In this document: positions 1 to 61,466 of the stretch, in pieces | Layout of the letters: every line of letters starts with the position of its first letter | How positions within the stretch are numbered: position 1 is the first letter of the stretch | NCBI GenBank assembly: GCA_902539825.1 | Contig: CACBMH010000004.1 | Span: 1 to 61,466, forward strand | Source: an uncultured Alphaproteobacteria bacterium | Lineage (GTDB): Bacteria > Pseudomonadota > Alphaproteobacteria > HIMB59 > GCA-002718135 | Length of the DNA: 61,466 nucleotides | Direction: 5' to 3' | Translations under genes and position numbers: made by a program | The notes under the pieces: generated by a model | Database searches by the model: none | The model's input: the letters and a program-made list of their open reading frames with translations, nothing else | What the model was told of the DNA's origin: nothing

Positions 1-271
1 TTTTGATATTAAGAGCAGGAATATCGCCTAATCTACCTTTAATTTTTAATTTATTTTCTTCAGTATGCAAGAATGCAATTTTAAAATATTCTTTAGTAAA
101 TGGAATTGGTGAACCTTCAAAATTTTCCCCTATAAATATATTTGCCATAGCTTTTTCATTATCTGATAAGTGATAATTTATTGGATCAATCCAAAATTCA
201 TGACTTAAAGAGATTTTTGATATTGAACTTAGAATAATTATAAATATTAACCTTTTTATATAAAATTTCAT
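1..271 (-). CDS. DUF4198-like periplasmic protein, partial (runs off window edge)
   Basis: Manual reverse-strand translation from ATG at 271: MKFYIKRLIFIIILSSISKISLSHEFWIDPINYHLSDNEKAMANIFIGENFEGSPIPF...; signal peptide followed by HEFWIDP typical of DUF4198; open to the window edge. Confidence 0.7.
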   Translation of the reverse strand, partial: MKFYIKRLIFIIILSSISKISLSHEFWIDPINYHLSDNEKAMANIFIGENFEGSPIPFTKEYFKIAFLHTEENKLKIKGRLGDIPALNIK

Positions 272-272
272 T

Positions 273-1430
273 ATGTTCTCTTATATTAAAATTATAAAAT
301 TATATCTATTTTTAATTCTTACTGTTTTTGTAAATTTATTTTCATCATCTTCTATTAGTCATGAAATCAAGCCATCTATTGCAGATTTTACTTATGATGA
401 AAGTTATTTGAATTTTAAAATAAGATTAAATGCTGAATTGATTTTATCTAATATTGATGCATCTACTGTTTCTAATACAGACTCTTCATCACTAAGTGAA
501 ATTTACGATAAATTTAGACTTTTAAGCAAAAAAGACCTTGAAGAAATGTTTCAAAATTCTTGGAGTGAAATAAGTTCAAATATTGATATTAAAATTAATA
601 ATGAAACAAAGAAAATAAATTTAATTAAAACTGAAGTTGAAAATATAAAAAATTTTGAAATAACTAGAGATACAAATGTTTATTTTAGAGTTTTATTGGA
701 TGAAAATTCTGAACAATTCACATTTAGGTGGGTAAAAAACTATGGCCCAATTATTTTAAGAGAGAATAATAATAACAAATTAGAAGATGATTTAGTTACA
801 GAATATTTGCAATCAGGAATTGAATCAAATAAATTTTCATTTAAGGAAAATAATTTTAGTCAAACATTTAATAGCTTCGCAAAATTTTTTGTACTAGGAA
901 TTCAACATATAATTCCAAAAGGATTAGATCATATTTTGTTCATATTTGGACTTTTTTTATTTTCATCATCTTTAAAAAAATTAATTTCTCAAATAACGAT
1001 CTTTACTATTGCTCATTCAATTACACTTATATTTGTTTCTTTATCTTTAATGAGAATTAATCCTCAAATTGTTGAACCTATTATTGCACTTTCTATAGTT
1101 TATATTGGATTAGAAAATATTTTTAAAAAATATATAAAAGAATATTTACGATATGTTGTAATCTTATTTTTTGGATTACTTCATGGTCTAGGATTTGCAT
1201 TAGTTTTGAGTGATATAGGTTATAAGAGTAGTGATTTATTTGTAAATCTCATCTCGTTTAATCTAGGTATTGAAGTTGCTCAAATATCTATAGTATTGGT
1301 TCTATATGTATTAGTTGCTTTAAACTTTGCAAAAAATAAAAATTATAGAAACTTTTTTCAAGTTCCATCTTCTATATTAATATCTATTATTGGTTTATAT
1401 TGGTTTTTAGAAAGAATTAGATTTATTTAA
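273..1430 (+). CDS. HupE/UreJ-family membrane protein
   Basis: Signal peptide, then C-terminal GIQHIIPKGLDHILFIFGLFLF...FTIAHSITLIF...FGLLHGLGFA motifs typical of HupE/UreJ_2. Confidence 0.85.
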   Translation: MFSYIKIIKLYLFLILTVFVNLFSSSSISHEIKPSIADFTYDESYLNFKIRLNAELILSNIDASTVSNTDSSSLSEIYDKFRLLSKKDLEEMFQNSWSEISSNIDIKINNETKKINLIKTEVENIKNFEITRDTNVYFRVLLDENSEQFTFRWVKNYGPIILRENNNNKLEDDLVTEYLQSGIESNKFSFKENNFSQTFNSFAKFFVLGIQHIIPKGLDHILFIFGLFLFSSSLKKLISQITIFTIAHSITLIFVSLSLMRINPQIVEPIIALSIVYIGLENIFKKYIKEYLRYVVILFFGLLHGLGFALVLSDIGYKSSDLFVNLISFNLGIEVAQISIVLVLYVLVALNFAKNKNYRNFFQVPSSILISIIGLYWFLERIRFI

Positions 1431-1476
1431 AAAAAACTTATTAATTAAAATAAGTATAATTTTATGCATTTAAAAA

Positions 1477-1509
1477 AACTTTTGACCCACTATGGGTTTA
1501 CCAAAAGTT
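1477..1509 (+). terminator. Nested hairpin downstream of hupE-like gene; possible terminator or structured 3' UTR
   Basis: AACTTTTG-ACCCA-CTA-TGGGT-TTAC-CAAAAGTT: 8-bp outer and 5-bp inner stems, followed by AAATTTTATTAAG. Confidence 0.5.
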
Positions 1510-1621
1510 AAATTTTATTAAGTTTATCGTACATATATAATGATTTATTTTAATAGTTAAATTTTCCTAAAATTGTTATAAGAATTGCAAGGTAAATGGA
1601 TATATAAAAAAAATATTTAAA

Positions 1622-2431
1622 ATGATAAAGAATAAATTTTTACAGATTTCGAACAAAAAAATTTTTAGAGCTCTTTTTGCTTTGAGAGATATGGATAAAA
1701 ATTGGGATAGCTTAAATGAAATTCAGAGAAAAAGTTTATCTAAAAATGATTTTATGTGGAACTTTGGACATACGACTGCTGCTGAAAAAAATATAGGTAC
1801 TTTTAAGTCTTACTCTAATAGATTAGATCAATTTGAAGGATTTGAATTAAATAATTATTTAAATATGTACAAACCTAAAAAAATTTTAGAAATTGGAAGT
1901 GGTCGAGGTTATTTCTCAAAATTATTATTTGATAAAAAATTTGTTGAAGTGATTGATTTTTTTGATGTTTCTCAAGATATAAAGATATTAGAAAAAGAAA
2001 TCTCTGAAATTAAAACTAGTATTAATGTAAATTTTTATAATAATGATTTAAATTTAATCAAAGAAAAGTACGACTCAATAATTATTTTAAACACTCTTCA
2101 TCATATAAATGATAGAAAAGAATTCTTTAAAAAAATAAATAATTTATTAAATCATAGTTCATCAATTTTTCTTTCTGAACCTACAAATGCACTAGTTAGA
2201 AAACACTATACATTAAAAAAAATACTTTACCAAAAAGAATTCTTTACCAAGCCAATGGTGACACATCATCCTATTTCAAGGAGTGAAATAAAAAGGCTTA
2301 CTAAAGATAACTTTGTTATTAAATATATGAATTATAAATATATTGATAAAATTAAAAAAAATTTTTTATTAAATTTAATTAAAGGATATTATATTTCCTC
2401 ATTTATCTCTATTGTGTTAAAAAAAGTGTAA
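1622..2431 (+). CDS. Class I SAM-dependent methyltransferase
   Basis: ILEIGSGRGYFSKLL SAM-binding motif and IILNTLHHINDRKEFFKKINNLL. Confidence 0.8.
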   Translation: MIKNKFLQISNKKIFRALFALRDMDKNWDSLNEIQRKSLSKNDFMWNFGHTTAAEKNIGTFKSYSNRLDQFEGFELNNYLNMYKPKKILEIGSGRGYFSKLLFDKKFVEVIDFFDVSQDIKILEKEISEIKTSINVNFYNNDLNLIKEKYDSIIILNTLHHINDRKEFFKKINNLLNHSSSIFLSEPTNALVRKHYTLKKILYQKEFFTKPMVTHHPISRSEIKRLTKDNFVIKYMNYKYIDKIKKNFLLNLIKGYYISSFISIVLKKV

Positions 2432-2637
2432 TTAATTTACTACTCTTAAAGTTCACTTTACACTATCTATATTAAGAGTATTGTATCAATATGATGGAAT
2501 AAAAATGAAAATAAATTCATAAATATCATCAAAAGAATTTAAAAAAATAATAATATTGTCAATTTTTGATCTAATATTGTTGAGTTAGTTTGATTATTTC
2601 GATATTACACATAATTACGAACAATGAAGAAACAACA

Positions 2638-2729
2638 GGAGAGATGGGTGAGTGGCTTAAACCACAGGTTTGCTAAACCTGCGAAGGAAGTAATTCCTTC
2701 CGAGGGTTCGAATCCCTCTCTCTCCGCCA
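2638..2729 (+). tRNA. tRNA-Ser (GCT)
   Basis: Acceptor GGAGAGA/TCTCTCC, anticodon loop TTGCTAA, long variable arm, GGTTCGAATCC T-loop, encoded CCA. Confidence 0.95.
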
Positions 2730-2736
2730 TATAGAA

Positions 2737-3609
2737 ATGTTTAGAGGAAGTATACCAGCAGTTATTACTCCATTTTCTGAAGACAAAGTTGATTATGACT
2801 CGTTAACAAAAGTTTTAACTCATTTAATTGATAATGGATCTCATGGACTAGTTCCTTGCGGAACAACTGGGGAATCACCAACTTTATCGCATGACGAACA
2901 TAAAAAAATAATTGAAGAAACGATTAGAGTTACAGATAAAAGAATTCCTGTTATAGCTGGTACCGGTTCAAACAATACTTTAGAAGCTATAGAATATACT
3001 GAACATGCTGAAAATTCTGGAGCAGATGCTGCTTTAATTGTAACACCATATTATAATAAACCAACTCAATCAGGTTTATATGAGCATTTTAGAGTTATAG
3101 CTGAAAAAACTAATATTCCGATAATTATTTATAATATACCTGGTAGATCAATCGTTGATATGTCTATTGAAACAATGATCGAATTATCAAAAATTAAAAA
3201 TATTATTGGGGTTAAGGATGCAACAAATGATTTATTTAGACCATTACTTACTAGAAAAAAAATGCAAAATGAATTTTGTTTTCTTTCTGGAGAAGATGGG
3301 ACAGCATTAGCATATTTAGCACAAGAAGGTCATGGATGTATATCAGTTACTGCTAATGTAGCACCAAAATTGTGTTCAGAAATGCATATTGCTTGGCAAG
3401 AGTCTAATATTTCCAAAGCTCAAGAAATTAATCTAAAATTATCATCTTTGCACAATGCTTTATTTATAGAATCAAGTCCTGGACCAGTTAAATATGCAGC
3501 TTCATTGTTGGGCTTATGTAATGAAAAAACAAGATTGCCCTTAACACAAATTAAAGATGATACAAAAAAAGCAGTCAAAAATTGCCTTCAAGAATTACAA
3601 CTACTATAA
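2737..3609 (+). CDS. dapA: 4-hydroxy-tetrahydrodipicolinate synthase
   Basis: MFRGSIPAVITPF, GTTGESPTL, YYNKPTQSGLYEHF, IIIYNIPGRS motifs. Confidence 0.97.
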   Translation: MFRGSIPAVITPFSEDKVDYDSLTKVLTHLIDNGSHGLVPCGTTGESPTLSHDEHKKIIEETIRVTDKRIPVIAGTGSNNTLEAIEYTEHAENSGADAALIVTPYYNKPTQSGLYEHFRVIAEKTNIPIIIYNIPGRSIVDMSIETMIELSKIKNIIGVKDATNDLFRPLLTRKKMQNEFCFLSGEDGTALAYLAQEGHGCISVTANVAPKLCSEMHIAWQESNISKAQEINLKLSSLHNALFIESSPGPVKYAASLLGLCNEKTRLPLTQIKDDTKKAVKNCLQELQLL

Positions 3610-4056
3610 ATGAAAATTATAGCCGCAAACAATAGGGCTAATTATAACTTTACAATATCAAATAAAATTGAAGCTGGTATTGTGTTAACTGGATCAGAGG
3701 TTAAATCTTTACGAATAAATACAGGCTCTATAAGAGGTTCATATATTATAGAACAAAATGGTGAACTATGGCTTTCAAATTCTTTTATAAAAAAATATCA
3801 AAATTCAAATGAGAACAACTATGATCCAACTAGAAAAAGAAAATTATTAGTTACAAAAAGAGAATTTGATAAAATATCAGGTTCTATTAAACAAGGTGGA
3901 TTTACAATAATTCCACTTTCTTTATATTTTTCAGATAAGGGTTTCGCAAAATTATCATGTGGAATTGCTAAAGGTAAGAAGAAAATTGATAAAAGAGAGT
4001 CAATAAAACAAAGAGATTGGAATATTAAAAAGCAAAGATTGCTTAAAAATAATTAA
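3610..4056 (+). CDS. smpB: SsrA-binding protein
   Basis: [29 protein letters not shown]-terminal [17 protein letters not shown]. Confidence 0.97.
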
Positions 4057-4093
4057 CTATTTACTTTTAAAAATTCATAACTATAAGCCCATT

Positions 4094-4513
4094 ATGGCAA
4101 GAATAACAGTTGAAGATTGTATTGATAAATTTCCAAGTAGGTTTGAGTTAGTTTTGGTAGCTTCAAATAGAGCCAGAAAATTATATTCTGGTGAAAATCC
4201 AACTGTAGAGATTGATAATGATAAAAATACCGTTATTGCACTTAGGGAAATAGCAGAAGAAACTCTTACAACAGAACAACTAAAAAATGATTTAATTGAA
4301 GAATATCAAACTAATACATTTAGTGAAGATGAAGAAATAAGTGAAATAGAAGATAATAGTGATGAAAGTGAAGCTGGTGATAACGAATTAAATAGCTCCG
4401 AAATTCAAGAAAATAATGAAGATCCTAATAATCACTCAGAAAACACTAATATTGAAACTGCGCAAGATAATTTAGAAAACTCATCAGATGATGAGAAAGT
4501 GCAGGATATATAA
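4094..4513 (+). CDS. rpoZ: DNA-directed RNA polymerase subunit omega with acidic C-terminal tail
   Basis: [30 protein letters not shown]; position between smpB and spoT. Confidence 0.95.
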
Positions 4514-4556
4514 TAAAACTAAACTATAATAAAAATAAATAATTTAAATATTATTT

Positions 4557-6680
4557 ATGACTTATAAAATTCATAAAGAGATAGAATTAATTACTTCGTA
4601 TCTTACTAATGAAGAAAAAGATAAAGTAAGACATGCGCTTAAATTGAGTGAACAAGCTCACAGTAATCAGCTAAGAAAATCTGGAGATCCTTTTATAACT
4701 CACCCACTAGAAGTAGCGAAAATTCTGACATCAATAAAATTAGATGCTGACTCAATAGTAGCAGGCTTACTTCATGATACTTTAGAAGATACAAGTTTAA
4801 ATATAGAAGAGATTAATAAAAATTTTGGAAAAGAAATTGTAGAGCTTGTAGATGGGTTAACAAAAATAAATAAATATTCTTTAAAGGTCAACAATCAAAA
4901 GTTTGGAGAGAATTATAAAAAATTAATTTTAGCAACAACAAAAGATTTAAGAGTAATTTTAGTAAAGTTAGCTGATAGATTACACAATATGAGAACAATT
5001 CAATTTATTAAAGACGAAAATAAAAAAACTAAAATAGCATTAGAAACACTTGAAGTATTTGCCCCCTTAGCTCAAAGATTAGGAATGAAGGAATGGCAAG
5101 ATGAATTAGAAGATATTTCATTTGAAATAATAAATCCTGATGCAAAAAAAACAATAATAGAAAGATTGGAATATTTAAAATCAAAGGATGACAATATTGT
5201 TGATGGAATAAGATATGAGTTAAAAAAAATTTTTTTTCAAGAAGATTTATTCTGTAAGGTAGAAGGTAGGATTAAGTCTCCATATTCAATATGGAATAAG
5301 ATTAAAAATAAAAATATTTCTTTCGATCAACTTTCTGATATTATGGCTTTTAGAGTTATTACTAATTCAACTAGAGAATGTTACAGATGCTTAGGAATTA
5401 TCCATAGGCAATATCCCTATATTCAGGGTCGATTTAAAGATTTTATTTCTGCACCAAAATCAAATGGGTACAGAGCTCTTCATACTTCAGTAATGGGACC
5501 AAAAAATAAAAAAATTGAAATACAATTTAGATCAAACATTATGGATCAAATTGCTGATTTTGGTATTGCGTCTCATTGGAAATATAAAGATCCGAAAAAA
5601 ATAAAAGAAAAAGACGCAAGAGAATATAAGTGGGTATATGATTTAGTAGATTCAATGAATTCTTCAGTTAATCAAGATGAATTAATTCAAAACTCAAAAT
5701 TAAAAGTATTTCAGAATGATATTTTTGTATTTACTCCAAAAGGAGATCTTATAGAATTACCTAAAAATGCAACTCCTGTAGATTTTGCATATGCAATACA
5801 TAGTCAGATAGGTGATAAATGTGTAGCAGCTAAAATTAATGATAAGCTGCAACCACTAAAAACAATTTTAAATAATGGCGATCAAATAGAAATTGTTACT
5901 TCGGAATCTTCACAGCCTTCGCCTCTTTGGCAGAGATTTGCAGTAACAACAAAGGTAAAATCACAACTAAGAAGATTTTTTAAATTTAAGAAGAGAGAAG
6001 AGCATATAATATTTGGTAGAGAAATATTAATAAATTATTTTCAAAAAGAAAATTACGAATTTAATAAAAATACTGAACAAAAAATATTGGATGATTATAA
6101 ATATAAATCAATAAACGATTTATATGCATTAATCGGATCAGGTGAAATTACAGCACTTTCTGTAATCAAAAAAATTTATCCTGAGTATAATTATATTCCA
6201 GTTTCAAAATTTAATGAAAATATCCAAAATCCTATAAAATTAAAGGGGTTGACAGCTGGAATGTCTTACCATCTCGCGGGTTGCTGCTCTCCTTTAAAAG
6301 GAGATAGTATAGTTGGAATAGTTACTGCAGGAATAGGTGTTGCCGTTCATACACTTGATTGTGAAACCCTTTCATCATATCAAGATGCACCTGATAGATG
6401 GTTAAATATTTCTTGGGATAATGACAATAATTTAGATACAATATCAAATGCTAGGATTGTTGTAGTATTATTTAATAAACCGGGAAGTCTTGGTAAAGTT
6501 ACAACAGTTATTGCAAAAAATAATGGAAATATTTCTAATATTCTTTTTTCAGTAAGGAAACCTGATTTTTTTGAGATTATAATAGACATTGAGGTTAGAG
6601 ACGCTAATCATTTACAAAATATAATTGCAGCATTAAGAATGGAAAAAGAAGTATCCTCTTTAGAGAGATTAAAAGGTTAA
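4557..6680 (+). CDS. spoT: RelA/SpoT bifunctional (p)ppGpp synthetase/hydrolase
   Basis: HD domain (GLLHDTLEDT), synthetase (RFKDFISAPKSNGYRALHTSV), TGS and ACT domains. Confidence 0.95.
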   Translation: MTYKIHKEIELITSYLTNEEKDKVRHALKLSEQAHSNQLRKSGDPFITHPLEVAKILTSIKLDADSIVAGLLHDTLEDTSLNIEEINKNFGKEIVELVDGLTKINKYSLKVNNQKFGENYKKLILATTKDLRVILVKLADRLHNMRTIQFIKDENKKTKIALETLEVFAPLAQRLGMKEWQDELEDISFEIINPDAKKTIIERLEYLKSKDDNIVDGIRYELKKIFFQEDLFCKVEGRIKSPYSIWNKIKNKNISFDQLSDIMAFRVITNSTRECYRCLGIIHRQYPYIQGRFKDFISAPKSNGYRALHTSVMGPKNKKIEIQFRSNIMDQIADFGIASHWKYKDPKKIKEKDAREYKWVYDLVDSMNSSVNQDELIQNSKLKVFQNDIFVFTPKGDLIELPKNATPVDFAYAIHSQIGDKCVAAKINDKLQPLKTILNNGDQIEIVTSESSQPSPLWQRFAVTTKVKSQLRRFFKFKKREEHIIFGREILINYFQKENYEFNKNTEQKILDDYKYKSINDLYALIGSGEITALSVIKKIYPEYNYIPVSKFNENIQNPIKLKGLTAGMSYHLAGCCSPLKGDSIVGIVTAGIGVAVHTLDCETLSSYQDAPDRWLNISWDNDNNLDTISNARIVVVLFNKPGSLGKVTTVIAKNNGNISNILFSVRKPDFFEIIIDIEVRDANHLQNIIAALRMEKEVSSLERLKG

Positions 6681-6682
6681 AT

Positions 6683-7069
6683 ATGATAATTGGCAATGGA
6701 ATAGATATTATTGACATTAATAGAATTAGAAAAGTAATAGATAAATATGGTAATAGATTTAAAAAAAGATGTTTTAGTATTTCTGAGATAGAAAGATCAG
6801 AAAAAAGATTAAATTCGGTAGAATCTTATGCAAAAAGATACGCTGCCAAGGAAGCTTGCGCTAAAGCTTTAGGTACAGGTCTGGCTAGAGGTGTATTTTG
6901 GAAAGATATTGAAGTCAAAAACAACCAATTTGGCAAACCATTTATTACACTTCATGGCAATGCAAAAAAAATTTTAAAAAATATAAATAAAACTTCGAAT
7001 ACAAAAATCGAAGTATCGCTTTCTGATGAAAAAAAATATGCAATAGCAAATGTTACAATTTATGACTAA
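6683..7069 (+). CDS. acpS: Holo-[acyl-carrier-protein] synthase
   Basis: IGNGIDIIDINRIRK; RYAAKEACAKALGTGLARGVFWKDIEV. Confidence 0.96.
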   Translation: MIIGNGIDIIDINRIRKVIDKYGNRFKKRCFSISEIERSEKRLNSVESYAKRYAAKEACAKALGTGLARGVFWKDIEVKNNQFGKPFITLHGNAKKILKNINKTSNTKIEVSLSDEKKYAIANVTIYD

Positions 7070-7796
7070 AGGTAAAAAAAATAGTTTTTTTGCTAATTTA
7101 AAATCAATATTTATAGCAATCTTTATAGCTTTATTGATTAGATCATTTATATTTGAACCGTTCAACATACCTTCAGGATCAATGAAGCCAAATCTTCTTG
7201 TAGGAGACTTTATTTTTGTTTCAAAATATTCATACGGTTTTTCAAAACACTCTCTTCCATTTTCCATACCTATAATACCCGGTAAAATATTCTCAAACAC
7301 GCCTGAAAGAGGTGATGTAGTAGTTTTTAAAACTCCTGAAAATAATAGAACTGATTATATTAAAAGAGTTATTGGTCTACCTGGTGATAAAATAGAAATT
7401 AAAAATGGTATTATTTTTATTAATGGATCAGAAATTCTAAGAAAAAAACTAAATGATTTTATAGATACAGATAACAAAACAACTAACAAAAGAGTTAGAA
7501 TGTATAATGAATATTTTTTTAACAAAGAAATCACTATTCTTGATATTACAGACAATGGTATAGCGGATAATACCCAGTTATTTAACGTCCCAGAAAATCA
7601 TTTCTTTGTAATGGGTGATAATAGAGATAATTCACAAGATAGTAGATTTATAAGTACAGTTGGATTCATTCCTTATGAAAATTTAGTTGGTAAAGCGCAG
7701 TTTATTTTCTTTTCTTTGGAAAATGCAAGATTTTTACAGATATGGAAATGGCCTAACTCAATTAGATATGAAAGAATTTTTCAAAAAATTCAATGA
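7062..7796 (+). CDS. lepB: Signal peptidase I
   Basis: FNIPSGSMKPNLLVGDFIFVSKYSYG; FFVMGDNRDNSQDSR; ATG at 7062 overlaps the acpS end, more likely than the 7050 ORF start. Confidence 0.96.
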   Translation: MTKGKKNSFFANLKSIFIAIFIALLIRSFIFEPFNIPSGSMKPNLLVGDFIFVSKYSYGFSKHSLPFSIPIIPGKIFSNTPERGDVVVFKTPENNRTDYIKRVIGLPGDKIEIKNGIIFINGSEILRKKLNDFIDTDNKTTNKRVRMYNEYFFNKEITILDITDNGIADNTQLFNVPENHFFVMGDNRDNSQDSRFISTVGFIPYENLVGKAQFIFFSLENARFLQIWKWPNSIRYERIFQKIQ

Positions 7797-8500
7797 TAGA
7801 AAGTAAAAAAATTAAACTATTTGAAAAAAAAATAAATTATAGGTTTAAAAACAGCAAATTGTTAATTCAATCCTTAACTCATCCAAGTTTCTATTTAGAA
7901 AATGAAAAAAAAATTAAAATAAATCAATTTGAAAGATTTGAATTTTTAGGTGATCGAGTACTAGGATTAATAATAGCAAATTTATTATTTTCAAAATATA
8001 AAAAGTTTAATGAAGGTGATTTATCTAAAAAATATTCTTATTTAGTTCAAAAAAAATTTTTGTTTAAAATTTCTCAAGAATTGCAAATAGAAGATGTGCT
8101 TCAATATAATTTTAAGAAAAAAAATAATAAAATGTTAAATTCAATTTTTTCAGATTCAGTAGAGTCATTAATTGGAGCAATCTTTCTAGATGGAGGATAT
8201 AATGCTTCATTTGATTTTATAAGTAAATTTTGGTCAAAACATCTAGATATTGAAGTTTCTAAAACCTTAGATCCAAAAACTTTATTACAAGAAATGTCAC
8301 AACAACTTTTTAAAAAACTTCCTGAATATAAATTAATCAAAAAAGAAGGGCCACCTCACTCACCCACATTCACCGTTTCAGTTAAAGTTGTAAATTTAAA
8401 TAAGATTAATTCAAAAGGTTCCTCAATAAGAGATGCAGAGAGAAATGCAGCAGAAATTGCATTAAAAAAAATTAATGAAAAGAAAAATATTAAAAATTAG
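7793..8500 (+). CDS. rnc: Ribonuclease III
   Basis: NQFERFEFLGDRVLGL and dsRBD; followed by era. Confidence 0.96.
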   Translation: MIESKKIKLFEKKINYRFKNSKLLIQSLTHPSFYLENEKKIKINQFERFEFLGDRVLGLIIANLLFSKYKKFNEGDLSKKYSYLVQKKFLFKISQELQIEDVLQYNFKKKNNKMLNSIFSDSVESLIGAIFLDGGYNASFDFISKFWSKHLDIEVSKTLDPKTLLQEMSQQLFKKLPEYKLIKKEGPPHSPTFTVSVKVVNLNKINSKGSSIRDAERNAAEIALKKINEKKNIKN

Positions 8501-9332
8501 TCTTGTCGGTAAGACTAATGCAGGCAAATCAACTCTATTAAATAACCTAGTTGGTGAGAAAATTTCAATAACAAACAAAAAAATTAATACTACTGAAGAT
8601 TTTGTAATTGGTATTGTTAATATTAAAAATACTCAACTAGTTCTATATGATACACCTGGTATCAGCTTTCTTAGAGATAATAAATCTCAAAAAACTAAAT
8701 TGAAGAAAAATTTATGGGAAGGCTTAAATCAATCAGATATTATCTTGTATTTAATTGATTCAAAAAGGATTGAATTGAATGATTTAAAAAATGACTTTCC
8801 TAAACTTTATGAATTAAAAAAGAATATTTCAATTATTTTTAATAAAACCGATTTAATAAAAGCTGAAAATTTACTTAAGCATATAAAATTAATTACAGAA
8901 AAATATAATATAGAGAAATTTTTTAACATATCAGCTAAAAAAAAATTAGGTTTTGAAAATTTAATTGATTATCTTTTACAAAAATCAAAATATGGGAGGT
9001 GGCTATATAAGGATGATGAAATCACAGACAAAGATGATATTTTTATCACCAATGAATGTACAAGAAATGAAGTACTATCATTAATTCATAAAGAAATTCC
9101 ATATAATATAGAAGTAACTAATAAAACTTTTAAATATTTGAAAAATGGACAGCTAAAAATAAAACAAGATATTATTATTAAAAATGATAGATACAAAAAA
9201 ATATTATTGGGCAGGAAAGGATCAAAAATAAAAGATATTAGAATAAAAAGTCAAAAAGAAATTTCTAATATTTTAGATGTAAAAACTCATCTTTATATCA
9301 ATATAATATTATCAGATGCAAAAAAAATTTAA
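8475..9332 (+). CDS. era: GTPase Era
   Basis: GKTNAGKSTLLNNL, DTPG, NKTD motifs and C-terminal KH domain (ILLGRKGSKIKDI). Confidence 0.95.
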   Translation: MKRKILKISLVGKTNAGKSTLLNNLVGEKISITNKKINTTEDFVIGIVNIKNTQLVLYDTPGISFLRDNKSQKTKLKKNLWEGLNQSDIILYLIDSKRIELNDLKNDFPKLYELKKNISIIFNKTDLIKAENLLKHIKLITEKYNIEKFFNISAKKKLGFENLIDYLLQKSKYGRWLYKDDEITDKDDIFITNECTRNEVLSLIHKEIPYNIEVTNKTFKYLKNGQLKIKQDIIIKNDRYKKILLGRKGSKIKDIRIKSQKEISNILDVKTHLYINIILSDAKKI

Positions 9333-10032
9333 CGGAATACTTATACATTCAAAAGTTTTCAAAGATAATGATCTATTAATTAAATTTTTATCAGATACGG
9401 ATGAAGTATTCTCAGGAATTGTATATGGGGGACTTTCAAAAAATAAGAAAAATATAATGCAACTTGGTTTTTTTTTAAATTTGGATGTAACATATATTGG
9501 TAATCGTCCACCATCAATAAAAGCTGAATTATCAAAACCTTATTTATCAAGTGTTATTAATGATAAATATAAACTAAGCTGCCTACTTTCAGTTGTATCT
9601 TTAATTAATGCCTCAATAATTGAAGGACAGAAAATAAACCAAATATATAAAATTTCTAAAGAGTTTTTAGAAATTATGATTAGTAAAAAAAAATGGTTAA
9701 ATTTCTTTTGTATCTACTTATTTGATTTACTTAAATATATTGGATACGAATTAGATTATGTTAACAATAATAGATTTAAATATTTTGATACAGATACTTT
9801 AGAATTTAAAGAAAATTACTCAAACTATACTATTGATTTTCCTCATCATCTTTTTGTGAGTAATTCAAATATTGCATTCGATTATTACTCTTTAAATAAT
9901 TTTTTTAAAATTTTTGAAATTATTTTTATTAAAAATCATTTATCAAATTTAAATCATAAATTGCCAAATCAGTATATTTTATTTAAGAAAAATATAATCA
10001 GTTTTTTAGCAAAGAATGAACAAAATAATTGA
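9316..10032 (+). CDS. recO: DNA repair protein RecO
   Basis: GILIHSKVFKDNDLLIKFLSDTDEVFSGIVYGGLSK N-terminal OB-fold pattern; position after era. Confidence 0.85.
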   Translation: MQKKFNGILIHSKVFKDNDLLIKFLSDTDEVFSGIVYGGLSKNKKNIMQLGFFLNLDVTYIGNRPPSIKAELSKPYLSSVINDKYKLSCLLSVVSLINASIIEGQKINQIYKISKEFLEIMISKKKWLNFFCIYLFDLLKYIGYELDYVNNNRFKYFDTDTLEFKENYSNYTIDFPHHLFVSNSNIAFDYYSLNNFFKIFEIIFIKNHLSNLNHKLPNQYILFKKNIISFLAKNEQNN

Positions 10033-12208
10033 ATCTAAATTAGATACCATACTTAGTGAAAAGTATCTTTCTTATGCAATATCAACTATTGTTTCAAGGT
10101 CATTACCTGATGTGAGGGACGGATTAAAACCTGTTCATCGCAGAATAATTTATTCAATGTATCAGCTAAAACTTTTCAAAAGTTCAAGTTATAAAAAATG
10201 TGCAAGAATTGTTGGCGATGTGATGGGTAAATTTCATCCGCATGGAGATCAAGCTATTTATGATAGTTTAGTAAGGATGGCTCAGGATTTTTCCACAAGA
10301 ATTACATTAGTCGATGGTCAGGGCAATTTTGGAAATATTGATGGTGATAATCCTGCAGCAATGCGATACACCGAGGCAAGATTACAAGATTATACAAATT
10401 ATTTTTTTGATGGTATCGAGGAAAATTCTGTAGATTTTAAAGATAATTACGATGGTCAAAATTTAGAACCAGTAGTACTGCCATCTCAGCTTCCTAATAT
10501 TTTAATTAATGGAGCAATGGGAATAGCTGTAGGCATGGCCACAAACATTCCTCCCCATAATATCGTTGAATTAATTGATGCATTAAAACTAATAATAAAA
10601 AAAGATAAAGCCTCACTTACTGAAATTTTAAAAATTATTAATGGACCAGATCTTCCCACAGGTGGTGAAATAATTTTAGATAATAATGAAAAAAAGCAAA
10701 TTTATAAGAATGGCAAGGGATCATTTAATATTAATGCTAAATACCAAATAGAAGAATTAAAAAATGGTTTATATCAAATAATTATTACTGAAATTCCATA
10801 TCAAGTTAATAAAGTTAAGATTATCGAACAACTTGCTAATAACATCAATAATAAAAAATTACCTTTGGATGATGTTGTTGATGAGTCAGATGAAAATATT
10901 AGAATTGTCTTAAAACCAAAGACCAGAAATATTGATTCTGAAAAATTAATAAGCTTATGTTTTAAATTAACTGACCTATCAATTAAGTACTCTTGTAATT
11001 TTAATGTTTTAATTGATGGTATAGAGCCTAAACAAATTGGAATTATTGAAATACTATTTAATTTTTTAGAACATCGAAAAGTTACCATTAAAAGAAAATC
11101 AAAATTTAATATAGAAAAAATTAAAAAGAGATTAGAAATTCTTAAGGGTTATCAAATTGTCTTTAAAAATTTAAATTCTATAATAAAAATAATAAGAACT
11201 AAGGATAACCCCAAAAAAGAAATAATAAAAAAATATAAATTATCTGATTTACAATGTGAGTCAATTTTAAGTATGCGTTTAGGATCTCTAAGAAAGATTG
11301 ATGAAAAAAATATTAAAGATGAAATCCAAAAATTAAATGAAGAACTAAAATATCTTAATAAATTAATAAAAGATAAAAAAACATTAGATAAATTTATAGT
11401 AAGTGAATTAGATCTTATAAAGAGTGATTTAGATACTGATATAAAGGAAAGAAAATCTTTAATTTCATCAGAACAAAATAATGATATTGATATTAGTATT
11501 GATGAATTTAAAGAAATTGAAAAATTCACCATTATCATTAATAAAGATTTTCAGCTTAAGAGAATTAAAGAGATAACTGATGAAAAGGAAATTGAAAAAA
11601 TAAAAAAAGAAAATCTATTTACAGTTAATTTAAATTCAAACGAAAAAATACTTTTGTTTGTTTCTTCTGGTAAAGTTTACACTATAGATCCAAATATTCT
11701 ACCAGGTGGAAATAGCAATCCTAAATCATTTATTTATTTTGTTGATAGTATGCCTAAAGATAAGATTGCTGGATTACTTTCATCAATCAATGATGACCTC
11801 TTAATTGTATCCAAAAATGGTAAAGGATTTATAGGTAATACTGAAACTCTTGTAACAAACCAAAAGAAAGGTAAGCAATTATTTAATTTAAAAAATAATG
11901 ATGTAGTTATTAAAGTATTAAATCTTTCAAAAAAACACATAGCTTGCGTTACAAAGTTACAAAAAATGCTAATTTTTGAAATTGATGTTTTGCCAAAATT
12001 ACAAAAGGGTGGAGGAGTTCAATTAATTAAAATTAAGAAAGATGATTTTTTATCGGATGTTACTCAGTTAACTATCGAAGATGGATTAGAATGGAGCACT
12101 GGTTCTAAAAATAGAAAGTTAGAAGATGTTGAGTTCTGGATGGGTAAAAGAGCCCAGGCAGGAAAAAAAGTCCCTAAATATTTTAATAAAAATCTTAAAT
12201 TTGATTAA
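10016..12208 (+). CDS. parC: DNA topoisomerase IV subunit A
   Basis: LPDVRDGLKPVHRRIIYSM; ARIVGDVMGKFHPHGDQAIYDSLVRMAQ; AMRYTEARL. Confidence 0.95.
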   Translation: MNKIIESKLDTILSEKYLSYAISTIVSRSLPDVRDGLKPVHRRIIYSMYQLKLFKSSSYKKCARIVGDVMGKFHPHGDQAIYDSLVRMAQDFSTRITLVDGQGNFGNIDGDNPAAMRYTEARLQDYTNYFFDGIEENSVDFKDNYDGQNLEPVVLPSQLPNILINGAMGIAVGMATNIPPHNIVELIDALKLIIKKDKASLTEILKIINGPDLPTGGEIILDNNEKKQIYKNGKGSFNINAKYQIEELKNGLYQIIITEIPYQVNKVKIIEQLANNINNKKLPLDDVVDESDENIRIVLKPKTRNIDSEKLISLCFKLTDLSIKYSCNFNVLIDGIEPKQIGIIEILFNFLEHRKVTIKRKSKFNIEKIKKRLEILKGYQIVFKNLNSIIKIIRTKDNPKKEIIKKYKLSDLQCESILSMRLGSLRKIDEKNIKDEIQKLNEELKYLNKLIKDKKTLDKFIVSELDLIKSDLDTDIKERKSLISSEQNNDIDISIDEFKEIEKFTIIINKDFQLKRIKEITDEKEIEKIKKENLFTVNLNSNEKILLFVSSGKVYTIDPNILPGGNSNPKSFIYFVDSMPKDKIAGLLSSINDDLLIVSKNGKGFIGNTETLVTNQKKGKQLFNLKNNDVVIKVLNLSKKHIACVTKLQKMLIFEIDVLPKLQKGGGVQLIKIKKDDFLSDVTQLTIEDGLEWSTGSKNRKLEDVEFWMGKRAQAGKKVPKYFNKNLKFD

Positions 12209-12249
12209 TAAATACTTTTATTATTATTCAATAGGTTTAAAATTATTAC

Positions 12250-13368
12250 ATGAACAAACCTAATCTAAATACACAATCTGTTTTATCAATGAAAGGTGAG
12301 GGTTATTACTCTCAAAAAACTGTTGGGGCAAAAAATGCTATAGATAAAGTGGAAGTATTAATTGAAGAAGCCTTTAAATATATCCCTAAAGTTGACATAC
12401 TTAGAATAGCTGATTTCGGCAGTGCTGATGGTGGTACAAGTCAAGAAATGTGGTTTAATATTATTGAAAAAATAAAAAAATCTGGAGATAATAGAGAAAT
12501 TGAGATGTTATATACTGATTTAGCATCTAATGACTTTTCAGTTTTATTTAGAATGATGCAAGGAATGCAAGGTAATAATAATTTTGCTTACCAGAATAAA
12601 TTTGAAAATGTTTTTGTGCACGGATGCGGTACAGGTTTTCATAAACAATTGATGTCTAAAAATAGTTTATCCTTAGGATTCTCTGCGACTGCAATGCACT
12701 ATGTTTCAGAAAGACCATGTTTGATAAATAATCATGTTCATATGGTAGGTTCAAATGAAGAAGAAAAAAAACAATTTAAAAATCAAGCTCTAAAAGATTG
12801 GGAAACAATTTTATTAAATAGATCAAATGAATTAGTTCCAGGTGGAAGGTTTATTTGTATAAATTTTGGAATAGATGAAAAGGGTAGATATTTGGGTAAC
12901 ACTGGTGGTCATAACATGTTCAATAATTTTACTAAACATTGGAAAAATTTAGAGCAAAAAGGAATTATTACAAATGAAGAATTTGTTAACGCTACTTTTA
13001 CTCAACATTATAGAACTGTTGAAGAATTTAGAAAACCTTTTGATGACCCTAATTCAGAAATATCAAAATCTGGGTTAATTCTTAAAAAATGTGAAACAAT
13101 GTTTACCGATTGTCCTTTTAAAGTTCATTATAATAAAAATCAATCTACTATGTCATCAAGGGAATATGCTGAAACATTAATACCAACAATGAGAAGTTGG
13201 TCAGAAACTGTATTTAAAACAGCATTAGAAAAAAGAAATCCTAATGAGATAAATCAAATTGTCGATCAATTTTATAATTCTTATCTTGAAGAAATAACAG
13301 AAAATCCAATAGGTCATGCAATGGATTATATTCATATAGTAATGGATATAGAAAAAAAAATTAATTAA
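12250..13368 (+). CDS. SABATH-like (Methyltransf_7-type) SAM-dependent carboxyl methyltransferase
   Basis: SMKGEGYYSQKTVGAKNAI, IADFGSADGGTSQEMW, LGFSATAMHYVSERP resemble plant salicylate/jasmonate methyltransferase motifs. Confidence 0.75.
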   Translation: MNKPNLNTQSVLSMKGEGYYSQKTVGAKNAIDKVEVLIEEAFKYIPKVDILRIADFGSADGGTSQEMWFNIIEKIKKSGDNREIEMLYTDLASNDFSVLFRMMQGMQGNNNFAYQNKFENVFVHGCGTGFHKQLMSKNSLSLGFSATAMHYVSERPCLINNHVHMVGSNEEEKKQFKNQALKDWETILLNRSNELVPGGRFICINFGIDEKGRYLGNTGGHNMFNNFTKHWKNLEQKGIITNEEFVNATFTQHYRTVEEFRKPFDDPNSEISKSGLILKKCETMFTDCPFKVHYNKNQSTMSSREYAETLIPTMRSWSETVFKTALEKRNPNEINQIVDQFYNSYLEEITENPIGHAMDYIHIVMDIEKKIN

Positions 13369-16007
13369 AAATATAAAGAAATATCTTCATGTACAGATTT
13401 ACATGAAGCTAAATAAATAGCTTGTTCTTTATTAAGTTTGTCTTGCTTTCTTAACCCAAAAGTCTCAGTACCAGTTTTAGATAATTTAATTAAATCACTT
13501 AAGATAATCTTATTACCATTCAATCTCCATTTTTTTTCAAATTTGTATATTTTTTTTGCTTCATTAATCAAATCTAATGCTTCATTTTTCTTATTGTAAT
13601 TTTTTTTCAACAATTTTCTTGCTTTTTTGATTGGTTTTGTAATTTCTGAAGTGTCAGTGAAAGAATTAAATAATCTCTCAAAATTTTTTATTATTTCTTC
13701 AATTCCATCCCTTTCTTCATTAACATTATTTAATAACTCATTAAAATTAATTTCTAATTTTGAAAATTCTTCAGCATTTTGAAAAATTTTGATAAATTTT
13801 TGTAAATCATTAAATGAGTTATCTACTGATTTATTATAACTAAGTTTCTTTTTCTTAAAATTATCTAATATTGTTTTGAAATTATTATTTTCCTCTTTCC
13901 AATTTGGAGGAATTGTCATTTTTATACTCTCAATTTCATTTTCTAATTCAAAAATTTCCTCTTCAAACTTCTGAATTTCATTAAGTTCAGTTTCAAGTCT
14001 AATTTCTTTTTTAATTTTTTCTATCTTTGATAATTTTTTATAAATATTTTTCTCAATATTCCTTACTTTTGTATGAAGTGGTTTATAATTAATTGAGTAA
14101 TCATTAAAATTTTTACGTGATAATTTTACTTCTTCAATTAAATTCTTTGAATCATTGATATTATTAATCATATTCGTAAAATTTTTATTTTGTTTTTCTG
14201 GTAAAAAATCAATATTGGTAGTCATTAGGTCATTTGTAATTAATATTGATTCAGAAAAATTTTCTTCATATTTATTATAAGAATAATCTACTAAACATTC
14301 TTGAAGTTTAGGATTAATTGGAGGAGGAGAAACTTCTGATGAATAATAAGACCTAAGAGGTAAATAATTTACTAATTGTGGAAAATATCCAACTACACCT
14401 AAACCTACTAGTTGAAGTAGTATAAACACGCTTGCACCTTTCCAGATTTCAGTCGTTTTTATTGATTTTGGTGCTACACCTCTTAGATAAAATAGTGAAA
14501 ATCCAAATGGTGGAGTTAAAAATGAAGTTTGCATATTTACACCAATCATTACACCCAGCCAAACCGCGGTAACATTTGCTGATGTTTCAGCTAATAGTAT
14601 CGGTGCAACTATAGGAACAACAACAATTGCAATTTCTATAAAATCTAAAAAAAAACCTAGTACAAATATAACTACCATTACAACTATAAATTGTGTCCAA
14701 AAACCTCCAGGAAGACTAGTAAGAAAATCCTTAACTATTTCTTCACCTCCAAAACCTCTAAACGCTGCTGTTAACATTGCAGCACCAATCAGAATTATAA
14801 AAACCATTGAAGTAGTTAAACTTGTTTCTATCATTACGTTTTTTAAAACATTATTTATTTTAAATGTTCTCCAAAAACTCCAAACAACACCAACAATTAA
14901 AAATATAACTGCAAATATTGCAATTACTAAAGCTACCACTTCTGATGTTGATGAAATATTTTTAACATTAAGTTGAAAATTTATTACAATAAAAGTTATT
15001 ACTATTAATGAAATTATAGTTATTAAAGCTGGTGTATATTTGTTTTTTTTATCATACAATCTATAACCACCCATCACACCTGCACCCACAGCACCTATGG
15101 CGCCTGCTTGATTTACTGTTGCTATACCAAGTAATATTGAACCTAAAACTACAAAAATTAATGCTAATGGCGGGACAAGCGATAGAAAAACTCTCCTAAA
15201 GAAATCTCTGTCATAATTTCCTTCATACTCTACTGGAGGTACTGCTTCTTTTTTAAATATTCCAATCAGTAAAACATATAACATGTATAGACCAACAAGA
15301 ACTAAACCAGGTAAGAAAGCTCCTAAAAACATATTCCCAGCACTGACTGAGTCTACACTAAATTGACTTGGTATATTTGTAGAACCAGTTACGTTTTTAT
15401 AATTTTCTATCCTCATATTATCTGCTGCATCTGAAGCAGACGCTAATTGGTCTGACAAAATAATAAGGACAATTGAAGGTGGGATTATTTGACCAAGTGT
15501 GCCAGAAGAACAAACAATTCCAGACGCAAGTGATCTATTATAATTATTTTTCATCATTGCTGGTAAAGAAATTAAACCCATCGCAACTACTGTAGCCCCT
15601 ACAATGCCTGTCGTAGCGGCTAATAATGCACCAACAAATATTACAGAAATCCCTAATCCCCCCGGAATAGGTCCAAATAATTGTCCCATACTTATCAATA
15701 GGTCTTCTGCAATTTTTGATTTTTCAAGCATTATTCCCATAAAAATAAAAAGAGGTATCGCTATCAATGTATCTCTTTCTACCTCCCAATATACTCCTCG
15801 AAAATTTGTTATTCCTGCATTTAGCCATTGAAAAGGACCATCAGATATAAAATATTCATTTGGGTTACCTTCAATTAAATATCCTGCTAAACCAGCTAAA
15901 AATATTGATATTATAGCTGAACCAGGAAGAGCGAAAGCTAATGGATATCCAGAAGCAAGTGCAAATGCCATTAAAAATATTAATAAAAAAAGAAAAAATA
16001 ATTCCAT
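13365..16007 (-). CDS. dctM: TRAP transporter large permease (DctM) with ~320-aa coiled-coil C-terminal extension
   Basis: FALPGSAI, IAIPLFIFMGIMLEKSKIAEDLL, GIVCSSGTLGQIIPPSIVLI, MQTSFLTPPFGFSLFYLRGVAP; then a charged Lys/Glu/Asn-rich helical tail. Confidence 0.92.
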   Translation of the reverse strand: MELFFLFLLIFLMAFALASGYPLAFALPGSAIISIFLAGLAGYLIEGNPNEYFISDGPFQWLNAGITNFRGVYWEVERDTLIAIPLFIFMGIMLEKSKIAEDLLISMGQLFGPIPGGLGISVIFVGALLAATTGIVGATVVAMGLISLPAMMKNNYNRSLASGIVCSSGTLGQIIPPSIVLIILSDQLASASDAADNMRIENYKNVTGSTNIPSQFSVDSVSAGNMFLGAFLPGLVLVGLYMLYVLLIGIFKKEAVPPVEYEGNYDRDFFRRVFLSLVPPLALIFVVLGSILLGIATVNQAGAIGAVGAGVMGGYRLYDKKNKYTPALITIISLIVITFIVINFQLNVKNISSTSEVVALVIAIFAVIFLIVGVVWSFWRTFKINNVLKNVMIETSLTTSMVFIILIGAAMLTAAFRGFGGEEIVKDFLTSLPGGFWTQFIVVMVVIFVLGFFLDFIEIAIVVVPIVAPILLAETSANVTAVWLGVMIGVNMQTSFLTPPFGFSLFYLRGVAPKSIKTTEIWKGASVFILLQLVGLGVVGYFPQLVNYLPLRSYYSSEVSPPPINPKLQECLVDYSYNKYEENFSESILITNDLMTTNIDFLPEKQNKNFTNMINNINDSKNLIEEVKLSRKNFNDYSINYKPLHTKVRNIEKNIYKKLSKIEKIKKEIRLETELNEIQKFEEEIFELENEIESIKMTIPPNWKEENNNFKTILDNFKKKKLSYNKSVDNSFNDLQKFIKIFQNAEEFSKLEINFNELLNNVNEERDGIEEIIKNFERLFNSFTDTSEITKPIKKARKLLKKNYNKKNEALDLINEAKKIYKFEKKWRLNGNKIILSDLIKLSKTGTETFGLRKQDKLNKEQAIYLASCKSVHEDISLYF

Positions 16008-16009
16008 TA

Positions 16010-16930
16010 TTAATTCTTTCTAATTACTTCTAAACTTCTTAATGAATAAATTATAAATTGTATCAGCATTGTAAGAGCAAATATTATTAAAAAACCCGCC
16101 ATTAAATATTTTATATTCATTCCTTGAGTACTTTGAGATGTTTCAAAATTCATTATTGGTTGGTTTAAAACACATTGTTTGCAGTACATCCCAAGAAAGA
16201 ACACAGTTAAACAAAGTGGAATACCCAGTAATAAACTTCCAAAAAGATTTACTCTTGCTTTATTTTTTTCACTAAAATTAGTATACAAAACATCAACTCT
16301 AACATGGCCATCTTTAATTAAAGTATAATAACTTCCAAATAAAAATAAGCTTCCATACCAAAATCTTACAAGATCACTCATTAAAGTTTGTTCATATGAA
16401 AAAACAAATCTTAAAATGACAATTTGAAATTCTGCTATTACAACAAGAAATGCTAACCAGTAAAAATTTAGAGATCTGAAGTAATATGCAAATAATAATG
16501 AAACAAATAATAAAGGAAAATGAACATATGGGGCTCGAAAAGAATTATTTGAAAATTTTATGTTCCAACTTTTTCCAATCATTTGTTCAAGGAAACCTTC
16601 AATTATTAGAAAAGAAATTATGGCGTCAATTATTCCTATTATTAATACTGACCAAAAGCCAAATCTAATTATATAATCATTCACTCTTTCAAGGTTATTG
16701 GCTAGAGTCAGATTATCCAATTTTTTATTATAATTAATCAATATTAATGGAACAATAATTGCTAATACATAAAGAAAAAATTGTATCGATGAATATATAT
16801 TTGCTGAATTATATATTGTAAACGCTCCAGGCCAATCACCTGCGAAAGTTAAATAGTTATTAATTAAAAATGCAAATACTATTAAGATTAAACAAATTGA
16901 AAAAAATTTAGAAATATTTGAGATATTCAT
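16010..16930 (-). CDS. dctQ: TRAP transporter small permease (DctQ), long form
   Basis: RFWYGSLFLFGSYYTLIKDGHVRVDVLY DctQ signature; start chosen at ATG 16930 because the 16960 ORF start lies upstream of and would translate through a perfect hairpin. Confidence 0.88.
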   Translation of the reverse strand: MNISNISKFFSICLILIVFAFLINNYLTFAGDWPGAFTIYNSANIYSSIQFFLYVLAIIVPLILINYNKKLDNLTLANNLERVNDYIIRFGFWSVLIIGIIDAIISFLIIEGFLEQMIGKSWNIKFSNNSFRAPYVHFPLLFVSLLFAYYFRSLNFYWLAFLVVIAEFQIVILRFVFSYEQTLMSDLVRFWYGSLFLFGSYYTLIKDGHVRVDVLYTNFSEKNKARVNLFGSLLLGIPLCLTVFFLGMYCKQCVLNQPIMNFETSQSTQGMNIKYLMAGFLIIFALTMLIQFIIYSLRSLEVIRKN

Positions 16931-16938
16931 AAAAATAA

Positions 16939-16958
16939 GTGGGGAGTAAACTCCCCAC
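16939..16958 (-). terminator. Intercistronic stem-loop between dctP and dctQ
   Basis: Perfect 8-bp stem GTGGGGAG-loop-CTCCCCAC; on the minus strand followed by TTATTTTTATG. Confidence 0.75.
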
Positions 16959-16970
16959 ATGATTTAAAAT

Positions 16971-18077
16971 TTAACCTTCAAGTACTCTATTTCTTTGAGT
17001 AAAGAAAGCTGAGTCAGCTTTTTCTAACCAACCACTTATTTCACTTCTTGATTTTCTAAAGCTTGCAAGAATTCTTCCGGTTAATTCATTACCTTCAGCA
17101 AGTTCTTCATACAGTTGTTCTGCTGCTTCACCCATTGCATCGATAACATCTTCGTTGAATTCTCTTAGCTCAACACCATGATCATTCACAAGTCTCTGCA
17201 ATGCAGCTCCATTATTTGCATTATATTCAGTCAACATTCTTTCATTTTGAACTGTTGAAGCATGCTCAATAATCATTTGATCTGTTTTGCTTAAACTTGT
17301 TAACCAAGATTTATTACAACCTAGTGTTATTAATGTTCCTGGTTCATGACATCCAGGCCAGTAATAATACTTTGCGGCTTCATAGAATCTTGATCTTTCA
17401 TCATTCCATGGTCCTACCCATTCTGTTGCATCGATTGTTCCATTGATCAAGTTTTCATATATTTGTCCACCAGGCACACCTACAACAGATAAACCAAGTT
17501 TAGACATCATCATTCCACCTAATCCAGGAATTCTCATTTTAAGACCTTTGAAATCATCTGGAGAATTAATTTCTTTATTAAACCATCCACCCATTTGAAC
17601 ACCAGAGTTTCCAGCCATAAAGTTTTTCAAACCAAATTCATCACCAAGTTCATCCCAAAGTTCTTGTCCGCCACCATGTCGTATCCATCCGTTGATTTCA
17701 GTTGCTATCATTCCAAAAGGAACTGCTGCAAAGAAACCCCAACCGGGATGTTGTCCAACCCAATAGTAGTCAGCACTATTATACATTTGAGCATTTCCAG
17801 ATGTAACTTCAGTAAATACATCTAATGGTCCTACTCTTTCTCCACCAGCAAAGTGATTAACAACAATACGACCATCACTTAAGTCTGATATTCTTTGAGA
17901 AACAGCTTCTGCGCCTGTACCTAATCCAGGATAGCCTCTACCCCAAGTAGCAACGCAGTTGACTTCTATTCTATCAGCTGCAATAGCTGGAGCTGGGAAA
18001 GATGAAACGGCTGTTGCAGCTGCTGCACCAATTCCTGCTTTTTTTAGGAAGTCACGTCTTTTAAAGTTTTTTTTCAT
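16971..18077 (-). CDS. dctP: TRAP transporter substrate-binding protein (DctP), Tat-type leader
   Basis: KRRDFLKKAGIGAAAATAVSSFPAPAIAA leader; GGQIYENLINGTIDATEWVGPWND typical of TRAP SBPs. Confidence 0.93.
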   Translation of the reverse strand: MKKNFKRRDFLKKAGIGAAAATAVSSFPAPAIAADRIEVNCVATWGRGYPGLGTGAEAVSQRISDLSDGRIVVNHFAGGERVGPLDVFTEVTSGNAQMYNSADYYWVGQHPGWGFFAAVPFGMIATEINGWIRHGGGQELWDELGDEFGLKNFMAGNSGVQMGGWFNKEINSPDDFKGLKMRIPGLGGMMMSKLGLSVVGVPGGQIYENLINGTIDATEWVGPWNDERSRFYEAAKYYYWPGCHEPGTLITLGCNKSWLTSLSKTDQMIIEHASTVQNERMLTEYNANNGAALQRLVNDHGVELREFNEDVIDAMGEAAEQLYEELAEGNELTGRILASFRKSRSEISGWLEKADSAFFTQRNRVLEG

Positions 18078-18181
18078 ATGTCCTCCCGAGATTATATGAA
18101 TAAATTAATTAATTTATTTATAGAATTATACAAAAATAGAAAATCTATCAATTTCAAATCATATAAATAATAGGAAAATTA

Positions 18182-19357
18182 TTAAAAACTAGAAATTCCT
18201 GTCTGATTTTTGCCTAAAATTAGTGAATGAATATCTTCTGCACCCTCGTAAGTTTTAACTGTTTCTAAGTTAACCAAATGTCTCATGATATGATATTCTT
18301 CTAATAACCCATTTGCCCCAAGCATATCACGGGCATTTCTAATTATATCTAAAGATTTTTTACAGTTATTTTTTTTTAAAATACTAATTGCATTAATGAT
18401 ATCCTTTTCATCATCTAGAGCTTTAGAACTTAAAAGACATGATGCTAATCCTAAATTTATTTCTATTTGCATCTCAGATAATTTTTTTTGAATTAATTGA
18501 TTTGATGCTAAAGGTTTTTTAAACATAATTCTATTTTCTACATAGTCTTTTGCAATTAACCAACATTCAGATGCTGAACCTAATACACCCCAGCTAATTC
18601 CAAATCTTGCTTTATTGAGACAACTGAAAACTGATTTCCATCCTTCTGTATTTTCTAAACACAAATTATTTGGAACAAAAACATTGTTTAAAATTATTTG
18701 ACCAGTTGGACTAATTTTTAAGCTTGTTTTATTTTCTATTGTTGAAGTATTTAATCCTTCAGTATTTTTTTCAATTATAAAACCTTTTATACTTTTATGG
18801 TCTTTATTTTCTTCAATAGCCCAAATAATAAATATGTCAGCAATTGGAGCATTCGTAATCCAGTTTTTAGATCCATTTATAATATATCCATTTTTAGTTT
18901 TTTTAAATGAAGTTTTCATTGAAGTAGGATCAGAGCCAGCTTCGCTTTCTGTCAAACCAAAGCAACCAATTTTTTCTCCTTTAATTAATGGAGGAAGGTA
19001 TTTATCTTTTTGTTCTTGCGACCCAAATTCATTAATTGGATGTATCACTAGCGACGATTGAACAGATATTGAAGATCTATAGCTGCTATCTATTTTTTCA
19101 AATTCATATGCTACAAGTCCATACGCTAAATTTGATGTACCAGAACCACCGTGTGTTTTAACTGTTTGTCCCAAAACTCCAAGTGATCCAAATTTTGGAT
19201 AGAGGTCTTGATCAAATTCATTTTTTCTGTTTCTTTCAACTACTGTAGGTTTAAGTTCATTATTACAAAAATCCCTAACATTTTTTTGAATATTACTTTC
19301 TTCTTCACTTAAATGACTTTGAATATAAAATGGATCAAACCAATTATTTTCTTTCAT
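18182..19357 (-). CDS. gcdH: Acyl-CoA dehydrogenase, glutaryl-CoA dehydrogenase-like
   Basis: GCFGLTESEAGSDPTSMKT; ARFGISWGVLGSASECW; ARDMLGANGLLEEYHIMRHLVNLETVKTYEGAEDIHSLILGK. Confidence 0.88.
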   Translation of the reverse strand: MKENNWFDPFYIQSHLSEEESNIQKNVRDFCNNELKPTVVERNRKNEFDQDLYPKFGSLGVLGQTVKTHGGSGTSNLAYGLVAYEFEKIDSSYRSSISVQSSLVIHPINEFGSQEQKDKYLPPLIKGEKIGCFGLTESEAGSDPTSMKTSFKKTKNGYIINGSKNWITNAPIADIFIIWAIEENKDHKSIKGFIIEKNTEGLNTSTIENKTSLKISPTGQIILNNVFVPNNLCLENTEGWKSVFSCLNKARFGISWGVLGSASECWLIAKDYVENRIMFKKPLASNQLIQKKLSEMQIEINLGLASCLLSSKALDDEKDIINAISILKKNNCKKSLDIIRNARDMLGANGLLEEYHIMRHLVNLETVKTYEGAEDIHSLILGKNQTGISSF

Positions 19358-19408
19358 ACAATATTAGCCAATATCATCATTTTAATGTAAATAACCACAA
19401 AAATTAAT

Positions 19409-19828
19409 ATGCAAAATAAGAATATATACATTGCTTCAGACCATGCTGGATTTGATCTCAAAACCAAATTATTGAAGAATTTTCCAAAAATTAATGATTT
19501 AGGAACAAAGACAGATGAGAGTGTTGACTATCCTGATTTTGCACACAAATTAACTAAAGAGGTTCTTAAGAATAAGAAAAACGTTGGTATTCTAATCTGT
19601 GGAACTGGTGTTGGTATGAGTATTGCAGCTAATAGAAAAAAAGGAATAAGGGCTGGTCTTGCTAATAATTCAAAAATAGCAAGATTGATAAGAAAGCACA
19701 ATGATGCTAATGTACTTGTTTTACCAGGCAGATTTATAAATACTAGCGAGGCAAAAAAAAGTGTTCAGGCTTTTCTTTCTACAAAGTTTGAGTCAGGACG
19801 ACATAAAAGAAGGATTAAAAAACTATGA
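19409..19828 (+). CDS. rpiB: Ribose-5-phosphate isomerase B
   Basis: [52 protein letters not shown]. Confidence 0.96.
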
Positions 19829-21114
19829 TTTCAGATTTGTTTACTAAAGGAATTAAAGAAGCAGACCCAGAGGTTTATGGGACTCTAAGCCGTGAACTAG
19901 AAAGACAGCAAAACCAAATAGAGTTGATAGCATCTGAAAATATTGCTTCAAGATCAATTTTAAATGCTCAAGGCTCTGTCATGACAAATAAATATGCAGA
20001 AGGTTATCCTGGTAAACGATATTATGGTGGGTGTGAATTTGTTGATCAAGCTGAAGAGATTGCTCTAGAAAGAGTTAAAAAACTTTTTAATTGTAAATTT
20101 GCAAATCTACAACCGCATAGTGGAGCTCAGGCAAACCAAGCAGTCTTTCTAGCGTTACTTCAACCACATGATACTATTTTAGGTATGTCTCTTGCATCAG
20201 GCGGTCACTTAACTCATGGAGCAAAACCTAATCTATCTGGTAAATGGTTTAATGCTGTTCAATACGGTGTAAAAAAAGATGGCAATGATAAAGATTTAAT
20301 TGATTATGATGAAGTTGAAGCTTTAGCTTTAGAGCATAAACCAAAAATGATAATAGCGGGAGCATCCGCTTATCCTAGGACAATAGATTGGAAAAAATTT
20401 AGAGAAATAGCTGATAAAGTAGGAGCATATTTTTTAGTTGATATGGCTCACTATTCTGGTTTGGTTGCTGGTAAACAATATCCAAATCCGATTGAGCATG
20501 CCCATGTAGTAACTTCAACAACTCACAAAACTTTAAGAGGCGCAAGAAGTGCAATGATTTTAACTAATCATGAAGATTTATATAAAAAAATTAATTCTGC
20601 TGTTTTCCCCGGATTACAAGGTGGTCCACTAATGCATGTAATTGCAGCTAGAGCTGTCTGCTTTGGTGAAGCACTTAAACCTGAATTCGAAGAATATATT
20701 AAAAACGTAATTGCTAGTGCCAAAGTTATGGCAAAAACTTTAGTTGATAGAGGATTTAGAATTGTAACTGGGGGCACAGATTCACATATAGTTTGGTTAG
20801 ACTTGACACCAAAAGGTTTAACTGGAGACAAAGCTGAAAAAATTTTAGAAGAAGTTGGATTAGCATGTAACAAAAATGCAATTCCATATGATCCTAATCC
20901 ACCAAAAATAACTAGTGGACTTAGATTTGGTACAGCAGCTGCTACGACCAGAGGTTTTAATCAGAAAGATTTTGAACAAGTTGGAAATATGATAGCTGAT
21001 ATTTTGGATAGTCTTTTACTTGAAGAAAATGAGAGAAATGTAGTTTTTAATAAAACAAGAAAAGATGTAATTGAGCTTTGCAATAAATATCCAATTTATA
21101 GTGAGGCATTTTAA
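19825..21114 (+). CDS. glyA: Serine hydroxymethyltransferase
   Basis: [53 protein letters not shown]. Confidence 0.98.
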
Positions 21115-21567
21115 ATGAGATGCCCCTTCTGTAGTAATGAAGATACACAAGTAAAAGACTCAAGACCTACAGAAGATAATACAGCAATTAGAAGAAGAAG
21201 AGTTTGTGATGCTTGCGGCTCTAGATTTACAACTTTTGAGAGAATTCAGCTAAGAGATTTGGTCGTAATGAAAAGTAACGGTCAAAAAGAAAATTTTGAT
21301 AGAGATAAAATGTATAGATCTCTCTCTTTAGCTTTAAGAAAAAGAAATGTTGATAATGAAAAAATTGAAAAAATTGTTAATGCTATTGTAAGAAAATTAG
21401 AAAACTCAGGAGAAACTGATATAAAATCTAATATTATCGGTCAGTACATTATGGAAGCTTTAATGCATTTAGATCAGGTAGCATACGTCAGATTTGCATC
21501 TGTTTACAAAAATTTTAGAGAAGCAAAAGATTTTGAAGATTTCTTAGGTAATTTAGAAGATAAATAA
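21115..21567 (+). CDS. nrdR: Transcriptional repressor NrdR
   Basis: [43 protein letters not shown]. Confidence 0.98.
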
Positions 21568-21573
21568 TTTTTA

Positions 21574-22656
21574 GTGTCTCAACAAAATGTAAAGATGATT
21601 AATTTAGCTCATGATATTGCTAAAAAAAAATTTGGAAAAACTTTCCCTAACCCCACAGTGGGCTGTGTAATAGCAAAAAATTCAAAAATAATCTCTAAAG
21701 CTGTAACGAATAAATCTGGAAGGCCTCATGCCGAAGAAATAGCTCTAGCTAAAGCTGGTCATAAAGCTAAAGGAGCTTCAATGTATGTTACTTTAGAACC
21801 ATGTTTTCATAGTTCAAAAGATGGATCATGCACAGATCAAATATTAAGATCAGGAATTAAAGAAATATTTATATCTGCGGCTGATCCAGATGTTAGAACT
21901 AATTATAAAAGTATTAAAAAGTTAAAAAAAAATAATGTAATTGTAAATGTAGGTTTAGAAAAGAATAGAACATATAATTTAAATAAATTTTTTTTTAAAA
22001 GTGTTTTAAAGAAAAAACCATTTACAAAAGTTAAAATTGCAACTTCTGCAGATGAAAAAATTGCATGGCATGATTATAAAAGTAAATGGATATCTAATAA
22101 ATCAAGCAGAGAATATGCGCATAAGTTAAGATCAATGAGTCAAGCTATTTTAACTACTTCAAAAACTGTATTAAAAGATGATCCAAGATTAACTATAAGA
22201 TTAAAAAAAACTTTAGAGCAACATATTCCAATAATAATAATTGATAATAATCTAAAAATACCAATGAAATCAAAAATATTAAAAGATATATCTAAAAAAA
22301 GAATTATTATTTTTACATCTAAAAAAAATAAAAAATCTGAAAATTTAATTAAATTAGGATGTGAAATTATATTTTGTAAATTAAATAAAAACAAAAAACT
22401 AAATTTAAAAAATATTTTTAGTAAAATATACTCATTAAAAATATCAGATTTATTAGTTGAAGCAGGGGGTATTTTTTTTACAGAATTGTTAAATAAAAAT
22501 TTAGTGGATGAAATTCATTTATTTAAATCCAAAATTATTATAGGAAAACATGGTAAGCCAGCAATTGTTGGAAAAAAACTTAGTCAATTAAATTTATTTT
22601 TAAATGAAAGAAAAAAATTCAAAGACGATATATATGCGAACTACCAGGTGAATTAA
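21574..22656 (+). CDS. ribD: Bifunctional riboflavin deaminase/reductase RibD (GTG start)
   Basis: TFPNPTVGCVIAKN; GRPHAEEIAL; YVTLEPCFH; C-terminal reductase domain. Confidence 0.95.
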   Translation: MSQQNVKMINLAHDIAKKKFGKTFPNPTVGCVIAKNSKIISKAVTNKSGRPHAEEIALAKAGHKAKGASMYVTLEPCFHSSKDGSCTDQILRSGIKEIFISAADPDVRTNYKSIKKLKKNNVIVNVGLEKNRTYNLNKFFFKSVLKKKPFTKVKIATSADEKIAWHDYKSKWISNKSSREYAHKLRSMSQAILTTSKTVLKDDPRLTIRLKKTLEQHIPIIIIDNNLKIPMKSKILKDISKKRIIIFTSKKNKKSENLIKLGCEIIFCKLNKNKKLNLKNIFSKIYSLKISDLLVEAGGIFFTELLNKNLVDEIHLFKSKIIIGKHGKPAIVGKKLSQLNLFLNERKKFKDDIYANYQVN

Positions 22657-23246
22657 TGTTTACAGGTATTATTCAAGATTTAGGAACAATAAAAAACAAA
22701 GATGTGGGACTTTACCAAATATCTACGAATCTTGATTTGAGTAATTGTAAGGAAGGTTCTTCAATTTCTTGTAATGGAGTGTGTCTTACAGCAAAGAATA
22801 TAACTCCATCAAACAACAAATCATTTAGCTTTGATGTGAACATAGGAGAAGAAACCTTGCTAAGAACAAATCTAGCTAATTCTATTTTAAAAAATGAAAA
22901 AATTAATTTAGAAAAATCTCTTTTGATAGGTGATGAAATCAGTGGTCACTTTGTTTATGGTCATGTTGACACCACAACTGTCGTTAGTGAAATTTTAGAA
23001 CTTGAAAATAGTTGGGAATATCATTTTGAAAAAAAATTTAATAAAAATAATAGATTTATTGTTGAAAAGGGATCTATTTCAATAAATGGTATTTCTTTAA
23101 CAGTAGCAAAAGTAGAAAACAATACTTTTATGATTTCTGTAATAGACCATACATTTAATCATACTAATTTAAAATATTTACAAAAAAGTGATCAAGTAAA
23201 TATTGAATTTGATTATCTTGCGCGCTTTATACTTAACAATGAATAA
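22656..23246 (+). CDS. ribE: Riboflavin synthase subunit alpha
   Basis: MFTGIIQDLGTI; GSSISCNGVCLTAKN; GHFVYGHVD; KGSISINGISLTVA. Confidence 0.97.
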   Translation: MFTGIIQDLGTIKNKDVGLYQISTNLDLSNCKEGSSISCNGVCLTAKNITPSNNKSFSFDVNIGEETLLRTNLANSILKNEKINLEKSLLIGDEISGHFVYGHVDTTTVVSEILELENSWEYHFEKKFNKNNRFIVEKGSISINGISLTVAKVENNTFMISVIDHTFNHTNLKYLQKSDQVNIEFDYLARFILNNE

Positions 23247-24342
23247 AGATAACATTGAAGAAAGTTTATCTTCTATTGAAGAAATCATAGAAGATGCAAG
23301 AAGTGGTAAAATGTATATTCTTGTCGATGATCCCGATAGAGAAAATGAAGGTGATTTAATCATTCCTGCTCAATATGCTAGCCCTCAAACTATTAATTTT
23401 ATGGCAAAGCATGGAAGGGGATTAATTTGTTTAGCATTAACTAAGGATAGAATAGAAGAATTGGAACTCCCCTTAATGAACCCAAGTAATATAAAGAATG
23501 ATTTAACTGCTTTTACTGTTTCGATTGAGGCAAAAGAAGGAGTGACAACCGGAATATCTGCAGCTGATAGAGCTCATACAATATCAGTAGCTGTGAATAA
23601 TAATAAAAACAAGAATGATCTTGTTTATCCTGGTCACGTTTTTCCTCTTATGGCATGGGATGGGGGCGTATTAGTACGTGCTGGTCATACAGAGGCAGCA
23701 GTTGACATATCAAAACTTGCAAATCTAAATCCTTCTGGCGTTATTTGTGAAATTATGAGCGAAGATGGATCTATGGCGAGATTACCAGAAATTATCGAGT
23801 TTGCAAAATTACATAATTTGAAAGTAGGAACGGTTAGTGATTTAATTAAGTTTAGGCTTAAAAAAACTAAAATTGTCGAACAGATCTCCGAAAGACCATT
23901 TGAAAGTGAGATGGGGTCACAATTGACTCTAAAAGTTTTTCAAAATACTATTTCCGGTGAAAAGCATTACGCTCTAGTAAAAAATCTAAGTAATGTAAAT
24001 GAAGCTGTACTTGTTAGAATGCACAGATTGGATGTAACAAAGGATATATTTGAAGAAAAAAATATTTTTGGAAGTGAAATTAAGTCTGCCTTTAAACTTA
24101 TAGAGAAGAATGGATCAGGAGCTATAGTTTTAATAAATAGTGACATGTCACCAAACATACTAAAAGCTTTTAATAAAAGAAAAAGATCAAAAAATAAATT
24201 AGAACTAAGAGAATATGGTGTAGGTGCTCAGATTTTATCATTACTTCAAATAAATAAAATTATATTATTAACAAACACTAAGAAAAGAATTATTGCCTTG
24301 GATGGATTTAATATTGAAATAGTCGATCAGAGAAAAATATGA
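23239..24342 (+). CDS. ribB: 3,4-dihydroxy-2-butanone-4-phosphate synthase with degenerate RibA-like C-terminal domain
   Basis: VDDPDRENEGDLIIPAQ; FAKLHNLKVGTVSDLI; ATG 23239; C-terminal half lacks the GTP cyclohydrolase II Cys residues. Confidence 0.93.
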   Translation: MNKDNIEESLSSIEEIIEDARSGKMYILVDDPDRENEGDLIIPAQYASPQTINFMAKHGRGLICLALTKDRIEELELPLMNPSNIKNDLTAFTVSIEAKEGVTTGISAADRAHTISVAVNNNKNKNDLVYPGHVFPLMAWDGGVLVRAGHTEAAVDISKLANLNPSGVICEIMSEDGSMARLPEIIEFAKLHNLKVGTVSDLIKFRLKKTKIVEQISERPFESEMGSQLTLKVFQNTISGEKHYALVKNLSNVNEAVLVRMHRLDVTKDIFEEKNIFGSEIKSAFKLIEKNGSGAIVLINSDMSPNILKAFNKRKRSKNKLELREYGVGAQILSLLQINKIILLTNTKKRIIALDGFNIEIVDQRKI

Positions 24343-24740
24343 AAAATAGAATTCTAATAGTTTCAGCAAATTATTATAAAGAAATATCAAAAAATCTTGA
24401 GTTGGGTGCAATCAATGCACTTAAAGAGAATGGTTTTGAATACGAAGTTATTAATGCACCGGGTTGTTTCGAAATTCCTTACCTAATTAAAAAAAATATT
24501 AGTAATTTTAAAGGATTTATTTCTTTAGGATGTATAATTAAGGGTGACACATATCACTTCGAAGTTATCGCTAATGAAACTTCTAGAAAAATTATTGATT
24601 TATCAGTTGATTTTAATGTTCCAATTGGATTTGGTGTCTTAACATGTTACGATTTAGAGCAAGCAATAATAAGAAGTGATGTTTATCAAAAAAATAAAGG
24701 TCAAGAAGCTGCATTAGCTTGCATAGAGTTATTGAAATAA
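24339..24740 (+). CDS. ribH: 6,7-dimethyl-8-ribityllumazine synthase
   Basis: NAPGCFEIPYLIKK; SLGCIIKGDTYHFEVIANETSRKIIDLS. Confidence 0.96.
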   Translation: MKNRILIVSANYYKEISKNLELGAINALKENGFEYEVINAPGCFEIPYLIKKNISNFKGFISLGCIIKGDTYHFEVIANETSRKIIDLSVDFNVPIGFGVLTCYDLEQAIIRSDVYQKNKGQEAALACIELLK

Positions 24741-24743
24741 AAA

Positions 24744-25214
24744 ATGCAAAATTATATCAAGTCACAAACAAGACTTGCATTTGTTCAATATATTTTTCAG
24801 AATGAATTCTTAAATGCAGATTCTTTAGAAAGCATTGATGATTTTCAAAAGCATTTTTATAATACTAATATTGCTATAATTGAGGAGAAAAAAGAAATTA
24901 AACTCAAATTTAATAAAAATTTTTTAAATAGACTTTTTTCTAGTTTTAAAATCAATATTGATAAAAAAAATATTACAGAGGATTTAAATGCTTTTATCGA
25001 TATCAATCGTAGATTTGAAAAATGGGATAATATTTTAAAATCAATAATATTTGCAATAATTGCAGAATTATTAATTACTGAAAAAAATAAATTTAAAATT
25101 GTTTTTAATGATTACTTAAATATTAGTAAAAGTCTTGTTTCTCAAAAAGAAACTAATTTAATTAATGCTGTAATTCAAAAATATATAGATAAAAATGAAA
25201 TTATTAAAAAGTAA
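24744..25214 (+). CDS. nusB: Transcription antitermination factor NusB
   Basis: RLAFVQYIFQNEF; divergent, but position after ribH and C-terminal NDYLNISKSLVSQKETNLINAVIQK fit NusB. Confidence 0.8.
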   Translation: MQNYIKSQTRLAFVQYIFQNEFLNADSLESIDDFQKHFYNTNIAIIEEKKEIKLKFNKNFLNRLFSSFKINIDKKNITEDLNAFIDINRRFEKWDNILKSIIFAIIAELLITEKNKFKIVFNDYLNISKSLVSQKETNLINAVIQKYIDKNEIIKK

Positions 25215-26175
25215 TTTATCTGAAAAATTAATAATTAATAAATATTTAAAAAAATTAAATTTTAAAAATAAGGGAACATTTGATTTTGAAAATGATGGAG
25301 CATATTTAGACTTTAACAATAAAAATTATAAACTAACTGTTACAACTGACAGTATTTCTGAGAATATAGATTTTTTCTCTAATGATGATCCTAAATCAAT
25401 AGCCCAAAAAATTACAACTGTAAATTTATCTGATATTTTTGCTATGGGAGCCTTACCCCATTCTTATCTTTTGAATTTATATTTACCAAATCATATTAAT
25501 GAAAATTGGTTAAATTTATTTTCAAATCAATTAAAGAAAATACAAAATAAATATGGATTTTATCTTTTGGGAGGTGATTTATCAAAATCAAATAAACTTA
25601 TTGTTTCTGCAACTTTTTTTGGTTCTATAAAAAAGAAATTAGAATTATTTCAAAATAAATTTGATTTAAACGATGATATTTTGGTAACAGGTAATATTGG
25701 TGAGTCAAAGATTGGTTTAGAAATTTTAAAAAAAAATAATTCATTAAGTATAAATTTAAACCAATATTTTATTAAAAAATATTTATATCCCACACCTTGT
25801 AAACTTGGACCATTGATTGCAAATTATGTTAATTCAATGAAAGATATTTCTGATGGCCTTATTGGAGATTTAATTGATATGTTAAATGATAAATATGGTG
25901 CATTGATTAATGTAAATAAAATTCCATTAAGTGTTAAAACAAAAAAAATTCTTAACAATAAAAATAATTTTAGATTAGAAGATCTTTTAAATGCTGGTGA
26001 TGATTACGGACTGATAATTATATCTAGTAAAAAAAATAGAAATAAAATTTTTAATATTGCTAATAAAAATAATATTAATGTTACTTTAATAGGGAAAATA
26101 ATAAGTGAAAAAGGAATTCATTTCGATTCACATTTAAATATAAAGAATATCAAGAAATTTGATCATTTCTTCTAA
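25195..26175 (+). CDS. thiL: Thiamine-monophosphate kinase
   Basis: TTDSISENIDFFSNDDPKSIAQKITTVNLSDIFAMGALPHSYLLNLYLP; GGDLSKSNKLIVSATFFG; KDISDGLIGDL. Confidence 0.92.
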   Translation: MKLLKSNLSEKLIINKYLKKLNFKNKGTFDFENDGAYLDFNNKNYKLTVTTDSISENIDFFSNDDPKSIAQKITTVNLSDIFAMGALPHSYLLNLYLPNHINENWLNLFSNQLKKIQNKYGFYLLGGDLSKSNKLIVSATFFGSIKKKLELFQNKFDLNDDILVTGNIGESKIGLEILKKNNSLSINLNQYFIKKYLYPTPCKLGPLIANYVNSMKDISDGLIGDLIDMLNDKYGALINVNKIPLSVKTKKILNNKNNFRLEDLLNAGDDYGLIIISSKKNRNKIFNIANKNNINVTLIGKIISEKGIHFDSHLNIKNIKKFDHFF

Positions 26176-26232
26176 AAACTTGATTTTTTCAATAGTTTCT
26201 GACATATCAGCCAAAATTTTAAGGAGTTTTCA

Positions 26233-28338
26233 ATGACAACACTGCAGGTATTAATTGTTTTATGCGGTCTAGCAGCCGTACTATATGGTCTAGTAACATC
26301 TAGGCAAATTTTATCACTTGGTTCTGGAAATGATAAAATGCAAGAAATTGCTGGCGCAATTCAAGAAGGTGCTAGAGCTTATTTAAACAGACAGTACATG
26401 ACAATAGCAATTGTAGGGGTTGTTATTTTTGCTCTTATTTGGATAGTTTTTGATTTGGCATCTGGAATTGGCTTTTTGATTGGAGCATTTTTTTCTGGTG
26501 CTGCAGGTTATGTTGGAATGAATATATCGGTTAGATCTAATGTTCGTACAACTCATGCTGCAAGTAATAGCTTAGCTGAAGGTTTATCAGTATCATTTAA
26601 AGCAGGTGCTGTAACTGGAATGCTAGTTGCAGGATTTGCACTTCTTTCTATTGCAATTTTTTATTTTGTTTTGCATAACTCTGGTTCATTTCCGGGGAGA
26701 GAGATTGTTGCTCCTTTAGTATCGCTTGGATTTGGAGCATCATTAATTTCAATTTTTGCAAGACTAGGTGGAGGTATTTTTACCAAGGGTGCAGATGTTG
26801 GAGCAGATTTGGTTGGAAAAGTTGAAGCTGGTATTCCTGAAGATGACCCAAGAAATCCTGCTGTTATTGCAGACAATGTTGGTGATAATGTCGGTGATTG
26901 CGCAGGTATGGCTGCAGATCTTTTTGAAACTTATGTTGTAACAGTAGTAGCTACAATGGTCCTGGCATCAATATTTTTCATAGAAAATTCTTATACAATG
27001 ATGATTTTTCCTCTAGCTATTGCAGGAGTTTGTGCATTAACAAGTATAATTGGCACTTATTTTGTTAGACTTGGTAAAAATAACAATATTATGGCTGCAC
27101 TTTATAGAGGATTTGCAGTATCGGCTATTTTATCTGCAGTTTTATTATATTTTGTTACAGATTATATAGTTGGTTTAAATAATGTTTTAGTTGTTGAAGG
27201 TACATCTACTCAATTTACAGGAATGTCACTTTTTATTTGTGGCTTACTTGGATTGATAATTACAGGATTAATAATTTGGGTAACTGAATATTATACAGGT
27301 ACTAATTATAGACCTGTTCAAAGTATCGCTCAATCATCAACAACCGGTCATGGTACAAATGTAATACAAGGTCTTGCAATAAGTTTAGAAGCAACTGCTT
27401 TACCAGCTTTAATTATTGTAGCAGGAATAATTTCAACATATTCACTTGCAGGTTTATTTGGTATTGCGATTGCGGTTACGACTATGTTAGCTTTAGCAGG
27501 AATGGTTGTTGCATTAGATGCGTATGGACCTGTAACTGATAATGCTGGCGGCATTGCAGAGATGTCAAATTTAGATGAAAATGTAAGAAAGACAACTGAT
27601 GCGCTTGATGCTGTTGGTAACACAACTAAAGCTGTAACCAAGGGGTATGCAATAGGATCAGCAGGATTAGGTGCTCTTGTTTTATTTGCAGCTTATACTG
27701 AAGATCTTGATCATTTTGCGAAAGATCCAAGTAGTCCTTTATATGGAATAGAAGTTTCATTTGATCTATCCAATCCTTATGTGGTTGTTGGTTTATTGCT
27801 AGGTGGGTTATTACCTTTCTTGTTTGGAGCCCTAAGTATGACTGCTGTTGGAAGAGCAGCTGGTTCAGTTGTATTAGAGGTTAGAAGACAGTTTAAAGAA
27901 ATTCCAGGTATAATGGAAGGTAAAGGAAAGCCTGAATACGGAACATGTGTTGATATTCTAACTAAATCTGCAATTAAGGAAATGATTATACCATCAATGC
28001 TACCTGTATTATCACCTGTTGTTGTCTATTTTGTTATATTATTAATAGCAGGACAAGCAGCAGCTTTATCATGTTTAGGAGCATTATTACTTGGTGTTAT
28101 TATAACTGGTTTATTTGTTGCAATTAGCATGACTGCAGGTGGTGGTGCTTGGGATAATGCAAAAAAATATATTGAAGATGGTAATCATGGAGGTAAAGGA
28201 AGTGAAGCGCATAAAGCAGCTGTAACAGGTGACACTGTAGGTGATCCTTATAAAGATACTGCTGGACCGGCAGTTAACCCAATGATTAAAATTACTAATA
28301 TTGTTGCATTATTACTTTTAGCCGCAATATCATTATAA
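26233..28338 (+). CDS. hppA: Membrane-bound proton-translocating pyrophosphatase
   Basis: [75 protein letters not shown]. Confidence 0.98.
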
Positions 28339-28340
28339 AA

Positions 28341-28769
28341 TTAAGGAGTAGTTGGTAATTCTTGTTGAGTTCCAACTCCTCCAAATATTTTCTCTAGCAG
28401 TCCTCTTTTAACTATTTCATTAGATGTCTTGTCATCAGAAAATTTAATATTTTTTATATCCTTAGTATTAAAAACTTTAGTATCAATTATTGTATCATTG
28501 TTATCTAATTTAAATACAAAAACATAGCTGTATTTTATTTCTTTTTTAAGTATTGATTTTTTTTCACTTACTTCAGAAAAATAAAAAAATTTATTTTCTA
28601 TTGGATCTACATAACTTGGGTGTCCAAGTTTGATTATTAAATTTTCTTTATTTTTAAAATTTATATTTTCAATATCCTTTTGATTTAAAATTTTACCAGA
28701 ATGTGTAGTTTTAATAGAACAATTTGCTAAAATAAAAAAAATACATATATAAATAACTATCTTATTCAT
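28341..28769 (-). CDS. bamE: Outer membrane assembly protein BamE-like lipoprotein
   Basis: Lipobox FFILANCSIK; KENLIIKLGHPSYVDPIENKFFYFSEV typical of SmpA/OmlA. Confidence 0.8.
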   Translation of the reverse strand: MNKIVIYICIFFILANCSIKTTHSGKILNQKDIENINFKNKENLIIKLGHPSYVDPIENKFFYFSEVSEKKSILKKEIKYSYVFVFKLDNNDTIIDTKVFNTKDIKNIKFSDDKTSNEIVKRGLLEKIFGGVGTQQELPTTP

Positions 28770-28772
28770 TAA

Positions 28773-29264
28773 ATGATATTACAATACTTAAAAAAAAAAG
28801 AAAATAAAGAGCAAATAATTGCTTATCATCAATATGAAAAAATCTTATCTGAAAGTAAAAAATTTTTAAATGATAATAACTTCTTTAAAATAAAAGATTA
28901 TAAATCATCTTTTGAAATTGTTTCTATTTTTTTAATTATGTTCATTCGTAAAAATTTATCAGGAGATAATAAAAAGCTTTTTTTTAAAGTTAATGATGAA
29001 TTAGTATCATTATTTATATCAGATCTTGATGAATCTTTGAGACAAAAAGGAATTGGAGATATGTCAATCGGAAAATATGTTAAATCTTATGTAAAAAAAT
29101 TTTATTTTAGAATAAGTAAATTTCCTGATGACAATAATCTTTATAAAAATGAATCTTTTATCGAATATTTAAAAATAACAGATTTAATTAAAAATGATGA
29201 TTATGTTGATGTTTCCAGAAAATTTAATGATAAATTTACTTATTTCATAAATTATGACAAATAA
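28773..29264 (+). CDS. Ubiquinol-cytochrome c chaperone family protein (CBP3-like)
   Basis: ISDLDESLRQKGIGDMSIGKYVKSYVKKFYFR motif. Confidence 0.8.
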   Translation: MILQYLKKKENKEQIIAYHQYEKILSESKKFLNDNNFFKIKDYKSSFEIVSIFLIMFIRKNLSGDNKKLFFKVNDELVSLFISDLDESLRQKGIGDMSIGKYVKSYVKKFYFRISKFPDDNNLYKNESFIEYLKITDLIKNDDYVDVSRKFNDKFTYFINYDK

Positions 29265-29334
29265 TTAATAAATTTTTACTAAAAATGAAGTAGATTTGTC
29301 TTGAATTAATTTTAAAAACTAATAATTGGAAAAA

Positions 29335-29526
29335 ATGGCTGTTCCTAAAAGAAAAACAAGTGTTTCAAAAAGAAATATGAGAAGATCTCACGACTCTTTA
29401 AAAAAAATAAATGTAATTTTAGATAAAAATTCAGGAGAGCCAAGATTATCTCATAAGATTGATCCATCTACCGGAATGTATAACGGTCGAGAAATTTTTA
29501 AAAAGAAAACAAAAGAAAATAATTAA
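29335..29526 (+). CDS. rpmF: 50S ribosomal protein L32
   Basis: [22 protein letters not shown]; start refined to ATG 29335. Confidence 0.97.
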
Positions 29527-29530
29527 AACT

Positions 29531-30544
29531 ATGTCTGAAAGGCAAGTGGTAATTGCCATAGATGCAATGGGTGGAGAGAATAGCCCCTATAAGGTCCTAA
29601 AAGGAGTTGAAATTTTTCTCCGAAATGAAAAAAAAACAAAAATTATATTTTTTGGAGATGAGGTATTAATTAATCAAAACATAAAAAATAATAATTTAAA
29701 TATATTCAACTTTGAAATCATTAATACCACTGAAACCATTTCAGATGAAGATAGTGTAAATACTATTTTAAGATCAAAAAAAAATAGTAGTATTTATAGA
29801 GGTTTAGAGTTTGCAAAAAATAATAACAACTCTGGTTTTGTTTCTTCTGGAAGTACCGCTGCTATTATGGTCCTTTCAAGACTTCATATGGGAATGATAG
29901 AGGGTATTGATAGGCCTGCAATTTGCTCTTTAGTTCCAAATAAAAAAAATTACTCACTAATGTTAGATTTAGGAGCGAATGTCATTGTTAGTGGTTCAAA
30001 CCTATTTCAATTTGCTTTGATGGGTTTTTGTTATTATTCAATAATAAATCCAAATATCAAACCAAAAATAGGTATCCTTAACATCGGAACAGAAAACAAT
30101 AAGGGACTAGAATTTTTACAGGATGCTGCAGACCTCATACAATCAAGTTTTTTAAAAGATAATTTTGTGGGCTTTATAGAACCAAATAAAATTACCTCTG
30201 GAGATTGTGATATCATTGTATCTGATGGTTATACTGGAAACATAATGCTAAAATCTGCAGAAGGTATTTCGAATTTTATAACTTCAAATTTAAGAGAAAT
30301 ATTTAATAAATCATTAATTAATAAAATTTCATACAAACTCATTGAAAAAGACTTAAAAATACTAAAGGATCAAGTTAATCCAGATATGTATAATGGAGCA
30401 ACTTTAATTGGTTTAAACGGCATTTCAGTAAAAAGTCATGGTAACGCAAATCCGTTAGCATTTAGTTATGCGTTGAAACAATGTCATAATTTCATTATTA
30501 ATGATCTTAATGAGAAAATTATTAATTCTGTAAAAAATAAATAA
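29531..30544 (+). CDS. plsX: Phosphate acyltransferase PlsX
   Basis: VVIAIDAMGGENSPYKVLKGVE; SSGSTAAIMVLSRL; IVSDGYTGNIMLKSAEG; start refined to ATG 29531. Confidence 0.96.
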   Translation: MSERQVVIAIDAMGGENSPYKVLKGVEIFLRNEKKTKIIFFGDEVLINQNIKNNNLNIFNFEIINTTETISDEDSVNTILRSKKNSSIYRGLEFAKNNNNSGFVSSGSTAAIMVLSRLHMGMIEGIDRPAICSLVPNKKNYSLMLDLGANVIVSGSNLFQFALMGFCYYSIINPNIKPKIGILNIGTENNKGLEFLQDAADLIQSSFLKDNFVGFIEPNKITSGDCDIIVSDGYTGNIMLKSAEGISNFITSNLREIFNKSLINKISYKLIEKDLKILKDQVNPDMYNGATLIGLNGISVKSHGNANPLAFSYALKQCHNFIINDLNEKIINSVKNK

Positions 30545-30846
30545 TGGATAAGCACAATATATCGAGAGATGAAATTGCTGAAGCAATGAAAAATGAATTT
30601 GGCTTTAATAGGAAATTATGTTTGGACATGGTAAATGATATTATTGATATAATTATTGAAGGTCTAAAATTAGATGAAAAAGTAAAAATACATAATTTTG
30701 GAACATTTAAAATGAATAACAAAAGAAGTAGAATTGGTAGGAATCCAAAAACAAAGGAAGAATATAAAATTTCTAGTAGAAACGTAATAACCTTTAAGGC
30801 TAGCAAGATTTTATTAAAATATATTAATGATAAAATTAGTGACTAA
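30544..30846 (+). CDS. ihfA: Integration host factor alpha / HU family protein
   Basis: VKIHNFGTFKMNNKRSRIGRNPKTKEEYKISSRNVITFKASKILL. Confidence 0.93.
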   Translation: MDKHNISRDEIAEAMKNEFGFNRKLCLDMVNDIIDIIIEGLKLDEKVKIHNFGTFKMNNKRSRIGRNPKTKEEYKISSRNVITFKASKILLKYINDKISD

Positions 30847-31222
30847 TAAAAAATATTTAAATATCTCAGAAGTATCTAAAATGCTTCAGATAGAAGAACA
30901 TAAAATTAGATATTGGGATTCTATTGATCCTAAAACTCATAAATATAGGGTTGAGGGAATATCTACTAAGAGTAAAGGTGGGACCAGGTATTTTAATAAA
31001 GAAAATATAAAGAAGTTAAAAACACTCAAAAATATCCTCTACGATGGTGAAAAATACAATTACTCTATTAAGTTGGCAGACAAAATCTTATCTTCCAATA
31101 TTAGTAAAAATCCACAAATAGATAGAAATAATTTAGAATATCAATCTCTAAATAATGATGAAAAAATTGAACAGATTCTTAATAAAATGAGACTTTTGTT
31201 GAAAAACAATAAAGATAATTAA
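30827..31222 (+). CDS. MerR family transcriptional regulator
   Basis: YLNISEVSKMLQIEEHKIRYWDSIDP...STKSKGGTRYFNKENIKKLKTLKNIL; canonical position after ihfA. Confidence 0.9.
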   Translation: MIKLVTNKKYLNISEVSKMLQIEEHKIRYWDSIDPKTHKYRVEGISTKSKGGTRYFNKENIKKLKTLKNILYDGEKYNYSIKLADKILSSNISKNPQIDRNNLEYQSLNNDEKIEQILNKMRLLLKNNKDN

Positions 31223-31378
31223 TCAATAAAAAAAAAATCCATATTTTTCAATAACTTATATTGATAATTTATACAAAAAATTAGAAAAAAAAAATTATTT
31301 TTAATGTTTTATTTGTTCGTCAATTAAAATATATGAAGCTCATCTTATTAGTAAGGAAACAAACTATAAGGAGTTTTT

Positions 31379-32143
31379 ATGTTAAATAAGACTAGTCTAC
31401 TAGGCATTATTGCTGCAACAATAGCTTTTATAGCTGTACCAGCATTTGCCGCAGATACTTTCTTAGGTGAAGGTGATTTCGTAGGTATCACGTTTTGGAT
31501 TGTTTCAATTGGAATGTGGGCATCTACTATTTTCTTCTTTTACGAAGGTATGAGAGTTTCTTCTAAATGGAGAACTTCAATGGTTGTTGCAGGGCTAATT
31601 ACGTTTATAGCTGCTGTACACTACATGTATATGAGAGACTTTTGGGTTGCTACAGGTGAGTCACCAACAGTATATAGATATATTGACTGGATACTAACTG
31701 TACCACTTCAAATGGTTGAATTCTTTTTAATTCTTGTTGCTGCTGGCGCAGCTGTATCTAGTGGTGCTTTCTACAGATTGCTCATTGGTACACTTGTTAT
31801 GATAGTTGGTGGATACCTTGGGGAAGCGGGTCATATTTCAGTATTACTTGGTTTCATTATAGGTATGATCGGTTGGGCTGTAATCATTTGGGAAATCTTC
31901 CGAGGTGAGGCAAGTCAAGCTGCTACAACTAAAGAATCAGTAACATCTGCATTTAATGCAATGAGATTAATTGTATTAGTTGGATGGGCAATCTATCCTC
32001 TAGGATATGTATTCGGTTTAATGATGGGTTCAGTTGATGCTGATACTCTAAACTGGATTTATAACCTTGCAGATTTTATTAATAAAATCCTATTTGGTTT
32101 AATTATCTGGAACGCTGCTGCTAAAGACTCAGCAACTGCATAA
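31379..32143 (+). CDS. Proteorhodopsin, predicted blue-absorbing proton pump
   Basis: Seven-TM protein with signal peptide; AAVHYMYMRD, RYIDWILTVPLQMVEFFLIL, Schiff-base Lys in DFINKILFGLIIW; AAGGAG RBS upstream. Confidence 0.98.
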   Translation: MLNKTSLLGIIAATIAFIAVPAFAADTFLGEGDFVGITFWIVSIGMWASTIFFFYEGMRVSSKWRTSMVVAGLITFIAAVHYMYMRDFWVATGESPTVYRYIDWILTVPLQMVEFFLILVAAGAAVSSGAFYRLLIGTLVMIVGGYLGEAGHISVLLGFIIGMIGWAVIIWEIFRGEASQAATTKESVTSAFNAMRLIVLVGWAIYPLGYVFGLMMGSVDADTLNWIYNLADFINKILFGLIIWNAAAKDSATA

Positions 32144-32163
32144 TTAAATATCAAAATAATATC

Positions 32164-32193
32164 AAAAAACCCTCTATTTAGAGGGTTTTTTTT
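32164..32193 (+). terminator. Rho-independent terminator after proteorhodopsin
   Basis: AAAAAACCCTCTATTTAGAGGGTTTTTTTT hairpin with T-tract. Confidence 0.93.
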
Positions 32194-32239
32194 ATTAAAT
32201 TATTGACTTAATTTTTCAATATATGTATTTGAGCACGCG

Positions 32240-32698
32240 ATGAAAACATTCTCTCTAAAAAGAAGTGAAATTAATAAAAAGTGGGTCTTAATTGACGCAA
32301 AAAATGTAGTTTTAGGAAGACTTGCAGTTATTTCTGCTAACATTTTAAGAGGTAAAAATAAGCCTGAATATACTCCTAATCAAGATTGTGGAGATAATTT
32401 GATTATAATCAATTCTGATAAAATTCATCTAAAAGGCAAAAAGGCTGACAATAAAATCTATTACAGACACACTGGGTATCCAGGTGGTATTAAAGAAACA
32501 ACTCCTAACAAAATGAAGGAGAAAAATAAATCTGATGAAATGGTTAAACTTGCTATAAAAAGAATGATTCCAAAAGGACCACTAGGAAGAAAACAATTAT
32601 CTAACTGTAAGATATTTAGAGATGAAAATCATAAGCATGAAGCTCAAAACCCTCAAACAATTGATATAGCATCAATGAATATTAAAAATAAAATTTAA
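32240..32698 (+). CDS. rplM: 50S ribosomal protein L13
   Basis: [40 protein letters not shown]. Confidence 0.97.
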
Positions 32699-32700
32699 CT

Positions 32701-33129
32701 ATGGAAAATCAAGAAATTCAAACTGACAGTATTTTAGATAACAAAGAAAGAGCTTACGCTACAGGAAAAAGAAAAAATTCTATTGCTAGAGTCTGGTTAA
32801 AAAGAGGTAGTGGTGAGATTAAAATCAATGGCAAACCTTTGGATAAATACTTTTCTAGACCAGTGCTTCAAATGATAGTAAATCAACCATTAGATGTTGT
32901 GAATTCAGACAACGTGTATGAGATAATGGCTACGGTTAAAGGTGGAGGCCTTTCAGGTCAAGCTGGTGCTATAAGACATGGTATTAGCAAAGCACTAAGC
33001 TTATATGATCAATCAAATAGACCTCCTTTAAAAAAAGTAGGCTTTCTTACAAGAGATCCAAGAGTTGTTGAAAGAAAAAAAGCTGGCCTTGCAAAAGCCA
33101 GAAGAAGTTACCAATTCTCTAAGAGATAA
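32701..33129 (+). CDS. rpsI: 30S ribosomal protein S9
   Basis: [27 protein letters not shown]-terminal [14 protein letters not shown]. Confidence 0.97.
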
Positions 33130-33135
33130 ATTTTC

Positions 33136-34164
33136 ATGAAAGATAAGATTAGAGTAGCCGTTTTAGGCTCAACTGGCTATGTTGGTATGGAGTTGGTAAA
33201 GATTCTATCAAATCATTCTCACGTAGATATAAATTTTTTAGGATCAGAAACTATTCATGAAAGGTATCTAAATAATATTGAAAATACAAAAGAATATAAC
33301 CAACTTCCTCTATTAAAACCAAATGATGGTTTCAATGCTGATGATAGTGATTATGTATTCTTAGCCCTACCTCATGCAGTATCTAACAAATATGTAAAAA
33401 AATATTTTGATAAAATTAATATTATAGATTTATCAGCTGATTTTAGATTAGATAATTTTGATGATTATAAAAAAAATTATGGCAATGAACATGAATGCAA
33501 AGAGTATTTAAACAGCTTTATTTATGGTCTTGTTGAAATAAATAGAGAAAAAATATTAAATTCAAAAAATATTGCAGTACCTGGTTGTTACCCAACTTCT
33601 ATTTTATTACCATTAATACCTTTAATAAAAAATAAGTTTATCAATACGGAGAATATAATTATAGATTCAAAATCAGGCTATAGTGGAGCAGGAAAGAAAT
33701 TTGATTTCAATAAAATGAAATCAAAAAATGATTATAATTTCTATAATTATAATACAAATAATCACAGGCATATTGCAGAAATTAAACAAGAGCTTAATAA
33801 GCATAATTCAGAAAATGAAATAAAATTTTCATTTAATCCTCACATTCTACCTAATTTTAGAGGTATGATTTCTACAATTTACTGTGATCTCAATAATAGT
33901 GTTAAAAAAAATGATATTATAAATCTTTTTCACGAATTACAAAACATAAATCCTTTTTTAAAATATATTGATAATGATGAACCTCTTGATTTTTTTTCTG
34001 TTCAAAATTCAAATTATTGTAAAATTAAAATATTTAATCATCATAGTGACAACAAAATAATTATAGTGAGTGCAATAGATAATTTAATCAAGGGTGCTGC
34101 TGGTCAAGCAGTACAATGTTTTAATATAGTTGAAAATATTGAAGAAACAGTATCTTTAGTATGA
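33136..34164 (+). CDS. argC: N-acetyl-gamma-glutamyl-phosphate reductase
   Basis: VAVLGSTGYVGMELVKILSNH; VPGCYPTSILLPLIPL; SKSGYSGAG. Confidence 0.94.
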   Translation: MKDKIRVAVLGSTGYVGMELVKILSNHSHVDINFLGSETIHERYLNNIENTKEYNQLPLLKPNDGFNADDSDYVFLALPHAVSNKYVKKYFDKINIIDLSADFRLDNFDDYKKNYGNEHECKEYLNSFIYGLVEINREKILNSKNIAVPGCYPTSILLPLIPLIKNKFINTENIIIDSKSGYSGAGKKFDFNKMKSKNDYNFYNYNTNNHRHIAEIKQELNKHNSENEIKFSFNPHILPNFRGMISTIYCDLNNSVKKNDIINLFHELQNINPFLKYIDNDEPLDFFSVQNSNYCKIKIFNHHSDNKIIIVSAIDNLIKGAAGQAVQCFNIVENIEETVSLV

Positions 34165-34346
34165 ATAAATATTTTACAATTTTTCTTCTATTTTTTTCTA
34201 TCGTTTCCTGCGGATATCCTGATATTGATAATGTACCTGATTTTAAAGACACAAAATTGAATGATGAAGAAATATTAGAATATTGTAGTATTTCTAATAC
34301 TGATAAAAAAGATATAGATAAATGTATTAATGATTATAAAAACTAA
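34161..34346 (+). CDS. Small predicted lipoprotein, unknown function
   Basis: 61 aa with lipobox FSIVSCG; overlaps argC stop by 4 nt. Confidence 0.6.
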   Translation: MNKYFTIFLLFFSIVSCGYPDIDNVPDFKDTKLNDEEILEYCSISNTDKKDIDKCINDYKN

Positions 34347-34354
34347 ATATTATT

Positions 34355-35653
34355 ATGAATAAGCTTAATATTGGTATAGCGGGATTAGGAAATGTTGGAT
34401 CAGCATTGGTTGAGTCAATTGAAGAAAATAAAAATTATTTTTTAGCTAAAACAGATGTTGAATTTAATATCATTGGAATATCTGCCAAAACTAAAAATAA
34501 AAAAAGAAACTTCAATATATCAAATTATACTTGGTATGACGATCCAAGAGAAATGTCTAAAGATGATAATTGTAACGTAATTGTTGAATTAATTGGCGAA
34601 GAAAAAGGAATTAGCTATGAAATAATTGAAACAGCATTAAAAAATAAAAAACATGTAGTAACAGGAAATAAAGCTTTAATAGCTAATTATGGAAAAGAAT
34701 TATTTGAATTAGCTAATATACATTCACTAGCCTTATCGTATGAGGCTGCTGTTGCAGGTGGTATCCCAATTATAAAAACAATAAAAAATTCTATTAGCTT
34801 AGATAGAATTAATAAAATTTCTGGAATTTTAAATGGAACTACAAATTACATTTTAACTAAAATGCAACAAGATAATTTGTCTTTTGATGAAGTTCTTAAA
34901 ATTGCTAAAGATAAAGGATTTACTTCTGATCAGGAATCAAAATTAGATATTGGTGGATATGATGCAGCTCACAAGCTAACAATATTATCAACTCTATGTT
35001 TTAAATCAAATTTAGATTTTAATAATAACTATATTGAAGGAATATCTAATATTAAAATTGAAGATATAAATTTTGCTAAAAAATTAGGATATAAGATAAA
35101 GTTAATATCTGAAGCAAGTATAATTGAAGGAAAAATTTCAAACTTTACTTCACCAAAACTAGTTTCAATGGATAATCCTTTAGCAAGTGTTGATAATGCC
35201 CTTAATGCAATTAATATTGAAACAATACATCTAGAAAATTTATTTTTAGAGGGTGAAGGAGCAGGGGGGAAGCCAACTGCCAGCTCTGTCTTGTCTGATT
35301 TATATGATATATCTCAGAATGAAAAATTTGATAATTTGGGTTTTAAAATTGATAACTTACAAACTTTTGAAAAATATTCAGCAGAAAATATAATTAATAG
35401 CTATTACCTAAGAATAATGACAGAAGACAAACCTGGTGTTCTTTCATCAATTACTAATTATTTTAGTGATTTTGATATATCTGTTAAAAAAATACTTCAA
35501 CTTCCCGAGAGTTCTGAAACAGATAATCCTATACCTATTATAATAACTACTCATAATATTCAGAGAGAAAAATTAAGTAATGTTATTAATAAAATTGAAG
35601 GTTTAGAATTTGTAAAAGAAAAAATTACTGTTCTTGCTATTCATGATAATTAA
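34355..35653 (+). CDS. hom: Homoserine dehydrogenase
   Basis: GIAGLGNVGSALVE; VTGNKALIANYG; SGILNGTTNYILTKM; C-terminal ACT domain. Confidence 0.95.
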   Translation: MNKLNIGIAGLGNVGSALVESIEENKNYFLAKTDVEFNIIGISAKTKNKKRNFNISNYTWYDDPREMSKDDNCNVIVELIGEEKGISYEIIETALKNKKHVVTGNKALIANYGKELFELANIHSLALSYEAAVAGGIPIIKTIKNSISLDRINKISGILNGTTNYILTKMQQDNLSFDEVLKIAKDKGFTSDQESKLDIGGYDAAHKLTILSTLCFKSNLDFNNNYIEGISNIKIEDINFAKKLGYKIKLISEASIIEGKISNFTSPKLVSMDNPLASVDNALNAINIETIHLENLFLEGEGAGGKPTASSVLSDLYDISQNEKFDNLGFKIDNLQTFEKYSAENIINSYYLRIMTEDKPGVLSSITNYFSDFDISVKKILQLPESSETDNPIPIIITTHNIQREKLSNVINKIEGLEFVKEKITVLAIHDN

Positions 35654-35658
35654 TTAAT

Positions 35659-37404
35659 GTGAATATTGAAAAATCACTATCTGATAAATTTTGGGAAGAA
35701 AAGGAAATAGACTTTAAGCACATTCAAGCTCTTTCACAAAAGAAATCAATTTCTGAAATTTTTTCAAAACTTCTAATTTCAAGAGGTGTCTTCGAAGATA
35801 ATTATGATCACTATATAAATCCTAATCTTTTAGATAATCTTCCAGATCCTTTTGAACTTAAAGATATGAAAAAAGGAATTGAAAGATGTATTGAGGCTTT
35901 AAAAAACAATGAAAAGATTGGAATAATCGCTGATTATGATGTTGATGGATCCACTTCTGCATCAATTTTATATAGGTTTTTAAATAATTATACCAACAAT
36001 CTTGTTTGCAAAATACCTAATAGATTGTCAGAGGGTTATGGTCCAAATGTCAGACTTATGAATGAAATGCTTAATGAAAATACTACACTCTTGTTTACAC
36101 TGGATTGTGGAACATCAGCATTTAACTCAATTGATTTGCCTGATTTCAAAAGTATTGAGGTTATAGTAATAGATCATCATTTAAGTGAATTTAAACTTCC
36201 AAAAGTCCATTCAGTAATTAATCCAAATCGTTTTGATGAAAACAATAATTATAAAGATTTTGCTGCAGTAGCAGTAACATTTCTATTTTTAATGGGATTA
36301 AGGAAGCAAATTAGAGAATTAAATTTATTTCCAAATATAAAAGAACCGAATTTAATGTCATATTTAGACTTAGTTGCTGTTGGAACAATTTGCGATATTG
36401 TCAATATTAACAATTACAATAGATCAATTGTTAGTAAGGGTTTGGAACTCATTAGAAGTCGAAAAAATAAATCAATAACAAAAATATTAGATAACTCTAA
36501 TATTAATCATGAGCCTTTATCCAAAGATATTGGATTTGTTTTAGGGCCACAAATTAATGCTGCGAGTAGAATTGATGATTCTTCTTTATCTTCCAAACTT
36601 TTGATAACAAATGATGATTCTGAAATTGAAACTATTTCTAGAAAACTATTTTTAATCAATGAAAAAAGAAAATTAATTGAACAAAATATATTTAATGAAG
36701 CAATTGAGCAAATAAAAGATCAAGAAAATAAAAAATTTATTATTGTCTATAAAGAGAATTGGCATCAAGGTGTTTTAGGTATAGTTGCCAGTAAAATAGT
36801 AGCTCTTTATAATAAGCCAACATTTGTATTTTCTTTTATTAATAATACTGGATCTGGCTCAGGTAGATCTATAGATCAAATTGATATTGGTAGTATTGTT
36901 CTTGAACTTAAGGCAAATGATTTAATAGAAGATGGTGGCGGTCATACAATGGCCGTAGGCTTAAAAATAAATAAAAAAAAATTAGATAAAATAGATAATT
37001 TTTTAGTTAAAAAATTTGATTCATATCATGATAATTTTTTTGAAAAAAAAATATTTTATGACAGTGAAATTTCTGTAAATCAAATAAACAAAGATTTTTT
37101 AGATAATTTAGAATTATTAGAACCTCACGGCAAAGGAAATGAAGAACCTCAATTTTTAATCAAAGATATAGTAATTGATCAGGTTAAAAATCTAAAAAAT
37201 AAACATATTTTAATTTTTTTTAAAAATGATTTAGGTGAAAATATAAAGGGGATTTCATTCAATAGTATTAATACTCCAGTTGGTGATTATCTTATGAAGT
37301 TTAATAAATTTAAATTTCATATCTTGTGTTCTATTAAAAAAGATAACTTTTCAAATACTCAGATGCCCCAAATACTGATTCATGACGTGAAAGTAATCAA
37401 TTAA
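35659..37404 (+). CDS. recJ: Single-stranded-DNA-specific exonuclease RecJ (GTG start)
   Basis: IIADYDVDGSTSASILYRFL; VIDHHLSEFKLP; EDGGGHTMAVG. Confidence 0.95.
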   Translation: MNIEKSLSDKFWEEKEIDFKHIQALSQKKSISEIFSKLLISRGVFEDNYDHYINPNLLDNLPDPFELKDMKKGIERCIEALKNNEKIGIIADYDVDGSTSASILYRFLNNYTNNLVCKIPNRLSEGYGPNVRLMNEMLNENTTLLFTLDCGTSAFNSIDLPDFKSIEVIVIDHHLSEFKLPKVHSVINPNRFDENNNYKDFAAVAVTFLFLMGLRKQIRELNLFPNIKEPNLMSYLDLVAVGTICDIVNINNYNRSIVSKGLELIRSRKNKSITKILDNSNINHEPLSKDIGFVLGPQINAASRIDDSSLSSKLLITNDDSEIETISRKLFLINEKRKLIEQNIFNEAIEQIKDQENKKFIIVYKENWHQGVLGIVASKIVALYNKPTFVFSFINNTGSGSGRSIDQIDIGSIVLELKANDLIEDGGGHTMAVGLKINKKKLDKIDNFLVKKFDSYHDNFFEKKIFYDSEISVNQINKDFLDNLELLEPHGKGNEEPQFLIKDIVIDQVKNLKNKHILIFFKNDLGENIKGISFNSINTPVGDYLMKFNKFKFHILCSIKKDNFSNTQMPQILIHDVKVIN

Positions 37405-37448
37405 ATAATTTGAAAAAAATCAAAATATCTACTATATACCAACCACGT

Positions 37449-37523
37449 GTCCCCTTCGTCTATCGGTTAGGACATCAGGTTTTCATCCTGAAAAGAGGAG
37501 TTCGACTCTCCTAGGGGATGCCA
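37449..37523 (+). tRNA. tRNA-Glu (TTC)
   Basis: GTCCCCT/AGGGGAT acceptor, anticodon loop TTTTCAT, T-loop GTTCGACTC, CCA. Confidence 0.95.
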
Positions 37524-37528
37524 CTAAT

Positions 37529-38515
37529 TTAGGGGCACAGAATTATTGACCCCACTGAATTCCTTGATTGAATTAGCTCATGAGCCTCACTAGCTTCGGA
37601 TAATTTAAATTTTTTGAATATATTAGGCTTAATTTCTTTATTTTTAATTTTTAAAAACAATTTGTTACTACACTCTTCTAGCTCTTCTGAATTACGAATA
37701 TAATGCATTAATGTTGGTCTAGTATAATATAAACTTTTAGGATTAAATGTACTGTGAAGATTTACATCATTTACCATTCCGGAGGATTGTCCAAAAGATA
37801 CCATTAGCCCTCTAAATTTTAAGCATTTTAAAGATATATTAAATGTATCTTTTCCGACTCCATCATAAACAACATTTACTCCTTCATTGTTTGTTAATTT
37901 TAAAACATTACTATGAACATCATCTTGTTTATAATTTATAGTGAATTCACATCCATTTTTTTTTGCTAATGATTCTTTTTCATCAGTACTAACGGTGCCT
38001 ATCATTTTAGCTCCTATGGATTTTGCCCATTGACTAGCAATTAAGCCAACACCTCCTGCAGCTGCATGAAATAAAAAAACTTCATCTTTTTGTAATTTAT
38101 ACAATCTTTCAAAAAGGTATTCGACGGTCATTCCCTGCAATAATATTGAAGCAGCTTCATCATTTGAAATATATTCTGGTAATTTTACAACCCTTCGGGC
38201 ATCAAAATCTCTAACTTCACAATAAGCACCAATTGGAGGGCTAAAGGAGTAAGCTACTCTATCACCAACTTTTAAGTTCGATACATTATCTCCAATTTCT
38301 ATAACATCTCCTGCTGCTTCTACTCCTAAACAGAAAGGGATTTCTATAGGTAACGGATATATTCCTGTTCTATGATACGTATCTATGTAATTAATACCAA
38401 TTGAAGTTTGGTTAATTCTGACCATATTTTCTTCAATATTTTTAGGTAAGTCATAGTTTTCATATTTTAAAACTTCTGGACCACCTAGCTTACTGACTAC
38501 AACTCTATTTGGCAT
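37529..38515 (-). CDS. NADPH:quinone reductase, zinc-independent MDR family
   Basis: NQTSIGINYIDTYHRTGIYPLP; FLFHAAAGGVGLIASQWAKSIGAKMIGTVSTDEK. Confidence 0.9.
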   Translation of the reverse strand: MPNRVVVSKLGGPEVLKYENYDLPKNIEENMVRINQTSIGINYIDTYHRTGIYPLPIEIPFCLGVEAAGDVIEIGDNVSNLKVGDRVAYSFSPPIGAYCEVRDFDARRVVKLPEYISNDEAASILLQGMTVEYLFERLYKLQKDEVFLFHAAAGGVGLIASQWAKSIGAKMIGTVSTDEKESLAKKNGCEFTINYKQDDVHSNVLKLTNNEGVNVVYDGVGKDTFNISLKCLKFRGLMVSFGQSSGMVNDVNLHSTFNPKSLYYTRPTLMHYIRNSEELEECSNKLFLKIKNKEIKPNIFKKFKLSEASEAHELIQSRNSVGSIILCP

Positions 38516-40454
38516 AATTATTCTTTAAGTTTTTATACACTAATTCGAATTCTTTTAAACATTCTGGATTAGCCAATGATTCTTCATTTTCAATACTTTC
38601 ACCATTAATTAATTTTTTAATTAAAATTTCAACTATTTTACCACTTCTAGTTCTTGGTATTTCACTAATAGCATATATTTGTGAGGGAATATGCTTGTAA
38701 GAAAGATTAATTTTTATTTCATCTATAATTTTAGACCTTAAATTTTCATTAAATTCAAAATTATTATTCAAGACAACAAATAATATAATTTGTGTATCAT
38801 TTTTTAATTTATATTCCACTGCAACAGCTTCCTGAACTTCTGTAATATTTTCAATTACTCTATAAATTTCTGCAGTACCTATTCTTACTCCTCCAGAATT
38901 TAGAGTTGCATCTGATCGGCCATAAATTACATAACCACCATTTATAGTTTTTTCAATATAATCCCCATGATACCAAATGTTTTCATATTTACTAAAATAA
39001 GAATTAAAATATTTTTTATTATCATGATCGTTCCAAAAATATAAAGGCATTGATGGAAAAGAAGATTTACATACTAGCTCTCCTTTTTGATTTTCAATTG
39101 AATTTCCTTTTTCATCAAATACATCAACATCCATTCCAAGAGCTTTACACTGAATTTCACCACTATAGACATCCATTAACGGATTACCGGTAACAAAACA
39201 CGAAACTAAATCAGTACCACCACTTATAGATTCAAGATGAATATTTGATTTGATGTTTTCATAAACGTATTCAAATGATTCATTAACCAAAGGAGATCCT
39301 GTTGAAGCTAGTGTATTTAAACTATTTAATTTAAAACTTTCTTTAATTTTAATTTTATTATTTTTTAAAGTATCTAAATATTTTGCACCAGTGCCAAAAA
39401 AATTAATGCCTTCTTCTTCTGCTATTTCAAAAAGATGTTTATTATCGGGAATAAAAGGCGATCCATCATATAAAATTATTGTTGCTTTTGACGCCAAAGC
39501 AGAAACTAACCAATTCCACATCATCCACCCACAAGTAGTAAAATAAAAAACTCTATCTTTTTCATTAATATTACAATGTAATACGTGTTCTTTTTTATGT
39601 TGTATTAGCGCTCCGCCAGAACTGTGAACAATACATTTTGGTACTCCAGTAGTTCCACTCGAATAAAGAATATACAGTGGGTGATTAAAATTAAACCTTT
39701 CAAATTTACTATACGCAATTTCTTGTTGTAAAATCTTGCACAAATTATCGTATTCAAAATCTAATTGATAATCTGTTTCATTAAATTCATATGGTATTAA
39801 AATAATTTTTTCTATACTTGGGATATTATATACAACATCTTTTATAATTTTTGTCGTATCAACTTTTTTATTGTTATAAAAATAATAATCTGAAAATAAT
39901 AATACTTTTGGTTCAATTTGTTTAAATCTATCTATAATTGCTTTTTTACCAAAATCTGATGAACATGATGACCAAATAGCACCTAATTGTGCTGTAGATA
40001 AAAATGAAATTACAGTTTCAGGTATATTAGGAAGTATGGCAGCTATCCTATCATTTTTTTCAATGTTATTATTTTTTAAATAATTTGCAAATTTCAAAAC
40101 TGCACTTTTAAGCTCTCTCCAAGAGTAATTTCTTTTAATTTTTTTTTCAGAGTGAAATATTATTGCATCATCATTATCATCTCTTGTTAAACAATTTTCA
40201 GCATAATTTATCTTACATTCATCAAAAAATTTATTATTAGTAAATTCAGGTGCTGATTTAAAAATTTTACCTTTTTTTTCACCAACAAAATTTGTGAAAT
40301 CCCAAACATTAGTCCAAAATTCATTTTTATGTTTTATGCTCCAATTATGCAAGTCAGCATAATTTTTTATATTTAAACTTTTATCTAGTTGATTAATAAA
40401 CTTGTGGAGGTTTGTTTTTTTATTATTTGGAGACCACAACTTTATGTTGTGCAT
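38505..40454 (-). CDS. Acetoacetyl-CoA synthetase
   Basis: AMP-binding LYILYSSGTTGVPKCIVHSSGGALIQHKKEH; YGRSDATLNSGGVRIGTAEIYR; PRTRSGKIVEI; N-terminal ACAS domain. Confidence 0.92.
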   Translation of the reverse strand: MHNIKLWSPNNKKTNLHKFINQLDKSLNIKNYADLHNWSIKHKNEFWTNVWDFTNFVGEKKGKIFKSAPEFTNNKFFDECKINYAENCLTRDDNDDAIIFHSEKKIKRNYSWRELKSAVLKFANYLKNNNIEKNDRIAAILPNIPETVISFLSTAQLGAIWSSCSSDFGKKAIIDRFKQIEPKVLLFSDYYFYNNKKVDTTKIIKDVVYNIPSIEKIILIPYEFNETDYQLDFEYDNLCKILQQEIAYSKFERFNFNHPLYILYSSGTTGVPKCIVHSSGGALIQHKKEHVLHCNINEKDRVFYFTTCGWMMWNWLVSALASKATIILYDGSPFIPDNKHLFEIAEEEGINFFGTGAKYLDTLKNNKIKIKESFKLNSLNTLASTGSPLVNESFEYVYENIKSNIHLESISGGTDLVSCFVTGNPLMDVYSGEIQCKALGMDVDVFDEKGNSIENQKGELVCKSSFPSMPLYFWNDHDNKKYFNSYFSKYENIWYHGDYIEKTINGGYVIYGRSDATLNSGGVRIGTAEIYRVIENITEVQEAVAVEYKLKNDTQIILFVVLNNNFEFNENLRSKIIDEIKINLSYKHIPSQIYAISEIPRTRSGKIVEILIKKLINGESIENEESLANPECLKEFELVYKNLKNNYAK

Positions 40455-40460
40455 AACAAT

Positions 40461-40916
40461 TTAATTCTTTTTTTGGTCTTCTTTAAGAGATCTAACTCTG
40501 ACAATAACATCAATATTATGCAATGAGAGACAAGCAGGAATAGAAGGTATATCAAGATTAATATTTTTCGTAGGTATATCATGAATCTTACCTTCATCTT
40601 CAATATACAAATGATAATGAGATTTATTATTATTACAATAGAGTGATTTATTTTGATCAACAACTATTTCTCTTATTAATCCTAATGAGGTAAATTGTTT
40701 TAAAGTGTTATAAATTGTAGCCATAGAAATTTTTCTATCTTCTTTTTTTACTTCATCAAAAAGATTTTCAGCAGAAATATGCCTGTCACCTTTTTCAAAA
40801 ATTAATTTAGCTAAAATTCTTCTTTGTTTTGTAGGTCTTATGCCACTTTCCTCTATTTTTTTCAGTGCGCGGCTGTAAGGACTTAGAGGATCAATTACTT
40901 TGTTTTCTATTCTCAT
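40461..40916 (-). CDS. Fur family transcriptional regulator (Irr-like)
   Basis: SGIRPTKQRRILAKLIFEKGDRHISAENLFDEVKKEDRKISMATIYNTLKQF; HYHLY. Confidence 0.9.
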   Translation of the reverse strand: MRIENKVIDPLSPYSRALKKIEESGIRPTKQRRILAKLIFEKGDRHISAENLFDEVKKEDRKISMATIYNTLKQFTSLGLIREIVVDQNKSLYCNNNKSHYHLYIEDEGKIHDIPTKNINLDIPSIPACLSLHNIDVIVRVRSLKEDQKKN

Positions 40917-40932
40917 AATATTATAATAAGTA

Positions 40933-41730
40933 ATGAATTACATTTTTTCTGCAATTTTTCTATATTTTTTTTTAGGTTTTCTCTTGTATATCTTTCAAAG
41001 ACGCATTGTTTTTAATAAATCAGGACATCCAGGCGTACCAAAGGATTATAACTTGGATAATACAGAAGAAGTTTATATTAAAACTGAGGATAACTTAAAG
41101 CTATTATCATGGTATTATAAAGGTAATAATTCACTCCCTTTACTAGTTTATTTTCATGGTAATTCTTTTCATATCGGAGATAGAGCTTACAGAATCCAGA
41201 GGTATATCGAAAAAAATTGGAGCGTACTTTTAGTTTCCTGGAGAGGCTTTGGAGGTAACAAAGGAAATCCAACAGAAAAAAATTTATATAAAGATGCAGA
41301 AGCAGTATTAAAATGGATTAAAAATAATACTGAATTTAAATTCAAAGAATTAGTGATTTATGGAGAATCACTCGGATCTGGTGCTGCAGTAGAAATGGGT
41401 ACAAAGTACGAATTTTTATCTATTGTTTTAGAAGCGCCATTTACATCTATCAATGATATTGCAAAAAAAAGATATAAAATATTTCCAACAAAATATTTAG
41501 TTAAAGATAAATTCGATAACTTCAGTAAAATTGATAAAATAACTTCGCCATTACTTATTATTAGTGGAAAAAAGGATGAAATTGTACCGCATGAACACAG
41601 TATTAAGCTTTATGATAAAGCAAAAGTAATAAAAAAGAGTGTTTTTATTGACGAAGCAATACACAATAATCTATATGATTTCGGGATTGAAAAAGACGTA
41701 ATTGGCTTTAATTTAAAACTATGGAAATAG
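40933..41730 (+). CDS. Alpha/beta hydrolase (BEM46/YfhR-like)
   Basis: LVYFHGNSFHIGDRAYRIQRY; VIYGESLGSGAAVEMG nucleophile elbow. Confidence 0.88.
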   Translation: MNYIFSAIFLYFFLGFLLYIFQRRIVFNKSGHPGVPKDYNLDNTEEVYIKTEDNLKLLSWYYKGNNSLPLLVYFHGNSFHIGDRAYRIQRYIEKNWSVLLVSWRGFGGNKGNPTEKNLYKDAEAVLKWIKNNTEFKFKELVIYGESLGSGAAVEMGTKYEFLSIVLEAPFTSINDIAKKRYKIFPTKYLVKDKFDNFSKIDKITSPLLIISGKKDEIVPHEHSIKLYDKAKVIKKSVFIDEAIHNNLYDFGIEKDVIGFNLKLWK

Positions 41731-43022
41731 ATCTAACAACATCATATGTAGGCATTTTAAGCCTTATTGTATTTGTTCTTGCATATGCTGTTGTAATGGC
41801 TGAAGAATTTAGCCATCTAAGAAAATCTAAACCAGTTATTATTTCAGCTGCTGTAATATGGGGCATTATAGCTTTCCATTTTTCTTCTGATAAGCAATAT
41901 GCCAAAGAAATTGAGTATGCTTTAGAGCATAATATCTTAGAATTTGCAGAACTTTTCCTATTTCTTCTCGTTGCTATGACTTACATCAATGCTTTAGAAG
42001 AAAGAAAAGTTTTTGATGTAGTCAGATATCAATTAACATCAAGGGGATTTAGCTTTAGACAATTATTTATATTCACAGGTATAATTACTTTTTTCTTATC
42101 TCCTATAGCTGATAACTTAACAACTGCACTAGTCATGTGCTCTGTAGTAATGGCCTGTGGTAAAGGTAATACAAAATTTATATCGATTGGTTGTATTAAT
42201 ATAGTTGTTGCAGCAAATGCAGGTGGTGCTTTTAGTCCATTTGGAGATATAACTACCTTAATGGTATGGCAGGCTGGTATTGTCGAATTTTTTACATTTT
42301 TTAAAATATTTTTTCCTTCTGTGGTTAATTACATAATTCCTGCAGCAGTTATGTATTTCTTTATTCCAAATGAAAAACCACAAATTAGTTCTGATAGAGA
42401 ATATATGAAAAGAGGAGGACGAGTAATTATTTTTTTAGGTTTGCTTACAATTTTTAGTGCTGTAAACTTCCATAATATTCTTCACTTGCCTCCAATGCTT
42501 GGCATGATGTTTGGTCTTGGTCTTCTTGGGTTATATTCTTTTTATTTACAAATTACACATGATCCATCTGTTGAAGACGAAAAATTTGATTTCTTTAGAA
42601 AAGTTTCAAGAGCTGAATGGGACACTTTGTTATTCTTCTTTGGAGTTATCCTAAGTGTTGGTGGCTTAGGATTTATAGGTTACCTAACTGTTGTTTCAGA
42701 ATTCTTATATATTGGTCTTGGCCCAACAATGGCAAATTCTATAGTAGGTGTTCTTTCAGCTATCGTAGATAATATACCAGTGATGTTTGCTGTAATTACT
42801 ATGAGACCGGAAATGTCAATTGATCAGTGGTTGCTAGTTACATTAACAACAGGAGTGGGCGGTAGCCTATTGTCAATTGGTTCAGCTGCAGGTGTAGCAC
42901 TTATGGGACAAGCGAGAGGATATTACACTTTTTTTGGACATTTAAAATGGACTCCAGTTATATTTATTGGTTATGTAGCAAGTATTTATCTTCACGTTTT
43001 AATGGCTGACTTGCCTTGGTAA
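41721..43022 (+). CDS. nhaD: Na+/H+ antiporter NhaD family
   Basis: FLSPIADNLTTALVMCSVVMACGKGN; NAGGAFSPFGDITTLMVWQAG; GSLLSIGSAAGVALMGQARGYYTFFGHLKW. Confidence 0.92.
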   Translation: MEIDLTTSYVGILSLIVFVLAYAVVMAEEFSHLRKSKPVIISAAVIWGIIAFHFSSDKQYAKEIEYALEHNILEFAELFLFLLVAMTYINALEERKVFDVVRYQLTSRGFSFRQLFIFTGIITFFLSPIADNLTTALVMCSVVMACGKGNTKFISIGCINIVVAANAGGAFSPFGDITTLMVWQAGIVEFFTFFKIFFPSVVNYIIPAAVMYFFIPNEKPQISSDREYMKRGGRVIIFLGLLTIFSAVNFHNILHLPPMLGMMFGLGLLGLYSFYLQITHDPSVEDEKFDFFRKVSRAEWDTLLFFFGVILSVGGLGFIGYLTVVSEFLYIGLGPTMANSIVGVLSAIVDNIPVMFAVITMRPEMSIDQWLLVTLTTGVGGSLLSIGSAAGVALMGQARGYYTFFGHLKWTPVIFIGYVASIYLHVLMADLPW

Positions 43023-44581
43023 TTTAAATTATCAATTAATAAAAAAATAATTATACTAAGTATTAAAATTACACCAGCAACAAAAGAAGCTTCGTTAAAT
43101 TTATAGACACTAATCAATTTATATAAGTAAGATGGCAAGGTATCAAAGTTTTGATCTTTAAAAAAAGATATTATTGTAAAATCACCAAAAGTAATAACCG
43201 TCGAAAATGCAAAAACAAAAATTATATTTTTTTTAATCATTGGTAGCAAAATAATAAAATAGTTTCTTATGCTTATTCGGAAAGTTTGCTGAAAATTTTC
43301 AAAATTTAAAAAAATATTTTTCAGGTTATTAAAAAGTATTAATATAGAAAAAGGTAATAAGAATAGACAATTTATCAAAACTATCACAAAATATTTAAAA
43401 AATTGCACATATCTTAATTCACCTAATATAATAAAATAACCAAGACTAAATATAATTGGAGAAATAATTATTATTGAAGAGCTTATTAAAAAAATTGATT
43501 GCTGAAAAATCATATTTTTATAATTTATTACAAGTATGGATGAAATTATAAACCCAGATATACTAACAATTATTCCTGTAGTAACTGAAATAATAACAGA
43601 GTTAAAAAAAGATCCTAAAAATTTTTTATTAATTAAAGATAAATAAATACCATTATTTATAAAATGATAAATTACAGAAATTATTGGAGAAAAAAGAAAT
43701 ATCGAAAAAAATACAATTATTAAAAAATCTAATATTTTTATGGCTTTGTATTCTTTATGAGGATGAATAAAATTAATTTGATCTATTTCAAAAAAATTTG
43801 AACCTTTTAATTTGTAAAAACCAATGAATAAAAAAAATAAACAGATAAAAATTTGTAGAAAACTAAGTAATATTGCTTTATTAAAATTTAGTTCAAAAAG
43901 TGCATATTGATAAATTGCCACCTCAATTGTAGAATACATAGGTCCACCACCTAACGCCATTACTATTGCAAAACTTAAAAAACAAAGAGAGAATATTATT
44001 GAGAACACAGTAAAAAAATTTTGTTTTATATAAGGCATCTCTAATTTTAGAAGATTGCCAAAAAAAGTAATGTTTAGAGAGCTAGATATTTCATAATATT
44101 TTAAAGGAATACTATTTAAGGATTGAAAAAATAATCTGGTAGCAAATGGTGTATTTAGAAGTATATGTGCAATTAAAATTGCTTTTATTCCAAAAATTGT
44201 CTCTATCGAAAAATTCTCGTACAAATTAAAATATGAGTTATAAAAACCATTATTTCCAAAGAGTTTAATTACAGCAAACACTATTAAGATTGTAGGTATT
44301 ACAAAGCAAAAACCACAAAGAGAAATGATAAATTTAATAATTTTTAAATCCTTATGTCTATTTAATGCTAATGCGAATGGAATAGCTAAAAAACAACTTA
44401 ATAGTGCTGAAAGAAAAGCTTGATATAATGAAAAATAAATTAGACGATGTGTATATGAATTTTGAAAAAAATTATAAATATTGTCTAAATCAAAGTCAAT
44501 TTTTGAAAAAATACCTATGAAAGGTAATAGGATTATTAATCCAAAAAAAAATAATACTGAATAATTATATTTATAATACAA
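42992..44581 (-). CDS. thiP: Thiamine ABC transporter permease (ThiP-like)
   Basis: Two-unit BPD permease, VMALGGGPMYSTIEVAIYQYA and FAFSTVITFGDFTIISFF; adjacent to riboswitch-controlled thiB. Confidence 0.88.
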   Translation of the reverse strand: MYYKYNYSVLFFFGLIILLPFIGIFSKIDFDLDNIYNFFQNSYTHRLIYFSLYQAFLSALLSCFLAIPFALALNRHKDLKIIKFIISLCGFCFVIPTILIVFAVIKLFGNNGFYNSYFNLYENFSIETIFGIKAILIAHILLNTPFATRLFFQSLNSIPLKYYEISSSLNITFFGNLLKLEMPYIKQNFFTVFSIIFSLCFLSFAIVMALGGGPMYSTIEVAIYQYALFELNFNKAILLSFLQIFICLFFLFIGFYKLKGSNFFEIDQINFIHPHKEYKAIKILDFLIIVFFSIFLFSPIISVIYHFINNGIYLSLINKKFLGSFFNSVIISVTTGIIVSISGFIISSILVINYKNMIFQQSIFLISSSIIIISPIIFSLGYFIILGELRYVQFFKYFVIVLINCLFLLPFSILILFNNLKNIFLNFENFQQTFRISIRNYFIILLPMIKKNIIFVFAFSTVITFGDFTIISFFKDQNFDTLPSYLYKLISVYKFNEASFVAGVILILSIIIFLLIDNLNYQGKSAIKT

Positions 44582-44586
44582 TTTAT

Positions 44587-45570
44587 TTACGAGGCATTAA
44601 GCCACTCATCAATCCATTTTTCTTTATTCTTATTAATTTCTTTTGGATCCATTTGAATAAAGTTAGGAACATCTAGTTTATCAAATGCCTCAGGTAAATC
44701 TTTTATATTTGTAATTGGATACATAATATTTGTTGATGGTATTACTGATTGAAATTCTTCTGACAACATAAAGTTAAGAAATTTATTTGCTAAATCTTTA
44801 TTTTGTGAATTATTCAAAATACCTGCAAATTCAATTGTTATATAATTTCCTTCTTCAAAAGTTGTAGCAAGAATATCATACCTTTCTTCAAACATAATAT
44901 GTGCAGCTGGAGATGTAGTATAACTTAAAACCATGTCAGCTTCTCCTGCCATAAAAAAATTATAATATGCATCTGTCCATCCTTTGGTAACAGAAATAAT
45001 TTTCTTATTTAATTTTTTCCATTCATCTCCAGCTTTTTCTCCATATAATGCTTTCATCCAAGTTAATAATCCTAATCCAGGGGTAGAAGTTCTCGGGTCT
45101 TGAATTACAATTCTGGCATTAGTAGAATTAATCAACTCGTCCATTGATTTAGGAGGTGTTTCTAAATTTGCTTCATTATACACAAAAGAAAAGTATCCAT
45201 AATTATATGGAACAAATTTATTACTTTCCCAATTTAATGGTAAATTAATTAAGTTGTTTATGTCATCGATATTATGAGTTGTAAAAAGCCCAGATTGTTC
45301 AGCTAAATCAAATAAATTCATATCAAGACCTAAAACTATATCTGCCTTAGAAGTATCACCTTCTAAAATAACTTTATTCAATAATGTTGCGGCACTGTCT
45401 ACAGCAACAAATTCTACATCTGCATTATGTTTTTCTTCAAATATTTTTTCAATTATGGGTCCTGGACCCCACTCTGAAACAAAAGAGTCGTAAGTATATA
45501 TAGTTAGTTTCTCTGCATAGATTGTGAAAGAGATAAATAAGGTAGTTAAAAAAATTAGTATTGTTTTCAT
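44587..45570 (-). CDS. thiB: Thiamine ABC transporter substrate-binding protein
   Basis: EKLTIYTYDSFVSEWGPGPIIEKIFEEKHNADVEFVAVDSAATLLNKVILEG; DPRTSTPGLGLLTWM; preceded by TPP riboswitch. Confidence 0.95.
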   Translation of the reverse strand: MKTILIFLTTLFISFTIYAEKLTIYTYDSFVSEWGPGPIIEKIFEEKHNADVEFVAVDSAATLLNKVILEGDTSKADIVLGLDMNLFDLAEQSGLFTTHNIDDINNLINLPLNWESNKFVPYNYGYFSFVYNEANLETPPKSMDELINSTNARIVIQDPRTSTPGLGLLTWMKALYGEKAGDEWKKLNKKIISVTKGWTDAYYNFFMAGEADMVLSYTTSPAAHIMFEERYDILATTFEEGNYITIEFAGILNNSQNKDLANKFLNFMLSEEFQSVIPSTNIMYPITNIKDLPEAFDKLDVPNFIQMDPKEINKNKEKWIDEWLNAS

Positions 45571-45572
45571 GT

Positions 45573-45638
45573 TTCCTCCGCTGGCATTATCCAGATCAGG
45601 TTAAAAGGGTATAAATCTCAGCATTTAAGCACCCCTAT
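45573..45638 (-). promoter_or_regulatory. TPP (THI-element) riboswitch upstream of thiB
   Basis: Reverse strand AGGGGTGCTTAAATGCTGAGATTTATACCCTTTTAACCTGATCTGGATAATGCCAGCGGAGGAAAC, matching conserved CTGAGA/ACCC/ACCTGATCTGGATAATGCCAGCG. Confidence 0.96.
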
Positions 45639-45719
45639 TTTTAATTATAATAAATATTATTTTAGAAAACAAACATAAAAGATTGTTTTTAGGTTATTTA
45701 TGAATATAACAAATTTTTT

Positions 45720-45796
45720 CGGGGAGTAGCGCAGCCTGGTAGCGCACCTGGTTTGGGACCAGGGGGTCGAAGGTTCGAATCCTTTCTCCCCGACCA
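45720..45796 (+). tRNA. tRNA-Pro (TGG)
   Basis: CGGGGAG/CTCCCCG acceptor, anticodon loop TTTGGGA, GGTTCGAATCC, CCA. Confidence 0.96.
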
Positions 45797-45921
45797 TATA
45801 TTCAGCCAATTTTTATATCTGTAATATTGTACTTTTAAATTTCTAAAGCTATTTATTATACCAAGTTATTAATTTTAAACACCTGTCTTCACACAAGGTG
45901 GTTTTGTGTTATAAAACAAAT

Positions 45922-46938
45922 ATGCCTCAGATAAAAGTTAATGATAAAATATATTATTTAACTGATTTTGCAAACGAAGAAGAGTTAGAAGATAATCTTG
46001 AAAAGCTATCAAATGATATTTTTGGTCCAGGTAAAATTTTTTTAAGATTTAAAAAAAGAATTGGAATTTCTACAAAAACTATTCCTGATGGATATCTTTT
46101 AGATTTATCTTCTAAAAAACCTGAACTATATTTTGTTGAGTCAGAATTAGATACTCATGATGTTGTAAGGCATATTTCAGTTCAGTTAATGAATTTTTAT
46201 TTCTCATATAATGAAGATCATACCGGTTTGCGCAATATTTTAAGTGAACAAATTAATAATGATCAATTTAAAAAGAAAAAATGTGATGAATATGTAAGTT
46301 CAAATAATTATTCTAGCTTTGATAAATTTATTGATGAAGTAACAAGAAATTCAGCATTCAAATCTATTGTTGTTATAAATGAAGAACCAGAAAAACTTTC
46401 AAAGCTTGATAGTATAGTCAAATTTGATGTTGAGGTTTTATGTATTAGAAAATACGAGTCCTCTGATGGAGATCAAATTTTTGAGTATGATACTTTTCAA
46501 GACAATATTTTAACAGAAACTTCTTCTGAAAATTCTAAATCAATGAAATTGGTTGATAAAAGTACTTTTGATACAATCGTAGTTCCAGCAAGGAAGGAAG
46601 GTTTTGATAAAGTTTTTATTGGTGAAGACAGATGGTATGCAATTAAATTTTCAGAAGCTATGCAAAAACAAATCAAATATATAGCTGGATATCAAGTTAA
46701 ACCAATATCAAAAATTACTCATATTGCAGAAATAAAAGATGTAGTTCCATACGAAGGCAATATTGAATCTTATGAAGGAAAATTTGTAATTAATTTCAAA
46801 GCTTCTGCAAAAAAATTAAATAACCCAATTGAATACAACCCATCAGGTAAAATAAAACCTCTATACGGTCCAATATTTGCAAAATATTCAAAATTAATCG
46901 AATCAAAAAATTTTGATGATCTTTGGTATGAAGAATAA
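45922..46938 (+). CDS. Uncharacterised protein; candidate PD-(D/E)XK nuclease-like N-terminal region plus possible PUA/EVE-like C-terminal domain
   Basis: PDGYLLDLSSKKPELYFVESELDTHDVVRHISVQL (D...ExE...Q pattern); C-terminal YIAGYQVKPISKITHIAEIKDVVPYEG...KFVINFKASAKKL; start refined to ATG 45922 (ORF track uses GTG 45898). Confidence 0.55.
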   Translation: MPQIKVNDKIYYLTDFANEEELEDNLEKLSNDIFGPGKIFLRFKKRIGISTKTIPDGYLLDLSSKKPELYFVESELDTHDVVRHISVQLMNFYFSYNEDHTGLRNILSEQINNDQFKKKKCDEYVSSNNYSSFDKFIDEVTRNSAFKSIVVINEEPEKLSKLDSIVKFDVEVLCIRKYESSDGDQIFEYDTFQDNILTETSSENSKSMKLVDKSTFDTIVVPARKEGFDKVFIGEDRWYAIKFSEAMQKQIKYIAGYQVKPISKITHIAEIKDVVPYEGNIESYEGKFVINFKASAKKLNNPIEYNPSGKIKPLYGPIFAKYSKLIESKNFDDLWYEE

Positions 46939-46958
46939 ATGATTATATCAGACATTTT

Positions 46959-48119
46959 TTGATGTTTAATTACTTCTCTAATGCAGAACTAATTTTTGGT
47001 AATGATACTTCTGTTAATGCACATGATCAGATAATTAATATACTAGGTAAAAATATATTTGTTGTTACTGATAAAGGTTTGACTGAATTAGGTTTGTTCG
47101 AACCTGTCGTTAATAAACTAAAAAAAAATTCAAATATAAAAATATTTAATGATGTAGAGTCTGATCCATCAAAAAATACATTGCTTGAGGCATACAAAAA
47201 AGCATCTAGCTTTAAATCTTCTGGTGTTTTAGGTTTTGGAGGCGGTTCATCTATGGATGTTGCAAAACTTGTATCTTTACTTCTTGGGTCTAATCAGAAT
47301 ATCGATACGATATGGGGGGTTAATAATGCAAAAGGCCCAAGAATACCACTTGTACTAATTCCTACAACAGCAGGAACTGGTTCAGAAGTTACGCCAATTT
47401 CAATAATTACGATGGATGACAAAGAAAAAAAAGGTGTTTCTTCAAAACTTATTTTACCTGATCTTGCTATTTTAGATCCATTATTAACTATTAATCTACC
47501 TCCAAATATAACTGCATCAACCGGAATAGATGCTATGGTTCATGCAATCGAAGCTTACACTTCTATAAATCCTAACAACAATCCTATTTCAAAAATGTTA
47601 TCTATAGAAGCACTCAAGTTTCTCGGATCATCAATTAAAACTGCTGTATTTGATGGACATAATATAATTGCAAGATCAAATATGCTATTTGGATCAATGT
47701 TAGCAGGTAAAGCTTTTGCAAATTCTCCAGTAGCAGCAGTACATGCTTTGGCATATCCCATAGGAGGTCTATTTAATATATCTCATGGACTTTCAAACTC
47801 TTTAGTTCTTCCAAGTGTTATGAAATTCAATTCTATACATAAAGAAACAAAAAAAAATTACGCTAATCTTGCACCATTTGTATTTAAAGATTTAGATAAT
47901 AGCAAAAGTGATGAGATTGTGTGTAATAATTTTATAGATAGTTTAGAAAGTTTGTCTAAGGAACTGAAATTACCTTATAGGCTAAGAGATCTAGAAATTC
48001 CTGAGAAAGCTTGCCAATTGATGGCTAGTGAAGCAATGAAGCAAACAAGATTATTAGTAAATAACCCGCGTAAAATTGAAGAATCTGATGCCTTTAATAT
48101 ATACAAATCTGTTTGGTAG
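46959..48119 (+). CDS. Iron-containing alcohol dehydrogenase
   Basis: GVLGFGGGSSMDVAKLVSLL; IPTTAGTGSEVTPISII; STGIDAMVHAIEAY; HALAYPIGGLFNISHGLSNSLVLP. Confidence 0.95.
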   Translation: MMFNYFSNAELIFGNDTSVNAHDQIINILGKNIFVVTDKGLTELGLFEPVVNKLKKNSNIKIFNDVESDPSKNTLLEAYKKASSFKSSGVLGFGGGSSMDVAKLVSLLLGSNQNIDTIWGVNNAKGPRIPLVLIPTTAGTGSEVTPISIITMDDKEKKGVSSKLILPDLAILDPLLTINLPPNITASTGIDAMVHAIEAYTSINPNNNPISKMLSIEALKFLGSSIKTAVFDGHNIIARSNMLFGSMLAGKAFANSPVAAVHALAYPIGGLFNISHGLSNSLVLPSVMKFNSIHKETKKNYANLAPFVFKDLDNSKSDEIVCNNFIDSLESLSKELKLPYRLRDLEIPEKACQLMASEAMKQTRLLVNNPRKIEESDAFNIYKSVW

Positions 48120-48169
48120 ATTTTGTTTACTTATAACTTAATTTACCTATTTAAATAAAATAGACCTTA

Positions 48170-49780
48170 ATGATAAAATCAACAGTTAATCAATTTGCAA
48201 ATTCTCTTGGGTTAAACAAAGATGAATATATTCCAGAGGGCAGAGCTTCCTTTTCACTGTTTAAAATTGAAATTCTATCTGGATTAACTGTTGCAATCGC
48301 CCTTGTTCCAGAAGCAATTGCATTCGCTTTTGTAGCAGGTGTAGCACCTCTTTCAGGTTTGTACGCAGCTTTTATTGTAGGATTAGTAACTGCAATTTTT
48401 GGTGGGAGACCTGGAATGATTTCGGGGGCAACAGGAGCATTGGCTGTTGTTATGGTTTCATTAGTATCGGAACATGGAGTTCAATATTTATTTGCCACAG
48501 TAATACTTATGGGAATCTTACAATTTCTTGCGGGAATTTTTAAATTAGGAAAATTTATGAGAATGGTTCCTCAACCTGTAATGCTAGGTTTTGTAAACGG
48601 GTTAGCTATAGTAATTGGTTTATCACAATTACATCAATTTCAAATATATAACTTTGATGGAACATTTACATGGATGTCAGGGGAAGTTCTTACATATTCT
48701 TTAGTATTAGTTTTCTTAACCATGTTAATTATATGGTACTTACCAAGGGTTACTAAATTCATACCATCTACATTAGCTGCAATTCTACTTGTTACTTTTC
48801 TAGTTTTACTTTTAGATTTACCTGTTCCAAGAGTAGGTGATTTAGCAAGTGTAGCAGGAGGGCTTCCCAATTTTTCTATTCCAACAGTTCCACTTAATTT
48901 AGATACTTTTTTCATTATTTTTCCTTATGCAATTATTTTGGCAGCTATTGGATTAATTGAAAGTCTTCTAACTCTTAATCTAGTAGGAGAAATAACAAAC
49001 AAAAAGGGCGGGACAAGACAAGAATGTTTAGCGCAAGGTGTTGCTAATGGTATCACAGGCTTTTTTGGTGGTATGGGTGGTTGTGCTATGATTGGTCAAT
49101 CAATGATAAATGTAAAATCTGGAGGTAGAACAAGAATTGCTGGCATATCAGCAGCAATTTTTTTACTAATTTTCATTCTTTATACTTCAAATTTAATTGA
49201 ACTTATTCCTATTGCATCATTAGTAGGAGTTATGTTTATGGTCGTAATCGGAACATTTGCTTGGAATTCACTAAAATTATTATTTGTTGTTCCTCGTTCG
49301 GATGCATTGGTAATTGTTTTAGTTACTTTAATAACTGTATTAGAAGATTTAGCAGTTGCTGTAGTTGCTGGTGTTATTATTAATGCACTAGTATTTGCGT
49401 GGAAATCTGCTTCAAGAATTAGAGCAATTGAGAGACAATCAAGAACAGAAAAGGGCGCCAAGGTATATGAAATTGAAGGACCACTTTTTTTTAGTTCCAC
49501 TAATAGTTTTTTAGATATTTTTAAGCCCGCCGAAGATCCTAATTTAGTAATAATAGATTTTGCAAATTCAAAAGTAATTGATCAATCTGCTTTAAAAGCA
49601 ATTGAGGATATTGCAGAAAGATATTCAAAATTAGGCAAACAAGTAAAGTTAAGACGTCTTACGAAGGACTGCCACAGCCTTTTAAGAAAAACAGGTCAAT
49701 TAATAGTTGATAGTGATGATGATCCTGATTATGGAATAGCTGTTGACTACGGTGTTAAATTAGGAATTTTTGGCAAATAA
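48170..49780 (+). CDS. SulP family inorganic anion transporter with STAS domain
   Basis: GLTVAIALVPEAIAFAFVAGVAPLSGLYAAFIVGLVTAIFGGRPGMISGATGA; C-terminal STAS VIDQSALKAIEDI. Confidence 0.94.
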   Translation: MIKSTVNQFANSLGLNKDEYIPEGRASFSLFKIEILSGLTVAIALVPEAIAFAFVAGVAPLSGLYAAFIVGLVTAIFGGRPGMISGATGALAVVMVSLVSEHGVQYLFATVILMGILQFLAGIFKLGKFMRMVPQPVMLGFVNGLAIVIGLSQLHQFQIYNFDGTFTWMSGEVLTYSLVLVFLTMLIIWYLPRVTKFIPSTLAAILLVTFLVLLLDLPVPRVGDLASVAGGLPNFSIPTVPLNLDTFFIIFPYAIILAAIGLIESLLTLNLVGEITNKKGGTRQECLAQGVANGITGFFGGMGGCAMIGQSMINVKSGGRTRIAGISAAIFLLIFILYTSNLIELIPIASLVGVMFMVVIGTFAWNSLKLLFVVPRSDALVIVLVTLITVLEDLAVAVVAGVIINALVFAWKSASRIRAIERQSRTEKGAKVYEIEGPLFFSSTNSFLDIFKPAEDPNLVIIDFANSKVIDQSALKAIEDIAERYSKLGKQVKLRRLTKDCHSLLRKTGQLIVDSDDDPDYGIAVDYGVKLGIFGK

Positions 49781-50236
49781 TTAAAACTCTAATGATCCTT
49801 TAACAGAATACTGTAAAATATTTACAATCTCATCAACGTTTTTTGTAACAGCAAGTGCTGCTGCATCTACTTCTTTTAAAGCATGTTGATGTTCATCACT
49901 ATGCATTATTATGAGAGATTTATTCAAGGCTGATGCATACCCTGCATCAAAAGCAGCATTCCATTGTTTATATTTCTCACCAAAACGTACTACAACTATA
50001 TCTGCTTTTTCAATCGAATTTCTAGTTCGTATAGCATTTATTTTAGCTCCTTTGTTATCGTGCCAAAATTTTTTTTCTTCATCACCAAGTATTTTTACAC
50101 CAACATCATCTGATAATTCATGATTGGTAGTCGGGCTTGAAAATTCTATTTCTAAATTCTTAGATTTACATTTATCTATAATCTCATTTCGCCAATTAGT
50201 ATGAATTTCACCTGATAAGTAAACTTTTAATTTCAT
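49781..50236 (-). CDS. YtoQ family protein
   Basis: KVYLSGEIHTNWRNEI...FSSPTTNHELSDDVG...ADIVVVRFGEKYKQWNAAFDAGYASAL. Confidence 0.85.
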   Translation of the reverse strand: MKLKVYLSGEIHTNWRNEIIDKCKSKNLEIEFSSPTTNHELSDDVGVKILGDEEKKFWHDNKGAKINAIRTRNSIEKADIVVVRFGEKYKQWNAAFDAGYASALNKSLIIMHSDEHQHALKEVDAAALAVTKNVDEIVNILQYSVKGSLEF

Positions 50237-50244
50237 TTTTTAAA

Positions 50245-51015
50245 TTAACCTAAATATGCCGCAGTTAATACTGGAAAACTTGTAAATCCGAAATTACCTG
50301 CTTTTTCAGATTTATTTAATTGTTTTTTCCAATCATCTACTTTGTCTTCTGAAACACCTTGGCTTAAAGCAAACTTACCTAACATAGTTTCATAAAAAAT
50401 TGCTGGTGAATTATTATCTCTATTTGTAATTAAATACGATAAATTTTGAGAACTTATATTTTTATACCCAAGTTTTTTTAATTTACCATTTAAATCAAGT
50501 GGAAGCATTTGGTGAAAACAATGGGCTCTAAATGCCTCATGAATAAGATCATTAATTTCTTTTTCTGGTCCATAAAATCTAAAATAGTCCCAGAGAATTG
50601 AGACGTTAACAAATTTAGAATTAGTTTTAGAAATTCTTTTTATTTCTTTTAAGGACGTATCTATATCCTCGATATATTCTAATGTTTGAGTAGCTGTAAT
50701 TTTATCACATGAAACATCTTCTATATTGATATCATCGGCTGTAGTACAAATAAGTTCCACATTATTTTGATCTTTACATTTATCGCTTGCAACATCTAAC
50801 TGATCTTGACTGGGATCAATCCCTATTACTTTACCTTGTTCTCCTATAGATAATGACATTTCTTGGACTAAATGACCACCACCACAACCAATATCAATAA
50901 CAGTTTCATTAGTCTCTAAATTTAAGGCATTTACAATAGCTAGTCTTCGTGAAACTCCAGCATAACCGTTCGCTATTTTTTGTTGAATAATACTAGTTTC
51001 ATTATCAAATTTCAT
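50245..51015 (-). CDS. Class I SAM-dependent methyltransferase
   Basis: VIDIGCGGGHLVQEMSLSIGEQGKVIGIDPSQDQLDVA; TATQTLEYIEDIDTSLKEIKRI. Confidence 0.88.
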   Translation of the reverse strand: MKFDNETSIIQQKIANGYAGVSRRLAIVNALNLETNETVIDIGCGGGHLVQEMSLSIGEQGKVIGIDPSQDQLDVASDKCKDQNNVELICTTADDINIEDVSCDKITATQTLEYIEDIDTSLKEIKRISKTNSKFVNVSILWDYFRFYGPEKEINDLIHEAFRAHCFHQMLPLDLNGKLKKLGYKNISSQNLSYLITNRDNNSPAIFYETMLGKFALSQGVSEDKVDDWKKQLNKSEKAGNFGFTSFPVLTAAYLG

Positions 51016-51064
51016 TTTATTATTTTTCTTATTTATTTTTTAGTTATATAAAAAATACATATAA

Positions 51065-51475
51065 ATGGAATATCAAATAACTAAAATATTAATTATTTCT
51101 TTTTTTAGCTCGATATTAATTTCATTATTTTTAAACACAAGATATATTATTTTTTTCAAAAAATTTTCAAAAAATAAAAAAATCTTATTAAATTTATTTA
51201 TTTATTCTTTTTCTTCTTTGACATTGATTTTTATTAATTATTTGTTGAGTCTAAATGGATTAACTTCTTTAATAATTTTTAATGCTGCAATTATTACAAT
51301 TATATACTTTGAATTAGCTCTATATTTAGAAAAAGTTTTTTGGGATGATTTTTTAGGAAATTCACTCCCTAAATCGATCAATATGCTTATTAGTTTTGTT
51401 GTAATGATGAATTTTGGTTATTTTACTCTTATGTTTTACATAAAGATTTTAGACATTGATTATTTTGTCACATAA
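51065..51475 (+). CDS. Hypothetical multi-pass membrane protein
   Basis: 136-aa ORF with about four hydrophobic segments; no family recognised. Confidence 0.55.
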   Translation: MEYQITKILIISFFSSILISLFLNTRYIIFFKKFSKNKKILLNLFIYSFSSLTLIFINYLLSLNGLTSLIIFNAAIITIIYFELALYLEKVFWDDFLGNSLPKSINMLISFVVMMNFGYFTLMFYIKILDIDYFVT

Positions 51476-51565
51476 GTATCATTGTAAATTAATATACAAA
51501 ATACTTATAATTTTTATGAAATAATATTTTCATAATAATAAAATATTTATTATTAATAATTTAGT

Positions 51566-52264
51566 ATGAATAAAGTTCTGTTTGTATTGCATCAAAAAAC
51601 TTCAGTTCCAGGAGATGTAGGAAATAAATTTAGAGATAGGGGATATGTTGCTGAAATATGTAGACCCCCTTTAGGTGAAGAACTTCCTTTAAATATTATC
51701 CAATACTCAGCAATAGTTGTATTTGGTGCACCAGGAAGCATAAACGATGAAGATGAATATATAAATAAAGAATTAGAATGGATAAACAAAGTTATAAAAA
51801 CTGATATTCCTTATCTTGGAATTTGTTTTGGTGCACAGTTATTAGCTAAATGTTTAGGTTCAGAAATAACAACTAATAAAGACGGGCTTTCAGAAATTGG
51901 TTTTTATAAAATTGAACCAACTGAAAATGCAAAAAATCTTTTTAATTCTCAAAAGATTTTTTTTCAATTCCATTCTGAAGGATTTTCCCTTCCTACGGGC
52001 TGTGAGTTATTAGCAAGGGGTGATATTTTTAATAATCAAGCTTTTAAATATCATAATTGTTATGCGCTCCAATTTCATCCAGAAGTAAATTTTAAACTTC
52101 ATATGAGATGGTTGTATTTAGTTTTATTAAAAAATCCTAAAAAATTATTCGTTAAAGGTGCTCAAAATATATTTGTTCAACTTTATTATCGTTATAAATA
52201 TAATAAGAATATATCAAATTGGTTAGATTCATTTTTAGATCAGTATTTTTTAAAAAAAACTTAA
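51566..52264 (+). CDS. Class I glutamine amidotransferase-like protein
   Basis: VVFGAPGSINDEDEYINKELEWI; YLGICFGAQLLAKCLG; ALQFHPEVN. Confidence 0.9.
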   Translation: MNKVLFVLHQKTSVPGDVGNKFRDRGYVAEICRPPLGEELPLNIIQYSAIVVFGAPGSINDEDEYINKELEWINKVIKTDIPYLGICFGAQLLAKCLGSEITTNKDGLSEIGFYKIEPTENAKNLFNSQKIFFQFHSEGFSLPTGCELLARGDIFNNQAFKYHNCYALQFHPEVNFKLHMRWLYLVLLKNPKKLFVKGAQNIFVQLYYRYKYNKNISNWLDSFLDQYFLKKT

Positions 52265-52276
52265 ATGCTAATATAA

Positions 52277-53035
52277 GTGAAAATTAAAAACCTATATTTT
52301 TCACCTGTAAAATCTCTTTCTTTTAATAATGTAGATAATTTAGAGATAATTAAAAATATTGGTATAAAAAATGATCGAATATTTGCTTTCACTAATAATC
52401 TTAATCTTAAAGATATAGAATTAATAAAAAATAATCCTTTAAAACGAGAAATATACAAATTTTTATCATTAAAAAAATATCCTGAGTTAAATGAATATAA
52501 TTTTTTATTAGAAGATAATTTTTTAATACTAGAATTTGAAAATAGAATAATTTTAAAAACAGATATTGATAATCAACATGAAGTAAAAATCTTATGTAGT
52601 AAACTTGAGGATATTTTACCAAATATAAATAAAATTAATTTATTAAAAGATAGAATTAATCCTTTTTTTGATACAATGCCCAATAAATCAATATCATTAA
52701 TAAATTTAAACAGTATTAAAGACTTTGAAAACCTATCTAATCATCAAGTTGAACATGAGCGTTTTAGAGGAAATATATATGTAGAAGATTTAGATAAATG
52801 GGAAGAAAGGAAGCTGGTAGGTAAAGTTTTATTAATCAGTGATATAAAATTTAAAGTTATTAAAGAAATTCCCAGATGTTCAGCAACTAATATTAAGCCC
52901 AAAACTTCTGATATAAATCTTAATATTCCTTTAAGCCTAAAAAAAATATACAACCATATAAATTTAGGAATATATTTAGATCCTCTAAATGATGGTAAAA
53001 TAAATAAAGGTGATCTTATAAAAATTAATGAATAA
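52277..53035 (+). CDS. MOSC domain-containing protein (YcbX-like; GTG start)
   Basis: IKNLYFSPVKSLSFNNVDNLEI; FRGNIYVEDLDKWEERKLVGKVLLISDIKFKVIKEIPRCSATNIKP. Confidence 0.85.
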   Translation: MKIKNLYFSPVKSLSFNNVDNLEIIKNIGIKNDRIFAFTNNLNLKDIELIKNNPLKREIYKFLSLKKYPELNEYNFLLEDNFLILEFENRIILKTDIDNQHEVKILCSKLEDILPNINKINLLKDRINPFFDTMPNKSISLINLNSIKDFENLSNHQVEHERFRGNIYVEDLDKWEERKLVGKVLLISDIKFKVIKEIPRCSATNIKPKTSDINLNIPLSLKKIYNHINLGIYLDPLNDGKINKGDLIKINE

Positions 53036-54152
53036 ATTCTTATTAAATCATTCAGAAAAACTTACAGGATATCTATTAATTTTTCCTGCTGTTTTAATAA
53101 TCAGTTTATTTGGAATTTTTCCTGTTTTTTTTGGAATGTATATGAGTGTACACAAGTGGAAAGTTTTTAAAGGAAGATTTTTAGGATTTGAGAATTACCA
53201 AAGAATACTTGGAGACATACCAGCTTTTTGGTTATTTGTTTTAGGATTATTATTATTGATATTGAGTTATGGACTGTGGAATGAATTTAAAAATAAAGTA
53301 AAAAATAAAATCTATTTAGCATTTTTATCTATAGCAATATTAATTATTGGAATAATATTAATTAATATCAACTGGGAAAAAATGCTTTTAACCGGTGATG
53401 AAGACTATCTTTACTCTCTTATTTACACTTTTTATTATTCATTTTTCACTATAATTTTTGAGGTTGGATTAGGATTAGTAATAGCATTTGCTTTGTACCA
53501 AAAACTAGCTGGTAAACAATTCTTTCAAATGATTTTACTTTTTCCTTACATTACTCCTGCAGTAATGGGTGCTGCAGTATTTTTTTTAATATTTGGTAAA
53601 GCTGAAAATTCTTTTTTAAATCAGCTTATAGGAGTTTTTGGTTTTGAGCCTCAAATGTGGTTATTTGATAAAAGACCTATTACTGAAGTTTTATTTGGAA
53701 TAAAAATAGAAGGTCTACTTGCTGGACCAAGTTTAGCTCTAATGTCATCAATCATATATGGAATATGGTCTTATACTGGCTATTATGCAATAATTTTACT
53801 CGCGGGTTTATCAATTATTCCCTCTGATTTATATGAGGCTGCGAAAGCAGAGGGGGCTAGTAGATGGCAAACATTTATTAAAATTACCATACCATTATTA
53901 ATGCCTATTATATTTTTTCTGATGTTGACTGGTTTTATAAATACCTTTCAAGCTTTCAATAGTATTTTTGTTATGCAAACTTCTTCTGCTGGAGATACAA
54001 TGGATGTTGTTACAATAGAAATTTTTGATCATTTTTGGGGTAGAGTGAAATATGGTTATGCTGCAGCTGAAGGAGTAATTTTATTTATACTTCTAAATAT
54101 TTTAGCAATATCACAATATGTAATTTTTAGAAAAAGGTTAAGCTATGACTAG
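53028..54152 (+). CDS. Carbohydrate-type ABC transporter permease
   Basis: YEAAKAEGASRWQTFIKITIPLLMPIIFFLMLTGFINTFQAFNSIFVM EAA loop. Confidence 0.93.
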   Translation: MNKFLLNHSEKLTGYLLIFPAVLIISLFGIFPVFFGMYMSVHKWKVFKGRFLGFENYQRILGDIPAFWLFVLGLLLLILSYGLWNEFKNKVKNKIYLAFLSIAILIIGIILININWEKMLLTGDEDYLYSLIYTFYYSFFTIIFEVGLGLVIAFALYQKLAGKQFFQMILLFPYITPAVMGAAVFFLIFGKAENSFLNQLIGVFGFEPQMWLFDKRPITEVLFGIKIEGLLAGPSLALMSSIIYGIWSYTGYYAIILLAGLSIIPSDLYEAAKAEGASRWQTFIKITIPLLMPIIFFLMLTGFINTFQAFNSIFVMQTSSAGDTMDVVTIEIFDHFWGRVKYGYAAAEGVILFILLNILAISQYVIFRKRLSYD

Positions 54153-54990
54153 AATTATTAATGCTGAAACAAGGATACCTTATTTAATTTTATTAATAGT
54201 TTTTATTATTTCAATTTACCCATTTTTTTATATGATATCCACATCATTGATGACAGCTGGAGAAGCATCAAATCAATATTTATTTCCAAAAAAATTGATG
54301 TTTGAAAATTATTATGAAGTTTGGACATCAAATAGATTCCAACGTTATACATTTAATAGTTTAATAATTAGTTCAATAATTGTCATTGGTGTTTTATTAA
54401 CTAGTATTCCAGCAGCATACTCTTTTGCCAAAATAGAATTCCCATTTAAAAATATAATATTCTACATGTTGTTACTTTCATTAATGATTCCTGAAATCAT
54501 TACATTATTACCTCATTTATTAATTATTAGAGGGGAAATTATTCCATTGCCATTTGGACCTTCTTGGATGAATAGTCTTCAAGGTTTAACAGTTCCATTT
54601 ATGGGAAATATATTTGTAATTTTCTTATTAAGACAATATTTTAAAAAGATACCAAATGAGCTCTGGGATGCTGCAAGGCTTGATGGATCTTCTCATTTAA
54701 ATTTTTTACTCAAGGTAGTGATCCCAATGAGCAAACCTATTATTGTGACAGTCTCTTTATTTACTTTTATTATAGCGTGGAATAGTTTTGCTTGGCCTTT
54801 GCTTATATTAACTAGAGATGATTGGTATCCAGTAACAGTTTCTATCTATAGTTTTGTAAGAGAAGTAGGACCTAATTTTAATTTATTGATGGCTGCCTGC
54901 TTAATTGCAATTTTTCCAATTTTAGTATTATACTTTTTTACTCAGAAGTTATTCATAGAAAGTATATCAAACTTTGGATTAAAAGAATAA
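54145..54990 (+). CDS. Carbohydrate-type ABC transporter permease
   Basis: ELWDAARLDGSSHLNFLLKVVIPMSKPIIVTVSLFTFIIAWNSFAWPLLIL. Confidence 0.94.
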   Translation: MTRIINAETRIPYLILLIVFIISIYPFFYMISTSLMTAGEASNQYLFPKKLMFENYYEVWTSNRFQRYTFNSLIISSIIVIGVLLTSIPAAYSFAKIEFPFKNIIFYMLLLSLMIPEIITLLPHLLIIRGEIIPLPFGPSWMNSLQGLTVPFMGNIFVIFLLRQYFKKIPNELWDAARLDGSSHLNFLLKVVIPMSKPIIVTVSLFTFIIAWNSFAWPLLILTRDDWYPVTVSIYSFVREVGPNFNLLMAACLIAIFPILVLYFFTQKLFIESISNFGLKE

Positions 54991-55058
54991 ATCATTAAAT
55001 TTTTTGTAACAAAACTTTAATTTTACCTCTATATTGATTAATATTTTACGGGGTGATT

Positions 55059-56393
55059 ATGAAATTTTATAAATATATTTTAAATTTCTTCTTAGCTTGT
55101 TTATTTTTTATCTCCTCGCAATCATTCGCAATTACTGCACAAGATATTGAAAATGCAGATCCTTCAGGTCAAACTGTTGAATTCTGGGTTCAATATTCAG
55201 ATGAAAGATTAGATGCAATGATGGCAAGAGCTGAAAGATTTGAAGCTGAAACAGGAATAAAAGTTAATGTTGTTCACAAAGGGCATTATGGAAAAGTTCA
55301 ATCTGCTATGATGTCTGCTGCAGGAACAAAAGATATAGCAGACGTTGCAAGAGGTTATGGTAATGCTGCTGCAGATATGTACTTAATTGGTGCTTCAATT
55401 GATCAAAATATTTTAGCAAATAGTAAAAAATGGGGTGTTTCTCAAGATGATATAGCAGATTGGGGTGCAAACTGGACAGTTGGCTTTTCACCATATTTTG
55501 ATGGAAATCCAAAACTTTTACATGAAGTTGGAAAATCAATAGAGATCCTTTACTACAATGCAGATTGGTTAAAGGAACTAGGTTTAGATGCTCCTAAAAC
55601 TCCTGCTGATTTTGCTGAAGCAGCATGTGCTGCGACCAATCAAGATTACAGTGGTAAGATGGGTGAAGACGTTCCAAGTTATGGATATGAAATAGATACT
55701 GATGCAAGTAACTTTGCAGCATGGGTATTTGCGCATGGAGGTGATGTATTTGACTATGATAATGGTCAGTATATTTACAATGGCCCTAAAGCCATAGAAG
55801 CTATGGAATTCATTCAAGGAATGGCTAATAAAGGATGTGCAATAGTTGCAAGAGGTAAATACACTGATCAGCAATATTTAGGACAAGGTTCTGTTTTATT
55901 TGCTGCTGGCTCTACTTCCGGTATTACATATTTTCAAAAAGCCATTGAAGAGGGATACAATGGTAATTGGGATGTAGCTCCAATATCGTACACGACTAAT
56001 GAACCAGTACTTAACTTATATGGCGGTGGTTTAATTATGGGAAATTCAGGTGATGCTAATAGAATGGTAGCAGCATATCAGTGGATGAAATATATTTCTA
56101 ATACTGAGAACTCAGCAGTTTGGTCAACTGAAAGTGGGTATGGTTTTGTAAGAACTTCTTCTGCAGATCATCCATTAATTGCTGAAAAAAGAGCTGAATT
56201 ACCTCAATATGATAAATCATTAACAATGGTTCAATACGGAAAAGGTGAACCATCAGTTCCTGGTTATTATTCAGTTAGAGGTGAGGTTGAAAAAGCTTAT
56301 GCAGCAATCATTAATGGTGATGATATCATTTCAACTTTAAATCAATTAAATGAAGATGCTAATGCAATATTAGCTGATGCAACTGCAGAGTAG
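55059..56393 (+). CDS. Carbohydrate-type ABC transporter substrate-binding protein
   Basis: Signal peptide; VEFWVQYSDERLDAMMARAERFEAETGIKVNVVHKGHYGKVQSAMMSAAGTKDIADVARGYG. Confidence 0.92.
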   Translation: MKFYKYILNFFLACLFFISSQSFAITAQDIENADPSGQTVEFWVQYSDERLDAMMARAERFEAETGIKVNVVHKGHYGKVQSAMMSAAGTKDIADVARGYGNAAADMYLIGASIDQNILANSKKWGVSQDDIADWGANWTVGFSPYFDGNPKLLHEVGKSIEILYYNADWLKELGLDAPKTPADFAEAACAATNQDYSGKMGEDVPSYGYEIDTDASNFAAWVFAHGGDVFDYDNGQYIYNGPKAIEAMEFIQGMANKGCAIVARGKYTDQQYLGQGSVLFAAGSTSGITYFQKAIEEGYNGNWDVAPISYTTNEPVLNLYGGGLIMGNSGDANRMVAAYQWMKYISNTENSAVWSTESGYGFVRTSSADHPLIAEKRAELPQYDKSLTMVQYGKGEPSVPGYYSVRGEVEKAYAAIINGDDIISTLNQLNEDANAILADATAE

Positions 56394-56415
56394 TTTAATT
56401 ATTTTACATTTAATA

Positions 56416-56441
56416 GGGGTGGTTTATACCACCCTTTTTTT
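56416..56441 (+). terminator. Rho-independent terminator after the ABC transporter genes
   Basis: GGGTGG-TTTATA-CCACCC followed by TTTTTTT. Confidence 0.92.
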
Positions 56442-57002
56442 ATGATCATAGTTTGTTCTCTTAATGATTTACCGAATGTTTGTGAAAGCATACAGCCCAA
56501 ATATCTTGTATCAGTAATTGATCCTGGATATGCACCAGAAACACCCAAGGGTGTAAAAAATCATTTAAAGTTAGGATTTGACGATATTATTGAAATTAGT
56601 AGCAATAATAAAATATTTCGATTGAATACTGATGAAATACCACAAATTCTACCTGCGGAAGAACATGTAAATTCAATAGCTAATTTTACTTCTTCATATA
56701 CTTATGATGAAGATATCGTTATTCATTGTTGGTGTGGTGTCTCAAGATCAATGGCAACAGCTACTTATTTACTATGTAGAGAAAACAAAACTAATATTGA
56801 AAATACAATTAAATATATTAGAAATCTTGCACCGCATGCAAACCCAAATAAATTATTGATAAATCACTTTGAAAAGAAATTAGATGTTAGCAATCAAATC
56901 TCAAAATCATTTTTAAAATTTCCTTATACTAAAACATACGATTGTTCTTCAAATTTTGCACCTGTTACTTTATTTAATATAAAAGAGATTGAAAAAAACT
57001 AA
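56442..57002 (+). CDS. Protein tyrosine/dual-specificity phosphatase-like protein
   Basis: IVIHCWCGVSRSMATATYLL: HCX5R phosphatase loop (HC-WCGVS-R). Confidence 0.82.
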   Translation: MIIVCSLNDLPNVCESIQPKYLVSVIDPGYAPETPKGVKNHLKLGFDDIIEISSNNKIFRLNTDEIPQILPAEEHVNSIANFTSSYTYDEDIVIHCWCGVSRSMATATYLLCRENKTNIENTIKYIRNLAPHANPNKLLINHFEKKLDVSNQISKSFLKFPYTKTYDCSSNFAPVTLFNIKEIEKN

Positions 57003-57517
57003 TGAAAGAATACGTTCGAACAATTGCTGATTATCCTGTTGAAGGAATTCAATTCAGAGATATTACAACATTATTGCAAAATGCAGGACACTTTAAACAA
57101 GTCATTGATGATATGGTAAAACCATGGCAAAATATAAAAATAGACGCAGTTTTAAGTATAGAATCACGTGGATTTATTATGGCAGGGGCAATAGCTTATT
57201 TTTTAAATGCAGCATTTGTTCCTTTGAGAAAGCCTCATAAGCTTCCATTTGATACTTTCAAAACCTCATACGATTTAGAATATGGATCAACTGAAATGCA
57301 TATTCATACTGATGCTTTAGATGCTCATAAAGATTTATTAATTATTGATGATCTTTTAGCAACAGGTGGAACCGCACTTGCGGCAGTAGAGTTAATTAAA
57401 AAGTTTGAAGACAAAAATATTGTTGGTGCAGGTTTTATTATAAATTTACCAGATTTAAGTGGTGATAAAAAACTAATTGAAAAAGGAATTGAGATACATT
57501 CTTTAATGGAGTTTTAA
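57002..57517 (+). CDS. apt: Adenine phosphoribosyltransferase
   Basis: EGIQFRDITTLLQN; IESRGFIMAGAIAYFL; LIIDDLLATGGTALAAVELI. Confidence 0.96.
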   Translation: MKEYVRTIADYPVEGIQFRDITTLLQNAGHFKQVIDDMVKPWQNIKIDAVLSIESRGFIMAGAIAYFLNAAFVPLRKPHKLPFDTFKTSYDLEYGSTEMHIHTDALDAHKDLLIIDDLLATGGTALAAVELIKKFEDKNIVGAGFIINLPDLSGDKKLIEKGIEIHSLMEF

Positions 57518-58657
57518 ATGAGAAATGCAGTTATTGTTGGTTACAAAAGATCACCTTTCACTTTTGCTCGTAAAGGTGAAATGGCTAATATAAGACCAGA
57601 AGACATTCTATCACAAACAATAAATCAATTACTTAATGAAATACAAATTAATAAAAATGACATTGAGGACATTATTACTGGTTGTGCGTATCCTGAAGGA
57701 GCACAAGGTAATAATATTGCTAAAATTGTCTCTTTCATGACAGATATGCCAGAACATGTAGCAGGTATGACAGTTAACAGATGGTGCGGTTCTTCAATGC
57801 AAGCTATTCATGATGCAACTGGTGCGATTGCAATTAACTCTGGAGAAGTTTTTTTATGTTGCGGTGTAGAAAGTATGACATTTATACCTATGAATGGATT
57901 AACATACGATCCTCACCCTCAATTAAGTAAAGATAATCCAAATGTATATATGTCTATGGGGATTACAGCAGAAAATGTTGCAAAAAAATTTGATATTTCT
58001 CGGAAAGAACAACAAGAATTTGCTATTAGCAGTCATTACAAAGCTAATTTAGCTAGAGAATCAAAAATGTTTGACAATGAAATAGTGTCTATCACAAATA
58101 ATGATGAGAAAATTAATAAAGATGGTGGCATTCGACCTAACACCTCACATGAAATTTTAGATGGGTTAAAACTTGCTTTTGATGAAAATGGAACAGTAAC
58201 AGCTGGTACAGCCTCACCATTAACAGATGGAGCATCAGCAGTAATTGTTTGTGAGGAAGAATATGCAAAAAAAAATAATCTAAATATTTTAGCTCGTATT
58301 AAATCTACAGCTGTAGTTGGTTGTCCACCAGAATTAATGGGTCTTGGCCCAATTAATGCATCTAAAAAAGCTCTAAAAAGAGCTAATTTATCTATTTCTG
58401 ATATTGATATTGTGGAACTAAATGAGGCATTTGCTTCTCAATCTTTAGCATGTATTAAAGAATTAAAGATGGACATAAATAAAGTAAATATACATGGTGG
58501 AGCAATAGCATTAGGCCACCCTTTGGGTGCTACTGGAGCAAGGATTACAGGTAAAGTTGCAACTCTATTGCAAAATAAAAATAAAAAGTATGGATTAGCG
58601 ACACAATGTATAGGTTTAGGTCAAGGTATTGCAACTGTGTTAGAAAATATTAATTAA
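57518..58657 (+). CDS. Thiolase family protein / acetyl-CoA acyltransferase
   Basis: VNRWCGSSMQAIHDATGAI; LNEAFASQSLACIKEL; NIHGGAIALGHPLGATGARI. Confidence 0.95.
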   Translation: MRNAVIVGYKRSPFTFARKGEMANIRPEDILSQTINQLLNEIQINKNDIEDIITGCAYPEGAQGNNIAKIVSFMTDMPEHVAGMTVNRWCGSSMQAIHDATGAIAINSGEVFLCCGVESMTFIPMNGLTYDPHPQLSKDNPNVYMSMGITAENVAKKFDISRKEQQEFAISSHYKANLARESKMFDNEIVSITNNDEKINKDGGIRPNTSHEILDGLKLAFDENGTVTAGTASPLTDGASAVIVCEEEYAKKNNLNILARIKSTAVVGCPPELMGLGPINASKKALKRANLSISDIDIVELNEAFASQSLACIKELKMDINKVNIHGGAIALGHPLGATGARITGKVATLLQNKNKKYGLATQCIGLGQGIATVLENIN

Positions 58658-58662
58658 ATATT

Positions 58663-60438
58663 ATGCAAATTTATAAAACACCCCTACGTGAGTTTAAATT
58701 TTTAATTGAAGATTTTTTAAATCTTAAGGAAAGTGAAACATTAAAAAAATTAGATTTAGAAACAGGTGATCTAATGCTTATTATTGAAGAAGCAGCAAAA
58801 CTTTGTGAAGAAACCTTACTCCCGCTTAATCAAAGTGGAGATAGTGAAGGATGTTCATTTAATAATGGAGTTGTGACTGCTCCAAAAGGATTTAAAGAAG
58901 CTTATAAAACTTTTTCTGAAAATGGCTGGCAAGGACTAAAAGTAAAAGAAGAATTTGGTGGTCAAAACCTACCTTATATTATGAATATGATTTTAGATGA
59001 AATGATAAGCTCTACTAATATGTCATTTGGTCTTTATCCAGGTCTTACAGCAAATGCAATTGATGCAATTGAAAAGAGTGCTAATGAAGATTTGAAAAAT
59101 ACTTATCTGCCAAATTTAACTAGTGGTAAGTGGACAGGCACAATGAATTTAACTGAACCTCAATGTGGAACAGATCTTGGATTAAGTAAAACAATGGCAA
59201 CACCATTAGATGATGGAAGTTACAGTATTACTGGTACCAAAATTTTTATTACATGTGGAGAGCATGATTTAAGTGATAACATTATTCATTTAGTACTAGC
59301 AAGAACACCAAATGCGCCCCCTGGTATAAAAGGTATAAGTTTATTCTTGGTTCCTAAATTTTTACCAAATGAAAGTGGTGATTTTGTTGATAGAAATAAA
59401 GTTGAATGTGGATCAATAGAAAAGAAGATGGGTATTCATGCTAGTCCAACCTGTGTCATGCACTACAATGAAGCTAAGGGCTGGCTAGTAGGTGATCTTA
59501 ATAAAGGAATGAGAGCGATGTTTATAATGATGAATGGAGCTCGTTTGTTTGTAGGAATACAAGGATTAGGTTTATCAGAAACTGCTTATCAATCAGCACT
59601 TTATTATTCGAAAGAGCGTTTACAAGGAAAATTATCTTCCAGCAATCAGGTAGCTGATCCTATAATTGTTCATCCTGAAATAAGAAAAAACTTATTATAT
59701 ATAAAATCCATAAATGAAGCAGTTAGAGGTTTAACTTTATTGGCTGGAAATCACTTTGATAATATTGAAAATTCTTCAGATGATAAAGAAAAGAAATTAT
59801 CTGAAAATTTTATAGCACTAATGACGCCAATTATTAAATCGTATGCTTCAGATAAATCTGTAGAGAATACAAACAGAGCTATGCAAATCTATGGTGGTCA
59901 TGGTTTTATTACTGACCATGGAATGGAACAATTAGTAAGAGATGCTAGAATTACAACAATTTATGAAGGAACGAACGGAATTCAAGCTCTAGATTTGATA
60001 GGAAGAAAATTACAAACTGACAACGGTGCATTATTTAATGAATTTTTTACTATGATTGATAATTATCAAGTTAAAATTTCCAATAATCAAGATATGAAAA
60101 AATATATTGATTTATTTATGCCTTCATATGATTCTTACAAAAGTATTTTTGAATATATTAAATCATTAGATGATGAAAATGAGATTAATTCTCATGCTGT
60201 AGAATTTTTAAATTTATCATCTTTGATTTCTCTAGGTTATATTTGGTTGCACTATATAGAAATTTCATTAGCAAAATTAGAAAAGCATGATGAAAGTTTT
60301 TATAAATCTAAAATAGAAACTGGTAACTTCTTTTTAACTAAATTATTAGGTGAAACACAAGTTCTTTGTCAAAATATAAGATCTGGTGGAAAATACTATA
60401 ATGATTATAATGATAAATATTTTGAAACAGCAATCTAA
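58663..60438 (+). CDS. Acyl-CoA dehydrogenase (long form with C-terminal extension)
   Basis: GTMNLTEPQCGTDLGLSKTMA; GTKIFITCGEHDL; MQIYGGHGFITDHGMEQLVRDARITTIYEGTNGIQALDLIGRKL. Confidence 0.95.
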   Translation: MQIYKTPLREFKFLIEDFLNLKESETLKKLDLETGDLMLIIEEAAKLCEETLLPLNQSGDSEGCSFNNGVVTAPKGFKEAYKTFSENGWQGLKVKEEFGGQNLPYIMNMILDEMISSTNMSFGLYPGLTANAIDAIEKSANEDLKNTYLPNLTSGKWTGTMNLTEPQCGTDLGLSKTMATPLDDGSYSITGTKIFITCGEHDLSDNIIHLVLARTPNAPPGIKGISLFLVPKFLPNESGDFVDRNKVECGSIEKKMGIHASPTCVMHYNEAKGWLVGDLNKGMRAMFIMMNGARLFVGIQGLGLSETAYQSALYYSKERLQGKLSSSNQVADPIIVHPEIRKNLLYIKSINEAVRGLTLLAGNHFDNIENSSDDKEKKLSENFIALMTPIIKSYASDKSVENTNRAMQIYGGHGFITDHGMEQLVRDARITTIYEGTNGIQALDLIGRKLQTDNGALFNEFFTMIDNYQVKISNNQDMKKYIDLFMPSYDSYKSIFEYIKSLDDENEINSHAVEFLNLSSLISLGYIWLHYIEISLAKLEKHDESFYKSKIETGNFFLTKLLGETQVLCQNIRSGGKYYNDYNDKYFETAI

Positions 60439-60743
60439 TGACTATAAAAATTTATAAACCATCAAAAACTTCTATGCAATCGGGTTTTAAAAAAACTAAA
60501 TTATGGTTAGCTGAATATATTTCTGAAGTAGAAAAAGTAAAAGATTCTTTAATGGGGTGGAATAGTTCATTAGATACCAAATCTCAGATTAAACTTTTTT
60601 TTGATACCAAAGAACAAGCTATTGAATGGGCAAAAAAAAATAATTATCAATATTTTGTCGAAGAACCAAAGCAAAGAAAAATTAAACCAAAAAGTTATGC
60701 TTCAAATTTTGATACAAATAGAAAAGAGCCTTGGACACATTAA
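60438..60743 (+). CDS. NADH dehydrogenase complex I accessory subunit (NDUFS4-like, ETC_C1)
   Basis: IYKPSKTSMQSGFKKTKLWLAEY...LMGWNSSLDTKSQIKLFFDTKEQAIEWAKKNNYQYFVEEP. Confidence 0.9.
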   Translation: MTIKIYKPSKTSMQSGFKKTKLWLAEYISEVEKVKDSLMGWNSSLDTKSQIKLFFDTKEQAIEWAKKNNYQYFVEEPKQRKIKPKSYASNFDTNRKEPWTH

Positions 60744-60790
60744 GTATAATTTCTTTCTTTATTTTTTAGACTATGATAAATGCAAACTAT

Positions 60791-60866
60791 GCGCCCGTAG
60801 CTCAGTGGATAGAGCAACCGCCTTCTAAGCGGTAGGTCAAATGTTCGAATCATTTCGGGCGCGCCA
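60791..60866 (+). tRNA. tRNA-Arg (TCT)
   Basis: GCGCCCG/CGGGCGC acceptor, anticodon loop CTTCTAA, GTTCGAAT T-loop, CCA. Confidence 0.95.
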
Positions 60867-60870
60867 AATA

Positions 60871-61466
60871 TTAAAATTTTGCTGCCTCCTCATCAATAAA
60901 TGCATTGAAAGAAACTGATCTTCTTTCCTCATCAGAAAAGAATGGATAGACTGTATGCATCATATAACTAGGAAATATAAATAAATCTCCAACTTCAGGT
61001 TTAACATCATACACGGAGGAAACTAAAAGCTGTGTTGATCCATGAATAAAAGCAATTTTTCCATTCTTATTTTGATCTTTGTACGATGAGCCTAAGTCCT
61101 TTGGCATTTTTGTGTACATTACTCCTGACAGATGACCATCATGCCAATGAATTGGATTATAATCACTCTCAAATTGACAAACTGCCCAACTAGATTTTAA
61201 ATCAAATTTCTTAATTTCTTTTTGTAATGTTGATTTAACAAAATTAAATACAAATTGATGAAGAACATCATTTAAATTTTGATCAAGAAATTCTTTTGTT
61301 AATCTAATTTCATATTTAATTTCACCTGCTAATTGTTTGCCATGGTATAATTCATCAATTTTATTTTCATCTTTTAATATTTCATCAATATGATTGTTGA
61401 GTGTAGTTATTGTATCATCTGATAATTTATATTTACCTATAGCTGGTGAAAATGGTCGTATAATTT
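60871..61466 (-). CDS. Putative 2OG-Fe(II) oxygenase, partial (runs off window edge)
   Basis: Reverse frame stays open to the edge beyond the listed 82-aa ORF: ...CQFESDYNPIHWHDGHLSGVMYTKMP...GDLFIFPSYMMHTVYPF; HxD plus distal His. Confidence 0.85.
   Translation of the reverse strand, partial: IIRPFSPAIGKYKLSDDTITTLNNHIDEILKDENKIDELYHGKQLAGEIKYEIRLTKEFLDQNLNDVLHQFVFNFVKSTLQKEIKKFDLKSSWAVCQFESDYNPIHWHDGHLSGVMYTKMPKDLGSSYKDQNKNGKIAFIHGSTQLLVSSVYDVKPEVGDLFIFPSYMMHTVYPFFSDEERRSVSFNAFIDEEAAKF

Follow-up and report, generated by a model that had tools for sequence, protein, structure and literature searches.

A solitary gene at a variable tRNA-Pro site encodes a candidate modification-dependent nuclease with a PUA/ASCH-like domain

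What is the role of a 338-residue protein neither domain of which has a sequence match in Pfam, NCBIfam, PADLOC or the PDB, and how did its gene come to lie just downstream of a tRNA gene? The gene occurs in a 61,466-nucleotide stretch (the window) of contig CACBMH010000004.1 from an uncultured alphaproteobacterium. A first-pass annotation, made by eye, had described a possible PD-(D/E)XK nuclease joined to a small PUA/EVE/ASCH-type barrel. The features that concern us here are the following:

45720..45796, plus strand: tRNA-Pro(TGG), the insertion site (ARAGORN and Rfam)
45797..46961, plus strand: accessory segment from the tRNA end to the ADH start codon, 1,165 nt (7-8 nt in relatives with an empty site)
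45891..45909, no strand: ACACAA-N7-TTGTGT inverted repeat, operator role not supported
45922..46938, plus strand: coding sequence, 338 aa, for a PD-(D/E)XK-like nuclease domain and a PUA/ASCH-like domain
45922..46506, plus strand: N-terminal PD-(D/E)XK-like domain, aa 1-195 (homologues and model)
46078..46185, plus strand: putative active-site stretch, aa 53-88, TIPD56G...E73-x-E75-L...H79...H84...Q88 (invariance)
46507..46560, plus strand: linker, aa 196-213 (residues 193-214 have pLDDT below 50)
46561..46935, plus strand: C-terminal PUA/ASCH-like domain, aa 214-338 (C-termini of GIY-YIG proteins; ASCH/YTH fold matches)

An accessory gene at a variable tRNA-Pro site

The open reading frame described earlier is present, and the N- and C-terminal sequences quoted for it are exact. 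Of two candidate starts, the ATG at 45922 (338 aa) and the GTG at 45898 (346 aa, the one in the ORF tool listing), the ATG agrees better with where the homologues begin, and the tRNA-Pro ends 125 nt upstream of this ATG, the spacing given before. Two PHROG and two PDB sequence matches of the whole protein are at chance level, and phmmer and hmmsearch against PDB sequences returned chance matches only for each half. A second, intact copy is found in a sibling genome of the same genus (G044, locus L001), with a protein 97% identical to that of the window. Comparison of the two copies gives dN 0.012 and dS 0.086 (dN/dS about 0.14), with constraint on both halves. Hence, the gene is real, under purifying selection and functional in both host genomes.

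The ACACAA-N7-TTGTGT palindrome in the leader had been put forward as a small operator. It is indeed there, yet 60% of dinucleotide shuffles of the 125-nt leader equal it, containing at least one inverted repeat of the same class (6-bp arms, 3-12-nt loop). As the repeat is no more than would arise by chance, we rejected an operator at 45891-45909.

DNA conservation with about 40 relatives from the genus continues up to the 3' end of the tRNA-Pro, where the sequences begin to diverge. In a set of 101 genomes from relatives, some of them incomplete and the window's own about 61% complete, the gene has a match in two, the window's genome and its sibling. The tRNA-Pro/ADH junction is readable in 42 genomes, of which 13 have an empty site with the ADH start codon within about 8 nt of the tRNA end (junction sequences displayed for 6 of these 13). 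Another 13 carry a 230-aa glutathione-S-transferase-like gene instead (e.g., L021 and L046). In one genome (G009; L067, G009:C1:238016-243432), the final 45 bp of the tRNA recur at the far side of a 1.2-kb insert, and such a duplication of the tRNA 3' end is what site-specific integration would leave behind. Two proteins are encoded on this insert, one of 146 aa that is probably secreted and a small one of 74 aa. The remaining junctions are divergent, SulP following directly in three.

Empty sites in some relatives and other genes in the same place in others identify the 1,165-nt segment as accessory DNA inserted at a tRNA site whose contents vary, as the first-pass annotation had suspected from the position of the gene. 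A housekeeping role was rejected, since 99 of the 101 genomes have no match and the empty site is seen directly in 13 relatives. At the window's own insertion, no tRNA repeat or integrase was found. In some relatives the ADH gene itself is absent from the junction, and this absence, like the presence of the glutathione-S-transferase-like gene, points to a small hotspot of gene exchange.

The neighbors, identified from translations read by eye, are the tRNA-Pro, a thiamine-type ABC transporter, an iron-type ADH and SulP, so that, in agreement with the earlier description, no partner methyltransferase lies alongside. A TPP riboswitch on the minus strand (45556-45646; Rfam RF00059, 65 bits) precedes the minus-strand genes of the thiamine-type ABC transporter, which points to uptake of thiamine or a thiamine precursor.

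Relatives of the two halves

The N-terminal domain shares 35-40% identity over about 90-100 aa (E 2e-16 and 2e-11) with proteins from two other classes, probably Zeta- and Gammaproteobacteria, each represented by two genomes (L033 and L034 in one class, L041 and L042 in the other). The homology is clearest over aa 4-101. Beyond it, these relatives carry C-terminal domains of other kinds: L033 ends in DUF5655 (E 2.4e-6) and L034 in RAMA (Pfam E 1.2e-19), each scoring above the Pfam cut-offs, and L041 and L042 resemble L033. The RAMA-bearing C-terminus of L034 matches PADLOC PDC-S14 and the DUF5655-bearing one of L033 matches PDC-S18. The N-terminal family is rare, with six sequences from about three independent lineages, and neither the viral-contig scans nor phage and plasmid tblastn returned a relative of this half. 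A further weak match (L043) lies inside a frame with a stop and was discarded as chance or a remnant. The N-terminal homologues are likewise solitary genes, lying between housekeeping genes in most loci, and no methyltransferase was recognized by eye beside them.

The C-terminal 120 aa have 41-43% identity (E 1e-25 to 1e-29) to the C-terminal ends of GIY-YIG proteins encoded by other Proteobacteria, by two plasmids (one cyanobacterial, one of Magnetococcus) and by a phage-like contig. The two plasmid proteins were those returned by the phage and plasmid tblastn, and the phage-like contig was the one with a GIY-YIG version in the viral-contig scans. All ten C-terminal relatives start with a GIY-YIG-type domain or its remains, a call based on Pfam matches below the threshold, PADLOC PDC-S14 (three tested), alignment with the rest and, for the plasmid pair, NCBI annotation; in the three tested, the N-terminus matches PDC-S14 with E 1e-37 to 1e-57. 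On the phage-like contig (L037, IMGVR_UViG_3300043451_000318, 2872-5348), the GIY-YIG and PUA/ASCH-like gene adjoins an opposite-strand gene for a ParB-like/N6-adenine methyltransferase.

Judged by sequence, then, the window protein consists of two modules that are otherwise found with different partners. N-terminal relatives are joined to RAMA or DUF5655 and C-terminal relatives to GIY-YIG, and the window protein pairs a cutter of the first kind with a C-terminal domain of the second; no cross-match was found between the swapped halves. The matches to PDC-S14 and PDC-S18, which are computational candidates in PADLOC, place the relatives among predicted phage-defense systems.

Predicted fold and putative active site

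An AlphaFold2 model built from a 13-row alignment reached pLDDT 76.7 and pTM 0.56, while a single-sequence run (pLDDT 32) was uninformative; mixed fragment alignments, in which N-terminal rows were misaligned, were left out. In the model, the N-terminus follows the alpha-beta-beta-beta-alpha-beta core order of PD-(D/E)XK enzymes: helix 19-34, strands 38-41, 57-61 and 68-75, helix 81-98, strand 147-152, helix 156-165 and strand 170-179. D56 sits just before strand 57-61, E73 and E75 end strand 68-75, and Q88 lies in helix 81-98. The six N-terminal sequences share invariant N18, E19, L22, E23, IFG, TIPDG, D61, E73-x-E75-L, H79, H84 and Q88. The conservation check proposed with the by-eye assignment thus turned out in its favor, with no variation at D56, E73, E75 or Q88 among the family members found, and the predicted secondary-structure order likewise supports a PD-(D/E)XK-like fold.

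In terms of the D...(D/E)-x-K motif, D56, E73 and Q88 are invariant and the Lys position is occupied by Glu75 in every member found. BamHI has an ExE motif and is an active enzyme; by this analogy, nuclease activity of the window protein is plausible.

Foldseek against viral models places phage G gp54 first (E 4e-7), followed by several annotated PD-(D/E)XK proteins, and FokI is a weak fold match in the PDB. The motif of phage G gp54 is a classical EIK, and the protein matches NucS_C weakly; hhalign of the N-terminus with it aligned the motif with a score that is not significant. The window protein thus resembles gp54 and the NucS_C/DUF91-type nucleases in core order and in the position of D...E-x-(K/E), but differs from them in having no significant sequence similarity, an ExE in place of an ExK, and a gene that is a rare accessory rather than one for a replication or repair protein. 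The gp54 gene itself (Bacillus phage G, L085:36933-37820) has no stated function; its product resembles a NucS_C/DUF91-type PD-(D/E)XK nuclease, possibly with a DUF5655-like C-terminus (by eye).

Beyond the linker, the predicted C-terminal elements (strand 218-223, helix 225-234, and strands 237-242, 253-259, 262-276, 287-292 and 297-304) have the PUA-superfamily layout of a pseudo-barrel of five to six strands, the first of which leads into a helix. When the whole model was compared with solved structures, Foldseek gave as its best matches ASCH (probability 1.00, E 5e-3 to 1e-2), a 145-residue NMR structure (2gbs) and YTH (probability 0.77). These matches are modest, with a best E of 5e-3 and a TM of about 0.5 to the target. 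Foldseek prints no query ranges; given the known fold of ASCH and YTH domains, we infer that the matches align to the C-terminal half. The domain would therefore belong to the PUA superfamily by fold, at modest significance. The by-eye PUA/EVE/ASCH-type assignment agrees with this at the level of fold, with ASCH and YTH as the best solved matches; sequence profiles lend it no support, as the domain has no Pfam ASCH or EVE match and no EVE profile match, and its hhalign comparison with an EVE protein of the host was not significant. That host protein is encoded by a stand-alone EVE-domain gene (G000:C33:2480-2872), which is conserved in most relatives and is probably a housekeeping gene.

A candidate reader-guided nuclease and its alternatives

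We read the protein as a solitary modification-dependent (type IV-like) PD-(D/E)XK nuclease with a PUA/ASCH-like reader, horizontally acquired, and put the probability of this reading at roughly 0.6. In described modification-dependent enzymes, readers that can replace one another are attached to nucleases of the PD-(D/E)XK, HNH, GIY-YIG or PLD type, those of the PUA superfamily taking the flipped modified base into a pocket, and GIY-YIG-RAMA fusions have been noted as possible readers (PMC11037411). EVE domains are also fused to both PD-(D/E)XK and GIY-YIG (PMC7641849). By analogy with the base-flipping readers, the barrel would most likely bind a modified base and so guide the nuclease to DNA of foreign origin, probably that of phages. 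Cutting would fall to the PD-(D/E)XK-type domain (D56...E73-x-E75, with Glu for the usual Lys, and the helix residue Q88), tethered to the barrel by a flexible linker. Such a one-gene restriction enzyme would not need a partner methyltransferase. The lack of one next to the gene and, as read by eye, next to its N-terminal homologues agrees with modification-dependent reading, because an enzyme cutting unmodified sites would depend on such a partner. The analysis shows the pair of domains, the conserved acidic and Gln residues, the modules shared crosswise with other nuclease-reader pairs and the insertion at the tRNA-Pro; catalysis, a DNA target, dependence on modification and an antiphage role are what we infer of the protein.

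The methylation of the hosts may bear on the likely target. In 19 of 21 genomes that host the relatives, there is a PF01555 match, a long N6/N4 methyltransferase that probably resembles CcrM, judging by its length and family. The window genome, about 61% complete, yielded no such enzyme. A reader of m6A in the context of a CcrM-like enzyme would be toxic to such cells. The target would thus more likely be cytosine or hypermodified bases, or else m6A outside that context.

The same methyltransferases bear on an alternative that we consider unlikely, in which the protein is a modification-independent DNA endonuclease, defensive or selfish, whose C-terminal domain serves only to recognize a sequence or a structure. 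Hosts with a CcrM-like enzyme (PF01555 in 19 of 21) could suffer from a general m6A reader, and base reading by the barrel is itself an analogy, both of which fit this alternative; but with no protective methyltransferase adjoining the gene such a cutter would attack its own chromosome, and the partner domains of the relatives are mostly of the reader type. A little less probable still is an RNA-directed nuclease, e.g., an abortive-infection or toxin-like enzyme, whose barrel reads RNA or a modified RNA nucleotide. RNA is a frequent ligand of PUA and ASCH domains, and the YTH structures among the fold matches include complexes with m6A RNA. However, DNA is the usual substrate of PD-(D/E)XK domains. 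The partner domains of the relatives (RAMA, GIY-YIG and DUF5655), moreover, are tied to DNA modification and phage defense in the literature or in PADLOC (PMC11037411). A dead or repurposed nuclease fold acting in binding or regulation, suggested by the Glu that replaces the catalytic Lys throughout the family, is very improbable given that the other acidic and Gln residues are invariant across different fusions and that BamHI cuts with the same motif.

Among described proteins, the proposed nuclease-reader is close in design to type IV fusions (DpnI-like PD-(D/E)XK-wH, EVE-PD-(D/E)XK and GIY-YIG-RAMA), which follow the same logic of a nuclease and a modified-base reader without a partner methyltransferase. 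In the window protein, however, the reader is putative, and both the nuclease and the PUA/ASCH-like domain lack a Pfam family. PDC-S14, a GIY-YIG nuclease with a RAMA-type C-terminus in some profiles, is likewise a single-gene nuclease of about 300 aa with a C-terminal reader, and some proteins whose N-terminus matches it carry the C-terminal domain of the window protein; the nuclease half of the window protein, in contrast, shares no sequence with GIY-YIG, and the protein has no PADLOC match. The nuclease-reader design is known, but neither of the two domain families, nor their pairing, seems to have been described in the libraries and papers covered, which lie mostly outside preprints and subscription papers.

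We also consider, more tentatively than the nuclease-reader interpretation itself, that the undescribed ExE PD-(D/E)XK family is a plug-in cutter whose sensors are interchangeable and number at least three (RAMA, DUF5655 and the new PUA/ASCH-like domain), the last of which, common to GIY-YIG defense candidates, may read a DNA modification outside the range of known readers. Phages carry many DNA modifications, and streamlined marine bacteria have few recognized defense genes. As Pfam covers neither half, the annotation of such proteins reads hypothetical, or GIY-YIG and no more. If the proposal is true, the modules would form a defined set (two nuclease types and at least three C-terminal domains) for testing reader specificity, and a new reader domain common to GIY-YIG defense candidates would widen the set of modification sensors.
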